Source: Candidatus Zymogenus saltonus | GTDB lineage: Bacteria > Desulfobacterota > Zymogenia > Zymogenales > Zymogenaceae | DNA length: 64,000 bases | Assembly: GCA_016929395.1 (NCBI GenBank) | Contig: JAFGIX010000057.1 | Location: 1 to 64,000, forward strand | Reading direction: 5' to 3' | In this document: in pieces, positions 1 to 64,000 of the stretch | Numbering within the stretch: position 1 is the stretch's first letter | Layout: every line of letters begins with the position of its first letter | The notes under the pieces: generated by a model | What the model saw: only the letters and a program-made list of their open reading frames with translations | What the model was told of the DNA's origin: nothing | The model's database searches: none | Made by a program: the position numbers and the translations under genes

Positions 1-38
1 ATATATTATTAGAAGTATGTTCCCCAAAAAGAACTTCA

Positions 39-314
39 ATGAATAAATCCGATCTTGTAGAAATCCTCGCCAAAAAGTCCGAGCTGACTCTAAAAAAGTC
101 GGAGCGTATAGTCAATCACGTCTTCGATGAAATGACCAAGGCTTTGAAAGATGACGATAAGATCGAGATCAGGGGATTCGGAAGTTTTGTCGTAAAGAGA
201 TATAAGGCCTACAAGGGCAGGAATCCAAAGACGGGCAAGAGCATTGAAGTAAAGGAGAAAAAGCTGCCCTTCTTTAAGGTGGGAAGGGAGCTCAAAAGCA
301 GAGTCGACGGTTAA
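39..314 (+). CDS. HU/IHF-family DNA-binding protein
   Basis: Small basic nucleoid protein of 91 residues, the normal length for HU/IHF subunits, which act as dimers that bend DNA. Visible family features are the N-terminal helical dimerisation part (MNKSDLVEILAKKSEL), the conserved GFGSF turn near residues 46-50, and the arm segment GRNPKTG whose Pro intercalates in DNA, followed by the C-terminal helix VGRELKSRV. It starts at ATG 39 with only 38 bases of window upstream, so its promoter is not fully visible. It stands alone; the next 260 bases hold no gene. It could be an HU or an IHF-beta-like subunit; the sequence alone does not decide. Confidence 0.95.
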   Translation: MNKSDLVEILAKKSELTLKKSERIVNHVFDEMTKALKDDDKIEIRGFGSFVVKRYKAYKGRNPKTGKSIEVKEKKLPFFKVGRELKSRVDG

Positions 315-577
315 AATCAAATATCCAAAAAAGCCTGCCGATTACTTTTTTAACCACTCTCGGAAAATATCAGTCTAAAATGTAGTTCAAATATCCGTTA
401 CAAACATTGACATGTGGCAAGTTGTCAACTTCTCTCAGATACGACAATAAAGACATCCTAAAAGAGTCGGAAAAAACAACAACACCCCCGAACTAAATCC
501 CGCGATATTAGATATTAGCTTGATGCAGTGAATGATTTCCGAAGAGAGTCGGTTTATGTGGGCTTAAACGGGCCTTT
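315..577. other. gene-free spacer after HU
   Basis: No coding signal is visible between the HU stop and the acetyltransferase remnant. The one structured element is an inverted repeat, TTGACA (407-412) facing TTGTCAA (422-428). It resembles an operator overlapping a -35 box, but no convincing -10 box or downstream + strand gene accompanies it. No rho-independent terminator is evident after HU. Confidence 0.5.
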
Positions 578-1055
578 CTATACGCTCAACTTTTTCCCCA
601 TAGGCAAAAACCGCATCCCGTCCTCATCATTTTCCTCTCCAACCGCCTTAAATCCAACAGATTAATAGAAAGAGGTGGAGTTAGGCGGAGGAGCTTACAG
701 TAATAGTATCCAGGTAGGAACATTTCTTTAGGGATAAATCAATCCCATACCGTATAAGGCCCCTGCCGATACCGTTTCCCTGAAACTCGGAATCCACGAA
801 AAGGAGGGCGATATGGCTTCTGTTAATCATTGTCAGGGTCCCTTCAATTCGGCTCTTGGATTAGGAAACGACGGTGAACCTGTCTCTACTTTCCTCGGTC
901 AAAAATGAAGGTGTGAGCATGTTGGTGAACGCGTTTATCCCGTCTTTGGAGTAGGATGACGCAACGAATCTGTAAAATACGCGAAGTACTAAATCATGGA
1001 CATAGTCTTTTTCACCGATTTTAATCAGGCGGTAATGGAGTTTGTTATTTTTCAT
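578..1055 (-). pseudogene. GNAT N-acetyltransferase pseudogene
   Basis: Read on the minus strand, three pieces in order reconstruct one GNAT acetyltransferase of about 158 residues. The first (1055-864) begins MKNNKLHYRLIKIGEKDYV and ends RDRFTVVS. An in-frame TAA (861-863) sits where the family usually has a residue such as Glu. The same frame then continues with RIEGTLTMINRSHIALLFVD and the acetyl-CoA-binding stretch FQGNGIGRGL. Near position 690 the frame shifts by one base. The third piece carries NSTSFY, a second TAA in place of the usual charged residue, then SVGFKAVGEENDEDGMRFLP and a natural stop at 578-580. Two nonsense codons and one frameshift make a functional product unlikely. 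The order and spacing of GNAT motifs are intact, so the decay looks recent. The assignment rests on motif recognition. Confidence 0.85.
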
Positions 1056-1192
1056 TGCGCAAATTACGGAACGTTTCCTCCGATCATTTGATGAAGCGGA
1101 CTAAAGCGCTGGATGCCTTTTCGCTGCGGGAAACAAATCGACTGCAAATCCTTTATAAAAGTAAGTTAATCCGAGATATTTTTAGGGCGGGA

Positions 1193-2140
1193 TTAATGGT
1201 CTATGGTTAATATTTTAAAAAGGACCTTTTTAAAAAAGTCTGTAAATTCATCGGTTCCCAGGACCGATTTATGCATGTATTCCGCGCCGGTAGCCGTGAT
1301 CTTGTCTTTATCTCTCCTCTCGGAAGTCAAGATTATTATAGGGATACTATTTTTTTTTGCCGACTCAATTACGTCAAAGCCGTCCTTGCCCTCCATTATT
1401 AGATCTGACAGGATGAGGTCGGGCTTGCTTGGGCCTTCTATAATCGCGATCCCCTTTTCACCGGTGTCTACGACGTGGGTGACAAAAAGGTTCTTGAATA
1501 TTTTATCCACAACATCATTTATGATGTCCGCAAAAAACCTGTTGTCGTCTATGATAAGCATTTTTGTGCGCAGCAATGATATTGCGTTTTTTTCGTACAG
1601 CTGTACCAAAAGACGATAGATTGAGAGGTCATCGCTGTTGCTTCTATTCAGTATGTTCTTCACGAAGTCCTGAGGGCCTATGATCTCAAGGATCTTCCTC
1701 TCATTATCAGTCAGGTCCAATCCCTTTGTGTCGCCTGGTCTTATCTTGTAATAAAGGGGGAGCTTCGTTTCGAGTTGATGTGTCTCGTCCAAGTGTCGGG
1801 TTCCGTCCAGAATCAGCTCGTTGGTATCCATGTCTATATTCGGCTCTATATCCTTCGAGAAGTTTGCAAGCTCAAACATCTCGAAGGGGATATCTATCCA
1901 GCCCATCATCCTGAAAAAGGCCTTCTTCCCGAATATAACATCGCCGACGGAGGCGTAAATTATTTTACCGTCTTGAAAATAGAGGGAGCCCTTCTTTTGC
2001 GCCTCCGGCTTCAAAACTATCTGAACCTTTTTTCTTGTGTTTATCGTCTGGATCAGCCCTGGAAGGGAGAGCACGGAGAGTACGCCCTTCATGACGAGTT
2101 TTCTGTCTTTGTTTTCTTTGGCATCCATAGCATTCGACAT
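1193..2140 (-). CDS. DUF4388 (PATAN-like) plus receiver-domain protein
   Basis: Signalling protein of 315 residues. Residues about 18-90 (GVLSVLSLPGLIQTIN, then GSLYFQDGKIIYASVG) match the DUF4388/PATAN domain common in deltaproteobacterial and cyanobacterial regulators. Residues about 193-310 form a receiver domain with acidic pair D198/D199 (LIIDDN), phosphoacceptor D246 (LILSD), T272 and K291, so it should be phosphorylatable. The domain order, receiver last, is reversed from a classical response regulator, and no DNA-binding output domain is present. No histidine kinase lies nearby, so the partner is unknown. It is divergent from the RND exporter with a 175-base spacer. An output through protein-protein interaction is the likely mode. 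Confidence 0.85.
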   Translation of the reverse strand: MSNAMDAKENKDRKLVMKGVLSVLSLPGLIQTINTRKKVQIVLKPEAQKKGSLYFQDGKIIYASVGDVIFGKKAFFRMMGWIDIPFEMFELANFSKDIEPNIDMDTNELILDGTRHLDETHQLETKLPLYYKIRPGDTKGLDLTDNERKILEIIGPQDFVKNILNRSNSDDLSIYRLLVQLYEKNAISLLRTKMLIIDDNRFFADIINDVVDKIFKNLFVTHVVDTGEKGIAIIEGPSKPDLILSDLIMEGKDGFDVIESAKKNSIPIIILTSERRDKDKITATGAEYMHKSVLGTDEFTDFFKKVLFKILTIDH

Positions 2141-2205
2141 CCGTATTTAAGTAAAGTAAATTTATCACATTTCGGTCTAAAAAGCAAATTTTCAATCATA
2201 TTCCA

Positions 2206-2255
2206 TTGACAGTCCGGGGGAAATATTGTATTTATACCAAACTGTATAAGGTATA
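2206..2255 (+). promoter_or_regulatory. candidate promoter and palindromic operator before RND gene
   Basis: In the divergent spacer, TTGACA (2206-2211) is followed after 17 bases by TATTTA (2229-2234). A perfect inverted repeat TATACC (2233-2238) / GGTATA (2250-2255) with an 11-base centre lies just downstream, where a repressor could block initiation. Transcription would run toward the RND exporter. This is sequence inference only. Confidence 0.45.
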
Positions 2256-2315
2256 TAGAGATTTGAAAGACAGCCAAACAGGTTATAGTAGATCAAGGAT
2301 CCGATTCAATAAACA

Positions 2316-4619
2316 ATGAACAGAGTAACAGATTTCATTATTAAAATGAGAATCCCGATTCTCATTTTTGTCTTTATTGTCACTGTCTTTTTCGCCTTTC
2401 AGTTGAAAGATCTCAGGATAGACAACTCGGTCGAGGGTTTCGTGGTAGATGACGATCCGGACAAAATCTACTTTGAGAAATTCAGGGAGACCTTTGGGAG
2501 CGACGAGTTGATAATCATCGGCTTCGAGGTGGAAAGCGTTTTCGATTCGGAATTTCTCTCCTTGATTGACAAAATAACAAGAAAACTCGAAAAGTATAAA
2601 TATATTGATGAGGTCATAAGCCTCACCAATGTCAAGGAGATTCGCGGCTCCGAAGGCCTCTTGGAGGTGAACGATTTGATAAATCACGTCCCCACTTCCG
2701 AAGAGGAGATGAAGCGCCTGATGGATGCGGTTTATGAAAATCCCCTCCACCTCAACTACCTTATCGATGAAAAAGAGCGAGTGACGGCAATATACGCTAT
2801 ACTTCCGGAGAAAAAAATTGAGGAGCGCCTCAAGGAAAAGATGGTGGAGGACGTAAGAGAGATGCTTAACGAGGTTGTGCCCGATAACATCGACTTTTAC
2901 GTGGCCGGCACGCCACCCATCAAGAGGGATATGGGAAGCTTCCTGAAGAGGGACCAGATGGTCTTTACGCCCTTGACCTTTTTCCTCATGGCCCTGATAC
3001 TCTATTTAGCCTACAGAAGCGTTAAGTGTACGGTACTGCCCCTGTTTATGGTAATTATAGTCCTTACGTGGGCTCTGGGATTCATCGCGATAACGGGAAG
3101 GCCCATAACCGTGGTCCTTTCCATGCTGCAGCCCCTTTTGATCGTCATGACCGTGGCCCATTCCATCCATCTCCTGTCGCATTACAACGAGAACAACCTG
3201 ATGATAGAGGATAAATTTAAATCCCTCAGGACCACCCTGACTCACATGCTGCTTCCCTGTTCCCTGACGACAATAACTACGGCCTTCGGTTTTTCTTCCC
3301 TCGGCATCAGTAAAATCCCGCCGATCAAGGATTTCGGATTCTTTACCGCTATAGGGGTCGTCTTCGCATTCGCAATAGTCCTCACCGTCGTACCGATAAT
3401 CCTCTTCTACATCAAAGCGCCGAAGGTCAAGGTTGTCGATAAAAAGACGGCGGGGTTGACGGAAAGGGTTCTCAAAGGCCTTTTACTTTTCGTGATGAAG
3501 AGGAAAGTCCATGTTGTATTGACGTGTATCTTGATAACGGCCTTTTCGATTTTTGGGATCTTTAAAATAGAGATAGAAACCGATTTCATAAAGTACTTCA
3601 AGAAGGACAGCGATATTTATGTATCCACGTTCTTCATACAGGAGCACCTCACCGGGACGAGCTCCCTTAACGTCGTAATCGAGGGGAACGAGGAGGGAGT
3701 GATAAAGGAGCCCCGTGTGCTGTATCAGATGGAGAAGCTCCAGAAATACCTCGAATCGAAGCCTCAGGTAAGAAAGACGATATCGATCCTGGACTTCCTG
3801 AAGGATATGAACAAGGCTATGCACGACGGGGATCCGAAATATTACACAATCCCGGAGACGAGAAACCTCGTCGCCCAATACCTCCTCCTTTACTCCATGA
3901 GCGGCGATCCGGACGATTTCGATCGATTCGTCGATTTCACCTATGAGAAGGGAACGGTGACCACAAGGCTCATTCACATGAGCTCCCAGGAGTTGAGGAA
4001 GTTTATCAATGAAACAAAAGATTACTGCGAAAACAACTTCACGGACGACCTCACGGTGAGGGTCACAGGGGATACCGTCCTCTACAACAACATGGACAGG
4101 TCAATGGTCGACGGTCAAATAAAGAGCATACTATTGGCCCTTTTTACGATCTTTTTGGTTATGTCTTTGGTGTTTAGGTCGTTCTACCTCGGGTCGTTGA
4201 GCATGATACCGAACCTGATCCCCATATTTTTAACACTGGGTCTTATGGGCTGGATGGGTATCCATCTCAACACGTCAACCATTATGATAGGGAGCGTCGC
4301 CATAGGAATAGCCGTTGACGACACTATACACTTCATGACACGATACTTCAGGGAGATAAGAGAGGGAAGAGACGTCGAGAGCGCCATCAAAAACACGTTG
4401 ATGAACACGGGCAAGCCGATAATATTTACGACCATGGTTGTGGGCAGCGGTTTTTTCGTTCTCCTGTTCGCAAGCTTCGTACCGGTCAAGTGGTTCGGAT
4501 CACTGACAGCGTTTACCATGTTCAGCGCCCTTATAGGAGACCTGATCGTGCTTCCGGTAATCCTTCTGATTGCCCGACCAAAGTTTCGGGGCTGGGGAAG
4601 TTTTATGCTTGATAAGTAA
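2316..4619 (+). CDS. RND superfamily exporter (MMPL-like)
   Basis: Inner-membrane protein of 767 residues with the duplicated RND/MMPL layout of the COG1033 group. There is an N-terminal membrane segment (about 11-28), a large extracytoplasmic loop (about 30-205), and a bundle of membrane helices containing MLQPLLIVMTVAHSIHLL. A second loop follows, and a second bundle contains GSVAIGIAVDDTIHFMTRY, whose paired Asp is typical of proton-coupled RND proteins. The C terminus is short and cytoplasmic. Family members export lipids, hydrophobic compounds or unknown substrates. No membrane-fusion protein or outer-membrane channel gene is adjacent, which fits the stand-alone MMPL-type group rather than AcrB-type tripartite pumps. 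The substrate cannot be read from the sequence. Confidence 0.85.
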   Translation: MNRVTDFIIKMRIPILIFVFIVTVFFAFQLKDLRIDNSVEGFVVDDDPDKIYFEKFRETFGSDELIIIGFEVESVFDSEFLSLIDKITRKLEKYKYIDEVISLTNVKEIRGSEGLLEVNDLINHVPTSEEEMKRLMDAVYENPLHLNYLIDEKERVTAIYAILPEKKIEERLKEKMVEDVREMLNEVVPDNIDFYVAGTPPIKRDMGSFLKRDQMVFTPLTFFLMALILYLAYRSVKCTVLPLFMVIIVLTWALGFIAITGRPITVVLSMLQPLLIVMTVAHSIHLLSHYNENNLMIEDKFKSLRTTLTHMLLPCSLTTITTAFGFSSLGISKIPPIKDFGFFTAIGVVFAFAIVLTVVPIILFYIKAPKVKVVDKKTAGLTERVLKGLLLFVMKRKVHVVLTCILITAFSIFGIFKIEIETDFIKYFKKDSDIYVSTFFIQEHLTGTSSLNVVIEGNEEGVIKEPRVLYQMEKLQKYLESKPQVRKTISILDFLKDMNKAMHDGDPKYYTIPETRNLVAQYLLLYSMSGDPDDFDRFVDFTYEKGTVTTRLIHMSSQELRKFINETKDYCENNFTDDLTVRVTGDTVLYNNMDRSMVDGQIKSILLALFTIFLVMSLVFRSFYLGSLSMIPNLIPIFLTLGLMGWMGIHLNTSTIMIGSVAIGIAVDDTIHFMTRYFREIREGRDVESAIKNTLMNTGKPIIFTTMVVGSGFFVLLFASFVPVKWFGSLTAFTMFSALIGDLIVLPVILLIARPKFRGWGSFMLDK

Positions 4620-4680
4620 ACTCATTATGCTATAATATTGATGAATCTGACGGATCAGATCTTTTTCATGTTTTATTTGG

Positions 4681-5061
4681 GTGTCGTCATTGGGAAACGA
4701 AGTGAAAAAGAAGATATTTCTGCCGCAGGAGAAACTTGAAGCCTGGGTAAAAGATGGAAGGGTATCTTTTTCGGATAATGTTATCACCACCCTTACCGGC
4801 AACAGACTGAAATACAAGCTTGTCCCTGCGTACAAGTTTATCAAGCTGACATCGGGGGATGTGGACGAGCCGAAGCTATTAGGCTCCGTAAAGACCAAGG
4901 ACGACATCAAGCACCTGAAACCGGACATCTTTTTGGATTCCATCATTATAGGGGACATAGCCTACGAGGTGGAGATGGGATACATAGGCAATCTGAAGAT
5001 AGATGACGAGGAGATGGACGATATAAAACTCTTAAGTAAATATATCCTTGAAAATTTTTGA
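4681..5061 (+). CDS. conserved-looking hypothetical protein upstream of miaB
   Basis: I do not recognise this 126-residue product. It starts at GTG 4681 (SSLGNEVKKKIFLP) without a clear ribosome-binding site and ends 9 bases before miaB. It has no signal peptide or membrane segment. The composition is charged, with a basic N-terminal third and an acidic C-terminal tail (IDDEEMDDIKLLSKYI). The even codon use and tight spacing to miaB support a real gene. Cotranscription with miaB is likely; a function in tRNA modification would be speculation. Confidence 0.65.
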   Translation: MSSLGNEVKKKIFLPQEKLEAWVKDGRVSFSDNVITTLTGNRLKYKLVPAYKFIKLTSGDVDEPKLLGSVKTKDDIKHLKPDIFLDSIIIGDIAYEVEMGYIGNLKIDDEEMDDIKLLSKYILENF

Positions 5062-5070
5062 ATAGATCAA

Positions 5071-6435
5071 ATGTCTGCCGACGATCTACATAAATGGGGG
5101 AAAACCGAAAGGGGGCCAAGGAGCGTTTATTTCAGGACGTTCGGGTGTCAAATGAACGTTCACGACAGCGAGCGGATGAGGGGGCTTCTCTCCCGGGACG
5201 GCATTACTGCGGTTGACTCCCCGCATGACGCCGACATCATCATTATCAACACGTGCAGCGTCAGGGAAAAGCCGGAGGAGAAGACTTACAGCGAGATCGG
5301 GAGGTACAGGAGACTCAAGGAGAAAAAGGAGGGTCTTGTAATCGGGGTGACCGGCTGCGTTGCCCAGCAGAAGGGGGAAGAGATCGTAAGGCGCTTTCCC
5401 TACGTGGATCTCGTTTTGGGCACCAAAAACGTCGGGGCGATATCCAATATCATATCGGAGATCGTATCCGGGAAAAAGCCGATAGTGAAGACCGAATTTC
5501 ACGACAACAATTGTATTGAGCCATTTGAGCCGTTCCCCAGAGACCCCGATAATTACACGGCCTTTGTCACGGTCATCCAGGGATGCAATAACTTTTGCTC
5601 CTACTGCATCGTCCCCTATGTCAGGGGAAGGGAGATGTCGAGGCCGTCAACCGACATCACAGACGAGATAAAATCCCTGATAGATACAGGTATTGTAGAG
5701 ATAACGCTCCTGGGCCAGAACGTGAACTCCTATAGCGACCCTAAAAACGGCCTCCGATTTCCGGAGCTTATAAGAAAAATTTCCAAGATCGACGGCATCT
5801 ACAGGATCAGGTTTGTGACGTCGCACCCAAAGGATATGTCCGACGATCTTATCTCCTGTTTCAAGGAGATCGAGACGCTCTCGTCCCATATTCATCTTCC
5901 GGTTCAGTCCGGATCGAACAAGATAATCAAAATGATGAACAGGGGATACACGGTCGAGGACTATATCGATAAAATCGAGAGGCTAAGATCGGTCAGGAGC
6001 GACCTTGCCGTCACCACCGATATAATCGTCGGCTTTCCGGGCGAGGATGTTTCCGACTTTGAAGGGACGTTATCGGTGATGGAGAAGGTCGAGTTCGACA
6101 ATGCATTTTCCTTCAAATACTCCGAGAGGCCGGGAACGGCCGCCGCAAGGCTCGAGGACGACGTCAGTCCAAACGAAAAATCCAGGAGGCTTGAAGTAGT
6201 ACAGGATCTTCAGAAAAGGCTCACCATGAAATCCAATTTAAAAAATATAGATTCCATATACGACGTTTTGGCAACGGGCCTGAGCATCAAAGACCCCGAA
6301 GAGATAACAGGAAGATCAGACCAGAACAAAATAGTCAACTTCAAGGGAACGGAAAGCGCAATCGGCTCTGTTGTTCCTGTGAAAATAAAAAAGGCTTTCA
6401 ATAACTCCCTCTGGGGGGAGGTTATTCAGCCATAA
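5071..6435 (+). CDS. miaB: tRNA-2-methylthio-N6-dimethylallyladenosine synthase MiaB
   Basis: Radical SAM methylthiotransferase of 454 residues that adds the methylthio group to i6A37 of tRNAs reading UNN codons. The N-terminal UPF0004 domain contains the MiaB hallmark FGCQMN, with auxiliary-cluster cysteines C26, C62 and C96. The radical SAM motif is C172-x3-C176-x2-C179 (GCNNFCSYC). The C-terminal part, after about residue 385, fits a TRAM domain. GCQMN separates MiaB from MtaB and RimO, and an MtaB paralogue is encoded at 17.4-18.7 kb. The gene is followed 20 bases later by the bifunctional nuclease gene. Confidence 0.95.
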   Translation: MSADDLHKWGKTERGPRSVYFRTFGCQMNVHDSERMRGLLSRDGITAVDSPHDADIIIINTCSVREKPEEKTYSEIGRYRRLKEKKEGLVIGVTGCVAQQKGEEIVRRFPYVDLVLGTKNVGAISNIISEIVSGKKPIVKTEFHDNNCIEPFEPFPRDPDNYTAFVTVIQGCNNFCSYCIVPYVRGREMSRPSTDITDEIKSLIDTGIVEITLLGQNVNSYSDPKNGLRFPELIRKISKIDGIYRIRFVTSHPKDMSDDLISCFKEIETLSSHIHLPVQSGSNKIIKMMNRGYTVEDYIDKIERLRSVRSDLAVTTDIIVGFPGEDVSDFEGTLSVMEKVEFDNAFSFKYSERPGTAAARLEDDVSPNEKSRRLEVVQDLQKRLTMKSNLKNIDSIYDVLATGLSIKDPEEITGRSDQNKIVNFKGTESAIGSVVPVKIKKAFNNSLWGEVIQP

Positions 6436-6455
6436 TCCTTTTATTGGAGAAAAAA

Positions 6456-6956
6456 ATGGCAAAAGAAATGAAGATAAGCGGTCTGGCAATCGATCCCGTA
6501 TCCAGCGTTCCTATTGTCATACTCAAAGACAAAGAGGAAAAAAGCACGGTCCCGATATGGATTGGGCTATTGGAAGCAAGCGCCATTGCAACCGTTCTTG
6601 AAGATATCAAGTTTTCACGTCCCATGACCCACGACCTTTTTAAGAACGTTATGAATACACTGGACGTCAAGATAGAAAAGATCGTGGTAAACGACCTCAA
6701 AGACAACACCTACTACGCGAAGATATATCTATCCTCCGGGGGTAAGGGCTTTGAGATAGACTCAAGGCCGAGCGACGCCATAGCGATAGCGCTGAGGACC
6801 GAAGCGAAGATATTCATGGAGGAATCGGTAATAGAGAAATCGAGGAAGATCGACCTCACAAGGCCGGAAGACCTTCACAGCGAAGAGGCGAAGAAGAAAT
6901 GGGCGGAGATACTCGACAATCTCGATCCCGATGACTTCGGCAAGTACAAGATGTGA
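6456..6956 (+). CDS. bifunctional nuclease family protein (DUF151)
   Basis: Cytoplasmic protein of 166 residues with the BFN/DUF151 fold. The conserved core reads VPIWIGLLEASAIA, then LSSGGKGFEIDSRPSDAIAI, which carries the family signature SRPSDAIA. A C-terminal extension resembling a UVR-type helical hairpin (EEAKKKWAEILDNLDPDDFG) follows. Homologues have been reported as nucleases acting on DNA and RNA; here that is by family only. I prefer ATG 6456 because GGAG (6446-6449) lies 6 bases upstream; an in-frame TTG at 6444 has no such site. It shares its strand and close spacing with miaB. Confidence 0.88.
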   Translation: MAKEMKISGLAIDPVSSVPIVILKDKEEKSTVPIWIGLLEASAIATVLEDIKFSRPMTHDLFKNVMNTLDVKIEKIVVNDLKDNTYYAKIYLSSGGKGFEIDSRPSDAIAIALRTEAKIFMEESVIEKSRKIDLTRPEDLHSEEAKKKWAEILDNLDPDDFGKYKM

Positions 6957-7517
6957 TTTGGCCCTGGGGGATTGAGGTGGGGCAGGGAGTTGCAATAACA
7001 GCGGGTGGGAGTAGGGGGTAATAAAGGCGGGGGTGGGTGGATTTTATTATAAGGCGTCGGGAATCACAGGGACGGAGAAGATGATGGGGGAAAGAGGTGA
7101 CGGGGTTGGCTTAAGTGATGGGAATGTTGGGGTGCATAGGGTGAAGGGGGCGGTGCAAGTGGTGGGGATTATGGGGTGCAGGGGATGAAAGGGACGGTGT
7201 AAGTGATTGAGATGGTGGGGTGACGGGAATGGCGGAGGTGGTGTGAATAATGGGGGGGGGGAGGGGTGGGGTAATGGAAATGGCGGGGGGGGTGGAGATA
7301 ACAGGGAGGCAGGGACAGGAATGGTGAGGAGTGGATGGGGGTGATTGGCTTTCATTGGGGAGTTGAGCGTAAGGATTTCCAGAATTCTTAACCCTGAACA
7401 TTTTGGGGCGGATATTTGCCGCCGGTCCTTAAAGGACGGTGAAAATTTTCAAATATCTTGATATAAAAACTTAGAGACATTTTTAAAGTACTTTTTTTCT
7501 ATTTCGTACAAAAAAGC
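6957..7517 (+). repeat. G-rich spacer with degenerate ~43-bp tandem repeat
   Basis: No gene is visible in this 560-base gap. From about 7086 to 7290 the + strand is strongly G-rich and C-poor and falls into degenerate units starting at about 7086, 7129, 7173, 7217 and 7252. Units 2 and 3 (44 bases each, beginning GGGGTGCA) are clearly related to each other. Later units are shorter and end in a run of nine or more G. Many GGG tracts give G-quadruplex potential on the mRNA-like strand downstream of the nuclease stop. At 7440-7451 there is a perfect palindrome, TGAAAATTTTCA, upstream of the next gene. Confidence 0.7.
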
Positions 7518-8567
7518 GTGTCAAAAAAGAGATACCTCTGGATCGCAGTTATAGCATACGCGATCCTTATTTTTATAGGCTCGTCAATTCCGGGAAGCCG
7601 GATAAAGGCCGGCCCTCCCGGCTTTGACAAGCTGATACACCTGTTCGAGTATCTCATTCTATCCGCGCTCCTGTTTGCCGCCCTCGCATCGGGGCGTGAA
7701 AGAGGCAGCTTTAAAAACTACCTTCTCCTCTCTTTCCTGCTCGCCTCACTCTACGGCGTATCGGACGAGATTCATCAGCTTTTCGTCAAAGGGAGGTTCT
7801 TCGAGCCGCTTGATATCTTTATGGATTCGGTCGGCTCCCTTGTTGGCTCATACTGGGGTTTCAAGGTTTCGACGAGAAAGAAAGACCCATGGGACATGGA
7901 CTACCTGAAGGCGAAACAGGTTCAGGAGGAGCTTAAAAAGAAGCTCGTTCTCGAGGGGGACTTAAAAAAGGTCAAGCTTGTCGCCGGGGCGGACGTATCG
8001 TTTGATACCAAATCGAAGAAAGGAAAAGACCAGATATTCGCCGCGGTAGTCGTTATGGACATAGATACATTCGAGGTCGTCGATTCCGCCCACCATTCCA
8101 TGAAGATAGATTTTCCATACATTCCGGGCCTCCTCTCTTTCAGGGAGGGGCCGGCCATAGTCAGGGCCTTCGAGAAGCTGAAGATCCTACCCCAGGCCGT
8201 AATATTCGACGGACAGGGGATCGCACACCAGAGGAGATTCGGCCTCGCATCCCACATGGGGGTGGTCTTGGGCATTCCCTCGGTCGGCTGCGCAAAGACA
8301 AGGCTCGTTGGCAAATACGGCGAGGTCGGCCTTAAGAAGGGGAGCAAGACGCAACTCACCCAAGACGGCGAACTTTTGGGTTACGTGGTAAGGACGAAGA
8401 GAGGCGTAAAGCCACTCTTCGTCTCACCGGGAAACCTCATAAGCCGCGAGGGAGCTGTGGATCTGGTCCTCTCCTCCGTGGGGAAGTACAGGCTCCCGGA
8501 GCCGATAAGGGCGGCCCACAACCTTGCAAACAGGTTGAGGAGAGAGTTCAAGGAGGGCGAAAAATGA
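7518..8567 (+). CDS. VanZ-like membrane domain fused to endonuclease V
   Basis: Protein of 349 residues with two parts. Residues about 5-115 form a VanZ-like membrane domain: GSSIPG, FDKLIHLFEYLILSALLF, and DEIHQLFVKGRFFEPLDI followed by FMDSVGS. Residues about 126-349 are a complete endonuclease V, which nicks DNA near deoxyinosine. It has VAGADVS (D159), YIPGLLSFREGP (Y201, E210), DGQGIAHQRRFG (D231), GCAKTRL (K260) and AAHNLANRL (H334), matching the catalytic positions known in the family. Endonuclease V is normally a soluble stand-alone protein, so this would tether a repair nuclease to the inner membrane. The start is GTG 7518 with no strong ribosome-binding site. An internal ATG before MDYLKAKQVQ could yield a free nuclease. 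It overlaps the next gene by 4 bases (ATGA). Confidence 0.9.
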   Translation: MSKKRYLWIAVIAYAILIFIGSSIPGSRIKAGPPGFDKLIHLFEYLILSALLFAALASGRERGSFKNYLLLSFLLASLYGVSDEIHQLFVKGRFFEPLDIFMDSVGSLVGSYWGFKVSTRKKDPWDMDYLKAKQVQEELKKKLVLEGDLKKVKLVAGADVSFDTKSKKGKDQIFAAVVVMDIDTFEVVDSAHHSMKIDFPYIPGLLSFREGPAIVRAFEKLKILPQAVIFDGQGIAHQRRFGLASHMGVVLGIPSVGCAKTRLVGKYGEVGLKKGSKTQLTQDGELLGYVVRTKRGVKPLFVSPGNLISREGAVDLVLSSVGKYRLPEPIRAAHNLANRLRREFKEGEK

Positions 8568-10822
8568 AGGGATTTTTTGAGATTATGAAGAAGGCGAGAT
8601 ATTTCATTCTAATATTTCTCTCCTTGATCCTTTTTGTTGTCTTCCAGTTCTCCTGCGTAAAGAGGATCTCCCGCTTTCAGCCGGGCGATGAGTTTCTGTA
8701 CGTCCTGTCGCTCATGTCGGAGAAGAAGTACGACGCGCTCCTCATTGAAGTCGACGGGATGAACCTCTCGTCCCTGAAGGAGCCCCAAGCCAACAAGATA
8801 GCGTACATGGCGGCTATGGCCGCTATGAAACAGGGCAAGCTCGACACCGCCGAGATATACCTCAAGTATTGTCTCGCAAATTATCGGGAGATGGAGGACT
8901 ACGCTGTCTACAACTTGTCGATACTCTATTCCACCACGGGAAGCTACGAGCAGGCCTTGAAGCTTGGGGAGAGATTGCTAAACGAACATCCCGACAGCGT
9001 CTGGAACAGAGAGATGACCGTAAAGATCGCCGACTATCTGGTCGGCATCGGCAAGCCCGAAAAGGCTCTTGAAATCTACGACGACTTCCTCAAATCTAAC
9101 AAAAAATCGAAACAGTACCCCATAGTCCTCTTTAAAAAGGGGAAGACCCTCGATTCGATGGGGAAAATGGAGGAGGCAAAGCTCATCTACAAGTCGGTGT
9201 GGCTGGAATATCCGGCCGACGAAACAGCAGGAATGGCCTTTATTGCCCTGACGAAGATAGGCGGGCTTTCCAACATAACCGAGGGTGAGCTGAAAAGGAG
9301 GATAGACACCCTATACGATGCCAACTGCTACAACAGCGCGCTTAACGCCATAACCGAGATGCCGGCGCTTTTAGGGACCGCAAAGGAGAGGCTCAAGACA
9401 AGAAGCGAGCTGGAGTTTATCAGGGCCAAGTGTTACTACGGAAAGAGGGACTACAGAAAGGCGTCCGAGATTCTAAACAGCCTTGTAAAGAACAACAAAG
9501 ACCTCCCCCCGAAGCTCCCGTATAACCTCCTCCTCTTCTGGCAGGCAAAGACGTACGACAAGATGGACAAGGACGGCCTTGCAATATCGGCCTACCTCAA
9601 GATATACAACTCCGGCCCCAGAAATACCCTTGCCGACGACGCCCTCTATCTCGCCGCCAGGACGTATGAAGAGATAAAGGACTACGACAATGCGCTCCTC
9701 TATTACAAGAAATACCTGAAGAGCTATTCCCACAGCGGGAGGATAAAAGAAGTACTCTGGTACATAGGGTGGATATATTACGTCAAGGGGGACTACAAGG
9801 CCGCGGAAGCCTATTTTGATCGAATGACAAACAGCTACAAGGGCAAGAGCGAGTATCCCCAGTATCTCTACTGGAAGGCGAGGGCCCTTGAAGAGCAGTT
9901 CAAAGTAGAAGAGGCGATGGCTATCTACCGGACGCTGATCGATAAGTACAGCTACACCTACTATAACTACCAGGCGATAGAGAGGCTCAAGGGCATGGGC
10001 ATTTCCGTGACGATCAGGCCGAGGAGCGACAAATTTGATCAGAACTTCTGGTCGCCGGGCCTCATGCGCTACACCAAGTTTACATCGGACGAGAGGATAA
10101 CATCCCACCTCAAGAAGTCGCTGGAGCTGATGTCGATGAACATGAACGACCTGGCGTCGCTGGAGCTGGATCTGATTGTCGAAAGGTGCGTTGGAGACCC
10201 GGAGCTTTTGATCGAGGTGGCGAGGCTTCTCAGGTATTCCGGGGATTACTACACCCCTGTTGTGATAGCGAACAGGTATTTCAAAAACTATCTGGATGAA
10301 TATATACCGGGAGAAAACGACCTTTACTGGCAGATGAAGTACCCCGAGGCGTACAAGGGGGAGGTGGTAAAACTCTGCAAGGAAAACGAGATAGAGCCTG
10401 CCTTCATATACTCCGTAATGCGGGCAGAGAGCCTCTTCCAGCCGGGGGTCTACTCCTGGGCCGGGGCCGTTGGACTGATGCAGATCATGCCCGCCACCGG
10501 AAGGGAGATAGCAGAGGGCATCAGCCATGAGGATTTCGAGGTGAAGGACCTCCTCGATCACAGGACGAACCTCAAGTTCGGCGTTTACTACCTAAAGGGG
10601 CTTATGAGAGAGTTCGGCGACGACAAGGTCCTCGCCCTTTGCGGATACAATGCCGGCCCCGGAAATGCAAGGAAGTGGAAGAAAAACGCCGACCCTAAGA
10701 TGGAGATGGACGAGTTCATAGAGAACATTCCCTACTCGGAGACGAGGGCGTACGTCAAGAGAATCCTGCAATTTTACAGTATATACAGGTCCCTGTATGA
10801 AGGCGAAAATATTATCGAATAG
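8564..10822 (+). CDS. Slt70-type soluble lytic transglycosylase with TPR-like repeats
   Basis: Envelope protein of 752 residues that cleaves peptidoglycan glycan strands to 1,6-anhydro products. An N-terminal membrane or signal segment (about 10-28, ending FQFSC) may be a signal anchor or an atypical lipoprotein signal. It is followed by a long array of helical TPR/Slt superhelix repeats (about 70-590). The C-terminal SLT domain begins with MRAESLFQPGVYS, whose E622 is the catalytic acid. Further SLT motifs are GAVGLMQIMPATG and LCGYNAGPGNARKW. The ATG overlaps the stop of the VanZ-endonuclease V gene, and the 3' end overlaps pyrK by 26 bases, so the set is translationally coupled. Confidence 0.92.
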   Translation: MKGFFEIMKKARYFILIFLSLILFVVFQFSCVKRISRFQPGDEFLYVLSLMSEKKYDALLIEVDGMNLSSLKEPQANKIAYMAAMAAMKQGKLDTAEIYLKYCLANYREMEDYAVYNLSILYSTTGSYEQALKLGERLLNEHPDSVWNREMTVKIADYLVGIGKPEKALEIYDDFLKSNKKSKQYPIVLFKKGKTLDSMGKMEEAKLIYKSVWLEYPADETAGMAFIALTKIGGLSNITEGELKRRIDTLYDANCYNSALNAITEMPALLGTAKERLKTRSELEFIRAKCYYGKRDYRKASEILNSLVKNNKDLPPKLPYNLLLFWQAKTYDKMDKDGLAISAYLKIYNSGPRNTLADDALYLAARTYEEIKDYDNALLYYKKYLKSYSHSGRIKEVLWYIGWIYYVKGDYKAAEAYFDRMTNSYKGKSEYPQYLYWKARALEEQFKVEEAMAIYRTLIDKYSYTYYNYQAIERLKGMGISVTIRPRSDKFDQNFWSPGLMRYTKFTSDERITSHLKKSLELMSMNMNDLASLELDLIVERCVGDPELLIEVARLLRYSGDYYTPVVIANRYFKNYLDEYIPGENDLYWQMKYPEAYKGEVVKLCKENEIEPAFIYSVMRAESLFQPGVYSWAGAVGLMQIMPATGREIAEGISHEDFEVKDLLDHRTNLKFGVYYLKGLMREFGDDKVLALCGYNAGPGNARKWKKNADPKMEMDEFIENIPYSETRAYVKRILQFYSIYRSLYEGENIIE

Positions 10823-11573
10823 GGAGGCCGCCCCGGGCTACTTCAGACTCGCCGTCTCGGCTACGGAGGCGCTTCTCAGGGGAAGGCCGGGGCAGTTTGT
10901 CATGGTCAGGGGCGAAGGGTGGGAGACAGATCCCCTCCTGAGGAGGCCCTTTTCGATATACCGATTCCGAAAGGGTATGGAAGCCGTTGAGATACTCTAC
11001 CGAGCGGTGGGGAGGGGAACGAGACTCCTCTCCCAAATGAAGGCGGGGGATGCAATTGACATCCTTGGGCCCCTCGGAAACGGCTTTCCCGATCTGCCGG
11101 AGGGGAGAAGGTCGCTTCTTGTGGCAGGGGGGGCCGGCGTCGCCCCACTGATCTCCGTTGCGGAGGCGAAGGGCGGATCGGCGCGCCTCATCATGGGAGG
11201 CAAGACCAAAGACGATATATCGTATGTCTTCGAGGACGAAAGGGAGCTTGGAATAGACGTGACTTACGCCACGGAGGACGGGAGCTTCGGAAAGATGGGG
11301 ACTTCCATTTCCGCCATGAAGGAGGAGGCCTCCCCCGGCGATACGGTCTTTGCCTGCGGGCCGTTAAAGATGTTGAGGGAGGTTGAGAGACTCTCCAGAG
11401 AAATGGGCTTTACCTCCTACGTCTCCTACGAGGAGAGGATGGGGTGCGGAACGGGACTCTGCTTCGGGTGCGTTGTCATGGGGGCCGGCGGGGAGTATCA
11501 GCGCGTATGCAAGGACGGCCCGGTCTTTGACGTCAACGAGCTTTCCTGGAAGGATATTGAGGATATTGATTAG
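10797..11573 (+). CDS. pyrK: dihydroorotate dehydrogenase electron-transfer subunit PyrK
   Basis: FAD and [2Fe-2S] subunit of the type 1B dihydroorotate dehydrogenase, 258 residues, passing electrons from dihydroorotate to NAD+. The FAD-binding motif RRPFSIY is at residues 49-55, the NAD-binding glycine-rich segment VAGGAGVAPLIS at about 109-120, and CGPLKML at about 187-193. The cluster ligands are C217, C222, C225 (CGTGLCFGC) and C238. The start lies inside the transglycosylase gene. pyrD follows 11 bases downstream, confirming a PyrK/PyrD pair rather than another ferredoxin reductase. Confidence 0.95.
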   Translation: MKAKILSNREAAPGYFRLAVSATEALLRGRPGQFVMVRGEGWETDPLLRRPFSIYRFRKGMEAVEILYRAVGRGTRLLSQMKAGDAIDILGPLGNGFPDLPEGRRSLLVAGGAGVAPLISVAEAKGGSARLIMGGKTKDDISYVFEDERELGIDVTYATEDGSFGKMGTSISAMKEEASPGDTVFACGPLKMLREVERLSREMGFTSYVSYEERMGCGTGLCFGCVVMGAGGEYQRVCKDGPVFDVNELSWKDIEDID

Positions 11574-11584
11574 GTGGCAAATCA

Positions 11585-12502
11585 ATGGTTGACCTTTCAG
11601 TAAACATGTTCGGGATCGATTTTAAAAACCCGGTCTTTGCCGCGTCCGGGACGGCGGGCTATGGCATCGAGCTTGTTCACTATATCGACCTCGAAAAAAT
11701 CGGCGCATTGATAACAAAGGGGGTATCTCCAAAGCCTAAGTCGGGAAATCCCCAACCGAGGATTATAGAGACTCCTTCCGGGATCTTAAACTCCATAGGC
11801 CTCCAGAACATCGGCGTGAAAAGGCTCATAGATGAAGTCCTGCCGGAGCTTGAAAAATATGATACGAGTGTTATAGTAAACATTTTCGGCGACGACATCG
11901 ACGGCTACATTAATGTAGCGGGCGCCTTTCTCAACGAGGATCGGGTGGACGCTCTGGAGGTCAACCTCTCCTGCCCGAACGTCAAGGAGGGGGGAATAGC
12001 CTTCGGGAGGGACCCGAAGATCTCGGCCGAGATAACCTCCGCCGTCGTCGAGGCGTCTCAAAAGCCTGTGATCGCAAAATTGACGCCCAACGTGACCGAC
12101 ATAGCACCGATAGCCAAGGCGGTGGAGGAGGCGGGGGCAGCGGCGGTCTCCGTCGTAAACACCCTTTTGGGAATGGCCGTTGACGTCGAAACCCGAAGGC
12201 CCTATTTCAAGAACGTGACGGCGGGACTTTCGGGCCCCGCTATAAGGCCGGTGGCACTGAGGTTCGTCTGGGAAACGGCGAGGGCGGTTAAGATTCCGGT
12301 CATCGGGATCGGCGGAATAACATCCGGAAAGGACGCCCTGGAGTTCATCATGGCCGGGGCAGCGGCCGTTCAGGTGGGAAGCGCAAACCTGGTAGACCCG
12401 GGGGTCATATCGAATGTGATCGACGAAATAGAAGATTACTGTACTAAAAATGGAATCTCTGACCTGAAGGAGATCAGAGGGATCATAAAAGAGGAGATTT
12501 GA
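11585..12502 (+). CDS. pyrD: dihydroorotate dehydrogenase (type 1B catalytic subunit)
   Basis: FMN enzyme of 305 residues oxidising dihydroorotate to orotate, step four of pyrimidine synthesis. Recognisable elements are NPVFAASGTAGYG at the N terminus, the substrate loop NSIGLQNIGV, and VNLSCPNV with catalytic C130. A serine would be found there in class 2 enzymes, so Cys fits class 1. The FMN-phosphate region contains GIGGITSGKDALEF. The adjacent pyrK makes it type 1B (NAD-linked), in keeping with growth without a respiratory quinone requirement for this step. Confidence 0.96.
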   Translation: MVDLSVNMFGIDFKNPVFAASGTAGYGIELVHYIDLEKIGALITKGVSPKPKSGNPQPRIIETPSGILNSIGLQNIGVKRLIDEVLPELEKYDTSVIVNIFGDDIDGYINVAGAFLNEDRVDALEVNLSCPNVKEGGIAFGRDPKISAEITSAVVEASQKPVIAKLTPNVTDIAPIAKAVEEAGAAAVSVVNTLLGMAVDVETRRPYFKNVTAGLSGPAIRPVALRFVWETARAVKIPVIGIGGITSGKDALEFIMAGAAAVQVGSANLVDPGVISNVIDEIEDYCTKNGISDLKEIRGIIKEEI

Positions 12503-12504
12503 AA

Positions 12505-13041
12505 GTGAGTTTATTTGAAGATGTGTATATTCACCCTTCTGCGGTGCTGCTGGGCGATGTGAAGATCGGCAAAAATTCGAGCGTATGGCCGGGCGCCTCG
12601 ATCAGGGCGGATTTCAACTCCATTACGGTCGGTGAGTACACGAGCATTCAGGACAATTCGGTGATTCACGCAACGCCCTTTTACGGAACGGAGGTGGGGG
12701 ACTACGTAACCGTGGGTCACTCGGCGGTCCTCCACGCCTGCAGGATAGGGAACAACGTCCTCGTTGGGATGAACTCCACAATTCTGGACGGGGCCGTGAT
12801 AGGAGACAATTCTGTGATCGCGGCGGGAAGCGTGGTGCTCCCCGGAACAGTGGTTCCGGAGGGGTCCCTCGTAACAGGGATTCCCGGAAAGATAAAGGAG
12901 GGGAAGGCCGTTCCCCCTGAAAGAATAAGACAAGGCGCCCTTGTATATTACGAGCTATCCAGGAGACATCTCAAGGGTTTGGAGACATTCCCCCCGGACA
13001 AGGTTATGGAGGCGATTAATAAGTATGATGAAAGCGATTAA
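12505..13041 (+). CDS. gamma-carbonic anhydrase family protein
   Basis: Left-handed beta-helix protein of about 178 residues built from hexapeptide repeats (for example IGKNSSVWPGASIRAD and IGDNSVIAAGSVVLPG). Three His placed like the zinc ligands of gamma-carbonic anhydrases are visible (H55, H72 and H77, in NSVIHAT and GHSAVLHAC). I place the start at GTG 12505 because GAGGAG (12491-12496) lies 8 bases upstream; a TTG at 12499 would sit only 2 bases from it. The gene nearly abuts pyrD, and supplying bicarbonate for carbamoyl phosphate is a reasonable but unproven link. Related YrdA/PaaY proteins do not all have demonstrated anhydrase activity. Confidence 0.88.
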   Translation: MSLFEDVYIHPSAVLLGDVKIGKNSSVWPGASIRADFNSITVGEYTSIQDNSVIHATPFYGTEVGDYVTVGHSAVLHACRIGNNVLVGMNSTILDGAVIGDNSVIAAGSVVLPGTVVPEGSLVTGIPGKIKEGKAVPPERIRQGALVYYELSRRHLKGLETFPPDKVMEAINKYDESD

Positions 13042-13156
13042 ATAGACGTAATCGACCCCGCTAATCCTTAAAACGCCTCTGAAGCCACCTTGTATTGACA
13101 GACAACCGTCTTTCAAAAAGAAGCCGTCTTTTTTGTTCCGCAAATAAAATCCTCTC

Positions 13157-13666
13157 CTACTTTCCCGTCCCCAGGAAATACTCTATCACGATGCTCTTTC
13201 CTGCACCTTCATAGGTCCAGATTACGTAGCTTCCCGGAGTGAGGACAATCTTGGAAAGGGAAGTGGTTTCGCTTGTGAATTCATCGAAGCCGCCGCCGGT
13301 TGTCGATAAAGAATTGTCTATCTCTTCCGTAGACTCCGCGTCCGGAACAGGTTCATCATACGAATTGGACGAGGGTGAATATTTATATATCTCGTCCATC
13401 TCACCTCCGCTCTCGCCGGAGACGGCGGCTATGCCCCAGCTTTTTTCCGCACCCCACACGGTCAGATCAAAGGCCGTCATGTTTTCAGGTACGGTAAATT
13501 CCATCTTGAAGGCCTTGTTGCTGTCGTGATCGGGAGGGACCTTTATCGTGATGGTTTTTTTAGTTATGGTCTCCCCGGATATGTCGCTTACGATGATTAA
13601 GAATATACTCAAAAAAAGTATACCGGCAAATAAGTAAGCTTTTCTCAATCTAATCCTCCATGACAT
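13157..13666 (-). CDS. secreted hypothetical protein
   Basis: Unrecognised protein of 169 residues. An N-terminal signal sequence or membrane anchor is clear (basic RIRLRKAY, then AGILFLSIFLIIVSDISG). The mature part is Ser/Thr/Asp/Glu-rich and looks beta-rich (TITIKVPPDHDSNKAF, ending VIWTYEGAGKSIVIEYFLG). The middle (about 95-125) is low complexity. It is convergent with the carbonic anhydrase gene and divergent from the Fe-S operon. In the 115-base convergent gap only a weak A/T-stem hairpin near 13105-13125 is seen. Confidence 0.65.
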   Translation of the reverse strand: MSWRIRLRKAYLFAGILFLSIFLIIVSDISGETITKKTITIKVPPDHDSNKAFKMEFTVPENMTAFDLTVWGAEKSWGIAAVSGESGGEMDEIYKYSPSSNSYDEPVPDAESTEEIDNSLSTTGGGFDEFTSETTSLSKIVLTPGSYVIWTYEGAGKSIVIEYFLGTGK

Positions 13667-13779
13667 TAAAAGGGAAATGAAATCGGATATTGGATATTAT
13701 ATAGCAATACATAGAAAAACGCTATTCTAAAACCGTCCAATTCAAAAAATTTACAAAAAAAATAGCATTGAAAATAAAA

Positions 13780-13812
13780 ATACTTGACAATTTAGGTTAA
13801 GTACTATATATT
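13780..13812 (+). promoter_or_regulatory. sigma70-type promoter overlapped by IscR-like palindrome
   Basis: TTGACA (13784-13789) and TATATT (13807-13812) are separated by 17 bases. Overlapping them is a palindrome with half-sites ATACTTGAC (13780-13788) and GTTAAGTAC (13796-13804). It resembles the type 1 IscR operator of enterobacteria at about 20 of 25 positions by my own alignment. The operon it drives encodes an Rrf2/IscR-type regulator with Fe-S ligand residues, so autoregulation by cluster status is the natural reading. Confidence 0.7.
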
Positions 13813-13839
13813 AAGAAAAAATCTATTTTGGAGAAGTCA

Positions 13840-14250
13840 ATGAAAAAGGAGGTAGTGCTTCACTTCTCGAAGGAGATCTGGGACAAGCCTATTATCTACC
13901 ATTTGATAAAGAACTACGATCTTGTCGTAAATATCCACAAGGCGGACGTGCTGCCCAAACAGGAGAGCTTTATGGTGCTGGAGCTGGATGGGGACAACGA
14001 CGAGATGACGAGGGGTATCGAGTACCTTAAGGAATACGGCGTTACGATCGATCCGATCGAGCAGGAGATAAAAAGGGACGAGGCACGCTGTACCCACTGC
14101 GGTGCCTGCATCGCTATCTGTCCCACGGGATCGCTCCATATAAAAGACCGTGTGTCTATGGAGGTGGCTTTTGATTCCGGCATGTGCAGCGGGTGCGAGC
14201 TGTGCGTCCCCGTGTGCCCTCCCCATGCCATGGAAATACAGATTGTTTAG
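13840..14250 (+). CDS. NIL-domain 2x[4Fe-4S] ferredoxin
   Basis: Protein of 136 residues. The N-terminal ~75 residues form a NIL domain, a ferredoxin-like fold otherwise found on methionine ABC ATPases (VVLHFSKEIWDKPIIYHL). The C-terminal half is a double [4Fe-4S] ferredoxin with CTHCGACIAICPTG and CSGCELCVPVCPPHA. The start is ATG 13840, with GGAG (13830-13833) 6 bases upstream; a TTG at 13828 is less likely. NIL-ferredoxins are linked in some anaerobes to sulfur metabolism and sulfur transfer. Here it heads the iscS/iscU/mnmA operon, so donating electrons for Fe-S or thiolation chemistry is plausible. Confidence 0.9.
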   Translation: MKKEVVLHFSKEIWDKPIIYHLIKNYDLVVNIHKADVLPKQESFMVLELDGDNDEMTRGIEYLKEYGVTIDPIEQEIKRDEARCTHCGACIAICPTGSLHIKDRVSMEVAFDSGMCSGCELCVPVCPPHAMEIQIV

Positions 14251-14256
14251 AATGAT

Positions 14257-14730
14257 ATGAGACTTACAACGAAAGGACAATACGCTGTTAGGGCCCTGGT
14301 TATGCTGATGATACTCGGAGATGACGGCCCAGTTACGCTAAAGGAGATATCCGACGCGGAGGATATCTCGCTGAACTACCTTGAACAGCTGTTCTCTAAG
14401 ATGAGAAAGGGGAAAATCGTAAAGAGCATCAAGGGTCCGGGCGGGGGTTACATCCTCGCCAGAAACTCTGAGGAGATCAAGGTCGGCGAGATTATCGAGG
14501 TCGTGGAGGAATCGATAAGCCCCGTGGCCTGTGTTGACGACGGGGCTCACGCACAGTCATGCTGCGTAAGGTCTCACAAATGCACAACCCAGTGGCTCTG
14601 GGCAGAGCTGGGAGCGAGGATCAAGGACTTTTTGAATTCCGTCACGATTCAAGACCTCTACAAGGAGGCGAAGAAGAAAGGGGTTACGGGGGATATTCTG
14701 GATGACAAAGAAGGTTTACTTGGATTATAA
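14257..14730 (+). CDS. Rrf2/IscR-family Fe-S regulator
   Basis: Winged-helix transcription regulator of 157 residues. It has the Rrf2 opening MRLTTKGQYAVRALVML, a helix-turn-helix through ISLNYLEQLFSKMRK, and the wing GPGGGYILAR. Cluster ligands are visible at C92, C102/C103 and C109, with H107 nearby (CCVRSHKC), in the IscR arrangement. It lies 6 bases after the ferredoxin gene and overlaps iscS by 29 bases. Its position at the head of the Fe-S operon, plus the palindrome at 13780-13804, supports an IscR-like autorepressor. I leave the symbol empty because orthology to IscR is not certain. Confidence 0.9.
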   Translation: MRLTTKGQYAVRALVMLMILGDDGPVTLKEISDAEDISLNYLEQLFSKMRKGKIVKSIKGPGGGYILARNSEEIKVGEIIEVVEESISPVACVDDGAHAQSCCVRSHKCTTQWLWAELGARIKDFLNSVTIQDLYKEAKKKGVTGDILDDKEGLLGL

Positions 14731-15874
14731 CGCCACGGGTCCCGTTTTGCCCGAGGTCCTGGAGGCGATGCTCCCGTATTTCACGGTGGAATACGGAAAC
14801 CCCTCGAGCGTTCACTCGCTGGGGCAGGATGCAATGGAAGCGGTGGAGGACGCGAGAGATAAGGTCGCCGAGCTTATAGGCGCCGAACCAAACGAGGTAA
14901 TCTTTACGAGCGGGGGATCGGAGAGTGACAACTTCGCCATCAAGGGATTTATACAATCATTGAAGGGGAAAAAGTCGCACGTAATAACGTCCGCCGTGGA
15001 GCACAAGGCCGTCCTCGAATCCACCCGTTTTCTCGAGGACAACGGCGTTGATATAACCTACCTCGGTGTTGACAAAAGTGGCCGGCTCGATATCGATGAA
15101 CTCAAAAGGGCGATTATCGGAGACACCAGGCTTATAACGATAATGTACGCCAACAACGAGACGGGAACTCTATTTGACATTCCGTCGATAGGGGAGATAG
15201 CCAGGGATCGCGGAATCGCTTTTCACACCGACGCCGTTCAGGCCGTGGGTAAAATCCCGGTTGACGTAAAAAGGGACAAGATCGACATGCTCTCCATCGC
15301 CGGCCACAAAATGGGCGCCCCCAAGGGGGTAGGCGCAATCTACGTTAACGGCGGTCTGAATCCAAGGCCCACCCCCATAATCCACGGTGGACACCACGAG
15401 TTTAACATGAGGGCGGGGACGGTGAACGTGCCGTCTGTGGTCGGGCTGGGGGCGTCGGCCGAAATCGCAAAGAACGGCCTGAAGAAAAAGGGCGAAATGT
15501 TGAAAAGGCTGAGGGATAGGCTGGAGGCAGGGATTCTGGAGAGGATTGACAATGTTCAAATAAACGGGGACCTGGACAATCGGCTTTCCAATACGTCTAA
15601 TATGAGCTTCGCATACGTGGAGGGAGAGTCGATCATGATAGACCTCGACCTTCACGGCATCTGCGTCTCTTCGGGCTCGGCCTGCGCCTCGGACGACATC
15701 TCTCTTTCCCACGTCCTCGAGGCGATGGGTGTGGACCCGGTAATAGGGCAGGGCACGATAAGGTTCAGCTTAGGCGGCGGAAACACCGAAGAAGAGATAG
15801 ACTATGTTATTGAGACGATCCCGAAAATAGTTAAAAGGTTGAGAGATCTGTCTCCCTTGTCACGGGCTAAATAG
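14702..15874 (+). CDS. iscS: cysteine desulfurase IscS/NifS
   Basis: PLP enzyme of 390 residues that strips sulfur from cysteine to form an enzyme persulfide used for Fe-S clusters and tRNA thiolation. Markers are VYLDYNATGP at the N terminus, VEHKAVLES (H101), HTDAVQAVGKIPVD, the Schiff-base Lys K203 in SIAGHKMGAPKG, and the catalytic Cys C328 in SSGSACAS. It overlaps the Rrf2 gene by 29 bases and is followed by iscU. Its two likely sulfur acceptors, IscU and MnmA, are the next two genes. Some would name it nifS; the housekeeping context favours iscS. Confidence 0.95.
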   Translation: MTKKVYLDYNATGPVLPEVLEAMLPYFTVEYGNPSSVHSLGQDAMEAVEDARDKVAELIGAEPNEVIFTSGGSESDNFAIKGFIQSLKGKKSHVITSAVEHKAVLESTRFLEDNGVDITYLGVDKSGRLDIDELKRAIIGDTRLITIMYANNETGTLFDIPSIGEIARDRGIAFHTDAVQAVGKIPVDVKRDKIDMLSIAGHKMGAPKGVGAIYVNGGLNPRPTPIIHGGHHEFNMRAGTVNVPSVVGLGASAEIAKNGLKKKGEMLKRLRDRLEAGILERIDNVQINGDLDNRLSNTSNMSFAYVEGESIMIDLDLHGICVSSGSACASDDISLSHVLEAMGVDPVIGQGTIRFSLGGGNTEEEIDYVIETIPKIVKRLRDLSPLSRAK

Positions 15875-15925
15875 TACAAATTCAAAAACATGTTATCTAA
15901 GACTAATTTGAACAGGTAGTTTGCG

Positions 15926-16312
15926 ATGTACTCGAAGAAGGTGATCGAATATTTTGAAAATCCGGTTAACGTAGGCAAGATAGAAAATCCGGACGGAGTG
16001 GGCAGGGCGGGAAATCCTGAGTGCGGCGATACGATAGAGCTGTATATTAAAGTTGTCGATGATAGGATCACTGACATCAAGTTCAAGACCTTCGGCTGTG
16101 CGGCGGCGGTGGCCAGCTCCTCCATGCTTACGGAGCTCGTCTTAGGCAAGAAGCTCGACGAGGCCTTGTCAGTAACCAAGAACGACGTAGCGGATAACCT
16201 CGGGGGGCTGCCAGAGAGAAAGATGCACTGCTCGAACATGGCCGAGGACGCGCTTCGCCTGGCCATCGAGGACTACAGGAACAATCACGGGTCAAAAAAA
16301 GCGGCGGATTAA
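15926..16312 (+). CDS. iscU: Fe-S scaffold protein IscU (NifU N-terminal type)
   Basis: Scaffold of 128 residues on which clusters are assembled. The three cluster cysteines are present, C33 (NPECGD), C58 (FGCAAA) and C102 (MHCSNM), together with D35. There is no C-terminal NifU domain, so this is the short IscU form. The canonical LPPVK chaperone-recognition motif is not evident; the corresponding stretch reads LPERK. That is usual in NifU/IscU homologues outside gamma-proteobacteria and fits the absence of hscA/hscB here. It lies 51 bases after iscS. Confidence 0.93.
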   Translation: MYSKKVIEYFENPVNVGKIENPDGVGRAGNPECGDTIELYIKVVDDRITDIKFKTFGCAAAVASSSMLTELVLGKKLDEALSVTKNDVADNLGGLPERKMHCSNMAEDALRLAIEDYRNNHGSKKAAD

Positions 16313-16351
16313 AACGTATGGTACGGCGGGAAGGGGAGCTTTACGATTAAA

Positions 16352-17419
16352 TTGAAGGGTAATATAAGGACAATCGTCGCCATGAGCGGCGGCGTCGATT
16401 CATCGGTGGCGGCTTATTTGCTTAAAGAGAAAGGGCACGACCTCTTGGGCGTAACGTTCGAGATGTTCGACGAGGGGGGAGAGGGCAAAGGAGGTCGCTC
16501 GGCGGAGCAAGCGGGGAGGGTTGCAGAATCAATCGGCATTCCCCACAAGACGGTTCGGATTCACGACCTATTTAAAAAAAGGGTCGTCTCATATTTTATT
16601 GAGGAGTACCTGAAGGGAAGGACCCCTGTTCCATGCGCACTCTGCAACAAGTTCGTCAAGTTTGGCCACCTCATATCCATTGCAAGAGACGAAGGTTTCA
16701 GATTCATCGCCACCGGACATTACGCAAGGGCGGTGGAAGCGCAAGGGGGGTATCTGCTGAAGAAGGGGATCGACACGGAGAGGGATCAGTCCTACTTCCT
16801 CTCCCGGCTCGGCCAGGAAGAGCTGATCCGGGTTATCTTTCCCCTGGGGGAGCTCAAAAAAGACCGGGTCAGGGAAATTTCATCGGAAATAAAGCTCCCG
16901 GCGATCCCTTTGGAGAGCAGGGAGATATGTTTTATCTCCAACATTGGAAATAAAAGCTACAGGGACTTCATTGAGAAGGAGATCGATAAAAGCGGTGCCG
17001 ACGGGGGAGGGGAGATAGTGGACGCTTCGGGGAGGGTTTTGGGAAAACACAACGGTTACTATCACTTCACGGTGGGTCAGAGAAGGGGAATCGGGATACC
17101 CTCCGAGGAACCTTACTACGTCATGAGGATAGACGCAGAAGAAAGGAGTGTTGTCGTGGGGAAAAGGGATTCCTTGCTCGAGAGGGATGTTACGGCGACG
17201 GACTTCAGCTGGGTGTCGGGGATAAGGCCGAAAGATGACCAGATCAGGGTCTCCGGGATGATCCGATACAACCAGTCTCCGGGGCTGGGCATTGCAATAA
17301 TCGAAGACCATGACAGGGTAACGGTAAGGTTTGACAAGCCCAGGTTTGCGCCGGCTCCGGGACAGATCCTCGCAATTTATAAAGACGACACCCTCCTGGG
17401 GGGTGGGTTCATATCGTGA
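16352..17419 (+). CDS. mnmA: tRNA-specific 2-thiouridylase MnmA
   Basis: Enzyme of 355 residues that makes 2-thiouridine at the wobble position (U34) of Lys, Glu and Gln tRNAs, using sulfur relayed from IscS. The ATP pyrophosphatase loop SGGVDSS is at residues 12-18. The two catalytic cysteines are C98 (CALCNKFVKF) and C193 (SREICFI). TGHYAR and DQSYFLSRL are further family motifs. The start is probably TTG 16352; AGGGGAG lies 13 bases upstream, rather far, so the exact start is uncertain. It overlaps mtaB by 4 bases. Confidence 0.95.
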   Translation: MKGNIRTIVAMSGGVDSSVAAYLLKEKGHDLLGVTFEMFDEGGEGKGGRSAEQAGRVAESIGIPHKTVRIHDLFKKRVVSYFIEEYLKGRTPVPCALCNKFVKFGHLISIARDEGFRFIATGHYARAVEAQGGYLLKKGIDTERDQSYFLSRLGQEELIRVIFPLGELKKDRVREISSEIKLPAIPLESREICFISNIGNKSYRDFIEKEIDKSGADGGGEIVDASGRVLGKHNGYYHFTVGQRRGIGIPSEEPYYVMRIDAEERSVVVGKRDSLLERDVTATDFSWVSGIRPKDDQIRVSGMIRYNQSPGLGIAIIEDHDRVTVRFDKPRFAPAPGQILAIYKDDTLLGGGFIS

Positions 17420-18723
17420 AGAAAAGCGTGAAGGACAGGGTCTCCATCGTAACGCTTGGGTGCAAGGTAAACTACACGGAGAGTGTGGAGATCTCGGATA
17501 AATTGATTGAGAGGGGCTATCGGGTTTACCACGGACTCAATCCCTCAGACCTCGTCATCGTAAACGGATGCACGGTGACGTCGAAGGCCGATTACCAATC
17601 AAGACAGGCGATAAGGAGGGCGAACAGGGAGATTCCGGGAACGCCCGTGATGGTGATCGGATGCGGGGCCGCCGTGCACCCGGAGAAGATGGAGGCCGCG
17701 GGAGAGGTGGCGTCCGCACACCCGGTACGGGATGTGGATAGTATCTGCGATACGGTGTCATCCCTTATCGGCAGCCCGGCAAAAAGCGATTCAGGCCCCG
17801 AATTCAAAGGGAGGACGAGGGCCTTTTTGAAAATACAGGACGGCTGCGACTCCTTCTGCACCTACTGCATCGTGCCGTACGCCAGGGGGAGGGAGCGAAG
17901 TGTCGATACGGGGGAGGTCATCGATCGAATCGAGAGATTCGTCGATAAGGGATACAAGGAGATCGTCCTTGTGGGGATCAACCTCGGCAGATACGGGGCG
18001 GGTCTCAACGGTGGGAAAAGGGGAGGGGGGGGGAGAGTAAATCTGGCCTTCCTCCTCGAATCGATAGTAAGGAAAGATTTGCCGATCAGGATAAGGCTGA
18101 GCTCCATCGAGCCTGTTGATCTGACGACGGATCTCGTATCGGTAATCTCGGAGTCGAAAAAGGTCGCTCCGCATCTCCACGTCCCTCTCCAGAGCGGCGA
18201 CAATTCCATCCTGAAGGCGATGGGAAGGCCTTATACCCCCGACCATTTTATCGAGAGGGTGAACGAGGCCGTGAGCGCTTTTTCGGAAAGCCGAGGCGGG
18301 ATCGCCCCGTCCCTCGGCGTCGACGTGATGGTCGGTTTTCCGGGAGAGGGAGAGGAGCAGTTTGAAAACACAATTAAGACGCTAAGGGAGATTCCCGCAA
18401 CGTACCTTCACGTCTTTCCATACTCCTTAAGGCCAAAGACTCCCGCATCAAAGATGAGGGGGCAGGTCAGGGGCGATATAAAGAGGGAGAGGGTCAGGCG
18501 CCTGAAGGGGCTGGACGCGGAGATGAGATCGAGATATATGGGGTCGGCCGTCGGAAAAATGCTCACCGTCCTCGGGGAGAGGTGTTTGGACGGGCTCCTT
18601 ACTGGAAAATCGGAGAACTACCTGAAGGTCTCCTTTCGGGGGAAACCGGAGGAGACAAACCGTTTTTTTGATGTAAAAATAGAGAGTGTCTCAAGGGACG
18701 GGCTTTATGGAGAAAGAGCTTAA
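17416..18723 (+). CDS. mtaB: MtaB-type tRNA t6A methylthiotransferase
   Basis: Radical SAM methylthiotransferase of 435 residues, predicted to convert t6A37 to ms2t6A37 in tRNAs reading ANN codons. The N-terminal domain has TLGCKVNYTE (C16), the motif that marks MtaB rather than MiaB, with auxiliary-cluster C52 and C83. The radical SAM cluster is C144-x3-C148-x2-C151 (GCDSFCTYC). It starts at GTG overlapping the mnmA stop. A low-complexity Gly stretch (GGKRGGGGRVN, about 200-210) interrupts the barrel region. RimO is less likely, given GCKVN and the tRNA-modification context. Confidence 0.9.
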   Translation: MKKSVKDRVSIVTLGCKVNYTESVEISDKLIERGYRVYHGLNPSDLVIVNGCTVTSKADYQSRQAIRRANREIPGTPVMVIGCGAAVHPEKMEAAGEVASAHPVRDVDSICDTVSSLIGSPAKSDSGPEFKGRTRAFLKIQDGCDSFCTYCIVPYARGRERSVDTGEVIDRIERFVDKGYKEIVLVGINLGRYGAGLNGGKRGGGGRVNLAFLLESIVRKDLPIRIRLSSIEPVDLTTDLVSVISESKKVAPHLHVPLQSGDNSILKAMGRPYTPDHFIERVNEAVSAFSESRGGIAPSLGVDVMVGFPGEGEEQFENTIKTLREIPATYLHVFPYSLRPKTPASKMRGQVRGDIKRERVRRLKGLDAEMRSRYMGSAVGKMLTVLGERCLDGLLTGKSENYLKVSFRGKPEETNRFFDVKIESVSRDGLYGERA

Positions 18724-19384
18724 AGAACTGGAAGATATGATTAAATACACCTTCAGGGACAAGGACCTCCTGAGGCTTTCCCTCACACACAGCTCTTATG
18801 TGAAAGGGGAGGATGTCTTTGGAAACGAGAGGCTGGAGTTCGTCGGGGACGCGATTCTTGACCTTGTGATCGCAAAGGCGCTCTTCGAGCTTTATCCCGA
18901 TAGGGACGAGGGGTGGCTTACACAGGTAAGGTCGGGCTTGGTGGACGATCAGACCCTTTTTGCGAAGGCCGAATCGCTTGGTCTTGGGGAATACATCGTT
19001 TTGGGCAAGGGAGAGGCTTCTCAGGGCGGCAGGACAAAACCCTCGATACTCTCCGGCGCCTACGAGTCCCTTGTCGGTGCCATCTTTTTGGACGGTGGAT
19101 ACGAAGCTTGCGAATCTTTTGTAAAAAGCGAGTTTCAGAGCGTCTTGATAGTCGATGACGACCACGACCCCAAAAACGCAAAGTCGGTGCTCCAAGAGAT
19201 CGTGCAGAAGGAATCGGGCGACCTCCCGAAATACGAGGTGATATCGGAAGAGGGGCCTGATCACAAGAGGAAATTTGTCGTAGCGGTTTATATAGACGGA
19301 GTGGAAAAGGGAAGGGGGGAGGGGAGGAGCAAAAAGGAGGCGGAGATGGCCGCCGCATCCTCCGCCCTCGATATTGAAGAATGA
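18707..19384 (+). CDS. rnc: ribonuclease III
   Basis: Double-stranded RNA endonuclease of about 225 residues for rRNA processing. The signature NERLEFVGDAILDLV spans residues 40-54 (E41, E44, D48), and a C-terminal dsRNA-binding domain covers about 155-222. I choose ATG 18707, with AAGGG 9 bases upstream; a GTG at 18686 would add 7 residues. Oddity: the segment aligning with E. coli ILADTVEAL reads ILSGAYESL, so the metal-binding Asp (E. coli D114) appears to be G117, while the partner Glu (E120) is kept. The gene overlaps mtaB and the following radical SAM gene. Confidence 0.93.
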   Translation: MEKELKELEDMIKYTFRDKDLLRLSLTHSSYVKGEDVFGNERLEFVGDAILDLVIAKALFELYPDRDEGWLTQVRSGLVDDQTLFAKAESLGLGEYIVLGKGEASQGGRTKPSILSGAYESLVGAIFLDGGYEACESFVKSEFQSVLIVDDDHDPKNAKSVLQEIVQKESGDLPKYEVISEEGPDHKRKFVVAVYIDGVEKGRGEGRSKKEAEMAAASSALDIEE

Positions 19385-20403
19385 AGCGTCTCAAGAGATT
19401 TATCATACCGATATTTATTCCGAATGCGGGGTGCCCCCATCTTTGTGTCTTTTGCGATCAGAAAGAGGTGACCGGATTCAGATCGAACAAGGTAAACGCA
19501 AAGACGATATACGACACCGTAAACGGCTACCTCGACACGAGACCGGATTGGGAAGATGAGGTGGAGCTTGCCTATTTCGGGGGGAGCTTCACCTCGCTTT
19601 CGATGAAGAGGCAAAATGAGCTTCTCAAGGCGGGCTTCGACCTGATAGAAAAGGGGCTTGTCGATTGCCTTAGACTCTCCACCCGCCCCGACTCTATAAG
19701 CGAGAGGGTGCTCGAAAATCTCTTGTCTCATGGGGTCAGGACGGTCGAGATCGGCGTGCAGTCAATGGTGGATGAAATCTTGAAAAATGCAAACAGGGGA
19801 CACACTGCCGAGGACACGATCAGGGCGGTCGAGCTCATTTCCAAATATCCCCTTTCCTGGATAGCCCAGATGATGCCCGGTCTTCCTGGGGACACCGAGG
19901 AGACGGTCCTATACACGGGCAGAAAGGTGGCGGAGTTAAAGCCCGATGGGGTGAGGATCTACCCGACCTTGGTCGTAAAGGGAACCGAGCTGGAGAGGCT
20001 TTACAGGGCGGGCAAGTATCAACCCGCCTCCATTGACGACATGATTTCGATCCTGAAGAAGCTGGTTCTACTGTTTGACGGGGAGTCGATCCCTATAATA
20101 AGGATTGGCCTGAAGCCTTCAAAGGAGCTCGAGGAGAGCGTAATCTCGGGGCCGTATCATCCATCCATCGGGGCATTGGTTTTGGAATCTATCATGTATG
20201 ACAGGATGTCATCTGCGGTTGGGGAATTGAGATTCATCCCCGATCCCCTTACAATAAGGGTAAACCCGAGCCGCATATCGACAGCCGTCGGGAACAACAA
20301 GATTAACATTATCAACCTGAAACGGGAATACAAGCTTAAAGGTCTAAAGGTTATGCAGGATGAAAAACTGAGAGAGGGAGAGGTGGCAATCGATGGCATA
20401 TAG
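19381..20403 (+). CDS. Elp3-like radical SAM protein (no acetyltransferase domain)
   Basis: Radical SAM protein of 340 residues related to the Elp3/COG1243 barrel. The cluster motif is C18-x3-C22-x2-C25 (GCPHLCVFC), preceded by IIPIFIPNAG. Other barrel motifs are ELAYFGGSFTSLS, RLSTRPDSI, VEIGVQSM and MMPGLPGDT. The C-terminal histone-acetyltransferase-like domain of true Elp3 is missing, since the chain ends about 100 residues after the barrel. A neighbour of rnc, era and der, it may modify tRNA or another RNA; the substrate is unknown. The ATG overlaps the rnc stop (ATGA). Confidence 0.87.
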   Translation: MKRLKRFIIPIFIPNAGCPHLCVFCDQKEVTGFRSNKVNAKTIYDTVNGYLDTRPDWEDEVELAYFGGSFTSLSMKRQNELLKAGFDLIEKGLVDCLRLSTRPDSISERVLENLLSHGVRTVEIGVQSMVDEILKNANRGHTAEDTIRAVELISKYPLSWIAQMMPGLPGDTEETVLYTGRKVAELKPDGVRIYPTLVVKGTELERLYRAGKYQPASIDDMISILKKLVLLFDGESIPIIRIGLKPSKELEESVISGPYHPSIGALVLESIMYDRMSSAVGELRFIPDPLTIRVNPSRISTAVGNNKINIINLKREYKLKGLKVMQDEKLREGEVAIDGI

Positions 20404-21337
20404 GTGCGGCTTCATAGTCCTGATGGGGAGGACGAACGTAGGAAAGTCCACGCTGATGAACAGGCTCCTGAGCGAGAAGGTGTCCATCATCTCGCCCAAG
20501 CCCCAGACGACGCGAAACAGGATCATGGGGATATTGACGGAGGGCAAAAACCAGATGATCTTTGTCGACACCCCCGGCATACACAAGGGGGAAAAGTCGC
20601 TCAATAAATTCATGAACAGGACCGCCAGAGAAGCCGCGGTCGACTCGGACATACTGGTTCTGATGATAGACGTGTCAAGGGAATTGGAGAGGAAGCTCGA
20701 ACACGACGAGGACATATCGGAAGACAAGCTTCTTCATCCGATCGACGTTGAGATGATCAAGGGCCTTTCGGGTCAGGGGCCGCCCAGGATACTCCTCATC
20801 AACAAGATAGACACGATCTCAAAATCGGCGGTTCTCCCCATAATGGAGTGGGTCGACACGCTTTCCATCTTCGATGTCATCGTTCCGATTTCCGCCCTTA
20901 GCGGGGACGGGATAGTTGAGTTTAAATCGGAGATTCTAAGACTTCTTCCCGAATCCCCGCACCTCTTTCCCGATGACGACCTCACCGATCAGAGCGAGCG
21001 GTTCATAGCTGAAGAGATCATAAGGGAGAAGGTATTTCAGCTTACAAAGCAGGAGATACCATACTCGACGGCCGTCGTCGTCGAGCAATTTTCCGAGGAT
21101 ATCGAAAGAGAGGACGGGGGACTTCTTTCAATCTCCGCCTTAATCTATGTGGAGAAGGAGTCACAAAAGGGGATCGTGATAGGAAAGGGGGGAGCGATGA
21201 TTAAAAAGATAGGGACAAAGGCGAGGGAAGACCTGGAGCTGTTTTTTGAAACAAAGGTCTTTTTGGATGTCAGGGTAAAGGTGTTGAAGGACTGGTCGAA
21301 GAGGGAAGACGGGATAAAGAAAATGGGGTACAGATAG
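20393..21337 (+). CDS. era: GTPase Era
   Basis: Essential 16S rRNA/30S maturation GTPase of 314 residues. G motifs: GRTNVGKS (12-19), the switch region SPKPQTTRNRI, DTPGIH and NKID. The C-terminal KH domain contains the RNA-binding signature GIVIGKGGAMIKKIG. It overlaps the radical SAM gene by 11 bases and directly abuts der. The pairing with rnc follows the widespread rnc-era linkage, since both act on pre-rRNA. Confidence 0.96.
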   Translation: MAYRCGFIVLMGRTNVGKSTLMNRLLSEKVSIISPKPQTTRNRIMGILTEGKNQMIFVDTPGIHKGEKSLNKFMNRTAREAAVDSDILVLMIDVSRELERKLEHDEDISEDKLLHPIDVEMIKGLSGQGPPRILLINKIDTISKSAVLPIMEWVDTLSIFDVIVPISALSGDGIVEFKSEILRLLPESPHLFPDDDLTDQSERFIAEEIIREKVFQLTKQEIPYSTAVVVEQFSEDIEREDGGLLSISALIYVEKESQKGIVIGKGGAMIKKIGTKAREDLELFFETKVFLDVRVKVLKDWSKREDGIKKMGYR

Positions 21338-22663
21338 ATGACAGCTCAGCGAAAAAAGATACTTGCGATCGTGGGAAGGCCGAACGTTGGTAAATCGACC
21401 CTCTTCAACAGACTTTTGGGGAGCAAAAGGGCCATCGTAGAGGACATCCCCGGGGTCACCAGGGACAGGATATACGCAGAGGCATCCTGGGATGATTGCG
21501 TGTATATCCTGATGGACACGGGGGGGCTTTTGCCCAAGACAGAAACGGTTATCGAGAAGGGAGTGGATACGATGGCCAGGCTTGCCGTGGAAGAAGCGGA
21601 TGTTGTGCTTTTCCTTATGGACGGCAGGGAGGGGCTCCACCCCAACGACAGTGATGTCTTTGGTATTCTGAGAAGATCGGGAAAACCGGTGTTTCCGGTT
21701 GTAAACAAGATAGACGGCCCGAGACAGGAAGGCGACCTCTACGAGTTCTACGGGCTGGGCGTTGATAATCTCTATCCCGTCTCGGCACAGCACAAGCTGG
21801 GGATAGGCGGGTTAATGGATGATGTTGTCGAGCACCTGACTTCAGAAAAGGCAACGGAAGACCAAGACCCAAGGATAAAAAGGGTGGCCGTGGTGGGGAG
21901 GCCCAACGTGGGGAAGTCCTCTCTTGTCAACAGGCTCTTGGGATATGAGAGGGTTCTCGTGGACGAAGTCCCGGGGACCACGAGAGACTCCGTTGATACA
22001 AAGATAGTCAAAGACGGGAATCCTTATATAATTATCGATACGGCGGGGATCAGGAGAAAGAGCAGGATCTCATTTATAGTAGAGAGATTCAGTGTTGTTG
22101 AATCGCTGAAGAGCATAGACAGGTCTGATGTGGCCCTCATAATGCTGGACGCTTTGGAGGGAGCGACTGATCAGGACAAGAGGGTGGCGGGATTTGTCCA
22201 CGAGAAGGGGAAGGGCGCGGTCATCCTTGTAAACAAGTGGGACCTTATTGAGAAAGACAACGAGACCGCGGGAAGGCACGCAGTTTCGATACTTGAAGAC
22301 ATGAAACAGATCGCCTATGCCCCACTGATTTTTATTTCCGCGGTTACCGGGAAGAACCTTCACAGAATATTTTCCGCCGTGGATTCCGTTTTTGAAGAGA
22401 GGGGAAAGCGTATCGTAACGGCCGAGTTGAACTCATTTTTTGAAACGGTCAAAAAGGAGCACTCACCGCCCTTTCACAGGGGCCGGGAAGTGAAGCTTTA
22501 CTATATTACACAGGTCGGGAAATCACCCCCGAGGTTTGTCATTTTTACCAATAACCCGAAGGGGATAAAACCTTCATACGAGAGGTATATAGTAAATCGT
22601 CTTCGAGAACGCTACGGTTTTTCAGGAACGCCCATAAAGGTTTTCTTCAGAAAAAGAGATTGA
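21338..22663 (+). CDS. der: GTPase Der (EngA)
   Basis: Double-GTPase of 441 residues required for 50S ribosome assembly. Two full GTP-binding domains are visible, with GRPNVGKS at 13-20 and again at 187-194, and a KH-like C-terminal domain (from about 355). NKID and NKWD are the two G4 motifs. The ATG follows the era stop without a gap. It is the last gene of the operon that starts at about 13.8 kb; no rho-independent terminator is obvious in the 113-base gap that follows, which instead carries the next promoter. Confidence 0.96.
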   Translation: MTAQRKKILAIVGRPNVGKSTLFNRLLGSKRAIVEDIPGVTRDRIYAEASWDDCVYILMDTGGLLPKTETVIEKGVDTMARLAVEEADVVLFLMDGREGLHPNDSDVFGILRRSGKPVFPVVNKIDGPRQEGDLYEFYGLGVDNLYPVSAQHKLGIGGLMDDVVEHLTSEKATEDQDPRIKRVAVVGRPNVGKSSLVNRLLGYERVLVDEVPGTTRDSVDTKIVKDGNPYIIIDTAGIRRKSRISFIVERFSVVESLKSIDRSDVALIMLDALEGATDQDKRVAGFVHEKGKGAVILVNKWDLIEKDNETAGRHAVSILEDMKQIAYAPLIFISAVTGKNLHRIFSAVDSVFEERGKRIVTAELNSFFETVKKEHSPPFHRGREVKLYYITQVGKSPPRFVIFTNNPKGIKPSYERYIVNRLRERYGFSGTPIKVFFRKRD

Positions 22664-22703
22664 TTTCTCCAGACATATATGATATATTTGTACGAATTAA
22701 TCC

Positions 22704-22731
22704 TTGACAAATTTCATTTTTTGATTAGAAT
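22704..22731 (+). promoter_or_regulatory. promoter of liv operon 1
   Basis: TTGACA (22704-22709) and TAGAAT (22726-22731) with a 16-base spacer precede livK by about 45 bases. The ribosome-binding site GGAGGA (22765-22770) lies 6 bases before the ATG at 22777, consistent with a highly expressed binding protein. Confidence 0.6.
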
Positions 22732-22776
22732 TAGTCATTAAGAGGTCAGTTTTTTCCCTTTAATGGAGGATAAAAT

Positions 22777-23967
22777 ATGAAGAAACTGTTGAATTTTAGA
22801 CTTCTGATTTTTATTTCGATCCTCGCAATATCGTCCGCGCTTATTTTTGCGGCCTGCGAGAAAAAACCGGAACCGGCCACCGGACCCGAAGAGGCAACCG
22901 GTCCGATCAAGATCGGCTTTGCCGGGCCCATGTCCGGTGACGCCGCAGCATACGGCGAAATCATCAGAAACGGCATAATGATGAAGATCGAGGAAATCAA
23001 CGAAGCAGGCGGTATTAACGGAAGGATGCTCGAACTTGTTGTGGGCGATGAGCTCTGCGATCCGAAAGAGGCCGCGACTATTGCCCAGAAATTTGCGAGC
23101 GACAAAGAAATTTTGGCAGTTATCGGTCACGTATGCAGCTCCGCTACCTTGGCGGCCCTTCCCTACTACAAAGACGCGGGACTGCCAGCCGTATCGCCGA
23201 CGGCCACCAATGTGGACGTATGTAAAAAGAGCGAGTGGATGTTCAGGGATGTATACAGGGACGATTTCCAGGGCGAATTCATAGCCAAGTATGCCAAGGA
23301 GGTTCTGGGACTCAATACCGTAGCCGTGTTCCACGAGAACAACGATTACGCCATCGGCCTTATGGAGGCGTTTAAAAAGGGCGCGGAAGAGGTAGGCCTT
23401 GAAGTTGTCGGAGTCGAGTCTTACGTGAAGGATACGGTTGACTTCACCCCGCAGCTCACCAAGTTCAAGCATCTTGCACCGGACGGCATTTTTATTGCCG
23501 GATACTATCAGCAGGGCGGATTAATTTTAAATCAGGCTAAAAAGCTTGGTCTCACTTCTCAGTTCATGGGGGCTGACGGACTCAACAATCCTGAGCTTAT
23601 CGAGATTGCGGGCAAGGAAGCCTCTGAAGGATTCATTGCAAGCTCTCCCTTCGTATATGAAGCCGCCGGCGGTGAGGCCCTGAAGTTTAAAAAGGATTTC
23701 GAGGCAAAGTACGACGGCATGACTCCTGACTGGATGGCCGCCAACGGCTATGACGCTGTAGGCATAATCGCAAAGGCCATAGAGGAGTGCGGTGCCGACC
23801 GCGCCAAGATTCGCGAATGCCTTGCCGGAATGAACACTGAAGAAAAGGGTTACAAGGGAATCACCGGAGTCACCTTTTTTGACGAAAACGGCGACTGCCT
23901 GAAACCTGCCTACGTAAGCATTATTAAAGCGGGGGAGTTTGTAGCAGCCGAAAAACAGATGTTTTAG
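22777..23967 (+). CDS. livK: branched-chain amino acid ABC transporter substrate-binding lipoprotein (system 1)
   Basis: Periplasmic-binding-protein type I of 396 residues, predicted to be a lipoprotein (signal ending LIFAAC, then EKKPEP). The mature start IKIGFAGPMSGDAAAYGE and EINEAGGINGRMLELVVGDE are typical of LivK/Peripla_BP_6 proteins. It delivers a hydrophobic amino acid or amide to the LivHM channel encoded next. The specificity cannot be read from the sequence. The gene leads the operon and is separated from livH by a stem-loop that may protect its mRNA and set high expression. Confidence 0.92.
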   Translation: MKKLLNFRLLIFISILAISSALIFAACEKKPEPATGPEEATGPIKIGFAGPMSGDAAAYGEIIRNGIMMKIEEINEAGGINGRMLELVVGDELCDPKEAATIAQKFASDKEILAVIGHVCSSATLAALPYYKDAGLPAVSPTATNVDVCKKSEWMFRDVYRDDFQGEFIAKYAKEVLGLNTVAVFHENNDYAIGLMEAFKKGAEEVGLEVVGVESYVKDTVDFTPQLTKFKHLAPDGIFIAGYYQQGGLILNQAKKLGLTSQFMGADGLNNPELIEIAGKEASEGFIASSPFVYEAAGGEALKFKKDFEAKYDGMTPDWMAANGYDAVGIIAKAIEECGADRAKIRECLAGMNTEEKGYKGITGVTFFDENGDCLKPAYVSIIKAGEFVAAEKQMF

Positions 23968-23994
23968 ATCTTTTAGATTTATATCATCGAGGGT

Positions 23995-24023
23995 GGGGGA
24001 GGGCTAAATCAGAGCCCTCCCCC
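23995..24023 (+). terminator. intercistronic stem-loop between livK and livH
   Basis: Perfect 11-bp stem GGGGGAGGGCT (23995-24005) / AGCCCTCCCCC (24013-24023) with a 7-base loop, about 27 bases after the livK stop. No U-tract follows, so it is more likely an mRNA-stabilising or partial attenuation element than a full terminator. Confidence 0.7.
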
Positions 24024-24044
24024 AATTTATGAGAAGGAAGATGA

Positions 24045-24986
24045 ATGGGAATGGTCTTTGATCAACTTATAGGCAATTTTAAACTAGGTATCGACTATGC
24101 TATAGAGCAGCTGATAAACGGTATAAATATCGGCGGAATCTATGCCCTAATAGCGGTTGGCTATACCATGGTATACGGCATCATTGAGCTCATCAATTTC
24201 GCCCACGGCGAGATTTACATGCTGGGCGCATATATGGCCTTTACGTTTTATGTCATGCTGCATCTACCGTTTCCGATTGCGGTATTGTTGAGTATTTTCA
24301 CCTGTATGCTTTTGGGGATACTTCTTGAGTTTGTCGCATATCGCCCCTTAAGAAACGCCCCACGCCTTGCGGCCCTTATAACGGCCATAGGGGCATCCCT
24401 TTTTCTGCAGAATTTGGCACTGATTATTTGGGGGGGGATCCCCAAATCATTTCCCGAACAAACATTGCCCGACTTTTTTCAATCCCCTATTATCACGATA
24501 CACGGCAATGCGAACATATCCCTTTTGCAATACAACATTTTTTTTATTACGGTTTTTCTGATGCTGGGTCTTCATCTTTTGATCACAAGGACCAAGATCG
24601 GGACCGCAATGCGCGCATGTGCACAGGATAAAACAACCGCCTCCCTCATGGGCATAAACGTAAATCGCGTGATTACCTTTACCTTTGCCGTTGGATCGTC
24701 TCTTGGAGCCGTAGCGGGCATACTTGCGGGACTGTATTACAACATCATTAAACACACAATCGGCTATGTCGCGGGCGTAAAGGCGTTTGCGGCGGCCGTT
24801 CTCGGGGGAATAGGAAATGTCCCGGGGGCTATGCTGGGAGGCTTTGTCCTCGGAATCGCCGAGACATTTGGGGCCGGTTACATCTCCTCTCCATACAGGG
24901 ACGGAATTGCCTACGCCGTTATGATACTCGTGATTGTTTTCAGGCCATCCGGAATTTTAGGCAGGAAACAAACTGTGAAGGTGTAG
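24045..24986 (+). CDS. livH: branched-chain amino acid ABC permease LivH (system 1)
   Basis: Inner-membrane permease of 313 residues with about eight membrane helices. The LivH opening NGINIGGIYALIAVGYTMVYG and FAHGEIYMLGAYMAF are clear, as is the cytoplasmic EAA-like region GINVNRVITFTFAVGSSLG that contacts the ATPase. GAAGGAAG (24033-24040) precedes the ATG. It pairs with LivM in the translocation pore. Confidence 0.94.
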   Translation: MGMVFDQLIGNFKLGIDYAIEQLINGINIGGIYALIAVGYTMVYGIIELINFAHGEIYMLGAYMAFTFYVMLHLPFPIAVLLSIFTCMLLGILLEFVAYRPLRNAPRLAALITAIGASLFLQNLALIIWGGIPKSFPEQTLPDFFQSPIITIHGNANISLLQYNIFFITVFLMLGLHLLITRTKIGTAMRACAQDKTTASLMGINVNRVITFTFAVGSSLGAVAGILAGLYYNIIKHTIGYVAGVKAFAAAVLGGIGNVPGAMLGGFVLGIAETFGAGYISSPYRDGIAYAVMILVIVFRPSGILGRKQTVKV

Positions 24987-24989
24987 AGA

Positions 24990-26144
24990 ATGTTAAAGAG
25001 GATACCCAGATACAGTCCATTTAAAGACAAAGAGAAATTTTCTGCTATTTTTTCAGAGAATGTCAAATATTTCTACGTCGTGCTGTTTGTGCTTGCCTTT
25101 TTCATACCGGTCTTCATCCCAAATAAGTACGTAATACATACTTTTATCTCGGTTATGCTTTATATGGTGCTGGCCCTGGGACTCAACATAATACCCGGCT
25201 TCACGGGACTTTTAGACCTTGGGTATGTAGGCTTCTATGCGATCGGGGCATACACCGCGGCAACCATGACGTATCATTTAGGGACACTTGGCCCACCTTG
25301 GGGATTTTTGTCGAGTTTCTGGTTTATCCTGCCGATTGCCGCCCTTAACGGCGCCCTCTGGGGTATTCTTTTGGGCGTACCGACCCTGCGCCTGACGGGG
25401 GACTATTTTGCCATTGTGACGTTCGGATTTGCGTCCCTGGTGGAGTTGATTATTATAAATGAAATGTGGCTCACCAGAGGACCGATGGGGATCATAATGG
25501 ATCATAAGCCTGTCATGAATTTGGCTTTTATGTATCCTCTGACCAAACACTTTTTCGCAGAGCCGATACGTTTTACATTAGTTGGCGACGCACCTTTTTT
25601 CTACATTCTATTATCTATAGTAATAATTACAATAATAATCATGAATCGCCTTGAAGACTCCAGGCTCGGCAGGGCATGGTTCGCAATCAGGGAAGACGAG
25701 ATCGCCGCCGAGTGCAGCGGAATAAACATCATGAAATATAAGGTAATAGCATTCGCCATCAGCGCATCCTTCGGCGGATTGGCTGGGTCCGTCTTCGCAT
25801 TCTGGTTTATGTTCACGAGCCCGGAAAGCTTTAAATTTTGGGAGTCTATCCTGATACTCTGCATGGTGGTTTTGGGTGGAATGGGAAGCATACCGGGAGT
25901 TATTCTCGGGGCGCTTGTTCTGACCTCCCTTACGGAGGTCGTAAGGGAGTTACTTGATCCGTGGCCCGATCTTGTTCAAGCGAGGTTTTTAGTGTTTGGT
26001 GTGATATTAATCGTGATGATGCGGTTTAAGCCCGCAGGATTGATTCCGCTTTCGAGGGTCAAGAGAGAAATGGGATCAAGGGACAAATCGATAATAGACG
26101 CCATGAACGAGAGCTTTTACAAGTTCAAATCAGGTAAAGGATAG
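24990..26144 (+). CDS. livM: branched-chain amino acid ABC permease LivM (system 1)
   Basis: Second pore subunit, 384 residues. A cytoplasmic N-terminal extension of about 40 residues precedes the helices. The LivM motif LGLNIIPGFTGLLDLGYVGFYAIGAY is shortened here to its key part, LNIIPGFTGLLDLGYVGFY. Also visible are GDYFAIVTFGFASLVELI and the coupling loop GINIMKYKVIAFAISASFGG. It lies 3 bases after livH. Confidence 0.94.
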   Translation: MLKRIPRYSPFKDKEKFSAIFSENVKYFYVVLFVLAFFIPVFIPNKYVIHTFISVMLYMVLALGLNIIPGFTGLLDLGYVGFYAIGAYTAATMTYHLGTLGPPWGFLSSFWFILPIAALNGALWGILLGVPTLRLTGDYFAIVTFGFASLVELIIINEMWLTRGPMGIIMDHKPVMNLAFMYPLTKHFFAEPIRFTLVGDAPFFYILLSIVIITIIIMNRLEDSRLGRAWFAIREDEIAAECSGINIMKYKVIAFAISASFGGLAGSVFAFWFMFTSPESFKFWESILILCMVVLGGMGSIPGVILGALVLTSLTEVVRELLDPWPDLVQARFLVFGVILIVMMRFKPAGLIPLSRVKREMGSRDKSIIDAMNESFYKFKSGKG

Positions 26145-26187
26145 ATTATTTGGTCAGGGTCAATTGGTTTAGATTGCAAAGATAGTG

Positions 26188-26979
26188 ATGGAACGGGAAG
26201 AGATTTTAAGCGTAAAATCATTAACAAAATTATACGGCGGCGTCGTTGCGGTCAACAATGTATCCTTTGAAATAAAGGAGGGGGAGATACTATCCCTGAT
26301 AGGGCCCAACGGGGCGGGTAAGACCACAATATTCAACTGCATGACGGGCCTGTCAAGACCGACGAAAGGCGAGATCTCGCTTAATCTGAACGGGAAACAG
26401 AGCGTAATTTCTGCCAGAAAGAAGATGTTGAAACCGGATGCAATTAATTATCTCGGTATTGCGAGGACATTTCAGAATATACGGCTCTTCAATAACCTTA
26501 CAATTCTAAACAACGTCAAGATAGGCAGACATTCTCGATCTAAGAAGAACTTCGCAGGGGCGGTTCTCAGGACGAGAAGTCAGAAATTGGAGGAGAAGGA
26601 TATACTTAAAAGCGCCGTAAAGTATATAGTCTTCGTAGGACTTGAGGGATCGATAATGGAGATCGCCTCAAACCTTCCATACGGTGCTCAGAGACGTCTG
26701 GAGATCGCAAGGGCGTTGGCGACGGAGCCGAAGCTTCTCCTTTTGGATGAGCCGGCGGCGGGCATGAATCCGAAAGAGACCGGCGAACTCATGAATCTGA
26801 TAAGAAGAATCAGGGACATGGGGATCACCGTATTGATCATAGAGCATGACATGAAGGTGGTAATGGAGATCTCAGACCGAATCGTTGTCCTGGAATACGG
26901 TAAGAAGATCGCCGATGGAAATCCGATCGAGATAAAGAATAGTCCCGCGGTAATCAAGGCATATTTGGGTACAGACTAA
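26188..26979 (+). CDS. livG: branched-chain amino acid ABC ATPase LivG (system 1)
   Basis: ATPase of 263 residues. Walker A GPNGAGKT, LivG-type RTFQNIRLFNNLT, a signature region YGAQRRLEIARALA (an altered LSGGQ, normal for LivG), Walker B LLLLDEPAAGMNP, and the switch His in IEHDMKVV. Start at ATG 26188 (an adjacent GTG at 26185 is equally possible). It forms a heterodimer with LivF. A 43-base gap separates it from livM. Confidence 0.94.
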   Translation: MEREEILSVKSLTKLYGGVVAVNNVSFEIKEGEILSLIGPNGAGKTTIFNCMTGLSRPTKGEISLNLNGKQSVISARKKMLKPDAINYLGIARTFQNIRLFNNLTILNNVKIGRHSRSKKNFAGAVLRTRSQKLEEKDILKSAVKYIVFVGLEGSIMEIASNLPYGAQRRLEIARALATEPKLLLLDEPAAGMNPKETGELMNLIRRIRDMGITVLIIEHDMKVVMEISDRIVVLEYGKKIADGNPIEIKNSPAVIKAYLGTD

Positions 26980-26981
26980 AA

Positions 26982-27692
26982 GTGCTACAACTGATAGACG
27001 TACATACATATTACGGAAAAATCGAGGCCTTAAAAGGTATATCGATGAAAATAGGTGAGGGTGAGATAGTCACCCTGATAGGTTCAAACGGCGCGGGCAA
27101 GTCGACGACCCTTATGACCATTTGCGGCATCACGCCCGCAAGAAAGGGGAAGATCCTCCTCGAAGGGATAAACATCGAAAGGACACCTCCCGATATGATA
27201 GTAAGCAAAGGGCTTTCTCAGGTACCTGAGGGTAGGAGGATATTTCCCTTTCTTACCGTAATGGAAAACCTAAGGATGGGAGCATATTTAAGGAAGAAGG
27301 ATTCAAGGCTGAAGACGGATTTCGAGCGCCTTTTTAGGATTTTCCCGATCCTGAAGGATCGAAAAAATCAACTCGGAGGAACCCTCTCAGGTGGCGAACA
27401 GCAGATGCTGGCGATAGCGAGGGCGTTGATGAGCAATCCGAGGCTGTTGTTGTTGGACGAGCCCTCCCTTGGACTTGCGCCCTTAATAGTCAAGGAGATT
27501 TTTAAAACAATAAGTGAGATTAACAAGGTCAATGGGACAACGATATTGCTGGTTGAGCAGAACGCAAAGATGGCCCTTCAGAACTCAAATAGGGGCTACG
27601 TCCTTGAAACTGGCAGGATCGCTATGGAGGATAAATCAGAAAACCTTTTGGAGAATGATGCCGTTAAAAAGGCTTATTTAGGAGAAAATTAG
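26982..27692 (+). CDS. livF: branched-chain amino acid ABC ATPase LivF (system 1)
   Basis: ATPase of 236 residues: Walker A GSNGAGKS, QVPEGRRIFPFLTV (the LivF-type motif), signature LSGGEQQMLAIARALM, Walker B LLLLDEPSLGLAP, and VEQNAKMAL. The start is GTG 26982, two bases after the livG stop, so translation is probably coupled. It completes the KHMGF transporter. Confidence 0.94.
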   Translation: MLQLIDVHTYYGKIEALKGISMKIGEGEIVTLIGSNGAGKSTTLMTICGITPARKGKILLEGINIERTPPDMIVSKGLSQVPEGRRIFPFLTVMENLRMGAYLRKKDSRLKTDFERLFRIFPILKDRKNQLGGTLSGGEQQMLAIARALMSNPRLLLLDEPSLGLAPLIVKEIFKTISEINKVNGTTILLVEQNAKMALQNSNRGYVLETGRIAMEDKSENLLENDAVKKAYLGEN

Positions 27693-27706
27693 AGAGGAGA
27701 ACGAAA

Positions 27707-27988
27707 GTGGAAGAGAGAAGAAAAGAGGAGATCTTTACCAAGAAGGTAAAGGCAGGGAGGAGAACCTACTACTTTGACGTCAAGGAGAACGTTAATAACG
27801 ACAGGTATCTCATTATTTCTGAGACAAAGTCGGTGGATTTTGGGAAACAGGATAGATTCAGGATAATGGTCTTTCCGGAAGATATCGATAATTTCAAAGA
27901 GGCATTTATGGATGTGGTTGACTTCATAAAGAGCGGTGAAGACTCTCGGGAAGGAGAGTCGGATGATGACTTCTCGGACGAATATTGA
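27707..27988 (+). CDS. PUR-alpha-like nucleic-acid-binding protein (DUF3276)
   Basis: Protein of 93 residues matching the bacterial PUR domain (DUF3276): IFTKKVKAGRRTYYFDVKE followed by DRYLIISETK and a short amphipathic helix FKEAFMDVVDFIKSG, then an acidic tail. PUR domains bind single-stranded nucleic acid, and the Borrelia homologue is a DNA/RNA-binding regulator. The start is GTG 27707 with GAGGAGA 6 bases upstream. It is the last gene of the liv operon, 14 bases after livF and followed by a terminator. A regulatory role for the operon is possible but not shown. Confidence 0.85.
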   Translation: MEERRKEEIFTKKVKAGRRTYYFDVKENVNNDRYLIISETKSVDFGKQDRFRIMVFPEDIDNFKEAFMDVVDFIKSGEDSREGESDDDFSDEY

Positions 27989-28161
27989 TAGCGCATAAAG
28001 GGAGTAAAACAGCAGATTTTATAGATGAAAAAGAGGATAATCAAAGGAAAAATCGTTTGTTTACATAATATCAATTATCAGACGCTACCATATTTTATGG
28101 TATGGGCATATAATATTTGATTAATCGATATGTAAACCCTCTTTGACTATTTTACGATATT

Positions 28162-28203
28162 GGGCGGTTTGTTATATATGTAAACAGACCGCTCTTTTTT
28201 TTT
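28162..28203 (+). terminator. rho-independent terminator of liv operon 1
   Basis: Stem GGGCGGTTTGTT (28162-28173) pairs with AACAGACCGCTC (28183-28194), using a few G-U pairs, and is followed by a run of T to 28203. It ends the + strand operon in the convergent gap before the minus-strand paaK. The rest of the gap (27989-28161) is AT-rich with no visible gene. Confidence 0.85.
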
Positions 28204-28252
28204 AAAATGAATGATATAGATGTTATAGAATTGATTTCATAAATGGATTGAT

Positions 28253-29563
28253 CTATTTGTTATCAAAGTTATCAAAGAAAATGACATCCTTGTTGCTCTT
28301 TCTGATCTCCTCCATGGTGATATGCTCGACAAGCTTCACCGCAGCCCTTATCCCAAGTATCTCTAATAGATCATCCTTTATGGAAGAGATCATGGCCTCA
28401 AGGATTTTCACTTCATCTGAAAATAGAGACTCCACGCCCACAATAAAAATATCTATCTCGTCAAGCTCCTTTACCTTGTGATGAACTATGGCGAAGGGAG
28501 GAGTCTCTTTCAGGTTGTCGGCAATAATTTTCTCAATCTGTGATGGATACACCTTTACGCCGCGAACGGAGAGGACATCGTCGGTCCTCTTCATCGGTAT
28601 CTCGATGGATAACAGGTTCCTTCCACACGGACAAGTATCCTCGGGCAGGATCGTGGATATGTCTCCCGTCCTGAACCTGATCAACGGATAGGCCTTCGTG
28701 GTAATCGTGGACACAACCAGCTCGCCCTCCTCCCCTCTTCCCATGACCTCTTCCGTCTTCGGGTCTATAACCTCTACTATAAAGTGGTCTTCGGCAATGT
28801 GCATTCTCCCCTTTTCGCACTCATACGCAATTCCGGGACCCATCGCCTCCGGAATGCCGTATGCGGTGGATACCTTTATCTTAAGCTTCTTCTCGATGGT
28901 TTCCCTGTCCACAGGCAAGAGCGACTCGGAGACGAGAATACCCTTTTTCAGAGCAAAATCTTTCGGCTTGATCTCTATCTCCGGGAGCAGCTTGATAACG
29001 TGAAGCAGGCTTGAGGGAGTAGATACTATACACGTTGTCTTGTAGTCGGACATTATCATGACTTCCTTTTCATGGCTCATTGCGCTCATCGGGATCACGG
29101 AAGCCTCGATATTCTCCGCCGCAACCCTCATGCTCCTGCCCCAGTTCGCAAGGCCGTAAACGAAAGACAACTGGACTATATCGTTTGCCGTAACCCCCGA
29201 CGCCACGTAGAGCCTCGAGAGGAGCTCCACCCACAATCCGAGGTCGGTCTTGGTATAGCCCACAACGGTCGGCTTTCCGGTTATCCCGGAGGTGGAGTTT
29301 ATCCTGACTATATCCTTGAGGGGAACCGCAAACAATCCGTAGGGGTAATTGTAGCTCAAATCCTCTCTCGTCGTGAACCCCAACTTTTCGATATCCTTCA
29401 GCTCAACGATATCCTTGGGTGTTATGTCCCTCGTCTTCATCTTGTTTTGGTAGAAGGAGACGTTCTTGAACACCCTCTCCACCGTGTTTTTCAGGCGCTC
29501 GATCTGTATCTGCTCGATCTCCCCTTTGGATAGGGTCTCGTAGCGGCGATTATATATGCCCAT
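28253..29563 (-). CDS. phenylacetate-CoA ligase family protein, copy 1
   Basis: AMP-forming aryl-CoA ligase of 436 residues, PaaK-like. The opening IYNRRYETLSKGEIEQIQIE is typical. The nucleotide loop is [16 protein letters not shown], altered from the usual SSGTTGKP. Further motifs are AYGIPEAMGPGIAYEC and the C-terminal RTDDVLSVRGVKVYPSQIE. It is the last gene of the liv/ior operon, separated from livF by 18 bases. A second PaaK-like enzyme is encoded upstream at 34.8-36.1 kb. The changed loop and active-site YGIPEAMG (versus YGLSEIIG in copy 2) suggest different acyl substrates. Confidence 0.88.
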   Translation of the reverse strand: MGIYNRRYETLSKGEIEQIQIERLKNTVERVFKNVSFYQNKMKTRDITPKDIVELKDIEKLGFTTREDLSYNYPYGLFAVPLKDIVRINSTSGITGKPTVVGYTKTDLGLWVELLSRLYVASGVTANDIVQLSFVYGLANWGRSMRVAAENIEASVIPMSAMSHEKEVMIMSDYKTTCIVSTPSSLLHVIKLLPEIEIKPKDFALKKGILVSESLLPVDRETIEKKLKIKVSTAYGIPEAMGPGIAYECEKGRMHIAEDHFIVEVIDPKTEEVMGRGEEGELVVSTITTKAYPLIRFRTGDISTILPEDTCPCGRNLLSIEIPMKRTDDVLSVRGVKVYPSQIEKIIADNLKETPPFAIVHHKVKELDEIDIFIVGVESLFSDEVKILEAMISSIKDDLLEILGIRAAVKLVEHITMEEIRKSNKDVIFFDNFDNK

Positions 29564-29581
29564 ATATCACTCCGAAATATA

Positions 29582-30325
29582 TCATTCCCAGAATTCTTTG
29601 TAGTCCCTCCCAAGGTACGCCCTCTTTACGTCACCGTCAAGGAGGAGCTCTTCCCCCCTGCCCTCCAGCAAGACATTTCCGGTCTCGAAAACGTAACCCC
29701 TGTCCGATATCTTGAGGGCGGCCCTGGCGTTCTGCTCTACAAGCAAGATGGTCAGGTTATTGTTCTTGAGATCCTTTATTACGTTCATTATCTCCGTCGT
29801 GATCTTCGGGGCAAGGCCAAGGGAAGGCTCGTCGAGCATGAGAAGCCTCGGCTTGGCCATAAGGCCCCTCGCTATGGCAAGCATCTGCTGCTCCCCTCCG
29901 GAGAGCGTCCCCGCCCTCTGTTTTTTCCTCTCTTCAAGGATTGGAAATAGATCGAAGATATCCCTCAGGTTTTTCTGGATCTCCTTTTTCTCCTTACTCT
30001 TTCGCCTGAGATAAGCCCCGAGCATTATATTGTCGTAGACCGTAAATGAGTCGAATATCTGTCTTCCCTCGGGCACCTGGGAAATCCCCAGGTTCACGAT
30101 CTCCTCCGGTTTTCTCTTAGATATCTCCCTGTCGTTGAAGACAATGCTCCCCGAAGACAAGCCCACAATCCCAGAGATGCTGTTTAAGAGGGTGGACTTG
30201 CCGGCTCCGTTGGCGCCTATCAGTGACACTATCTCCCCCTCCCAAATGTGCATGGAGACGGCGTCCAGCGCCCTGATCTTCCCGTAGTGGGTGGAGAGGT
30301 TTCTTATCTTAAGTAAAAACGACAT
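29582..30325 (-). CDS. livF: branched-chain amino acid ABC ATPase LivF (system 2)
   Basis: ATPase of 247 residues: Walker A GANGAGKS, QVPEGRQIFDSFTV, signature LSGGEQQMLAIARGLM, Walker B LLMLDEPSLGLAP, and VEQNARAAL. I choose ATG 30325 because a G-rich ribosome-binding site (GGGGGAAG) is directly upstream on the minus strand; a TTG at 30346 would add 7 residues. It overlaps livG by 17 bases. Confidence 0.93.
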   Translation of the reverse strand: MSFLLKIRNLSTHYGKIRALDAVSMHIWEGEIVSLIGANGAGKSTLLNSISGIVGLSSGSIVFNDREISKRKPEEIVNLGISQVPEGRQIFDSFTVYDNIMLGAYLRRKSKEKKEIQKNLRDIFDLFPILEERKKQRAGTLSGGEQQMLAIARGLMAKPRLLMLDEPSLGLAPKITTEIMNVIKDLKNNNLTILLVEQNARAALKISDRGYVFETGNVLLEGRGEELLLDGDVKRAYLGRDYKEFWE

Positions 30326-31076
30326 CTTCCCCCAGATACGCCTCAATTACGTTCTTGTTGTATTGTATCTCCCTCGGCGTTCCCTCGGCTATCAGCTCCC
30401 CGTGATCCAAAACTATAATATCGTCCGAGATCTCCATGGTGAGTCCCATATCGTGCTCCACAAGGAGGACCGTAATTCCGTTCTCACTGATTTTCCTGAT
30501 TAGCTGCAGCAGGTCTTCGGTCTCCCTCTCGTCGAGGCCCGCCGCCGGCTCGTCGAGAAGGATCAACCTCGGCTCCGAGGCAAGCGCCCTGGCAATCTCG
30601 AGATAACGCTGATGGCCGAGAGGAAGAGATGTTGATATATCGTTTGCCCTCGGCTCCAATCCCACAAAATCGAGGTATTTAAGCGATGTCTCGGCGATCT
30701 TCCGCTCTTCCTTCACCGCCGTGGGTGCCCTGAAGGCGCATTCCAGAAAGCCTGAGCTTGATTTCAGGTGTCTTCCCACCATTACGTTTTCCAGAACCGT
30801 CATGTTGTCGAAAATCTCGAGGTTTTGAAACGTGCGGGTAATTCCCATGGAGGCAATTTTATTTGATTTCCTGCCGTCTATCCTGATGTCATCTAATAAT
30901 ATCTTCCCGCTAGTAGGCGGAAATATGCCTGTAATAAGATTGAAGAGGGTGGTTTTCCCTGCGCCGTTGGGACCTATCACAGCCTTTACCTCCCCATCCC
31001 TGACGCTGAAGGATACCTTTTGCAGGGCCTTGACGCCTCCGAAATTTATGCTGAGATTTATAACTTTCAAGATCAT
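30309..31076 (-). CDS. livG: branched-chain amino acid ABC ATPase LivG (system 2)
   Basis: ATPase of 255 residues: Walker A GPNGAGKT, RTFQNLEIFDNMTV, signature region LPLGHQRYLEIARALA, Walker B LILLDEPAAGLDE, and VEHDMGLTM. Its ATG overlaps the livM stop (ATGA), so translation is coupled. It pairs with the LivF encoded next. Confidence 0.94.
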   Translation of the reverse strand: MILKVINLSINFGGVKALQKVSFSVRDGEVKAVIGPNGAGKTTLFNLITGIFPPTSGKILLDDIRIDGRKSNKIASMGITRTFQNLEIFDNMTVLENVMVGRHLKSSSGFLECAFRAPTAVKEERKIAETSLKYLDFVGLEPRANDISTSLPLGHQRYLEIARALASEPRLILLDEPAAGLDERETEDLLQLIRKISENGITVLLVEHDMGLTMEISDDIIVLDHGELIAEGTPREIQYNKNVIEAYLGEDVVFT

Positions 31077-32173
31077 TTAAAGAATCTGCCCTTTACTCGA
31101 TCGACAATGCCTTTGGTCAAGCCCTCCGGCATAAATATCAAAATTATCATTAATATAAGCCCGTATACGATTATATCAAAATCCTCGAAGAGGTAGAAGA
31201 GCTCTGGCTGAAGTTTTATCACAAAATTTTTCAATACATCAATGAACTCCGGTAGAATGGTTATCACCGCCGCGCCGAAGATCGACCCCCAGATGCTTGC
31301 CATCCCCCCCACGACGACCATCACAACGAGCATTATGGACTTGTGAAAGCCGAACGAGCTTGGACCGGCGGACGCTATGAAGTGGGCATAGAGGCTTCCG
31401 GCAATTGAGGCGTAAAGGGCGCTCAATACAAATGCTGAGAGCTTGTATTTCTGAATGTCTATCCCGAGCGTAGAAGCCGCCGTCTCAGATGTGTGAAGCG
31501 CCCGAAGGGCCCGCCCCACCCTCGAGTGTATTATGTTATTGCTTACGATAAGTATCAAGACCGCAAATATCCAGACCACATAATAGTATTTCAGGTCCGT
31601 ATCAAAAACGATATTAAAGGCATACAGGTTAGGCACGACCTGGGATATTCCCGTCAATTCCCCCAGCTTCAGGTGAAGGATGTGGTCGAGGCCGAAGTTG
31701 AACTTTAAGAAATATAGCTTCGGTATATTGGTGATTCCCTCCGGCCCGCCCATAGGCAAATCGGTGCCCTTCGCTGGGAGCTTCATCTCGTTAAAAATTA
31801 TACTGACAATGATCCCGAAGCCGAGGGTCGCCATGGCGAGATAGTGACCCCTGAGCTTCAGGGACGGAATCCCCACTACAAAGGCGACAGAGCCGACAAA
31901 GACAAGGGCAATCAGGGCCGCAAAAACGGGATGAAAATTGTAGTGGGCCGTGAGTATCCCGGATGTGTACGCCCCAAGACCGTAGAAGGCGGCGTGTCCC
32001 AGAGATATTTGCCCCGCATATCCCATGAGGATATTGAGACCCAGCACGATAATCGTGTGGAGACCTATTAAAATCAGAACGTGCAGGTAGTAGTCATTTG
32101 TCAGGAAAAAGGGAAACAAGGAAACAACGGCTATCAAGATCGCTATGTATATATAATCACGCTTGACGGACAT
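31073..32173 (-). CDS. livM: branched-chain amino acid ABC permease LivM (system 2)
   Basis: Permease of 366 residues with the LivM motif LNILMGYAGQISLGHAAFYG, then GHYLAMATLGFGIIVSI and a coupling loop GIDIQKYKLSAFVLSALYAS. Unlike the system 1 LivM it lacks the long cytoplasmic N-terminal extension. It lies 3 bases after livH. Confidence 0.94.
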   Translation of the reverse strand: MSVKRDYIYIAILIAVVSLFPFFLTNDYYLHVLILIGLHTIIVLGLNILMGYAGQISLGHAAFYGLGAYTSGILTAHYNFHPVFAALIALVFVGSVAFVVGIPSLKLRGHYLAMATLGFGIIVSIIFNEMKLPAKGTDLPMGGPEGITNIPKLYFLKFNFGLDHILHLKLGELTGISQVVPNLYAFNIVFDTDLKYYYVVWIFAVLILIVSNNIIHSRVGRALRALHTSETAASTLGIDIQKYKLSAFVLSALYASIAGSLYAHFIASAGPSSFGFHKSIMLVVMVVVGGMASIWGSIFGAAVITILPEFIDVLKNFVIKLQPELFYLFEDFDIIVYGLILMIILIFMPEGLTKGIVDRVKGRFFK

Positions 32174-32176
32174 AGC

Positions 32177-33061
32177 CTAAACCCTTTTCATCTCGCCCTT
32201 GCCGAGAATTCCGGTCGGTCTCATAAAGAGGACTATGAGCAGAACGACGAACGCTATTGCGTCCTTGTAGGCGGAAGATATAAGGCCGGCGCCCAGGGAT
32301 TCGAGGATGCCCAGGGCAAAACCGCCGATTATGGCTCCGGGGACGCTCCCAAGACCTCCGATCACCGCCCCGCAGAAGCCCTTGAGGCCGAGCATGGTCC
32401 CCATATTGTAGATCGCAAATGTAATGGGGGCTATGATTATTCCGGCCACGGCGCCAAGCGCGCCGGAAAGGGCGAACGAGATCAGTACCATCCTCTTTAC
32501 ATTTATCCCCAAAAGGCTCGCGGCCTTAGGGTTGATGGCGCTTGCCCTCATCCCCTTTCCGGTATCTGTGTATTCGAAAAAGATATGCAAAAGTATGAGC
32601 ACGATACATGTAATTCCTATTACCCATAGTGCCTGAGGGGTGATTGCCGCCGGCCCTATGGATATAGGCGTCTCTCCGGAAAAAGGAGTTGCCGCGTGGT
32701 AGTCCTTTTTCCACACAAGCATCGCTACTCCTTTGATGAATATAGACGCTCCGATAGTGATAATGATAAGAGATATGTGGGTGGGTTTTCTTACAGGCCT
32801 TATAATTAGAAGGTCTATGAATATCCCTACGATCAATACAGCGATTACGGATAAAAAGAATGATAACGGTATTGGAAAGCCCAAAGCGGTATTAAAAGTG
32901 ACCATAAACAATGCCCCGAGCATAACAAACTCGCCCTGGGCGAAGTTGATTATCTCGGTGGAGTTGTAGATAATGGTAAATCCCAGTCCCACGATCGCGT
33001 AAATGCTCCCCTGGGTCACGCCGCTCACTAGGAACTGGAGTAGTTGGTCAAAAATGCTCAT
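32177..33061 (-). CDS. livH: branched-chain amino acid ABC permease LivH (system 2)
   Basis: Permease of 294 residues: VSGVTQGSIYAIVGLGFTII, INFAQGEFVMLGALF, and coupling loop GINVKRMVLISFALSGALG. I place the start at ATG 33061 (MSIFDQLLQFL). Reading back to a TTG at 33100 would place initiation inside the loop of the livK-livH hairpin and add an unlikely Cys-rich leader. Confidence 0.93.
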   Translation of the reverse strand: MSIFDQLLQFLVSGVTQGSIYAIVGLGFTIIYNSTEIINFAQGEFVMLGALFMVTFNTALGFPIPLSFFLSVIAVLIVGIFIDLLIIRPVRKPTHISLIIITIGASIFIKGVAMLVWKKDYHAATPFSGETPISIGPAAITPQALWVIGITCIVLILLHIFFEYTDTGKGMRASAINPKAASLLGINVKRMVLISFALSGALGAVAGIIIAPITFAIYNMGTMLGLKGFCGAVIGGLGSVPGAIIGGFALGILESLGAGLISSAYKDAIAFVVLLIVLFMRPTGILGKGEMKRV

Positions 33062-33081
33062 AAATAAAAAAAGATGAATAC

Positions 33082-33117
33082 AAAAAGAGGCTAAACACAA
33101 AGGCTTAGCCTCTTTTT
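33082..33117 (-). terminator. attenuator hairpin between livK and livH (system 2)
   Basis: On the minus strand an A-run, then GAGGCTAA, a loop, TTAGCCTC and a T-run form a 13-bp stem when A-U pairs are counted (core 33087-33094 / 33105-33112). It has the form of a bidirectional rho-independent terminator. It sits inside the operon, 19 bases after the livK stop, so it probably lets abundant livK mRNA end here with partial read-through into livHMGF. Confidence 0.75.
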
Positions 33118-33135
33118 GCTATTTAGATGACAAGT

Positions 33136-34311
33136 TTACTTTATTATTACCCAGTTGCCGTTTTCAATCTTCAACATGACGAAGGCTGACTCTATGTTGA
33201 GTCCTGTGTGGTCTTCGGGGGTCATGTTAAAGATTCCGTGGATGCCGATGTAATTGGTGGTCTTCTCTATCTCATCCCTGAGCTTGGCCTTGTCCGCTCC
33301 GGATGTCTTCAACGCCTCTGTTATCATCGCCATTGCGTCCCAGGCGTGTCCGCCGAAGGAGGATACTTTAGATCCAGGGAACGTTTCCTCGTAAACCTCC
33401 TTGTAGTTCATAAGGACATCACGCTGCGGATCCGATTTCGGAAGCTGATCGGCAACGATGATCTTTCCCGCGGGGAGGATTATCCCGTTTGCGGCATCCC
33501 CGGCAATCTCCAAGAATTTGGGCGACGCGACCCCGTGGCTCTGAAAGAGCGGTGTTTTTATATCGAGTTGTACCATATTCTTGGCTACGATCGCCGGCCC
33601 CGGGTTTGTGCCCCAGCACACGATCGCCTCGGCGTCGGTTCCCTTTATTACCGTAAGCTGAGTGGTCATATCAGTATCTTCGCTGCCGAAAGACTCTTCC
33701 GCAACTATCTCAATGCCGGCGCCCGGCGCCTGTGCCTTGAGCTGCTCTTTGCCGCTGTCGCCGTATCCATTCGAAACCGTTATTATTGCGATCTTCTTAA
33801 TGCCGTTGGCGTTAAAGTATTCGTATATCTTCTGAACGGCCATCACGTCCGTCTGCGGAGTCTTGAAAACCCACTTCTTGACGGGATCGGTAATCTTGAT
33901 GCTCGCGGCGCATGACACCAGCGGAACTTCCTTCTCTTCAATTACGTCGATTACCGACAGGGTGTTTCCCGAGAGGCTCGGCCCGACGATCGCGAGGACG
34001 TTGTCCTTTTCAATGAGCTTCTTTACGAGTGTCACGGAGTTTGTAGGATCACCCTCGTCATCGTAGATGACAACCTCAACTGGATGGCCGTCTATCCCTC
34101 CTTCCTTGTTGACGATATCGGCGTAAAGCTCCATCGACTTTTTCTCAGGCTCTCCCAGAAAGGAGTTACTTCCCGTTACCGAGAAGACACCGCCTATCAC
34201 GTAAGGCTCGGCGGTCAGCTCCGGCGGGGGCTTCTTCTCGCAGGAAGTCACCAAGAGACCCGCCGAAATCATCAGCAATAGTCCCAAAAATAAAATTTTT
34301 CTTAGCTTCAT
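33136..34311 (-). CDS. livK: branched-chain amino acid ABC transporter substrate-binding lipoprotein (system 2)
   Basis: Type I periplasmic-binding protein of 391 residues. The lipoprotein signal ends LLVTSC, a good lipobox, followed by EKKPPP. Mature motifs include YVIGGVFSVTGSNSFLG and NKEGGIDGHPVEVVIYDDEG. It differs clearly from the system 1 protein, so the two transporters probably take different ligands. Placement between iorAB/paaK and livHMGF suggests aromatic or branched-chain amino acids, or aryl acids, as substrates. Confidence 0.92.
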   Translation of the reverse strand: MKLRKILFLGLLLMISAGLLVTSCEKKPPPELTAEPYVIGGVFSVTGSNSFLGEPEKKSMELYADIVNKEGGIDGHPVEVVIYDDEGDPTNSVTLVKKLIEKDNVLAIVGPSLSGNTLSVIDVIEEKEVPLVSCAASIKITDPVKKWVFKTPQTDVMAVQKIYEYFNANGIKKIAIITVSNGYGDSGKEQLKAQAPGAGIEIVAEESFGSEDTDMTTQLTVIKGTDAEAIVCWGTNPGPAIVAKNMVQLDIKTPLFQSHGVASPKFLEIAGDAANGIILPAGKIIVADQLPKSDPQRDVLMNYKEVYEETFPGSKVSSFGGHAWDAMAMITEALKTSGADKAKLRDEIEKTTNYIGIHGIFNMTPEDHTGLNIESAFVMLKIENGNWVIIK

Positions 34312-34342
34312 ACTTAAACCTCTTAAATGAATTCTTGGTTAG

Positions 34343-34774
34343 TTAAAGTGAATAAACTCTTTCACCTGAAAGTACGGTAATGTTGTTTTTAGTCAAAACA
34401 TCTATTGCCTTATCTGTCTCATCAAACCTGAAGACTATAACAGCATTATCGCTCGATCTTTCCACAAAAGCGTACATATATTCAACATTAATATTATCTT
34501 TCTTCAAGATTTCGAGAATTTCCGCAAGCCCCCCCGGCCTGTCGGGCACCTCAACGGCAATGACTTCGGTCTTGACAACGGTAAAATTATTTTTCTGTAA
34601 TACCTCCTTTGCCTTTTTTGTATCATTTACAATAAACCTCAAAACTCCAAAGTCTGAGGCGTCCGCCAAATAAAGGGCCCTGATGTTTACACCGCCGTCG
34701 CTCAATATCTTGGTTACCTCGGCCAGTCTACCCGATTTATTTTCCAAAAAGACGGATATTTGTTCAACCTTCAT
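34343..34774 (-). CDS. tandem ACT-domain protein
   Basis: Small protein of 143 residues made of two ACT domains: [20 protein letters not shown] (about 3-66) and [20 protein letters not shown] (about 71-140). The COG4747 type is routinely encoded next to paaK and ior genes in anaerobes. ACT pairs bind amino acids, so it may sense the pathway's substrate and act on the neighbouring CoA ligase or oxidoreductase; this is inference. It lies 10 bases after paaK copy 2 and 31 bases before livK. Confidence 0.9.
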
Positions 34775-34784
34775 GGGAACCTCC

Positions 34785-36086
34785 CTAAATTTTACGGTTA
34801 TCGATTACCCTTACGGCCTTCCCCTCGCTCCTCTGAATCGTCTTCGGCTCCACAAGCTTTATCGTTACGCTGACGCCCAGGAGGTCTTTGATCTCCTTTT
34901 CAATATCACTCTCAAGCTTCTGCAATCCCTTTATCTCGTCCGAGAAGACGGTCTCGTTTACCTCTACCCTCACCTCGAGTATATCAAGGGCTCCTTCCCT
35001 CTCCACGATCAACTGGTAATGAGGCTCCACGTCTTTGATGTTAAGCAGGACACTCTCTATCTGTGAGGGGAAGACATTCACCCCTCGAATTATAAGCATA
35101 TCGTCGGTGCGGCCGCTTATCCTGTCCATCCTCACGTGGGTCCTGCCGCACTTGCAAGGCTCCGGGTTGAGGGAAGAGATGTCCCTCGTTCGATAGCGAA
35201 TCACAGGGAAGGCCTCCTTTGTTATCGTGGTGAAGACAAGTTCCCCCTTTTCGCCGTAGGGGAGTGTCTCCCCGGTATTCGGGTCGATTATTTCGGGAAT
35301 AAAATGATCCTCGAACACGTGCAGTCCGTCCTTAGCCTCCAAACATTCCGTGGAGACGCCAGGCCCGATAATCTCTGAGAGGCCATACAGGTCAATGGCG
35401 TCGATATTCAGCTTTTTCTCTATCTCTAAGCGCATCTTATTCGACCAAGGCTCCGCTCCCAATACGCCTATCTTGAGCTTCATCTCCTTGAAATCGACGC
35501 CCACTTCTTCTGCTACCTCGGCAAGGTGCAAGGCGTACGAAGGAGTACACGTCAAGACCGTCGGGCCGAAATCCTTCATGATCATTATCTGTCTCTTCGT
35601 ATTGCCGCCCGAAATAGGTATCACCGAAGACCCCAGGGTCTCCGCCCCGTAATGAAATCCGAGACCGCCGGTAAATAGCCCGTAACCGTAGGCGTTGTGT
35701 ATAATGTCCCCCTTGGTTACACCGGCCGATGCCAGGGTCCGGGCCATGAGCTCCGACCATGTATCTATATCGTTTTTCGTGTAACCGACGACCGTGGGCT
35801 TTCCCGTTGTGCCCGAAGAGGCGTGAATCCTGACTATATCGTCCATCGACACTGTGAAGAGGCCGAAAGGATAGTTGTCTCTCAGATCCGATTTGTTTGT
35901 AAAAGGTAGGTTTTTGAGGTCTCCTAATTCCTTAATGTCATCCGGTTTTATGCCGGCATCGTCAAACGCCTTCTTGGAGAACGGCACCCTCTCGTACAGC
36001 CTCTTGGCCACATCCTGGAGTCTTTTCAATTGAAGGGCTTCAAGCTCCACTCTCGGAAGTGTCTCGAATTTTTTATTATATATCAT
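34785..36086 (-). CDS. paaK: phenylacetate-CoA ligase family protein, copy 2
   Basis: Aryl-CoA ligase of 433 residues with the standard nucleotide loop [16 protein letters not shown], the adenylation motif [17 protein letters not shown], and the hinge/C-terminal motif [19 protein letters not shown]. Family members activate phenylacetate or related aryl acids with ATP and CoA. It follows iorB by 15 bases. With IorAB it could interconvert arylacetyl-CoA and arylacetate, or re-activate imported aryl acids. This copy is closer to canonical PaaK than copy 1. Confidence 0.9.
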
Positions 36087-36101
36087 AAGATGACCTCCAG
36101 T

Positions 36102-36692
36102 CTATGATACCTTTTCCACCGACCTGCCTGCATCAAAGGCCTTCAAATTTATATCCAATATTTTTTTCGGCAAACTATCCTTCATGACCTCTATCCATTT
36201 ATCGGCGGTTACGTCTATGTAGTTTGAGAGGTGCCCCAAGACGACTGTGCCCACAGCCTTCGCGTTTCCGAGGTTCTCCGCTATTTCGAGCCCCTTTATC
36301 AGGGAGACCCTGGGAAACGAGCGTTCAAGCAATTCGTATATCCCCTCGGGATACTTCTCCACGCCCAGAGAAACAGACGGGGGATTCAGGCGATAGTCGT
36401 TCAAGATAATTATGGTATCTCTGTTCAAAAAATCTATATAGCGTAAGGTTTCCAGAAGTTCCAGCGAAAAGAGGATATCCGCGCTCTCCTTCTTTATCAG
36501 AGGAGAGAAGACCTTATCGCCGAACCTGACGTGGGTGACCACACTCCCCCCTCTCTGGGCCATTCCGTGAACCTCGCTCTTTTTCACGTCAAAACCGCTC
36601 TTGAGGAGCACTTCCGAGAGGAGATCGGATGCCATAATGACGCCCTGTCCCCCTACTCCCGCCATCAATATATTTGTAACTTTGCCGCCCAA
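36102..36692 (-). CDS. iorB: indolepyruvate ferredoxin oxidoreductase, beta subunit
   Basis: Gamma/beta-type 2-oxoacid:ferredoxin oxidoreductase subunit of 196 residues: NILMAGVGGQGVIMASDLL at the N terminus and KKSEVHGMAQRGGSVVTHVR. With IorA it oxidises aryl pyruvates (from Phe, Tyr, Trp) to aryl-acetyl-CoA, reducing ferredoxin. The start is TTG 36692 with a weak AGG-type site; no in-frame ATG lies close upstream. Unusually, the 268-base spacer to iorA contains two decayed copies of this gene's own 5' end. Normally iorA and iorB almost abut. Confidence 0.92.
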   Translation of the reverse strand: MGGKVTNILMAGVGGQGVIMASDLLSEVLLKSGFDVKKSEVHGMAQRGGSVVTHVRFGDKVFSPLIKKESADILFSLELLETLRYIDFLNRDTIIILNDYRLNPPSVSLGVEKYPEGIYELLERSFPRVSLIKGLEIAENLGNAKAVGTVVLGHLSNYIDVTADKWIEVMKDSLPKKILDINLKAFDAGRSVEKVS

Positions 36693-36882
36693 AAACCTAA
36701 CGAGCTCCCATTATAATTGCACCCTGCCAACTCTACTTCCGCCGTCACTCTATTTGTAATCTCACCGTCTAAAACCGCACGATCTCCCATCACAATAGCA
36801 TCCTGTACCCCTGCACCCCTGCCCACCGACCCCCACCATCAATGCATTTGCAACCTCACCACCAAAAAACTACATGAGCGCT
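36631..36882 (-). repeat. degenerate triplication of the iorB 5' end
   Basis: Three diverged tandem copies of about 76, 79 and 97 bases: 36631-36706 (inside iorB), 36707-36785 and 36786-36882. Copies 1 and 3 share, on the + strand, CCATCAAT followed two bases later by ATTTG. On the minus strand copy 3 still reads GGEVANALMVGVGGQG, against GGKVTNILMAGVGGQG in iorB, and its frame is in register with iorB (174 bases). Copy 2 reads DGEITNRVTAEV and is out of register. Copy 3 runs into a stop within copy 2. Its minus strand carries four G-tracts able to form a quadruplex. From 36883 to 36960 the spacer is AT-rich with nothing recognisable. Confidence 0.8.
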
Positions 36883-36960
36883 TAAAATAACATTATAATC
36901 GAAAATAGTCCAACAAAATCTTCAAAGATTTTTTACAAATCTATAATAAGCAAATATTAT

Positions 36961-38772
36961 TTAAGTGACAATAGCGTCGAATTTGCACAGATTGGTGCAA
37001 ACACCGCATCCTATACATATCAAACGATCTATGACTGCCCTGCCCTCTTTCCCCTTGGAGTTCAACTCATCCGGCGCCCAACCGAGGGCTGGGCATCCCA
37101 GCTTAAGGCAGGCCTTGCACCCCGTGCATTTATCGACGTCGATGGTGTGTTGTTTCCAACTATCCCTCTTTGCCCCTCGAAGCAAGACGCATGGCCCCCT
37201 GGAGATGATTAGGGAGGTCTCCTTCGATTTAAGCTCATTCGATATGACCAAGGAGGTATTATCGAGGTCGTAGGGATCTATCACGGATAAGCGCTTTATG
37301 CCGAGGGCCTTGGCCAGTGCCTCGACGTCAACGATGTTTGTCTCGTCCCCCATAAGCGTCCTTCCCGTCCCTGGGTTGTCCTGGGCGCCCGTCATGGCGG
37401 TGGTGCGGTTGTCGAGGATGATGATGGTTGACCCCGACCTGTTATAGGCCGCGTCCATAAGGCCGGTAATCCCGGAGTGAAAGAAGGTCGAATCGCCGAT
37501 GACCGCAACCACCCCCCCCTCGCCCTTTTCATGATCCGCCATCGAGAGGACCTTGTCCATCCCTATGGCATGTCCTATGCTTGCCCCCATACAGAGACAA
37601 GTGTCGATTGACCTCAAGGGCGGAAGAAACGCCAGCGTGTAACACCCGATGTCACCCGTTACGAACACCTTCTTCTTTGATAATTCGTAGAAGACACCTC
37701 TGTGGGGACACCCGGGGCACATGTTGGGAGGCCTCGGCGGGAGCTTCGGGAGATCGATCTCGACCGGTTCCCTAAGCTTCGGGCCTTGAGTCCCTATCAA
37801 CCCGGACGATTCGACTATATCGAGGTTAAGCTCCCCCAATATCGGTATGAACTCCTTTCCCTTCGCCTCGATACCCATCGCCTTAATCTGCTCCTCGAAG
37901 AAGGGATCGAGCTCCTCGATTACCACAACCTCGTCCAGGTCCTTGACGAACTCCCTGATTATCTTCTCGGGAAGGGGGTAGATCATCCCCAGCTTTAAGA
38001 TGGGGGCATTGGGAAACAGCTCCTTGGCGTATTGATACGATATACCGGATGTTACTATCCCGGTCTTCCCCTTCCCTTCCTCTATCCTGTTTTCCGTGAA
38101 ATCGTTTGCGAACTCCCTCAGATCGTCGAGGCGCTTTTCGACCACCACGTGTCTCTTCCTGGCGTTGTTCGGAAGCATAACGAGCTTCTCGGGGTCCTTT
38201 ACCGCTGCTATACCCTTTGTGGCGTTGTCCCTGTCTGCGGGTGAAATTTTAACGGGGGATTTCGAGTGGGATATTCTCGTTGTGGTTCTGAGGAAGACGG
38301 GGGTGTCGAACTTCTCCGATATATCGAAGGCGAGCCTAACGAAGTCCTTGGCCTCCTGACTGTCGCTCGGATCGAGCATCGGGATCTTTGCGAACTTCGC
38401 GTAGTTCCTGTTGTCCTGCTCGTTCTGGGAGCTGTGGAGCTCCGGATCGTCCGCCGAAACTATGACGAGCCCTCCCCTAACTCCGGTATAAGATAGGGTA
38501 AAGAGGGGATCGGCGGCAACATTGACGCCCACGTGCTTCATGGCGACCAGCGCCCTCGCTCCGGCATATGCGGCGCCCACACCCACCTCCAGGGCGACCT
38601 TTTCGTTTGGCGACCACTCGGAGTAGACCCCATCGTAGTTCTTCATGTTTTCGAGTATTTCGGTCGAAGGCGTCCCCGGATAGGCGGAAGCAAAGACAAC
38701 GCCGCTCTCGTAGGCGCCCCGGGCTATCGCCTCGTTACCCGACATCAACACCATTTCAGATTCAGCCGCCAT
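36961..38772 (-). CDS. iorA: indolepyruvate ferredoxin oxidoreductase, alpha subunit
   Basis: Thiamine-diphosphate subunit of 603 residues. N-terminal part: SGNEAIARGAYESGVVFASAYP and the pyrimidine-domain SADDPELHSSQNEQDNRNYA. TPP motif GDSTFFHSGITGLMDAAYN, preceded by CPGCPHRGVF. A C-terminal ferredoxin domain holds two clusters, CTGCKACLKLGC and CIGCGVCTNLC. I prefer ATG 38772, one base past the stop of the TPR gene; a GTG at 38784 would overlap that gene. It catalyses ferredoxin-linked oxidative decarboxylation of aryl pyruvates in aromatic amino acid fermentation or oxidation. Confidence 0.94.
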   Translation of the reverse strand: MAAESEMVLMSGNEAIARGAYESGVVFASAYPGTPSTEILENMKNYDGVYSEWSPNEKVALEVGVGAAYAGARALVAMKHVGVNVAADPLFTLSYTGVRGGLVIVSADDPELHSSQNEQDNRNYAKFAKIPMLDPSDSQEAKDFVRLAFDISEKFDTPVFLRTTTRISHSKSPVKISPADRDNATKGIAAVKDPEKLVMLPNNARKRHVVVEKRLDDLREFANDFTENRIEEGKGKTGIVTSGISYQYAKELFPNAPILKLGMIYPLPEKIIREFVKDLDEVVVIEELDPFFEEQIKAMGIEAKGKEFIPILGELNLDIVESSGLIGTQGPKLREPVEIDLPKLPPRPPNMCPGCPHRGVFYELSKKKVFVTGDIGCYTLAFLPPLRSIDTCLCMGASIGHAIGMDKVLSMADHEKGEGGVVAVIGDSTFFHSGITGLMDAAYNRSGSTIIILDNRTTAMTGAQDNPGTGRTLMGDETNIVDVEALAKALGIKRLSVIDPYDLDNTSLVISNELKSKETSLIISRGPCVLLRGAKRDSWKQHTIDVDKCTGCKACLKLGCPALGWAPDELNSKGKEGRAVIDRLICIGCGVCTNLCKFDAIVT

Positions 38773-38773
38773 A

Positions 38774-39499
38774 CTATTCTTCACCCTCTTTTTCGTCCTC
38801 CTCTTCTCCCTCTTTGAGGTTTTCCGTCTTTTCCGGAACTTTGCCCATCTTGGCCTTAACTATTTCCGTGTACGACGAATCGGGGAAGAGCTCCATAAAT
38901 TTCTCCGAATATTTATCGGCTTCGTCGTCTTTCCCCTCACCCCTGAGAGACCTTATGAGGTTTATATAGCTCGACTCGTTTTTATCGCTCAGGATTTTCA
39001 GATATGCCTTTGACGCCTCTTCGTAGTCCTCCAATTTTTCTTGGGTAAAGCCGATGGACTCGATGACCACGTTTTTCATTGGGCCTTTGAATTTTCTCTC
39101 GGCTTTCTTGTAATCGGACATGGCCTCGGTGTATCTCCCAAGGTTGTAAAGGACGTGTCCGCGATAAAGAAAGGCAAACTTTCTCTGATTGGATAAGGGA
39201 TAATGTTTGATAATGGAGTTGAGATCATCGAGGACTTCGAGGAGCTTGTCCTCGTCGCTCCTGGCGAGGCTGTAGTCTTCGATTGCCTGGCTTATTTCTA
39301 TTTCTGCTTTTTTATGTTGTTTAAAATGGAAGAACGAAAAAACTACTACGCATACGCATAGGGAAATTAGTGCGACAACGGCGATGTAAAATACCCGTGA
39401 ATTCTCTTCTAAAAAATAGAATATTTTTTCCCATAACGTGATAAATTCATCTGGCTCTTTTAATGTTTTTTTTCTTGAGACCCTTCTTTTTGCGGACAA
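38774..39499 (-). CDS. membrane-anchored TPR protein
   Basis: Protein of 241 residues, YfgM-like in layout. A basic cytoplasmic N terminus (SAKRRVSRKKTLKEP) precedes one membrane helix (about 36-57, YIAVVALISLCVCVVVFSFF). Three or more TPR-like helical repeats follow (for example LYRGHVLYNLGRYTEAMSDY), with a C-terminal Glu-rich tail. It starts at TTG 39499 with no better in-frame start. Probably a protein-interaction scaffold in the envelope. It sits between bactofilin and iorA and is coupled to iorA; a functional link to the catabolic genes is not evident. Confidence 0.8.
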   Translation of the reverse strand: MSAKRRVSRKKTLKEPDEFITLWEKIFYFLEENSRVFYIAVVALISLCVCVVVFSFFHFKQHKKAEIEISQAIEDYSLARSDEDKLLEVLDDLNSIIKHYPLSNQRKFAFLYRGHVLYNLGRYTEAMSDYKKAERKFKGPMKNVVIESIGFTQEKLEDYEEASKAYLKILSDKNESSYINLIRSLRGEGKDDEADKYSEKFMELFPDSSYTEIVKAKMGKVPEKTENLKEGEEEDEKEGEE

Positions 39500-39627
39500 C
39501 TATATATATCTCCCCTACATTGATGAATAAAAAAATTTTATACGGCAATATTTATATTCTTTATTTTTCTGTATTCTTATATTCCGTATGTTGATAATTT
39601 GAAATTTATGCCACAGCGCATCTATTT

Positions 39628-39993
39628 CTACTTGATCTGTTCTATCCCTTCCATATGGACCTTCCCCTCGTAGAAAGCACCGTCCGTAACCGCCAATTTT
39701 CCGCACTCCATATCAGCGTTGATATGAGCGCTTTCAGTCAGCTCAATTTTATTTTGCACTATGAGCCTCCCCTCTATTCTCCCCTCGACTACAACGTCAT
39801 TCGCCTTGATCGTTCCCTTTATCCTTCCGTTCTCTCCTACATACACCAACGCCTTAACGTCAATATCTCCGGTTATCTCACCATTTATAAGTATGTTTTC
39901 GTTCCCGGTAATATTTCCCGTTATCTCCGTGTCTTCTCCTATCCTGCAGTCAAAATCTTGAGCATTTATGGTCCCTGAACCTTTCCTGTCCAT
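39628..39993 (-). CDS. bactofilin family cytoskeletal protein
   Basis: Bactofilin (DUF583) of 121 residues. The beta-helix core is recognisable as short repeats with alternating hydrophobics: ITGNENILINGEITGDIDVK, YVGENGRIKGTIKANDVVVE and GRIEGRLIVQNKIEL. Bactofilins polymerise without nucleotide and often position peptidoglycan enzymes. GGGGTGG precedes the ATG, and a strong promoter lies upstream. It is the first gene of the minus-strand unit leading into the TPR and ior genes. Confidence 0.9.
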   Translation of the reverse strand: MDRKGSGTINAQDFDCRIGEDTEITGNITGNENILINGEITGDIDVKALVYVGENGRIKGTIKANDVVVEGRIEGRLIVQNKIELTESAHINADMECGKLAVTDGAFYEGKVHMEGIEQIK

Positions 39994-40029
39994 ATTCCAC
40001 CCCGAAATTCTATAAAAAAATAAAGTATT

Positions 40030-40058
40030 TATATAGCAAATTCCATTTCCTTTGTCAA
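40030..40058 (-). promoter_or_regulatory. promoter of the bactofilin-ior-liv unit
   Basis: On the minus strand TTGACA (40058-40053) and TATATA (40035-40030, extending as TATAAAT-like) are 17 bases apart, about 37 bases upstream of the bactofilin ATG. It is the only strong promoter I find for the roughly 11.7-kb run of minus-strand genes down to 28.25 kb, though internal promoters are likely. Confidence 0.65.
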
Positions 40059-40152
40059 CAACAAAAACAAGATGTTTTTCGCGATATTTTAGGTCATGCG
40101 ATCAATCCGTCAATTCAAGGTAAAAAATACAGACCGTCAACAAGGACTAACC

Positions 40153-40956
40153 TCAGCCTACACTTCCATAGAGAATCTTCACCCTTTCACCCATCTTGGC
40201 TCCCACGACCCTCTCCGCGCTCCCCCCCCTCTTTGCGATCTCCAGAAAGCCGGAACTCCCGACCAACAGTATAAGACCTTGCCCATCGCCGTCCTCATAT
40301 GATCGGGATAATCCATCCACTTTTATCCTGTATGCATCGCCTATCACTACTTCGATATACTCCGACTCAATATTTGGGCGGATGTTCGTAATCAGATTTC
40401 CGAATCGGTCGATGTAAACGATCTCACCGATAATCTCGGTGGCCTTGGTTTTCGGCTCCGGGAATCGGATGAGAATCGGGTCCGCCACATTAGGGCCGAT
40501 GATCTCCCAATCGCCCGATTCTCCCATCAGGCTTATGCGGGCAGCCGTCGGCGAAAATATGTCCCTGCCGTGAAACGTCGACGAAATCTCATCGAGCATG
40601 AAATCTCTGTTCTTTATCTCTCTGACTATATATGGGGCGTTGTCCGTCATCGCCCAAGAGATGACGCCGTTGTCAGGACCAACAAAAATATAGTCGGCAG
40701 TTTTCACGGCAATGGGTCGTCTCATCGTCCCAACCCCAGGGTCGACAACGACGACGTGAATTGTACCCGCCGGAAAGAAGCGATAGCTTGTGAGGATGCT
40801 GATGGCCCCTCCCCTCAAATCTTGAGGAGCGACCCCGTGATTGAGATCGACTATCACCGCATCGCGGTTTATGTTAAGGATAACACCCTTCATGACCCCC
40901 ACAAAGGGATCCTTGTATCCAAAGTCTGTGGTCAGTGTAATAACGGGCGATGGCAT
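40153..40956 (-). CDS. SAM hydroxide adenosyltransferase (DUF62)
   Basis: Enzyme of about 267 residues that hydrolyses S-adenosylmethionine to adenosine and methionine, related to fluorinase and chlorinase. Visible motifs: ITLTTDFGYKDPFVGVMKG, VVVVDPGVGTMRRPIAV and FVGPDNG. The Asp-Arg-His set typical of the hydroxide-type enzymes is present as D72, R79 and H129 (STFHGRD), so a halogenase is unlikely. I choose ATG 40956 (MPSPVITL) since homologues begin near there; an ATG at 40983 would add 9 residues. Its physiological role is unclear in general. Confidence 0.88.
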   Translation of the reverse strand: MPSPVITLTTDFGYKDPFVGVMKGVILNINRDAVIVDLNHGVAPQDLRGGAISILTSYRFFPAGTIHVVVVDPGVGTMRRPIAVKTADYIFVGPDNGVISWAMTDNAPYIVREIKNRDFMLDEISSTFHGRDIFSPTAARISLMGESGDWEIIGPNVADPILIRFPEPKTKATEIIGEIVYIDRFGNLITNIRPNIESEYIEVVIGDAYRIKVDGLSRSYEDGDGQGLILLVGSSGFLEIAKRGGSAERVVGAKMGERVKILYGSVG

Positions 40957-41010
40957 TGTTTCCCATTTAAAATGGCCGGTCATATTTCAAATGAGGGCGT
41001 AATCCATTTA

Positions 41011-41511
41011 TCATCCGTCTCTGATCATACCTTCAAGGTCTACCTTTTTCCTCGGGAGAAAATCGGCAGCGTAACCCAGGGCTACAAGGGCCACCGCCCG
41101 GTAATTCTTGGGTGGGTTCAACAGCTCGACAACCCTCGTTTCGTCAAACTCGAACTCGATTGAAGCGGAAATCCCGAGCTCTTTAGCCATAAGTATAATG
41201 TGGGAGAGGTCGATCGGCACGTCTATCATGAAGAAGGGTTGCTCTCTCCCCCTCCTTGCCACCGTCCAAGGCTCCGCAAAGGCGGCTATAATGACCGGAG
41301 CCGAATCAAAAGACGCCTTTTTTGACAGCCCGAAAAGCGCCTTTAAAACCCTGCGGTCCTTCACCACGAAAAACCGCCATACCTGGGAGTTGTTCGCGGA
41401 AGGGGCGAGCCTTGCGGCCTCCAACACCTTCATTAAAATATCGTCCTCTATCCCTTTATCCGTAAACGACGAAGGCTCGCAGATATTCTTGACCAGATCA
41501 CCCACTATCAT
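41011..41511 (-). CDS. nitroreductase-family protein
   Basis: FMN-dependent nitroreductase-fold protein of 166 residues, short for the family (about 180-220). It keeps the FMN-binding segments LEAARLAPSANNSQVWRFFV and, near the C terminus, ALVALGYAADF. The middle (DVPIDLSHIILMAKELGI) corresponds to the dimer helix. Substrate unknown. It lies between the SAM hydrolase gene (27 bases) and a second nitroreductase-like gene (25 bases), with which it shares only the fold. Confidence 0.82.
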   Translation of the reverse strand: MIVGDLVKNICEPSSFTDKGIEDDILMKVLEAARLAPSANNSQVWRFFVVKDRRVLKALFGLSKKASFDSAPVIIAAFAEPWTVARRGREQPFFMIDVPIDLSHIILMAKELGISASIEFEFDETRVVELLNPPKNYRAVALVALGYAADFLPRKKVDLEGMIRDG

Positions 41512-41536
41512 AATATTTTAAGGTAATAATATGGCT

Positions 41537-42133
41537 TCAAATCATCGTCACGATCTTTTCCATGGGCTTTCTCCTCTTTGAGACGAGACTTCGCGCCATG
41601 TAATCCAAGGAGGAAGCCTTTATCTTGTCCGGGGGATAGCCCAGTGGAGTAACCGCCACGATCCTTGCGTTATCAGGAATGGAGAGCGCCCTCTTTATTC
41701 CATCCTCGCCGAATCCGCCGATCCAGCACGTTCCTACCCCGACCTCCGCCGCAGCCAGCATCAAAAGCTCCATCAAGATCGAGCACTCGGCGAGATAGAA
41801 ATGCTTGTCTTCCAACACTTCGGCGCTGTCAGGATAACCGCAGCAAACGACAAATCCAAAGGCCTTTGTCGTGAGGATCCACGGATTCACCTTCCCCATA
41901 AGGCCCGAGAATATCCCCCTTTTGAGGAGCTTTTTTCCTTCCGGCCTCGTCACGAAGACAAAGAAGGGGCTTTTGAACCCAAAGGCCGAAGCCCCCTCCA
42001 AAACCACCTCCTTCAAATACCCTATCTTATCACCCGGTATCGGATCGCCGGCATATTTTCTATAGCTCCTCCTGACCTTAATCACATCCATAAGGTCATT
42101 AGGGGATTTCGTTTTCTCTCCTCTATCGGTCAT
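41537..42133 (-). CDS. nitroreductase-family protein
   Basis: FMN enzyme of 198 residues. The family opening VIKVRRSYRKYAGDPIP is clear, as are GVGTCWIGGFGEDGIKRAL and the closing VAVTPLGYPPDK. A TM-nitroreductase type is likely (FGFKSPFFVFVTRPEGKK). It overlaps the upstream nuclease gene by 4 bases, and its own downstream neighbour is another nitroreductase-fold gene. A role in flavin-dependent reduction of quinones or nitro compounds is general to the family; the substrate is not deducible. Confidence 0.85.
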   Translation of the reverse strand: MTDRGEKTKSPNDLMDVIKVRRSYRKYAGDPIPGDKIGYLKEVVLEGASAFGFKSPFFVFVTRPEGKKLLKRGIFSGLMGKVNPWILTTKAFGFVVCCGYPDSAEVLEDKHFYLAECSILMELLMLAAAEVGVGTCWIGGFGEDGIKRALSIPDNARIVAVTPLGYPPDKIKASSLDYMARSLVSKRRKPMEKIVTMI

Positions 42134-42657
42134 CGAGAGCCTCTCCCGTTCAAAAGGCCGACCGTCTCCCCATCAGTCTCTTGCCCCCTCAGTCTCTCCT
42201 CCAGGACGAGAAGGTTCATCACATCGTCCCTGTTGTATCTCAGGAGGAGATCGAGGGCCGATTCGTCACCGCTTCTAATATACCTTTCCCAGAGAACCGG
42301 GGCGTCCCTGCCGCACAGACCTTCCGTCTCCCGTCCTATGCCGAGCTTCTTCTCCACCGTCTTCAACCCTCCGTGAAGCCCCTGTCTCCAACAGTCGTAC
42401 ATGAGGTCGTGGGACTTGAAATACGACCTCAGATCGAGCCCCAACCTCTTTTTTATAATCGGGATATCGAAGCGGCTGCCGTTGTACGTCACTATCACAT
42501 CGGCGGTGTCGAGGGCCCTCATGATGGTGTATTCCTCGATCATATCGCCAACTAAGTGAACGAAATTGTCGGGGGCAATAAAAATCCCGATTACGGTAAT
42601 CTGGCCGTAAAAGGAAGTTTCTATATCGAGATACGCCCTTTCGTTGATTGAACTCAA
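42130..42657 (-). CDS. YprB-like RNase H-fold exonuclease
   Basis: DEDD-type 3'-5' exonuclease-like protein of 175 residues. Acidic residues at the expected places: D11 and E13 in AYLDIETSF, D64 in YNGSRFDIP, and D144/D145 in YNRDDVMNL. It starts at TTG 42657 with AAGGA 7 bases upstream on the minus strand. B. subtilis YprB has the same domain followed by a TPR region; here only the nuclease domain is present. It is predicted to act on RNA or DNA ends. It overlaps the nitroreductase gene by 4 bases. Confidence 0.85.
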   Translation of the reverse strand: MSSINERAYLDIETSFYGQITVIGIFIAPDNFVHLVGDMIEEYTIMRALDTADVIVTYNGSRFDIPIIKKRLGLDLRSYFKSHDLMYDCWRQGLHGGLKTVEKKLGIGRETEGLCGRDAPVLWERYIRSGDESALDLLLRYNRDDVMNLLVLEERLRGQETDGETVGLLNGRGSR

Positions 42658-42808
42658 TCTTAAATCCTTCAGGCAAATAAATAAGAAATCTCATTTTCAA
42701 TTATAGAACAGAGGAGACTATAAAACAAGCGCAAATAAGGGAGATTCGTAAGGTATTTCACAATGGATAACAATTTTAAGCGTATAAATCAAAATAGGCG
42801 GCGGCTTC

Positions 42809-42836
42809 TTGACAAAAATGTAAAAAAATATATAAT
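42809..42836 (+). promoter_or_regulatory. consensus promoter of the M48 protease gene
   Basis: TTGACA (42809-42814) and TATAAT (42831-42836), both perfect consensus, with a 16-base spacer. The ATG of the protease follows about 30 bases later with GGAAAA as ribosome-binding site. Confidence 0.75.
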
Positions 42837-42865
42837 TAGATGAATTTCTAAGAAAGGAAAACTAC

Positions 42866-44539
42866 ATGAAAGGAAGGTTGATATTCGCAACGTTTGCCAC
42901 ATTCGGCATTCTTCTCTCCTTCGTTCTTTTTGTAATCGTTCTGGTTACCTTTTTTACCGGGCTTATCGGCGCTCCGATAATGATTTTCTTGACCGTCGTC
43001 TTCAGCTTCATCTCCTGGCTTATCAGCCCTTGGATAATAGATCAAATCCACAAGTGGTTCTACAAGTTCAAGTTTATCGAGATCGAAGACCTGGAGATGA
43101 GGAGTCCCCATACGGCAAAGTTCCTGAGGGAGGCGTGCGAGCGAAACGGGATAAAGGTGCCGATGTTGAGGATAGTGGACGACCTCAACCCCACGGCGTA
43201 CTGCTACGGCTCGTATCCCGGCAACTCGAGGATCGTCGTGTCGGAGGGACTCTTTCATTACCTGACTCCTGAGGAGGTAACGGCCGTATACGGACACGAG
43301 CTGGGACATATAAAAAACCTCGATTTCATCTTGATGACTATTGCCAACACGCTTCTTATGATTTTGTATGAGGTTTACGTCATATTCACGAGGGTTCGAT
43401 CGAGGGGTAAAAACCCCTTCCCCCTTATAGGGCTTGTCTCCCTTGTTTTCTGGTGGATAGGTTCATACTTCGTCCTCTACCTCTCAAGGACACGCGAGTA
43501 CCTGGCCGATCACTTCTCCGGTGTTGAGACGGGCGACCCGAACACCCTGGCCACGGCACTGGTCAAGATCGCATACGGAATCGCGACGCAGCCCGACACC
43601 TTAAACTCAAAGCGCCTTCTTGCCAGCACCAGGTCGCTGGGGATAACGGACTACAAGAACGCCGACAACGTCGGCACGGCCGTGAGCGTTGCGGCCGGGG
43701 TAAAAGACATCGAATCGAGGAAGATAGTGGAATTCGATCCGAGGAGGGTGTCGAAGGTCTTCCTCTTTGACATCTACAACCCCTGGTCGAAGATCGTTCA
43801 GCTCGGCTCCACCCACCCCCTCACCGGAAAGAGGATAAAGGGACTGATGGAACTGTGTGACGAAAGGAGAATCAGCCCTCTCTTCAACTTCGACGAGGTT
43901 ACCCTCGAGGGCCACAAGCTGGACAGGGGAAGGCTTTACGGGAGGTTCTTCCTCGAGGTCTTGATATACTTCGCCCCTATAATGGGTCTCTTCTTCGGGC
44001 TTATACTTACCGTCCTCAAGGTGGAACTGTTTTCCATTATGTTGGTCACATTCGGCATGGGGATGCTCCTGAAGGCGATCTACAGGTATCCACCCATATC
44101 CAAGCCCGAGGAAACCACGGTCTTTGACCTCATGTGCGATCCATACGCAAGCCCCCTGAGAGGAAAGCCGGTGGTATTGAACGGGATCGTCATAGGCAAG
44201 GCGAGGGCCGGAAGCATATTCAGCGAAGACCTCGCGATACATGACGTCTCTGGGGGGCTTATCGTCCTGAACTACGAATCGGTAATACCCCTTTTCGGAA
44301 ATATCTACTTCGGGATTTCAACCTCCAAGAAGATAATAAACCACCGTGTGGAATCATTGGGATGGTTCAGAAGAAAGGTGAGTCAGGTGGTCGACCTGAA
44401 GTCGATATTAACCGATGAGCGCAAGTACAACAGCTATACCAGATTCAAGGCGATTGCCCTGCCGCTTATTTTAATAGCCGCCGGATTTATCGCCGCAGTT
44501 GTTATTACAATTGCCTATGTCTTCTCGCTGGTGGGGTAG
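42866..44539 (+). CDS. M48-family (HtpX-like) membrane metalloprotease with C-terminal extension
   Basis: Zinc protease of 557 residues, roughly 260 longer than HtpX. Two N-terminal membrane helices (about 5-30 and 36-56) precede the catalytic region: H144-E145-L-G-H148, with third ligand E211 in SRTREYLADHFSG. Two further helices lie at about 152-172 and 185-205. After about residue 330 comes another pair of helices, then a soluble region (GKPVVLNGIVIGKARAGSI, DVSGGLIVLNYESVIP) that resembles a small beta domain, and a final membrane helix. It probably degrades misfolded membrane proteins. The role of the added domain is unknown. Confidence 0.88.
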   Translation: MKGRLIFATFATFGILLSFVLFVIVLVTFFTGLIGAPIMIFLTVVFSFISWLISPWIIDQIHKWFYKFKFIEIEDLEMRSPHTAKFLREACERNGIKVPMLRIVDDLNPTAYCYGSYPGNSRIVVSEGLFHYLTPEEVTAVYGHELGHIKNLDFILMTIANTLLMILYEVYVIFTRVRSRGKNPFPLIGLVSLVFWWIGSYFVLYLSRTREYLADHFSGVETGDPNTLATALVKIAYGIATQPDTLNSKRLLASTRSLGITDYKNADNVGTAVSVAAGVKDIESRKIVEFDPRRVSKVFLFDIYNPWSKIVQLGSTHPLTGKRIKGLMELCDERRISPLFNFDEVTLEGHKLDRGRLYGRFFLEVLIYFAPIMGLFFGLILTVLKVELFSIMLVTFGMGMLLKAIYRYPPISKPEETTVFDLMCDPYASPLRGKPVVLNGIVIGKARAGSIFSEDLAIHDVSGGLIVLNYESVIPLFGNIYFGISTSKKIINHRVESLGWFRRKVSQVVDLKSILTDERKYNSYTRFKAIALPLILIAAGFIAAVVITIAYVFSLVG

Positions 44540-44680
44540 CAGATCATGAAATCCGTGCGTTAGATAGAATGGAAATTCTCGAGTCTTGTCATTTCAAGTA
44601 CATTCTAAATATGCTGTCTTGAATATTGACGTCGATGCTTCACGCTGTTTTCTAATACTTTTGAAAGGGAGGATTATACC

Positions 44681-46348
44681 ATGTCTGATCTATTAATTAA
44701 GAATGCTCTGATAGTGGATGGAACGGGTGCCGAGCCCTACTCCGGTCATATACTTATAAAAGGAGATAGGATTGTTGAAGTTGTCTCGGACACATCGACC
44801 GATTCGAAGGATCTGCTCAAGAAGAAGGCAAAAGAAACCTTTGATCTAAAGGGGCTGGCACTATCCCCGGGCATTATCGACTGCCACAGTCATTTCGACT
44901 GGATAATTACCCAGAAAAACCACACGGATTTCGCAAACTGCATGATGGAGCAAGGGGTTACGACCGTTGTGACCGGAAACTGCGGTTTTTCACCGGTCCC
45001 CACCAACAAAAAGAGCCAAGGCGAATTGAATAGATACGCCGAGTTCTTTCTCGACACCCCCATCGATTACAAGTGGACGGGGATTTCTGAATACAACGAC
45101 TGCCTGAACTCGGGTAAAAAACTCCTCTTTAACAACGCCCAGCTTACCGGTCACGGCACCCTGCACCTTATGACAACCGGAGACGAGGTCAAGAAACCTT
45201 CGCCCGAAGACTTGAAGGGGATGGTGAAGATAGCGAAAAAATCTTTCGACGAGGGGTCATTCGGCATGTCGTTCGGACTTCAGTACCATCCGGGGATATT
45301 TTCAACCGACGAGGAGCTCACAACCCTTGCTGGGGTCGTCGCCGATGCGGATCGCATTTTGACCGTGCACATAAAGTCGCTCTCGAAATACTCCAGCGTA
45401 TATCCCCTGCTACCGGCCTTGATACCGGGGGGGAAGGCCCACAACATCAAGGCGATTGAGCATATTATAAAAATAGCATCCAAGGTAGGTGTAAGGCTTC
45501 AGATCTCCCATTTCGTCTTCGCGGGGAAGAGAACCTGGCCTACGGCCAAAAAAGCGGTAAAGATCGTAAGAAAGGCGAGGAAGAACGGACTCGACGTGAT
45601 GTATGACATGTATCCCATTTTCGGAGGAAACAGCTACATAAATGTCGTCCTGCCCCCGTGGTTCCTCGAGGATTTTGAGAAGAACTCGAAAGACCCCAAG
45701 GCGATAAAGAAGCTGAGGTTCGAGCTCAACATGACGATAAAGCTGGTGGGCATGAAATACTCCGACATTCAGGTGATGGACTCCGCCTTCAAGGGAGGGG
45801 AAAAATACAACGGATTGAACATCATGGAGATAGCGGAAATGGAGGGGATGGACCCCGTGGATGTCTTTATCATGCTGGTAAGAGAAAGCAAAGGAAAGAC
45901 CCTCGCGATCGTTTACGCCTTGACGGGCGACGAGGAAAACGAGGAGATGTTGGAGAGCCTGATGTCCAACGAACTCGTTATGTTTGAAACGGACACGATC
46001 CTGAGATCGACCGGCGTTCCAAACCAGGCGTCCTTCGGGGCATTCCCGAAACTTCTCGGCAGATACACAAGGGACAAGGGTGTGATGACGCTGGCCGAAT
46101 GCGTACACAAAATGACCGGTAAATCCGCCGAGAGGTTCAAGATCAAAGACAGGGGAACGATAAAGCCCGGAAACTTCGCCGATCTTGTGATCTTTGACCC
46201 CGATAGGATCGCCGACACCACAACCCGGAAGAACAGTTCTTCAAAACCCCTGGGAATCGACAAGGTATTTTCAAACGGGGTGTTGACCGTCGAAAACGGC
46301 AACTATATAAAGGGAGTAACACCCGGGCGGGCGCTGAGCTGTTCCTGA
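44681..46348 (+). CDS. N-acyl-D-amino-acid deacylase family amidohydrolase
   Basis: Metal-dependent amidohydrolase of 555 residues. The HxH motif is H69/H71 in IIDCHSHFDW. The bridging-type cysteine C101 lies in TGNCGFSPVP, as in D-aminoacylases, and a GxxxxxYxPG-like segment appears in SFGLQYHPGIFST. The C-terminal beta-sandwich returns with IKPGNFADLVIFDPD. GGGAGG lies about 8 bases before the ATG. It may hydrolyse N-acyl-D-amino acids or related amides, perhaps from peptidoglycan; substrate specificity cannot be read. The 140-base gap upstream has no obvious promoter. Confidence 0.85.
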   Translation: MSDLLIKNALIVDGTGAEPYSGHILIKGDRIVEVVSDTSTDSKDLLKKKAKETFDLKGLALSPGIIDCHSHFDWIITQKNHTDFANCMMEQGVTTVVTGNCGFSPVPTNKKSQGELNRYAEFFLDTPIDYKWTGISEYNDCLNSGKKLLFNNAQLTGHGTLHLMTTGDEVKKPSPEDLKGMVKIAKKSFDEGSFGMSFGLQYHPGIFSTDEELTTLAGVVADADRILTVHIKSLSKYSSVYPLLPALIPGGKAHNIKAIEHIIKIASKVGVRLQISHFVFAGKRTWPTAKKAVKIVRKARKNGLDVMYDMYPIFGGNSYINVVLPPWFLEDFEKNSKDPKAIKKLRFELNMTIKLVGMKYSDIQVMDSAFKGGEKYNGLNIMEIAEMEGMDPVDVFIMLVRESKGKTLAIVYALTGDEENEEMLESLMSNELVMFETDTILRSTGVPNQASFGAFPKLLGRYTRDKGVMTLAECVHKMTGKSAERFKIKDRGTIKPGNFADLVIFDPDRIADTTTRKNSSSKPLGIDKVFSNGVLTVENGNYIKGVTPGRALSCS

Positions 46349-46425
46349 AAAAGTTGTTCGGTTTCCAGTGTCTGCCAATCAATATAGTCGACTTCGGCAG
46401 TCTTGAAAGAGATTTGTGATGTGAA

Positions 46426-46452
46426 AAGGCCCGCTTTAAATGAGTGGGCCTT
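46426..46452. terminator. convergent-gene hairpin
   Basis: Stem AAGGCCCGCT (46426-46435) / AGTGGGCCTT (46443-46452), with one G-T pair and a 7-base loop, in the convergent gap 46349-46661. On the minus strand it is followed by a short T-run. The rest of the gap holds a TTGACA at about 46562 without a partner box or gene, and nothing else recognisable. Confidence 0.55.
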
Positions 46453-46661
46453 GTATCTTTGGTATGGAGATTAGCAAGGATTTAATTCGTTTTGCATCGC
46501 AATTTCTTATCCCCGCCCATAAAACAAAAACTACTTCCCCTCCCAACAATAAAAAGCGGTATTGACAAACTTCCTATTGATGATGCATTTTAATATTCAA
46601 TCTACTGTTTTATTGCCCGGTCGCTTACAAGCTTAGAGGGCGTGTTTGTCCTCTCCTCCTC

Positions 46662-48167
46662 TCACCTCACTCTGAAGACATGCACCACCGGCTTCACTCC
46701 GTCGGCGAACCTCTCGATAACGTAAATGTGGCCTCGCTCCCTGTCGTAGGCCGTCCCGCCTATCCTGTACTTCCTCTGGGCGCCCTTCCCAGTGACCGAG
46801 GGATCGGCCGTTGGATTGGGGAGGAAGAGATATTTGTCAATATCCAAAACGATGTAGGGCTGAGGCTGATAGGGTGCCAGTTTGCCGTCTGCCACCTCAG
46901 CCAAAACGGACGGATCGTAAAAGATGATCTGGGCGCTGTAGTCCGTGCTCCACCAACCCCTGTCGGCGTTGTGCCCGGAGCACCCCTTGGTGATCTCCGG
47001 GGGACAGGGCGTCCCGTCGGCATTTAAGCAGAGCACCATGTCGGTTATCTCGTCCTCAACGCAGGGCTTGTCGGGGCCGTCCGGGTGCATCCACCCGTAC
47101 CAGTAGCGTTCTCCCGTTCCCTTCGTCCCTACGAATATTACCGCCGACCTGCCGTCCCCCGTGTTAAGCCAGGCGCCTCCCTCCCACTCGTCCGGGTGCT
47201 GGTAGCCGTTTAAATGAAAATCCGTCGTGTCAAACGGGTCGGCCCTCGTGTGGGAGTAGAGTATCAGCGGTATTTCCTTCAGCCTCTCGCCGTTTACCGG
47301 GGGATTTCCCGAAAGCCACGGGCCGTAAGCGAAGAGCGAAGGTCCCTTCCCGGACCAGCCCCCGTCCCTGTATCTTCCGGTGGCGAGGTATCTCCCCCCG
47401 GCGTATCTGTCCGCCCACTCCTTAGGTATCTCGAAAATGTATTTGTCTACGCTGTAGAGGGACTGGTTTCCTATCCACCAGGCGCCCATTGTATTCGGGG
47501 ATTTGAGGTTCAGGTCAAACCAGGCGTGGGAGGGAATGATCGTCTCCCCCTCTTCGTCTTGGAAGTGCTGTCCCCAGCAGAGGTGGATCTTCTCCCCCGT
47601 CTCCGGGATGGAGAGGTAGCAAAGCCCCACACGGGGAAGCTCGGTCAGGGCGTCGAAGTGGCCGCCGCCTACGTCCGAAAATCCCTGGAGGGTCTCGGCC
47701 GTGTTCAGCTCTTCAGGATTTTTCAATGAGGATATTACCGGGGCCGGGATAGCAAACTCGGATACCCGGCTCAACGGCTCGAAGCCCACGCCGTAAAGCG
47801 AGCCTGGAAAGCCGTCTTTGGGGCCTGAGGCGTCGCCCGTGGGCCGGTACGTCAGTGCGCCGCCGCCGTACTCCCAGGCGAGGTCTGGATCGGCCCCCTC
47901 GACGATGTCCGGGAGCCTGAAGGCCCCCAGGTATTCTATGTCTGTTGGCTGTACCAGCCTTGACGTATCGCCTGTAGTTTTTACGTAATCGCCCCCTGCC
48001 GCCCCGCCGCCTGTGAGCTCCCGGCCGTTGGCGCTCTCCGTTTCGAGGGGTTCGGGCAGGGCCCCCTCTCTCTCCGTGCAGGAGAAGATGAGAATAGAGG
48101 CAAGGGCGATTACAAACAGCGCCGCCCAAATTAAAAAATATTTTTTATTCAGAAGCGCTTTTTTCAT
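46662..48167 (-). CDS. large lipoprotein of unknown function
   Basis: I do not recognise the family. Protein of 501 residues with a lipoprotein signal (LFVIALASILIFSC, then TEREG). The mature part has a Gly-rich linker, then aromatic, beta-rich sequence with recurring motifs such as PTDIEYLGAFRLPD, GFPGSLYGVGFEP and GGTAYDRERGHIYVIERF. These suggest a beta-propeller-like fold. Several Cys (CYL, HLCWG, KPCVED, LCLNADGTPCPP, KGCSGH) could form disulfides. I choose ATG 48167 because GGGGG lies 5 bases upstream; an ATG at 48179 is also in frame. It is isolated between two spacers, so context gives no function. Confidence 0.75.
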   Translation of the reverse strand: MKKALLNKKYFLIWAALFVIALASILIFSCTEREGALPEPLETESANGRELTGGGAAGGDYVKTTGDTSRLVQPTDIEYLGAFRLPDIVEGADPDLAWEYGGGALTYRPTGDASGPKDGFPGSLYGVGFEPLSRVSEFAIPAPVISSLKNPEELNTAETLQGFSDVGGGHFDALTELPRVGLCYLSIPETGEKIHLCWGQHFQDEEGETIIPSHAWFDLNLKSPNTMGAWWIGNQSLYSVDKYIFEIPKEWADRYAGGRYLATGRYRDGGWSGKGPSLFAYGPWLSGNPPVNGERLKEIPLILYSHTRADPFDTTDFHLNGYQHPDEWEGGAWLNTGDGRSAVIFVGTKGTGERYWYGWMHPDGPDKPCVEDEITDMVLCLNADGTPCPPEITKGCSGHNADRGWWSTDYSAQIIFYDPSVLAEVADGKLAPYQPQPYIVLDIDKYLFLPNPTADPSVTGKGAQRKYRIGGTAYDRERGHIYVIERFADGVKPVVHVFRVR

Positions 48168-48190
48168 TAAAACCCCCATAATATCAAAAC

Positions 48191-48237
48191 GTTATGGCAA
48201 ATTGTTATGGCAATATGTTATAGCAAATTGTTATTGG
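48191..48237. repeat. 13-bp tandem repeat, about 3.6 copies
   Basis: Units GTTATGGCAAATT (48191), GTTATGGCAATAT (48204), GTTATAGCAAATT (48217) and a partial GTTATTGG (48230), just upstream of the lipoprotein gene on its promoter side. The remaining spacer to 48462 is AT-rich with no gene or clear terminator. The 13-base phase could tune promoter spacing or arise by slippage. Confidence 0.85.
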
Positions 48238-48462
48238 ACTAAAGCCGAGACAACAGTATCAAAATTGAACGAGGGCAGATTGAGACCAGCTTGAATCGGT
48301 AGGATGGAATGATCAAAATAGTAATGTGAACGTTCGTCGCTCAAATTAAAAAGGAAACTGAACCAAAAACCGCTCTCCTAAATGACGCAATTCACCACCA
48401 GAATATCTAATAAAAACCGCCTGTTCACCGGCGACAATTTTTCACTACTTGCGGCAGACCCC

Positions 48463-50124
48463 TCAATCCTTGAACACCGCCCCGGTCGAGGCCGATGTAA
48501 CCATCTTGGCGTACCGGGCGAGGTAGCCGGTCGTCACCTTGGGAGCCGGGGGCTTCCACTTCTCCCGCCTCTTGTTCAGCTCCTCGTCGGTCAGCCTGAC
48601 GTTCAACTTCCTCTTTGGGATATCTATCTCTATGATGTCGCCTTCCTGAAGGAGCGCTATGTTTCCCCCCTCGGCCGCCTCGGGAGAAATGTGCCCTATG
48701 GCTGCCCCCCTCGTTCCGCCGGAAAACCTGCCGTCCGTTATCAGGGCGACGTCCCTGTCCAGCCCCATCCCGGCGATGACCGACGTCGGGGTGAGCATCT
48801 CCCTCATCCCGGGGCCGCCCTTCGGCCCCTCGTATCTGACGACCACTACGTCGCCCTTCTTGATCTTTTTGTCCAGGATGGCCTTGGCGGCGTCATCTTC
48901 TGAGTCGAACACCCTTGCGGGACCTGTGTTTTTCATCATCTTTTTATCCACGGCGATCTGCTTTACGACGGCCCCGTCCGGGGCCAGGTTTCCCCTCAGG
49001 ATCGCTATCCCCCCCTCCTTGTTGTACGGATTTTTTACATTCCGTATCACGTTCTTATCCGCCACCTCGACTCCATCTATGTTGTGGGAAACGGTAAATC
49101 CGTTTGCCGTAATGACGTCGCCATCTATCATCCCGGCCCTATTAAGCACGGAGAGCACGGCCTGAATCCCCCCGGCCCTGTACAGGTCCTGTAGATGGTG
49201 TGGGCCTCCGGGTGACAGGTGGACGAGGTGCGGGGTCTTTCTGCTTATCTGGTCGAAGAGGTCGAGATTGAGCTCGATTCCGGCCTCCCTCGATACCGCG
49301 GGGAGGTGCAAAACCGTGTTTGTAGAGCACCCCAAGGCCATGTCAACCGCTATGGCGTTCATCAACGATCTCTCGTTTACTATGTCCCTTGGGAGAATCT
49401 TCTTCTCGATGAGCTTCATGACGCTCCTTCCCGCCTCTTTTGCGAGCCTCACCCTCGCGGCATTAACTGCTGGGGTCGTGCCGTTTCCCGGAAGGCCCAG
49501 CCCGATTGCCTCGGTCAGGCAGTTCATGGAGTTTGCCGTAAACATGCCGGCGCACGATCCGCATCCGGGGCAGGCGCTGTTCTCGAGACCGACAAGCTCG
49601 TCTTCAGACATCGATCCCGTCTTTAATCTCCCCACACCCTCGAAGACGGTTATCAAGTCTACTTCCACTCCGTTGTAAATCCCTGCCATCATAGGTCCGC
49701 CGCTGACCACAATTGTTGGAATATTCAACCTCAGCGTCGCCATCAGCATCCCAGGGATTATCTTGTCGCAGTTTGTGACCATGACCATCCCGTCAAAGGG
49801 GTGGGCCATAGCCATAACCTCGATGGAGTCGGCTATCAGCTCCCTGCTCGCCAGTGAATACTTCATACCCTCGTGGTTCATCGCGATGCCGTCGCATACC
49901 CCGATTGTGGGAAATTCTATCGGTGTTCCCCCCGCAAGCCTCACGCCCGCCTTTACCGCATCTGCTATCGTGTCAAGATGAATGTGGCCGGGAATAATCT
50001 CGTTATGGGAATTCACTACACCAACCATCGGACGAGCTATCTCGCTGTCCGTATAACCCATTGCCTTGAATAACGAACGGTGAGGCGCCTTCTCCAGCCC
50101 CCTTTTCATCTTGTCACTTCTCAT
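48463..50124 (-). CDS. ilvD: dihydroxy-acid dehydratase
   Basis: Fe-S dehydratase of 553 residues, giving the 2-oxo acids of valine and isoleucine. Motifs: [32 protein letters not shown] (C119), [20 protein letters not shown] (C185, C188, C191) and [25 protein letters not shown] precedes the ATG and a good promoter lies upstream. No other ilv or leu gene is nearby, so branched-chain synthesis genes are scattered in this genome. No T-box or leader peptide is apparent. Confidence 0.96.
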
Positions 50125-50148
50125 TTTTGACTCCTTTGGATTTTTTAG

Positions 50149-50178
50149 ATTATAACAATATCTCTTTTGTCTTGTAAA
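50149..50178 (-). promoter_or_regulatory. promoter of ilvD
   Basis: On the minus strand TTTACA (50178-50173) and TATAAT (50154-50149) are 18 bases apart, 25 bases upstream of the ATG. The remainder of the divergent gap (50179-50444) is AT-rich. A TTGACT at about 50357 might serve plsB, but no matching -10 box is clear. Confidence 0.6.
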
Positions 50179-50444
50179 GAAAAAATATTTTGATATAATT
50201 TTTCAAAAATTCAAGAACTTCATTGATTTATTTCATGGAGTATACAGACCGTCTCTCAACTTAAATGTTATTATAAATTTAATTTGCTTTTTTTACAAAT
50301 CGTTAAGGATTCAATCCCCCTCATTATTCAAAAAATCAGGAACATCCATTGGCCTTGACTTTCAACCATTTTGGTGTTAGCGTAATGTTGCAATCTTTTC
50401 TACTTTTTGCTTAAAAGACAACCAATTTTTTCTTTAAGGATGTC

Positions 50445-53111
50445 ATGAAAGAGAAAATAAAGAAAGAGAGCATCAGAGAGAAATTCAATTCCTTTATGAT
50501 GATGTTGCTTGGCAACCGCCTTAATTATTATACATCCTATTTCGGCGAGAGCAGCAGCTATCTAATTTCTCTAATATTTAAGTGTTTTGCGAATAAAGTA
50601 TCAATCCTTGATGAGGACTTGAAAACCATCAGGGAGCTTTCAAATAAGGGGACGATAATCTACGCCCAGAAGAACAGGTCCTCCCTCGATTTTCTCTTTT
50701 TCCACCATCGCTATAAGTCAGAGGGCCTGCCCTACCCAATCTTCGGCAATTTCATCAACATGATTTGGTTCCAGCCCCTGAAATCGGTCTTTCGTATCCT
50801 TCTTTCAAAATTCTATGCATTCATCGAGCGTCAGGAACAGCCAAATCCCTACCGTACCGACTACGTCCGCAGAATGACCGAAGAGGGGAAATCCTCGATC
50901 CTTTTCTTGCGCAACCCCACCGGGCTTTTGAAGAGATTTGCATTAAAGGAGGTAGATGACCCGGTGGTATATCTGCTCAGGTCTCAAAAGGTAATGGAAA
51001 AGACGATTTACATCGTCCCACACATCATTATATTTCACAAAAGACCTCTGAGTATGAAGAGAACCCTGACTAACATTATGTTTGGCCCCAAGGAAGAGCC
51101 TGGCCTGCTTCGCCGCATAATAGTATTTTTCAGGTACTACAGAAAGGCCTTTATCAAATTAGGCGACCCGATAAATTTGAAGGAGTTCTTGGAAGAAAGG
51201 GGTGAGGCCATAAGCGGGGAGCTCTCTTTCGATCTAAGAAGAGCGCTGTTGGACAACATCGAAAACGAGGAGAGGATAATCAAGGGGCCGGCCCTGAAGG
51301 ATCGTCTGGAGCTTTTTGAGATGGTGCTTTGGGACGAGAGGTTCAAAAGACAGATTGAGGAGCTTTCCGAAGTCACGGGCGTTCCCAAAGAGAAGTTCAG
51401 AAAGAAGGCCATATCTTATCTCGAGGAGATCGCCGCCGATTACAACATGACCTACATCTATCTCTTCGACATCGTCGTCACCTGGGTCTGGAACAATATC
51501 TACAGCGGAACAGAGGTGGACATGGAGGGCTTGAAAAAGGTTCGCGAGGCCGCAAAGAAATCTTCCCTTGTGATAATGCCTTGTCATAAAAGCCACATGG
51601 ACTATCTTATACTCTCTCAGATATTCTTTCACAACAACCTCACGCCACCGCATATAGCGGCGGGTGTAAATCTTACTTTTTTTCCGATGGGACATATTTT
51701 CAGGCGTTCCGGCGCATTTTTCATAAGGAGGACATTCAAGGGCGATCCCCTCTATCCAATCGTCTTTTCCACATACGTCAAGACCATCCTATCCGAAGGA
51801 TACAGTATCGAGTACTTCATAGAGGGGGGAAGGTCCAGGACCGGAAAGCTCGTCATGCCAAAGCTCGGCCTGCTTTCTATAATCATAGACGCCTTCTTCT
51901 CCGGGGATATCGATGACATCTCATTTATTCCAGTCTCCATCGGGTATGACAAGGTCATGGAGGAAAAATCCTACATAAAAGAGATGTCCGGCGGAAACAA
52001 GGAAAAGGAAAACCTTTTGACCATGATAAAGAGCAGAAGCGTCTTAAAAAAACGCTACGGTACGGTCTTTATAAACTTCAACGATCCTATCTCGCTGAAG
52101 GATTTCTTTATCTCATCGGGATACAACCCGGACGAGATCACGAAGACGGATCTCAGAAAACTGCAGTACAACCTTGCATACAAGATAGTACACTCGATAA
52201 ACGAGGTCAGTATTGTGCTGACTTCCCAGCTTGTCTCGGCGGCCTTTATGTCTCATATCAAGGGCGCCCTACTTTGGGAGGAGCTTATTGATACGGTCTA
52301 CTTCATGCTGGATTATCTGAGATTTACCGGCGCCCGGATTACAAAAGCCCTGAACAATCCACGGGCGGCGATAAGAGATACCCTTTCGACATTTATAGAA
52401 GAGAAGTTGATAGAGATAGTAAGGCATGACCAGGATGATGAAGAGGAGGATTATGAGCAGGTCTTTTTCGTGCCGGACGAAAAGCGTCTCAACCTCGAGT
52501 TTTACAAAAACTCCACGCTTCACTTCCTCCTTCCGCCCGCCTTTATCTCAGTCTCCATTCTCTCCCGTCAGGAGGCGGGCTCTTCCAAGAAGCAGATCAC
52601 CGAAGACTACACATACCTGAGGAAACTCTTCAAGTACGACTTTATATACGATATGGAGCTTACGGACGTAGAGAGGGTAAATCAGGTCCTCGAATACCTC
52701 AAGGAAAGCGATATTATCGTAGAAAAGAACGGCCAATTCAAGATAAACAAAGGGATGGAGAAAAAGCTCTACATCTTTACCGGATTGATAAGGAATTACC
52801 TCGAATCGTACCTTGTAACACTCGTTACACTTCCGGACTATCTGGAGGGAAAAAAGAGGAGCGAAAAAGACCTTGTAAATCGAATAACCAAGGTCGGCGA
52901 AAAGATGTTCACCAGAGGCGAGATAACTAGGCCGGAATCTCTGTCTCGCATAAATATCAAGAATGCCCTTAATCTCTTCACCCACGAGGAAATCCTTACC
53001 ATGAAAAGTGAGGTGGATGGAAAGAGGCAAACGAGATTCTACACGTTGGGGTCTGCGCGAAAAGGTTACACAAAAAAACTGCATGAATTTCTCGAGCGTA
53101 TTGAAAAATAG
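50445..53111 (+). CDS. plsB: glycerol-3-phosphate 1-O-acyltransferase PlsB
   Basis: Membrane-associated acyltransferase of 888 residues, first step of phospholipid synthesis. The catalytic HX4D motif is H381-KSHM-D386 (MPCHKSHMDYL), followed by GAFFIRRTFKGD, FIEGGRSRTGKL and FIPVSIGYDKV, the PlsB block order. Residues about 60-250 form a degenerate, non-catalytic acyltransferase-like copy (AQKNRSSLDFL, FLRNPTGLLKR, AFIKLGDPINLKEF), as in E. coli PlsB. A long C-terminal region (about 560-888) is helical and charged. PlsB is less usual than PlsX/PlsY outside gamma-proteobacteria; neither of those is seen here. AAGGA precedes the ATG. Confidence 0.9.
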   Translation: MKEKIKKESIREKFNSFMMMLLGNRLNYYTSYFGESSSYLISLIFKCFANKVSILDEDLKTIRELSNKGTIIYAQKNRSSLDFLFFHHRYKSEGLPYPIFGNFINMIWFQPLKSVFRILLSKFYAFIERQEQPNPYRTDYVRRMTEEGKSSILFLRNPTGLLKRFALKEVDDPVVYLLRSQKVMEKTIYIVPHIIIFHKRPLSMKRTLTNIMFGPKEEPGLLRRIIVFFRYYRKAFIKLGDPINLKEFLEERGEAISGELSFDLRRALLDNIENEERIIKGPALKDRLELFEMVLWDERFKRQIEELSEVTGVPKEKFRKKAISYLEEIAADYNMTYIYLFDIVVTWVWNNIYSGTEVDMEGLKKVREAAKKSSLVIMPCHKSHMDYLILSQIFFHNNLTPPHIAAGVNLTFFPMGHIFRRSGAFFIRRTFKGDPLYPIVFSTYVKTILSEGYSIEYFIEGGRSRTGKLVMPKLGLLSIIIDAFFSGDIDDISFIPVSIGYDKVMEEKSYIKEMSGGNKEKENLLTMIKSRSVLKKRYGTVFINFNDPISLKDFFISSGYNPDEITKTDLRKLQYNLAYKIVHSINEVSIVLTSQLVSAAFMSHIKGALLWEELIDTVYFMLDYLRFTGARITKALNNPRAAIRDTLSTFIEEKLIEIVRHDQDDEEEDYEQVFFVPDEKRLNLEFYKNSTLHFLLPPAFISVSILSRQEAGSSKKQITEDYTYLRKLFKYDFIYDMELTDVERVNQVLEYLKESDIIVEKNGQFKINKGMEKKLYIFTGLIRNYLESYLVTLVTLPDYLEGKKRSEKDLVNRITKVGEKMFTRGEITRPESLSRINIKNALNLFTHEEILTMKSEVDGKRQTRFYTLGSARKGYTKKLHEFLERIEK

Positions 53112-53155
53112 ACTGGCTTTGAATTATTTTCATTTTATTCTGAGGAATGAGTATC

Positions 53156-53932
53156 ATGAATAACTTTAAGCCTTTCCTTATCTGGACGATAATTTTTCTG
53201 TTTCCCGTCTCCGGCTGCTCGCTTTTCAATATGGGGGTCAAGAGCAGGCATAACACCTACATACCTCCGTCTGAGGATAAGGTGTCGATTACGACCGAAA
53301 AGATCCCACCAGCGGAGGTGGTCGATACCTTCGAGGGGATGGCTTCCTGGTACGGGCCGAAATTCCACGGGAAAAAGACCGCCAGCGGCGAGATATTCGA
53401 CATGTACGAGCTTACTGCCGCCCACAAGAGCCTTCCCATGGGAACCAAGTGCATCGTCACCAATCTTGAAAACAACAAGTCGGTAACGGTGAGGATCAAC
53501 GACCGGGGCCCGTTCGCCAAGGAGAGGGTCATAGATCTATCATACGCCTCGGCGAAGGTTATCGACATGATCCACTCGGGGACGATCAAGGTAAGGGTCG
53601 AGGTGCTTGCCGGGGAGGCCACCGAGGAATTGGAGACAGCAACCGCCCCCGAATCCACAACGGACGATACGCCCAAACTCAACAACACCGGCGAGTACAA
53701 GGTTTACTTCACTATTCAGGTCGGCTCGTTCTCCAGCAGGGAGAATGCCGAGAGGCTTTCGGAGACGATAAAGGGTTACATCGAAAACGTATGGATCGAG
53801 GAGTTCGTCACCACGGAGTCGACCTATTACCGCGTTCGGGCGGGGAAATTCCCCACCAAGGAAGACGCGGAGAAGGGCGCCGAGGTTCTCTCGGAGGCCG
53901 GACACTCGGGATTCATCACCGAGATAAAGTAG
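53156..53932 (+). CDS. rlpA: RlpA-like septal ring lytic transglycosylase
   Basis: Lipoprotein of 258 residues with lipobox VSGC (C21). The double-psi beta-barrel domain (about 60-155) carries [19 protein letters not shown] and [18 protein letters not shown], including the catalytic-type His and Asp positions of RlpA. A C-terminal SPOR domain (about 180-258, [18 protein letters not shown]) binds denuded peptidoglycan at division sites. I choose ATG 53156, with GAGGA 9 bases upstream; an ATG at 53147 would sit directly on that site. It follows plsB by 44 bases. Confidence 0.92.
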
Positions 53933-54090
53933 AGGGAGAGCGGGCTGCCATCTGATTCGTGCCGTGTCAAAGGGGCCGACCTTTTGTAAGGTGGTTTTCG
54001 GTCTTGAAGTAGGGTTTGAAGTAGGATTTAATAAATAGAACACCCTTTTAATTTCAAGATCGGGGCCTTTAAAAACCTGTTTTGTTTAAT

Positions 54091-54591
54091 ATGGACGAAA
54101 AGCTAAAAAAGGGACTGTCTTCACTGACCTACGGTCTTTACGTCGTCACCGTGGACGACGGCGAGACGAAGTGCGCAATGGTGGCGTCCTGGGTCTCTCA
54201 GGTATCCTACAATCCGCCAAGGATAATGGTTGGGATAAAGAAGGTGCGCTTCATCCACAATATCCTCATGGAATTGTCCGAAGTATCCAAAAAGGACGGC
54301 GACGTGCACTTCGGCCTGATGGTGGTTCAGAAGGGGAGGGAGACAGACCTCAAGAGAATAAAGGCCGGAGATCAAAAGAGCCTCTTTTCCGGCGACAACG
54401 TGATTGCGGGAAGGTCGGGGGCGCCTCTCTTCAACGACTACCTTTGTGCCTTCGAGCTGAAGTTAGTGGAGACTCTGGACGCCGGTGACCACACCCTCTT
54501 CATCGGGGAGGTTGAAGACGTCGTTATCACAGGGGATGGGCCTCCCTCATCGACTTTGGATTACAAAAAGGTCTACATCGGGGATATTTAG
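54091..54591 (+). CDS. flavin reductase-like FMN-binding protein
   Basis: Split-barrel FMN-binding protein of about 166 residues: GLSSLTYGLYVVTVDDGETK, ASWVSQVSYNPPRIMVGI and a C-terminal LFIGEVEDVVITGDG. Such proteins reduce flavin with NAD(P)H or act on small substrates with FMN; the partner is unknown. I prefer ATG 54091 over a TTG at 54082; no strong ribosome-binding site is visible for either. The gene lies 158 bases after rlpA and 12 bases before a small unknown gene. Confidence 0.82.
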   Translation: MDEKLKKGLSSLTYGLYVVTVDDGETKCAMVASWVSQVSYNPPRIMVGIKKVRFIHNILMELSEVSKKDGDVHFGLMVVQKGRETDLKRIKAGDQKSLFSGDNVIAGRSGAPLFNDYLCAFELKLVETLDAGDHTLFIGEVEDVVITGDGPPSSTLDYKKVYIGDI

Positions 54592-54603
54592 GGAGGACGA
54601 AGC

Positions 54604-54843
54604 ATGATCTCAAAGGAGGAGATAAGGGAGGAGCAGAAGAAGATCAACAGGCTGAGGACCTTGGTCGACCTCACCATAAGCATCATCCTTCAGGGCGACC
54701 TCCCCATCGAGAGGGCCCAGAGGCTCGTGGAGGGGGTGAAGAATCAGGCGATTGCCCTCTTTCCGGGAAAGGAGGAGACCTTCGAGCTTATCTACAGGCC
54801 CCGCTTCAACAGGGCGATAATGGAACGATACGGGCTTCATTAA
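54604..54843 (+). CDS. small hypothetical protein
   Basis: Unrecognised helical protein of 79 residues (ISKEEIREEQKKINRLRTLV at the N terminus, ending FNRAIMERYGLH). GGAGG lies 8 bases before the ATG, and codon use matches the neighbours, so it looks genuine. It has no signal or membrane segment. Its position 12 bases after the flavin-reductase-like gene implies cotranscription. Confidence 0.7.
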   Translation: MISKEEIREEQKKINRLRTLVDLTISIILQGDLPIERAQRLVEGVKNQAIALFPGKEETFELIYRPRFNRAIMERYGLH

Positions 54844-55531
54844 TGGCCGCCCATCCGGCCGTCCTGACTCTGCGGCTTTGGTCGAATTCTTCTGACCAGG
54901 CCCAACCGCTCATTTTCCGAAGCAGACTCCCGAACATCGCCCCGTCCCGCCGCTCGTTGGAACACAAGAAAATAAGCCGACCGTCATTTAAACCCGCTTC
55001 CGGTCACACAATCCGCTTATCCAGCCAGCCGTTGTCCCGGCGGCCTTACAGCTCCACCGGATGAATCTTGAGTATATACGCTGCACCGCCTCATACCGGC
55101 GTCAATTCTGCAATGTCAGCTCCCCGACAGAGAGAGAGAGAGAGAGAGAGAAGTGCCGCATCATTTAAAAGACACAAATACTTCAATCACCACGTTTGTC
55201 CCCCAGCGATTTCCAATCCTTCTCACCCCCGGCCGAACCTCAAACATCCCCTCGGCCCGAAACCTGTTGGCCCCGACAACCATTTTGTCCACAAGCTTTT
55301 GATCACGCAATCCGTTTAACCCGCCGCCCTTTGGCCCCTATAAACATTTGATCCACCACCTGTTGGTTCAGTAATCCATTTGGACCACCGCCTGATTTTC
55401 CACCATCACCAACACCCTATTTTTTACCCCGATCATCACCCTTACTTTTAGATTAAGCTTCTCTCCTCATCAAGTTTCTTCCGCTTCCCATCCGACTAAA
55501 TGACAGAGAAACAATAGGGGCCGAAGTTTTT
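54844..55531. repeat. decayed ~31-bp tandem-repeat spacer with (AG)11 microsatellite
   Basis: No gene is evident in this 690-base convergent gap. From about 54915 to 55402 it is C-rich on the + strand and composed of degenerate 31-34 base units. The clearest are at 55308-55340, 55341-55371 and 55372-55402, sharing a core like ATCCATTTG, then CCACCGCCTG. Earlier related units begin near 54931, 54987, 55008, 55242 and 55275. A pure (AG)11 run (55129-55150) interrupts the array. Open frames across it are Pro/Ser/Arg-rich and look fortuitous. On the minus strand it lies downstream of the hydrolase stop and is G-rich. Confidence 0.75.
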
Positions 55532-56467
55532 TTAGGGCCAGCGCTTCTTGATGAACGACAGGACAAGCTCCTCGTACATATCGGTGTAGTCTTCGTAGCC
55601 CATCGTGTGGGTACAGCCGGAGAAGAAGTATATCTCCTTGTCTTCGGCACCTGCGGCATCGTACATCTCGGTCGAGTATTCCGGCTTTATGTTGAGGTCT
55701 CCATCGCAGTGTAGTATAAGCGTGGGCACAACAACCTCTTTTATCGCCAGGATTGGGGCGACTTCACTCGGCTTGAAATGCGCCCTTATTCCCGCCAAAA
55801 GGAGGGCGGAGTCGACTATCGGGAACCTCGGTAGGCCGTAGAGGGCCTTTGCGTAGTCCGAAACTATTATCGGAAGCGACGGGTAGCTCGAATCCTCGAT
55901 CAGGAGCTTTATCCTGTCGTCGTTTGCGGCGGCCATGATGGCTATCGCCGCCCCCATCGACTCCCCTAAGACGCCGAGCTGCTCGAGATTACAGTCGCCG
56001 CGCTTCTCAAGGTAGTCTACCGCGGATGAGACGTCATGACTCTCGTAATAGCCAAAGGTGCAAAAATCTCCCTCTGAGAGACCGTGGTACCTGTGGTCGT
56101 AGGCGAGGACGTTGTATCCAGCCCTTGCGAGCATCCCTGAATATTTTAGGGAGCCTATCCTGTTGTCGTTCTGGCCGTGAAGGACGATAAATGTGGGCGA
56201 TTCTTTGCTCTTACCTGGAATGAACCACCCCTTGAGCGTTAGCTTTTCGCCGTCCACATCCTTCGGATCTTTGAGCGTCGTAAACTCTATTTCCTCGGGT
56301 TTAACGCCATAGTCGGCCAGGTCGTGAAATTTTTTCTCTGCGATCTTCTCCTCAATCGTCGCTGTCTCGAATCTTATGATCTCCCCCGAAAAGAACCATA
56401 TGGCGTACCCGAAACCTAAAACGATAATCAGAAGGAGGACTAACGCCGCTTTTTTGACAAACTTCAT
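55532..56467 (-). CDS. membrane-anchored alpha/beta hydrolase
   Basis: Hydrolase of 311 residues with an N-terminal membrane anchor (ALVLLLIIVLGFGYAIWFF). Oxyanion region FIVLHGQNDNRIG, YDHRYHGLSEG, and nucleophile elbow GVLGESMGAAIAI (Ser in GESMG). The Asp of the triad is probable in LHCDGDLNIKP, and His in GCTHTMGYEDY. It belongs to the BAAT/FrsA-like exported peptidase-esterase group; substrate unknown. It lies 34 bases after a second alpha/beta hydrolase gene, probably the same operon. Confidence 0.85.
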   Translation of the reverse strand: MKFVKKAALVLLLIIVLGFGYAIWFFSGEIIRFETATIEEKIAEKKFHDLADYGVKPEEIEFTTLKDPKDVDGEKLTLKGWFIPGKSKESPTFIVLHGQNDNRIGSLKYSGMLARAGYNVLAYDHRYHGLSEGDFCTFGYYESHDVSSAVDYLEKRGDCNLEQLGVLGESMGAAIAIMAAANDDRIKLLIEDSSYPSLPIIVSDYAKALYGLPRFPIVDSALLLAGIRAHFKPSEVAPILAIKEVVVPTLILHCDGDLNIKPEYSTEMYDAAGAEDKEIYFFSGCTHTMGYEDYTDMYEELVLSFIKKRWP

Positions 56468-56501
56468 TTTTTTATCCTAAAAATATTAAAAATTCGGTTC
56501 T

Positions 56502-57269
56502 CTATTTCACCTTTTTCTTCAGCCATTCCAAAATATCTCCCGCCACGTCTTCCCAGCCGTTTTCCGTCATCAGGTTGTGGCCGATATCCTTGTAGAGTTT
56601 GAAATCGGCTTTATATGCCCTTGCGGTCCTCCTCTCGTTTCTCGGCGGGAAAAAGTAGTCGTGCCCCGATGCAAGGAGTAAAACGGGAGACGAGACCCTC
56701 TTCGGCCTGAGCCATACCAGGGGAACGGTCAGGCCCAACAAGGCAAGGGAAGACTCCGGACCGCTCTTTTTAAAGCCCTCCTCAGATACTTTTTTCGGGG
56801 CATTGTAAAGGAACAAATGCCTGTACATCTTTTCCGACTTTACCTTGACCGGCATCAAGAGGGTAAGTCTGATCATCTCTATCGGATACTGGAAGATCAT
56901 CTTTATCATTGTGATTGTGGGGAGTCTTCTAAAGGTGGCCGGGGCAACCAGCACCGCCGCCGGGGCCTTGTTTCGTTCGAGGTACTTCATCGTCGCAAAG
57001 CCCCCCATGCTGTGACCGACAATAATTGGGTTTCCGATTTTTCCTTTCGTCGCCTCGATCTCCCTCACGTAGTCCATCATCGTCTTTCCCTTCAGCCCCG
57101 CCTCCTCCCTCCTCTCCCCGTGGCCGGGTAGTTCGAGGGCATAGCAGGAAAAACCCGCCTTTGAAAAATATTCCATGAAGTTTTGCCAGCACCAATCGCC
57201 GTGCCAGGCCCCGTGGACGAACAGGATCGGCGTCTCAAAAACCTTTTTTTTGGGCATCATCTCTTTCAT
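56502..57269 (-). CDS. alpha/beta hydrolase
   Basis: Soluble hydrolase of 255 residues: oxyanion motif ILFVHGAWHGDWCWQNF, LELPGHGERRE, nucleophile elbow IIVGHSMGGFATMKYL, Asp probably in LASGHDYFFPP and His in YKDIGHNLMTENGW. It resembles lysophospholipase/esterase types. It is distinct from the membrane-anchored neighbour. AGGAT precedes the ATG. The 119-base gap upstream to nusB is AT-rich with no clear promoter. Confidence 0.85.
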   Translation of the reverse strand: MKEMMPKKKVFETPILFVHGAWHGDWCWQNFMEYFSKAGFSCYALELPGHGERREEAGLKGKTMMDYVREIEATKGKIGNPIIVGHSMGGFATMKYLERNKAPAAVLVAPATFRRLPTITMIKMIFQYPIEMIRLTLLMPVKVKSEKMYRHLFLYNAPKKVSEEGFKKSGPESSLALLGLTVPLVWLRPKRVSSPVLLLASGHDYFFPPRNERRTARAYKADFKLYKDIGHNLMTENGWEDVAGDILEWLKKKVK

Positions 57270-57388
57270 AATATGTATCCTTTTAACAGAAAATTGGTAC
57301 TCATTAAAAACATTGTATATATAGCCATATGGGCTTTAGGATAACTTATCAGAAATCAGATACGGCAAAATAAAACGCTTTGAACCGA

Positions 57389-58099
57389 TCACTCTTTTGA
57401 ATCCGTCTTTTCTCTCTTTTTCTCGACAGAGGCGATTTTATCGAGTATCCCGTTTATGAAGGAAGGGCTGTCAGCCGTTCCGTATCTCTTGGCGATCTCA
57501 ATTGCCTCGTTCATCGAAACGCTGGACGGGATGTCGTCCGCAAACATCAGCTCGAAGATGGCAAACCTGAGGATGTTTCTGTCCACCACTCCCATCCTGT
57601 CGAGCTTCCAGTTCTCGGAGGTCTCGTTGATTATTTTATCTATCCTCTTCCGATGTTTGCAAACGCCCCTTACCAGAAACAGGAAAAACGGTATGGCGGT
57701 CTCGTCGGTCTTGAAGCTGTCCTTGAAGACATCGATTGCCCTTTCCATTTCGGGATCGAGGATATTGTTGTTTTCAAAGCCGTTCACTTCCGTCTCGGCA
57801 TATTCATCGCCGGCCTGTTCAAGAATATCTATTTTTTCAGTTTTTGAGTTTTTGATTTTTTGGTCTTTTACGGAATCATCTTTTATGGTAGCGTTTTTTA
57901 TGTTAGCTATTTCGGTCTCTATTTTGGTCTTTTGGCGGGATTTGGAATTATCTCCAATGTGTGATTCGCTTTTTACCGACCCCTCAGCTCCATCATCTTT
58001 GGAATCCTTTATATAAGCGGCTTCCTTCCCCGGTGGATTCATATCGATCTGAAAAAGAAACTGAAGCGCCAATTCCCTTGCCCTTCTTCTCTTTCCCAA
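57389..58099 (-). CDS. nusB: transcription antitermination factor NusB with a charged insertion
   Basis: NusB (rRNA antitermination and maturation) is normally about 140 residues; here it is 236. Residues 1-20 ([19 protein letters not shown]) and about 116-236 ([60 protein letters not shown]) are standard. Between them, about residues 22-115, is a Lys/Asp/Ser-rich, probably disordered insertion. I choose TTG 58099, with GGGGG 8 bases upstream; a TTG at 58162 would add a 21-residue leader without a site. It ends the rib operon, as in many bacteria. Confidence 0.9.
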
Positions 58100-58162
58100 G
58101 ATTGAATCCCCCGTTAAAAAATTGGAAAAGAAATTTTTAACTACAGCCGATATATCAAACAA

Positions 58163-58412
58163 ACTTTAAACAAACTTGCAGACTTGTCATCACGCCGTCA
58201 TCCCCATACCCCCGTTATCCCCGTCCCCCCTATCTCCCCCATTATTCCCAATCCCCTATTTCCCCATCGCCTCCTTTCAGGTCCTGCCCCGCTTTCCCTG
58301 TTTTCCCGATCTCGGCTGGCCACCCTTCCCGCCCATCCGACCCTGCCTGAGCTTCCCAAACTCAAGACCCCCTCGGTTTATCCGCCAAGCTCTCGGCTGG
58401 GAAGGGACGAGA
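58163..58412 (-). other. low-complexity spacer between ribH and nusB
   Basis: A 250-base gap within the operon. On the minus (mRNA) strand it is strongly G-rich: the + strand repeats C-runs separated by AT-rich triplets (about 58180-58280), with a period of roughly 9-10 bases. No gene is visible; apparent frames are Pro-rich artefacts. CTCGGCTGG occurs twice (about 58312 and 58391). G-quadruplex formation in the mRNA after ribH is possible. Confidence 0.6.
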
Positions 58413-58883
58413 CTATTTCTTGATCTCGGCCATGAGATTGACCATCTCGATGGCAGTGACGGCGGCGTCGTAGCCCTTGTTTCCCGATTTGGATCCTGCC
58501 CTCTCGATGGCTTGTTCTATATTGTCGGTCGTGATGATCCCGTAGGATACGGGTATGTTGCTTTCCATGGAGAGCCTTGCCACACCCTTGGCCGACTCCG
58601 CGGCGATATATTCGAAGTGCGGAGTTGAGCCCCTGATTACGGCCCCTATGCAGATTATGGCGTCGTATTTTCCAAGCTCCACCAATTTTCTCGCCATCTG
58701 GGGAACCTCAAACGCGCCCGGGACCCTGTAGACGTGGATGTCTTCATCCGCCCCACCGTGCCTCAGTATGGCGTCCGTTGCGCCGTCGAGCAGCTTGTCT
58801 CCGATAAAGCTGTTGAACCTCGAAAGGATCACTCCGAACTTCAGTCCCTTGGCTTCTATTTTACCCTCGATATGCCTGGGCAT
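58413..58883 (-). CDS. ribH: 6,7-dimethyl-8-ribityllumazine synthase
   Basis: Enzyme of 156 residues condensing 5-amino-6-ribitylaminouracil with 3,4-dihydroxy-2-butanone 4-phosphate. Motifs: [47 protein letters not shown] and the phosphate-loop region [25 protein letters not shown] lies 5 bases before the ATG. Forms icosahedral or pentameric assemblies in the family. Nine bases after ribBA. Confidence 0.96.
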
Positions 58884-58892
58884 CTAGGCCTC

Positions 58893-60098
58893 CTATACCT
58901 TTTTTAATAAATGACCCATCTTCTGTCGCTTTGTCTTTAAATACTTGATATTGTTTTCTCCCGGCTCGATCTCGATCGGCACCCTTTCCACCACTTCAAG
59001 ATTGTACCCCTTGAGCCCAATGATCTTCTTCGGATTGTTTGTAAGGAGCTTGATTTTGTGTACCCCAAGATCCACCAGAATCTGGGCGCCCAGTCCGTAA
59101 TCCCTGAGGTCGGCCTTGAAGCCCAGCTTTTCGTTCGCCTCCACCGTGTCTAATCCGTGATCCTGAAGCTCGTAGGCCTTGATCTTGTTCATAAGGCCTA
59201 TCCCCCTTCCCTCCTGGTTCATGTATATCAGGACGCCCTTCCCCTCCTCGGATATTATCTTGAGGGCGGCCTGGAGCTGGTCTCCGCAGTCGCACCTCAG
59301 CGACCCCAGAACGTCCCCGGTCAGACACGCGCTGTGGACCCTCACCATGACCTCATCGTCGGGGGCGAAATCACCCAGAATCAACGCCAGGTGCTCGTGG
59401 GGATCAACATCGTTTCTGTAGGCGATAGCCTTGAAGCTTACTCCGAACTTCGTTGGAACAGTGGTCTCGGCTGTCCTGTGTACCAGAAGCTCCGTCCTCA
59501 TCCTGTACTCGATAATGTCCTTCACTGTGGCTATCTTTATCCTGTGTTTCTCCGAGAACTCCTCGAGGTCGGGCATCCGGGCCATAGTCCCATCGTCCTT
59601 CATCACCTCGCATATCACCCCGTAGGGCTTAAGCCCCGAAAGCCTCGCAAGGTCAACCGAACCCTCGGTCTGTCCCGTCCGGAAAAGAACGCCCCCGTTT
59701 TTCGCGATCAGAGGGAAGATATGACCGGGCCTCACGAGATCGTCGGTTGTGGCTTCGTCGGCAACGGCGGTCAACACCGTTGTGGCCCGATCGTGGGCCG
59801 AAATCCCGGTCGTTATTCCCTTTTTCGCCTCAATGGAAACGGTAAAGGCGGTCTGGAACGGCGACGTGTTCTCAGAGACCATAAGGGGAAGGTTCAAAGA
59901 CCTCGCCTTATCTTCCGTCAGGGAAAGGCATATCAGCCCCCTCCCGTATTTAGCCATGAAGTTTATGGCCTCAGGGGTGACCTTTTCAGCCGCAATAAAG
60001 AGATCCCCCTCGTTCTCGCGGTCCTCGTCATCGACCAAGATGATCATCTTCCCCTCTTTTAAATCATCCAATATCTCAGGAATCGGCGTTGTCGGCAT
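58893..60098 (-). CDS. ribBA: bifunctional 3,4-dihydroxy-2-butanone 4-phosphate synthase / GTP cyclohydrolase II
   Basis: Riboflavin precursor enzyme of 401 residues. N-terminal RibB domain (1-200): [19 protein letters not shown] and [12 protein letters not shown]-terminal RibA domain: zinc cysteines in [21 protein letters not shown]-binding [20 protein letters not shown], and [12 protein letters not shown] choose ATG 60098 ([10 protein letters not shown]), preceded by AGGAG; longer in-frame readings start within the ribE end region without a site. It supplies both precursors of the pathway, with RibD, RibH and RibE encoded next to it. Confidence 0.95.
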
Positions 60099-60130
60099 TC
60101 TATTTCTCCTAATCAAATATTCTATAGATT

Positions 60131-60775
60131 CTACAGGTACCCTTCCTCGGCCAGCTTTGTCAGCGTCAGGCCCTCCCACTTTTCCCTGTCTTTAGACAAA
60201 AACCTCTCCACATATTTTCCAATTATATCCGCCTCCAAGTTCACCTCGTCCCCGACCTTAATGTCTAACAGGTTCGTGTTTTCCGCCGTGTGCCTTATTA
60301 TGTTTATCGTGAACGAGTCATCGGAGATGGAGTTTACCGTAAGGCTTATGCCGTTTACTGAAACGGAGCCCTTGTCTACGATGTATCTGAAGACGCCCCT
60401 GGGGGGGACTATCTTGATTATGAGGCTGTCACTGTCCCTGTCGATACGCTTTACGGTCCCAACGCCGTCTACGTGCCCCTGTACCATGTGACCGCCCAGG
60501 CGGCCACCAAGTGCCAGCGCCTTTTCGAGATTGACGCGGTCCGATGTCCTTATGCCCTTAAGGGTCGAGCGGGAAACGGTCTCCGGGGAGGCCTCGACGC
60601 TGAAGCCCTTTCCCTCCACGGCAACCACGGTGAGACAAACACCGTCTACGCTGATGCTGTCTCCGATCTTAGTGTCGGTGAGGTCCATCCCGGTCTCGAC
60701 CGTTATGATAGACACCTCCCCCGCCTTCCTGAGGCCTCTGACTATACCCACGTCCTCTATGATTCCGGTAAACAT
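60131..60775 (-). CDS. ribE: riboflavin synthase, alpha chain
   Basis: Trimeric riboflavin synthase of 214 residues made of two lumazine-binding repeats. Repeat one starts [10 protein letters not shown] (with [20 protein letters not shown] at its end), and repeat two contains [20 protein letters not shown]. It dismutates two lumazines to riboflavin. I choose ATG 60775, the conserved MFTGI start, over a TTG three codons upstream. The C-terminal tail is extended by about 15 residues ([17 protein letters not shown]). Confidence 0.95.
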
Positions 60776-60790
60776 CGATAACAAAACACG

Positions 60791-60837
60791 CGATACTAAA
60801 AAAATTCGATACTAAAAAACGCGATATAAAAACACGT
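60791..60837. repeat. ~15-bp A-rich tandem repeat, three copies
   Basis: CGATACTAAAAAAATT (60791), CGATACTAAAAAACG (60807) and CGATATAAAAACACG (60822) in the spacer between ribE and ribD. No FMN riboswitch consensus is evident in the 110-base spacer. Confidence 0.75.
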
Positions 60838-60885
60838 CATAAAAAAGTATTACCCATTCCCCCCATTATCCGCTCCCCACAAAAT

Positions 60886-62019
60886 TTAAACTCTCCCCTG
60901 ACCCCCCATCCTGTAGCCGACAACTGCTATGTCCTCGCCTATGCGACTGACTGATACGTTTTCCAGCTTGACCGCTCCCCCGATTTCCCTCGGCCCCTCA
61001 CCCGCCGTCAGCCCCAGCGGGTCGCTTCCCGTGAGTATCCTCGGTGAATATATGAAGATTATTTTATCAAATTTACCATATTTGATGAAATAAGTAAAGA
61101 CTTTTGCTCCCCCCTCCACGAGAAGGCTCATAATGTTGCGCCTTGCCAGTTCGCTCAACAGCCGGTCGAGATCGAGCCCCCCTTCCCTCCCCTCACCCCG
61201 CTTCAACCGGATGACCGTTGCCCCCGTCCCCTCGATCTTCTTTGCCATTTCCTCGTCGGCGCCTTCATCGGCCGCGATAATAACGTCGGCGCCCCCCTTT
61301 GTAAAGCCCTTTGTAAAGATATTGGCCCCGGTATCGATCTCAAGCCTGGGGTCGATAATTACCTTCGTAGGGTTTCTCCCCACCGTCAGCCTTACGGTCA
61401 GCTCCGGATCGTCCGCCTTTACCGTCCCTATCCCCACCAGGACGGCGTCGTACCTCTTTCTCAGCCCGTGGACGAACCTCCTCGCCCTCTCCGACGTTAT
61501 CCATTTCGAGTCGCCTGTTGAGGTTGCCGTCTTTCCGTCCAGGGTCATCGCGGCCTTGAGAACCACAAATGGTCTCTTTTCAACGACGAATTTTTTGTAC
61601 GCCTCGTAGAGCACCCTTATATCTCTTCCCAGCCTTCCCCCCGGCTCAACGAATGAGACCTGGACACCGCCATCCTCGAGTATCCTTGCACCGCCTCCCA
61701 TAACAATCGGGTTTGGGTCATCGGTGCCGATGAATACCCTCTTTACGCCAGATTTCAAAATCGCCTCTGTGCACGGCGGAGTCCTTCCGTGGTGACTGCA
61801 CGGCTCTAGGGTGACGTACAGGTCCGCCCCCTTTGCCCTTTTCCCTGCGGCATTGAGGGCCTCGGCCTCCCCGTGGGGATGCCCTGCCCCCTTATGAAAG
61901 CCCTCCCCCACAACCTCTCCCCCCAAAACCACAACAGCCCCAACCGGTGGATTGGGGCTTGTCCTGCCCTCGTATCTCCTTGCCAGCGTGAGGGCCCTCC
62001 TCATATATTTTTCTTCCAT
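60886..62019 (-). CDS. ribD: bifunctional riboflavin deaminase-reductase RibD
   Basis: Enzyme of 377 residues. N-terminal cytidine-deaminase-like domain (1-145) has the zinc set in AGHPHGEAEAL (H49, E51) and C74 and C83 in LEPCSHHGRTPPC. The C-terminal reductase domain (about 148-377) contains VLKAAMTLDGKTATSTGDSK and LLVEGGAKVFTYFI. It carries out two successive steps after GTP cyclohydrolase II. The ATG directly follows the nrdR stop. Confidence 0.96.
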   Translation of the reverse strand: MEEKYMRRALTLARRYEGRTSPNPPVGAVVVLGGEVVGEGFHKGAGHPHGEAEALNAAGKRAKGADLYVTLEPCSHHGRTPPCTEAILKSGVKRVFIGTDDPNPIVMGGGARILEDGGVQVSFVEPGGRLGRDIRVLYEAYKKFVVEKRPFVVLKAAMTLDGKTATSTGDSKWITSERARRFVHGLRKRYDAVLVGIGTVKADDPELTVRLTVGRNPTKVIIDPRLEIDTGANIFTKGFTKGGADVIIAADEGADEEMAKKIEGTGATVIRLKRGEGREGGLDLDRLLSELARRNIMSLLVEGGAKVFTYFIKYGKFDKIIFIYSPRILTGSDPLGLTAGEGPREIGGAVKLENVSVSRIGEDIAVVGYRMGGQGRV

Positions 62020-62490
62020 CTACTTTCTTTTGCCGTCCTTCTGATCTAAAAGATCCTTCAGCTCCGACATAAACTCGTTAATGTCTTTGAAGGACCGGTA
62101 GACCGACGCAAATCTGACGTACGCCACCTCGTCGAGTCCGTGGAGGTGCTCCATCACGACCTCTCCTATGTCCGTGCTTTTTACCTCCCTCTCCGCCACA
62201 TCTGTAAAGTTGGCCTCGATAGAATCGACCGTCTTCTCTATCACCGTAATGCTTATGGGGCGTTTCTCGCACGCCTTTATTATCCCCGAAAGGATCTTGT
62301 TTCTGTCAAACTGTTCCCGTCTGCCGTCCCTCTTTATCACCATGGGAAGCATCTCCTCCACCCTCTCGTAGGTAGTGAATCTCCTGCCGCAATCGTTACA
62401 CTCCCTACGTCTGCGAATTACATGGCCGTCCTTGGAGAGCCTCGAATCGATGACCTTATTGTCCATAAATCCGCAAAATGGGCATTTCAC
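62020..62490 (-). CDS. nrdR: transcriptional repressor NrdR
   Basis: Regulator of ribonucleotide reductase genes, 156 residues. Zinc ribbon: C3, C6, C31 and C34 ([18 protein letters not shown]). The ATP-cone domain covers about 49-139 ([20 protein letters not shown]). It binds ATP/dATP and represses nrd operons through NrdR boxes. The start is GTG 62490, two bases after the dCMP deaminase stop. The nrdR-ribD linkage is common in bacteria. No nrd gene or box is visible in the window. Confidence 0.96.
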
Positions 62491-62492
62491 TT

Positions 62493-62996
62493 TTAAATCG
62501 CCTTCCCCTTGAATTTTTCAAGCTCGATGTCCGCCTCGGACAGCATTTGCATGGCCAGTTTGTCCTCGTATCCCTCTTTATATACAATCCTTATTATGCC
62601 TGCGTTAATGATCATCTTTGTGCAGATGGAGCAGGGGAGTGTCGTCGTGTATAAAGTCGCCCCCCTTATGGAAACCCCGTGGTATGCCGCCTGAATGATA
62701 GCGTTCTGCTCGGCGTGAAGTCCCCGGCAGAGCTCGTGTCTCTCTCCGGTAGGGATGTTTTGTTCTTCCCTCAGGCACCCGATGTCGAGACAGTGAGGCA
62801 GCCCCCTGGGGGCGCCGTTATAGCCGGTGGCAAGGATGTTCTTCTCCTTGACGATGGCGGCGCCCACTTTTCTCCTCAGACACGTTGACCTTTTCGAGAT
62901 AAGATCGACGATCGACATGAAGTATTCGTCCCAACTGGGACGTCCGTCGTCACTGATTTTATCTCTTGTCTTATCATTCACGGCGATACTTTTCAT
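62493..62996 (-). CDS. dCMP deaminase (ComEB type)
   Basis: Zinc deaminase of 167 residues converting dCMP to dUMP for dTTP synthesis. Zinc and catalytic residues: H94-A-E96 (GLHAEQNAI), C122 and C125 (PCSIC). [12 protein letters not shown] and the extra Cys/His cluster typical of dCMP deaminases are present. It lies 9 bases after glyA; both enzymes bear on thymidylate synthesis, as GlyA supplies methylene-tetrahydrofolate. Confidence 0.93.
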
Positions 62997-63005
62997 CTTC
63001 GTCTT

Positions 63006-64000
63006 TTATTTATATATGGGGAAATCCTTCAACAGCTCGTTAACCGCCCCTCTTGTCTTTGAAATGACAGTCTCATCTTCGATGTCATCAAGAACATCGC
63101 ATATGAGGTTTGCAACGATCCTAACGTCATCCTCTTTCATGCCCCTTGTCGTTACGGCTGGGGTGCCGAAGCGAACGCCGCTGGTGATCCTTGGGGACTT
63201 GGTGTCGTAGGGGATGACGTTCTTGTTGGCTGTAATTCCGGCCCTGTCAAGGGCGATGGCCGCCGCGTCTCCGGTCAGTCCATTATGCCCGACGTCGATC
63301 AAGAAAAGGTGGTTATCCGTGCCGCCGGAGACGAGCCTGAATCCCCTGTCCTTGATAACATCGGTCATCGCCTTTGCGTTTGCCACTATCTGTTTCTGAT
63401 AGTCTACAAAATCGGGCTCCATCGCCTCTTTAAAGGCGACGGCCTTGGCGGCGATGATATGCATGAATGGCCCGCCCTGGGATCCCGGGAAGACGAGGGA
63501 ATCGATCTTCTTTGCGTATTTCGATTTGCACATTATTATCCCGCCCCTGGGGCCCCTCAGCGTCTTATGATTGGTTGTGGTTACGAAATCGCTTACGGGA
63601 ACGGGTGTGTTGTGAATTTTGGCCACCACAAGCCCCCCTATGTGGGCTATGTCGGCCATGTGCATGGCCCTGGCCTCTTCGGCTATCTCCCCGAACTTGG
63701 AAAAATCTATCTCCCTTGGGTAGGAGCTCGCACCGGATATGATCAGCTTCGGCTTGTGCTCCTTTACCTTTTTCCATACATCGTCGAAATCGATCCGCTC
63801 CGTCTCTTTGTCCACCGAATAGAAGACAATATTAAAGAGCTTTCCCGACAGGTTTACGGGATTTCCATGGCTCAAATGGCCCCCGTGGCTCAGGTTCATA
63901 CTCAAGACCGTATCGCCGATATCGAGGACCGAAAACAATACGGCCAGATTGGCCTGCGTTCCCGCGTGCGGCTGGACGTTTGCATACTCACAGCCGAAGA
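63006..64000 (-). CDS. glyA: serine hydroxymethyltransferase (5' end beyond window)
   Basis: C-terminal ~330 residues of GlyA, interconverting serine and glycine with formation of methylene-tetrahydrofolate. The reading frame stays open to base 64000 (FGCEYANVQPHAGTQANLAV), so the start lies outside the window. Visible motifs: NLSHGGHLSHG, ADIAHIGGLVVAK, the PLP-lysine segment TTNHKTLRGPRGGI, and FPGSQGGPFMHIIAAKAVAF. It is upstream of the dCMP deaminase, nrdR and rib genes on the same strand. Confidence 0.95.
   Translation of the reverse strand, partial: FGCEYANVQPHAGTQANLAVLFSVLDIGDTVLSMNLSHGGHLSHGNPVNLSGKLFNIVFYSVDKETERIDFDDVWKKVKEHKPKLIISGASSYPREIDFSKFGEIAEEARAMHMADIAHIGGLVVAKIHNTPVPVSDFVTTTNHKTLRGPRGGIIMCKSKYAKKIDSLVFPGSQGGPFMHIIAAKAVAFKEAMEPDFVDYQKQIVANAKAMTDVIKDRGFRLVSGGTDNHLFLIDVGHNGLTGDAAAIALDRAGITANKNVIPYDTKSPRITSGVRFGTPAVTTRGMKEDDVRIVANLICDVLDDIEDETVISKTRGAVNELLKDFPIYK

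Follow-up and report, generated by a model that had tools for sequence, protein, structure and literature searches.

Endonuclease V (EndoV) is known in a natural two-domain fusion from Ferroplasma acidarmanus, whose AGTendoV protein joins an alkyltransferase to the nuclease (PMC10779285). VanZ-type lipocone domains, whose suggested substrates are lipid-linked precursors of the wall and of polysaccharides, have several reported cytoplasmic fusion partners of their own, including cNMP-binding, FHA, RHH, HTH, and RDD domains (PMC12419801); the term endonuclease V is absent from that survey. Here, we describe an open frame of Candidatus Zymogenus—a genus of the Candidatus Zymogenaceae (NCBI taxonomy)—in which a VanZ domain precedes EndoV. 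AGTendoV is a precedent for EndoV within a two-domain protein, yet both its halves are DNA-repair enzymes and it carries no membrane domain, whereas the Zymogenus fusion has the VanZ helices. Both halves belong to known families; their combination, seen once, was not found in the literature searched, where the papers naming both families were, by title and abstract, not relevant.

Domain composition and predicted topology of the fused frame

Within the window (the whole 64,000-nucleotide stretch of Candidatus Zymogenus saltonus DNA that was analysed), the gene forms a single uninterrupted reading frame of 349 codons with no internal stop, and divides as follows:

7518..8567, + strand: fused VanZ–EndoV open reading frame, 349 aa, GTG start, with Pfam and NCBIfam matches to both halves
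7518..7880, + strand: VanZ-type (lipocone) domain, residues 1–121, with up to four membrane helices (Pfam, NCBIfam, hydropathy, a low-confidence model, and motifs compared with PMC12419801)
7884..8567, + strand: EndoV domain, residues 123–349, with catalytic D159, E210, D231, K260, and H334 and wedge Y201 (Pfam, 2w35 alignment, structure model)

The EndoV half scores 241.5 bits against Endonuclease_5 (PF04493; residues 138–334, E 7.7e-72, cut-off 23.4) in Pfam and 242.2 against the deoxyribonuclease V equivalog NF008629 (cut-off 230) in NCBIfam. The claim of an earlier note on this DNA that all catalytic positions are kept proved right, numbering included: D159, E210, D231, K260, and H334 align with D43, E89, D110, K139, and H214 of Thermotoga maritima EndoV (2w35), as counted on the printed alignment, and the wedge residue Y201—the tyrosine of PYxPG—aligns with T. 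maritima Y80. The catalytic D/E/D, K, and H as well as the wedge tyrosine are invariant in the EndoV family alignment. In the model, a complete EndoV domain begins at about residue 125, with a pLDDT near 97 and a TM-score of ~0.9 (by target length) to the solved EndoV structures 3hd0 and 2w36; in the fold alignment, identity to T. maritima EndoV is ~41%. In its full-length domain, complete catalytic residues, and fold, this half is like endonuclease V (nfi; PF04493) elsewhere, and it would presumably cut DNA (or RNA) close to deaminated adenine as an ordinary EndoV does, at the second phosphodiester 3′ of inosine. The difference lies in its setting, since nearly all members found stand alone, whereas the fused one follows membrane helices and a linker of ~9 residues.

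The VanZ half clears its cut-offs as well (PF04892 at residues 31–111, E 1.6e-10, 42.1 bits against a curated cut-off of 30.1; vanZ_1 in NCBIfam, 62.1 against 20), with profile matches that span helices 2–4 only. With both domains above their cut-offs and no stop between them, the reading of VanZ and EndoV as joined in one open frame is borne out. Four helices appear in the model (residues 3–23, 36–57, 65–89, and 96–119), at low confidence, from a shallow alignment and with VanZ pLDDT mostly below 70; hydropathy gives three clear segments in this half, and the fourth helix scores weakly. The motifs D37-K38-xx-H41 (DKLIH), E84xxQ87, and D99xxxD103 (DIFMD) are kept, at positions described for VanZ-type lipocone domains. 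The protein thereby resembles the VanZ family (PF04892; VanZ-2-like lipocone) in xKxxH, ExxQ, and DxxxD, and may do so in the four helices of the low-confidence model, but departs from the VanZ-2 motif RKxxH in having DKxxH, with D replacing R.

We infer that VanZ–EndoV is translated as one chain, which the VanZ helices would insert into and anchor in the inner membrane. Both termini are predicted to be cytoplasmic from the positive charges at the N-terminus, in the loop joining helices 2 and 3, and past helix 4. EndoV would then sit at the inner membrane face on its ~9-residue tether, with DNA or RNA in the vicinity still within its range, and the VanZ half would probably have lipid-linked wall or polysaccharide precursors as its substrates, the role put forward for the lipocone superfamily (PMC12419801). 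Each half most likely functions on its own; we found no evidence of cooperation between their activities. The genome of the window is a draft of 3.76 Mb in 92 contigs, 99.6% complete, and a search of all of it detected no second copy of VanZ or EndoV. Should the fusion be real and made as one chain, the product would be an EndoV bound to the membrane and, as this is the only EndoV copy detected in the genome, EndoV repair of deaminated adenine would have to be carried out from there.

The junction between the two halves

Two short features at the boundary bear on whether the frame is truly continuous and translated as such:

7881..7895, + strand: junction and linker, KDPWD; G001 has 11 more bases nearby, including a VanZ stop TAA (comparison with the same-genus relative)
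7896..7898, + strand: in-frame internal ATG (M127), a weak candidate for an independent start (Shine-Dalgarno scoring)

In the nearest relative, G001 (likewise Candidatus Zymogenus), vanZ and endoV are adjacent in different frames, and vanZ ends in TAA; at the same place the window has 11 bases fewer, plus substitutions, and reads through. Between these two genomes, dN/dS is ~0.10 and ~0.08 for the two halves, with synonymous sites near saturation, and this codon comparison shows purifying constraint on both VanZ and EndoV.

The different frames in G001 raise the question of whether a missing or extra base at 7870–7900, introduced by sequencing or assembly, makes two adjacent or overlapping genes look fused. 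Such a shift at the junction would put a vanZ stop a few bases past 7896 and an endoV ATG at 7896, and the window genome is, with its 92 contigs, a draft. However, the window differs from G001 by 11 bases and substitutions, which is more than one base. Moreover, W125-D126, which match the WD of EndoV in the relatives G002 and G003, can be read only from the VanZ frame; the one ATG nearby (7896) comes after them, so that it is the VanZ frame that supplies the usual EndoV N-terminus. G001 is itself a poor referee: its contig title states 6x coverage, its endoV can begin at neither ATG nor GTG (the options are a TTG within vanZ, or ATA/ATT where the genes meet), a single A added to its AAAATAA junction would make the frame continuous, and its slt carries a one-base frameshift ~1.3 kb downstream (L031:4200-4330), either real or an error of the low-coverage contig. 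For these reasons, G001 cannot settle fused versus split, and either of two histories fits: an originally split pair became joined in the window through a deletion that removed the stop, or the fusion came first and the G001 sequence is one base out. The earlier note had held that separate genes in relatives combined with an error at the junction would undo the fusion; the separate genes are there, but the error we regard as unlikely.

Alternatively, one transcript might give two products, with EndoV mostly soluble through an internal start (ATG 7896 or 7821) or proteolysis of the linker. Translation from the in-frame ATG at 7896 would keep every catalytic residue, and one might expect an enzyme that is the only EndoV serving a chromosome to be soluble. 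Shine-Dalgarno pairing, however, amounts to −1.2 kcal/mol at 7896 (vs −11.7 at the downstream slt start) and −2.2 kcal/mol at 7821, both weaker than the regional mean of −4.2 over all ATG/GTG sites, and starting at M127 would drop the W-D found in related EndoVs. The internal ATG before DYLKAKQV that the earlier note had named as a start to be checked exists and is in frame, yet has almost no Shine-Dalgarno pairing, and we consider two products quite unlikely. The GTG at 7518, where VanZ starts, shows no such pairing either.

Gene strings flanking the fused frame

The neighbourhood of the fused gene falls into two strings, each of which recurs in relatives:

4681..6956, + strand: upstream string hyp-miaB-bfn, in G003 followed directly by a stand-alone vanZ (comparison with relatives)
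8564..12502, + strand: downstream string slt-pyrK-pyrD, in G002 and G003 preceded by a stand-alone endoV (comparison with relatives)

The window and G001 share the order hyp-miaB-bfn-vanZ-endoV-slt-pyrK-pyrD. In G003, a member of the same family, hyp-miaB-bfn-vanZ and endoV-slt-pyrK-pyrD lie ~47 kb apart on one contig, and G002 likewise has the endoV-slt-pyrK-pyrD string. As the two strings stand end to end in Zymogenus, the last gene of one comes to lie beside the first gene of the other. Gene order thus suggests that the strings were joined in the Zymogenus lineage; breakage in the other lineages would be less simple.

On this basis, we think it probable, though by no means certain, that the frame is a lineage-specific in-frame fusion that arose from the joining of miaB-bfn-vanZ and endoV-slt-pyrK-pyrD in Candidatus Zymogenus: the strings would have met end to end, the vanZ and endoV frames would have joined, and the outcome would be a membrane-anchored, otherwise ordinary EndoV with mostly independent halves. 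Counting against this explanation are the occurrence of the fused frame in one genome only, the missing Shine-Dalgarno sequence at the GTG, the low-confidence VanZ model, and the weak fourth helix. The idea of a novel membrane-tethered nuclease accordingly survives in part. Such a protein is what the frame predicts (up to four helices, the short linker, and the EndoV model), and its domain combination was not found in the literature searched; little, however, points to a dedicated function. The joining of two gene strings at this locus offers a readable example of how a new domain combination can be made.

The slt gene at 8564 overlaps the stop of the fused gene (ATGA), and its product, a TPR + SLT lytic transglycosylase, agrees with the earlier description of the coupled downstream gene as a cell-wall hydrolase. 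The same endoV/slt overlap is present in G003, which makes the hydrolase an old neighbour of endoV that is uninformative on VanZ; and since endoV-slt-pyrK-pyrD exists in relatives without VanZ, having slt as a neighbour does not argue for a cell-wall function of the fused protein. Upstream, bfn and vanZ are spaced by ~10 bp in G003. In the window, bfn is separated from the fused gene by 560 bp, which contain an imperfect tandem repeat (7113-7222; period 44, 2.5 copies); no consensus match to a promoter or terminator was found between bfn and vanZ in the window.

Occurrence of VanZ and EndoV in other genomes

The searches covered 395 genomes of the window's phylum with a fused query, 296 genomes from the phylum to which L061 belongs (see below) with a concatenated one, and 82 and 285 genomes of two further phyla with a profile. 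The search for the same two-domain architecture and its taxonomic spread, proposed as a check of the fusion, yielded no second fused VanZ–EndoV frame among the matches listed from these ~1,050 other genomes in four phyla. As the lists for the 395-genome, the 296-genome, and the 285-genome searches ended or were thresholded at weak matches, distant VanZ copies could escape them, and the flanks of ~100 distinct EndoV loci were therefore scanned with a VanZ profile built here. Among the loci so covered, VanZ adjoined EndoV only in the window, G001, L061 (genome G395), and L113 (G668); where both families were listed, they were usually on different contigs or far apart. No relative was recovered from genome contigs when the entire fusion served as one query; an alignment query gave 53 endonuclease V loci, none of them fused to VanZ.

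Several candidates were rejected. Long open frames around EndoV elsewhere are, by look, mostly unrelated high-GC read-through 5′ of EndoV, and those scanned with the VanZ profile were negative beyond the loci named above. Matches reaching the VanZ positions with stops inside came from L153 and L154, which lack a VanZ profile match, and from G678, where a different small gene lies upstream and there is thus no VanZ; by eye, this small gene 5′ of endoV (L128) resembles PQ-loop/SemiSWEET membrane proteins.

The two Nitrospirota loci (L061 is labelled Nitrospirae) provide an arrangement comparable to that in Zymogenus. There, vanZ lies directly 5′ of endoV as a separate gene (L061:2516-3608 and L132:4305-5415). 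In these pairs (L061/L138 and L113/L132), order and strand are as in Zymogenus and EndoV follows VanZ immediately, but the genes occupy two frames and have neighbours of their own, an HD-GYP regulator and an M23 peptidase. As the neighbourhoods of L061 and L113 share the HD-GYP gene and a divergent M23-type peptidase (both named by sequence inspection), the adjacency was counted as one independent origin. The endoV at L061:2889 has no in-frame ATG, GTG, or TTG until about residue 55; most likely it starts at an ATT codon that overlaps the vanZ stop and has a strong Shine-Dalgarno pairing of −9.5 kcal/mol.

This second adjacency counts against the fusion by string joining that we favour, in that pure accident would not predict it. 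Since no fewer than two lineages, Zymogenus on the one hand and the two Nitrospirota genomes with their common HD-GYP/M23-peptidase context on the other, have vanZ directly 5′ of endoV, the fused protein might instead be a selected membrane-tethered inosine nuclease whose halves cooperate, for instance on nucleic acid at the membrane. Yet the ~1,050 genomes gave no other fused frame among the matches listed, EndoV and VanZ are usually far apart or on different contigs where both are listed, the defence library gave no match and no mobile-element record contained both parts, and string joining accounts for the adjacency in Zymogenus; we judge selection for such a nuclease very unlikely. Similarly doubtful is the broader notion that VanZ and EndoV form a recurrent functional pair, with a lipocone domain anchoring or regulating an inosine-directed nuclease, of which Zymogenus would have the fused and Nitrospirota the unfused form. 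As to the suggestion that the protein surveys incoming or membrane-associated nucleic acid, nothing found speaks for it: a defence-family library gave no match for the fused protein, phages, plasmids, and viral contigs held EndoV alone or nothing and never both parts together, and the matches listed contained no other fused frame.

A different EndoV fusion came to light in the same searches. Following the VanZ-profile scan, 17 EndoV loci were added that were inspected by eye only, and five of them encode EndoV with a C-terminal HhH-GPD glycosylase-type (endonuclease III-like) domain in one frame (L160, L162, L163, L164, and L169, from G421, G402, G430, G445, and G412). All five genomes belong to the Nitrospirota-phylum draw, and Pfam confirmed both domains in the two of two proteins run. 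This fusion is better supported than VanZ–EndoV; it is found in several genomes and combines two repair functions. Repeat-like peptides, ALTPCPSPVGRGV and CHSERSEES among them, occur in some of its linkers.
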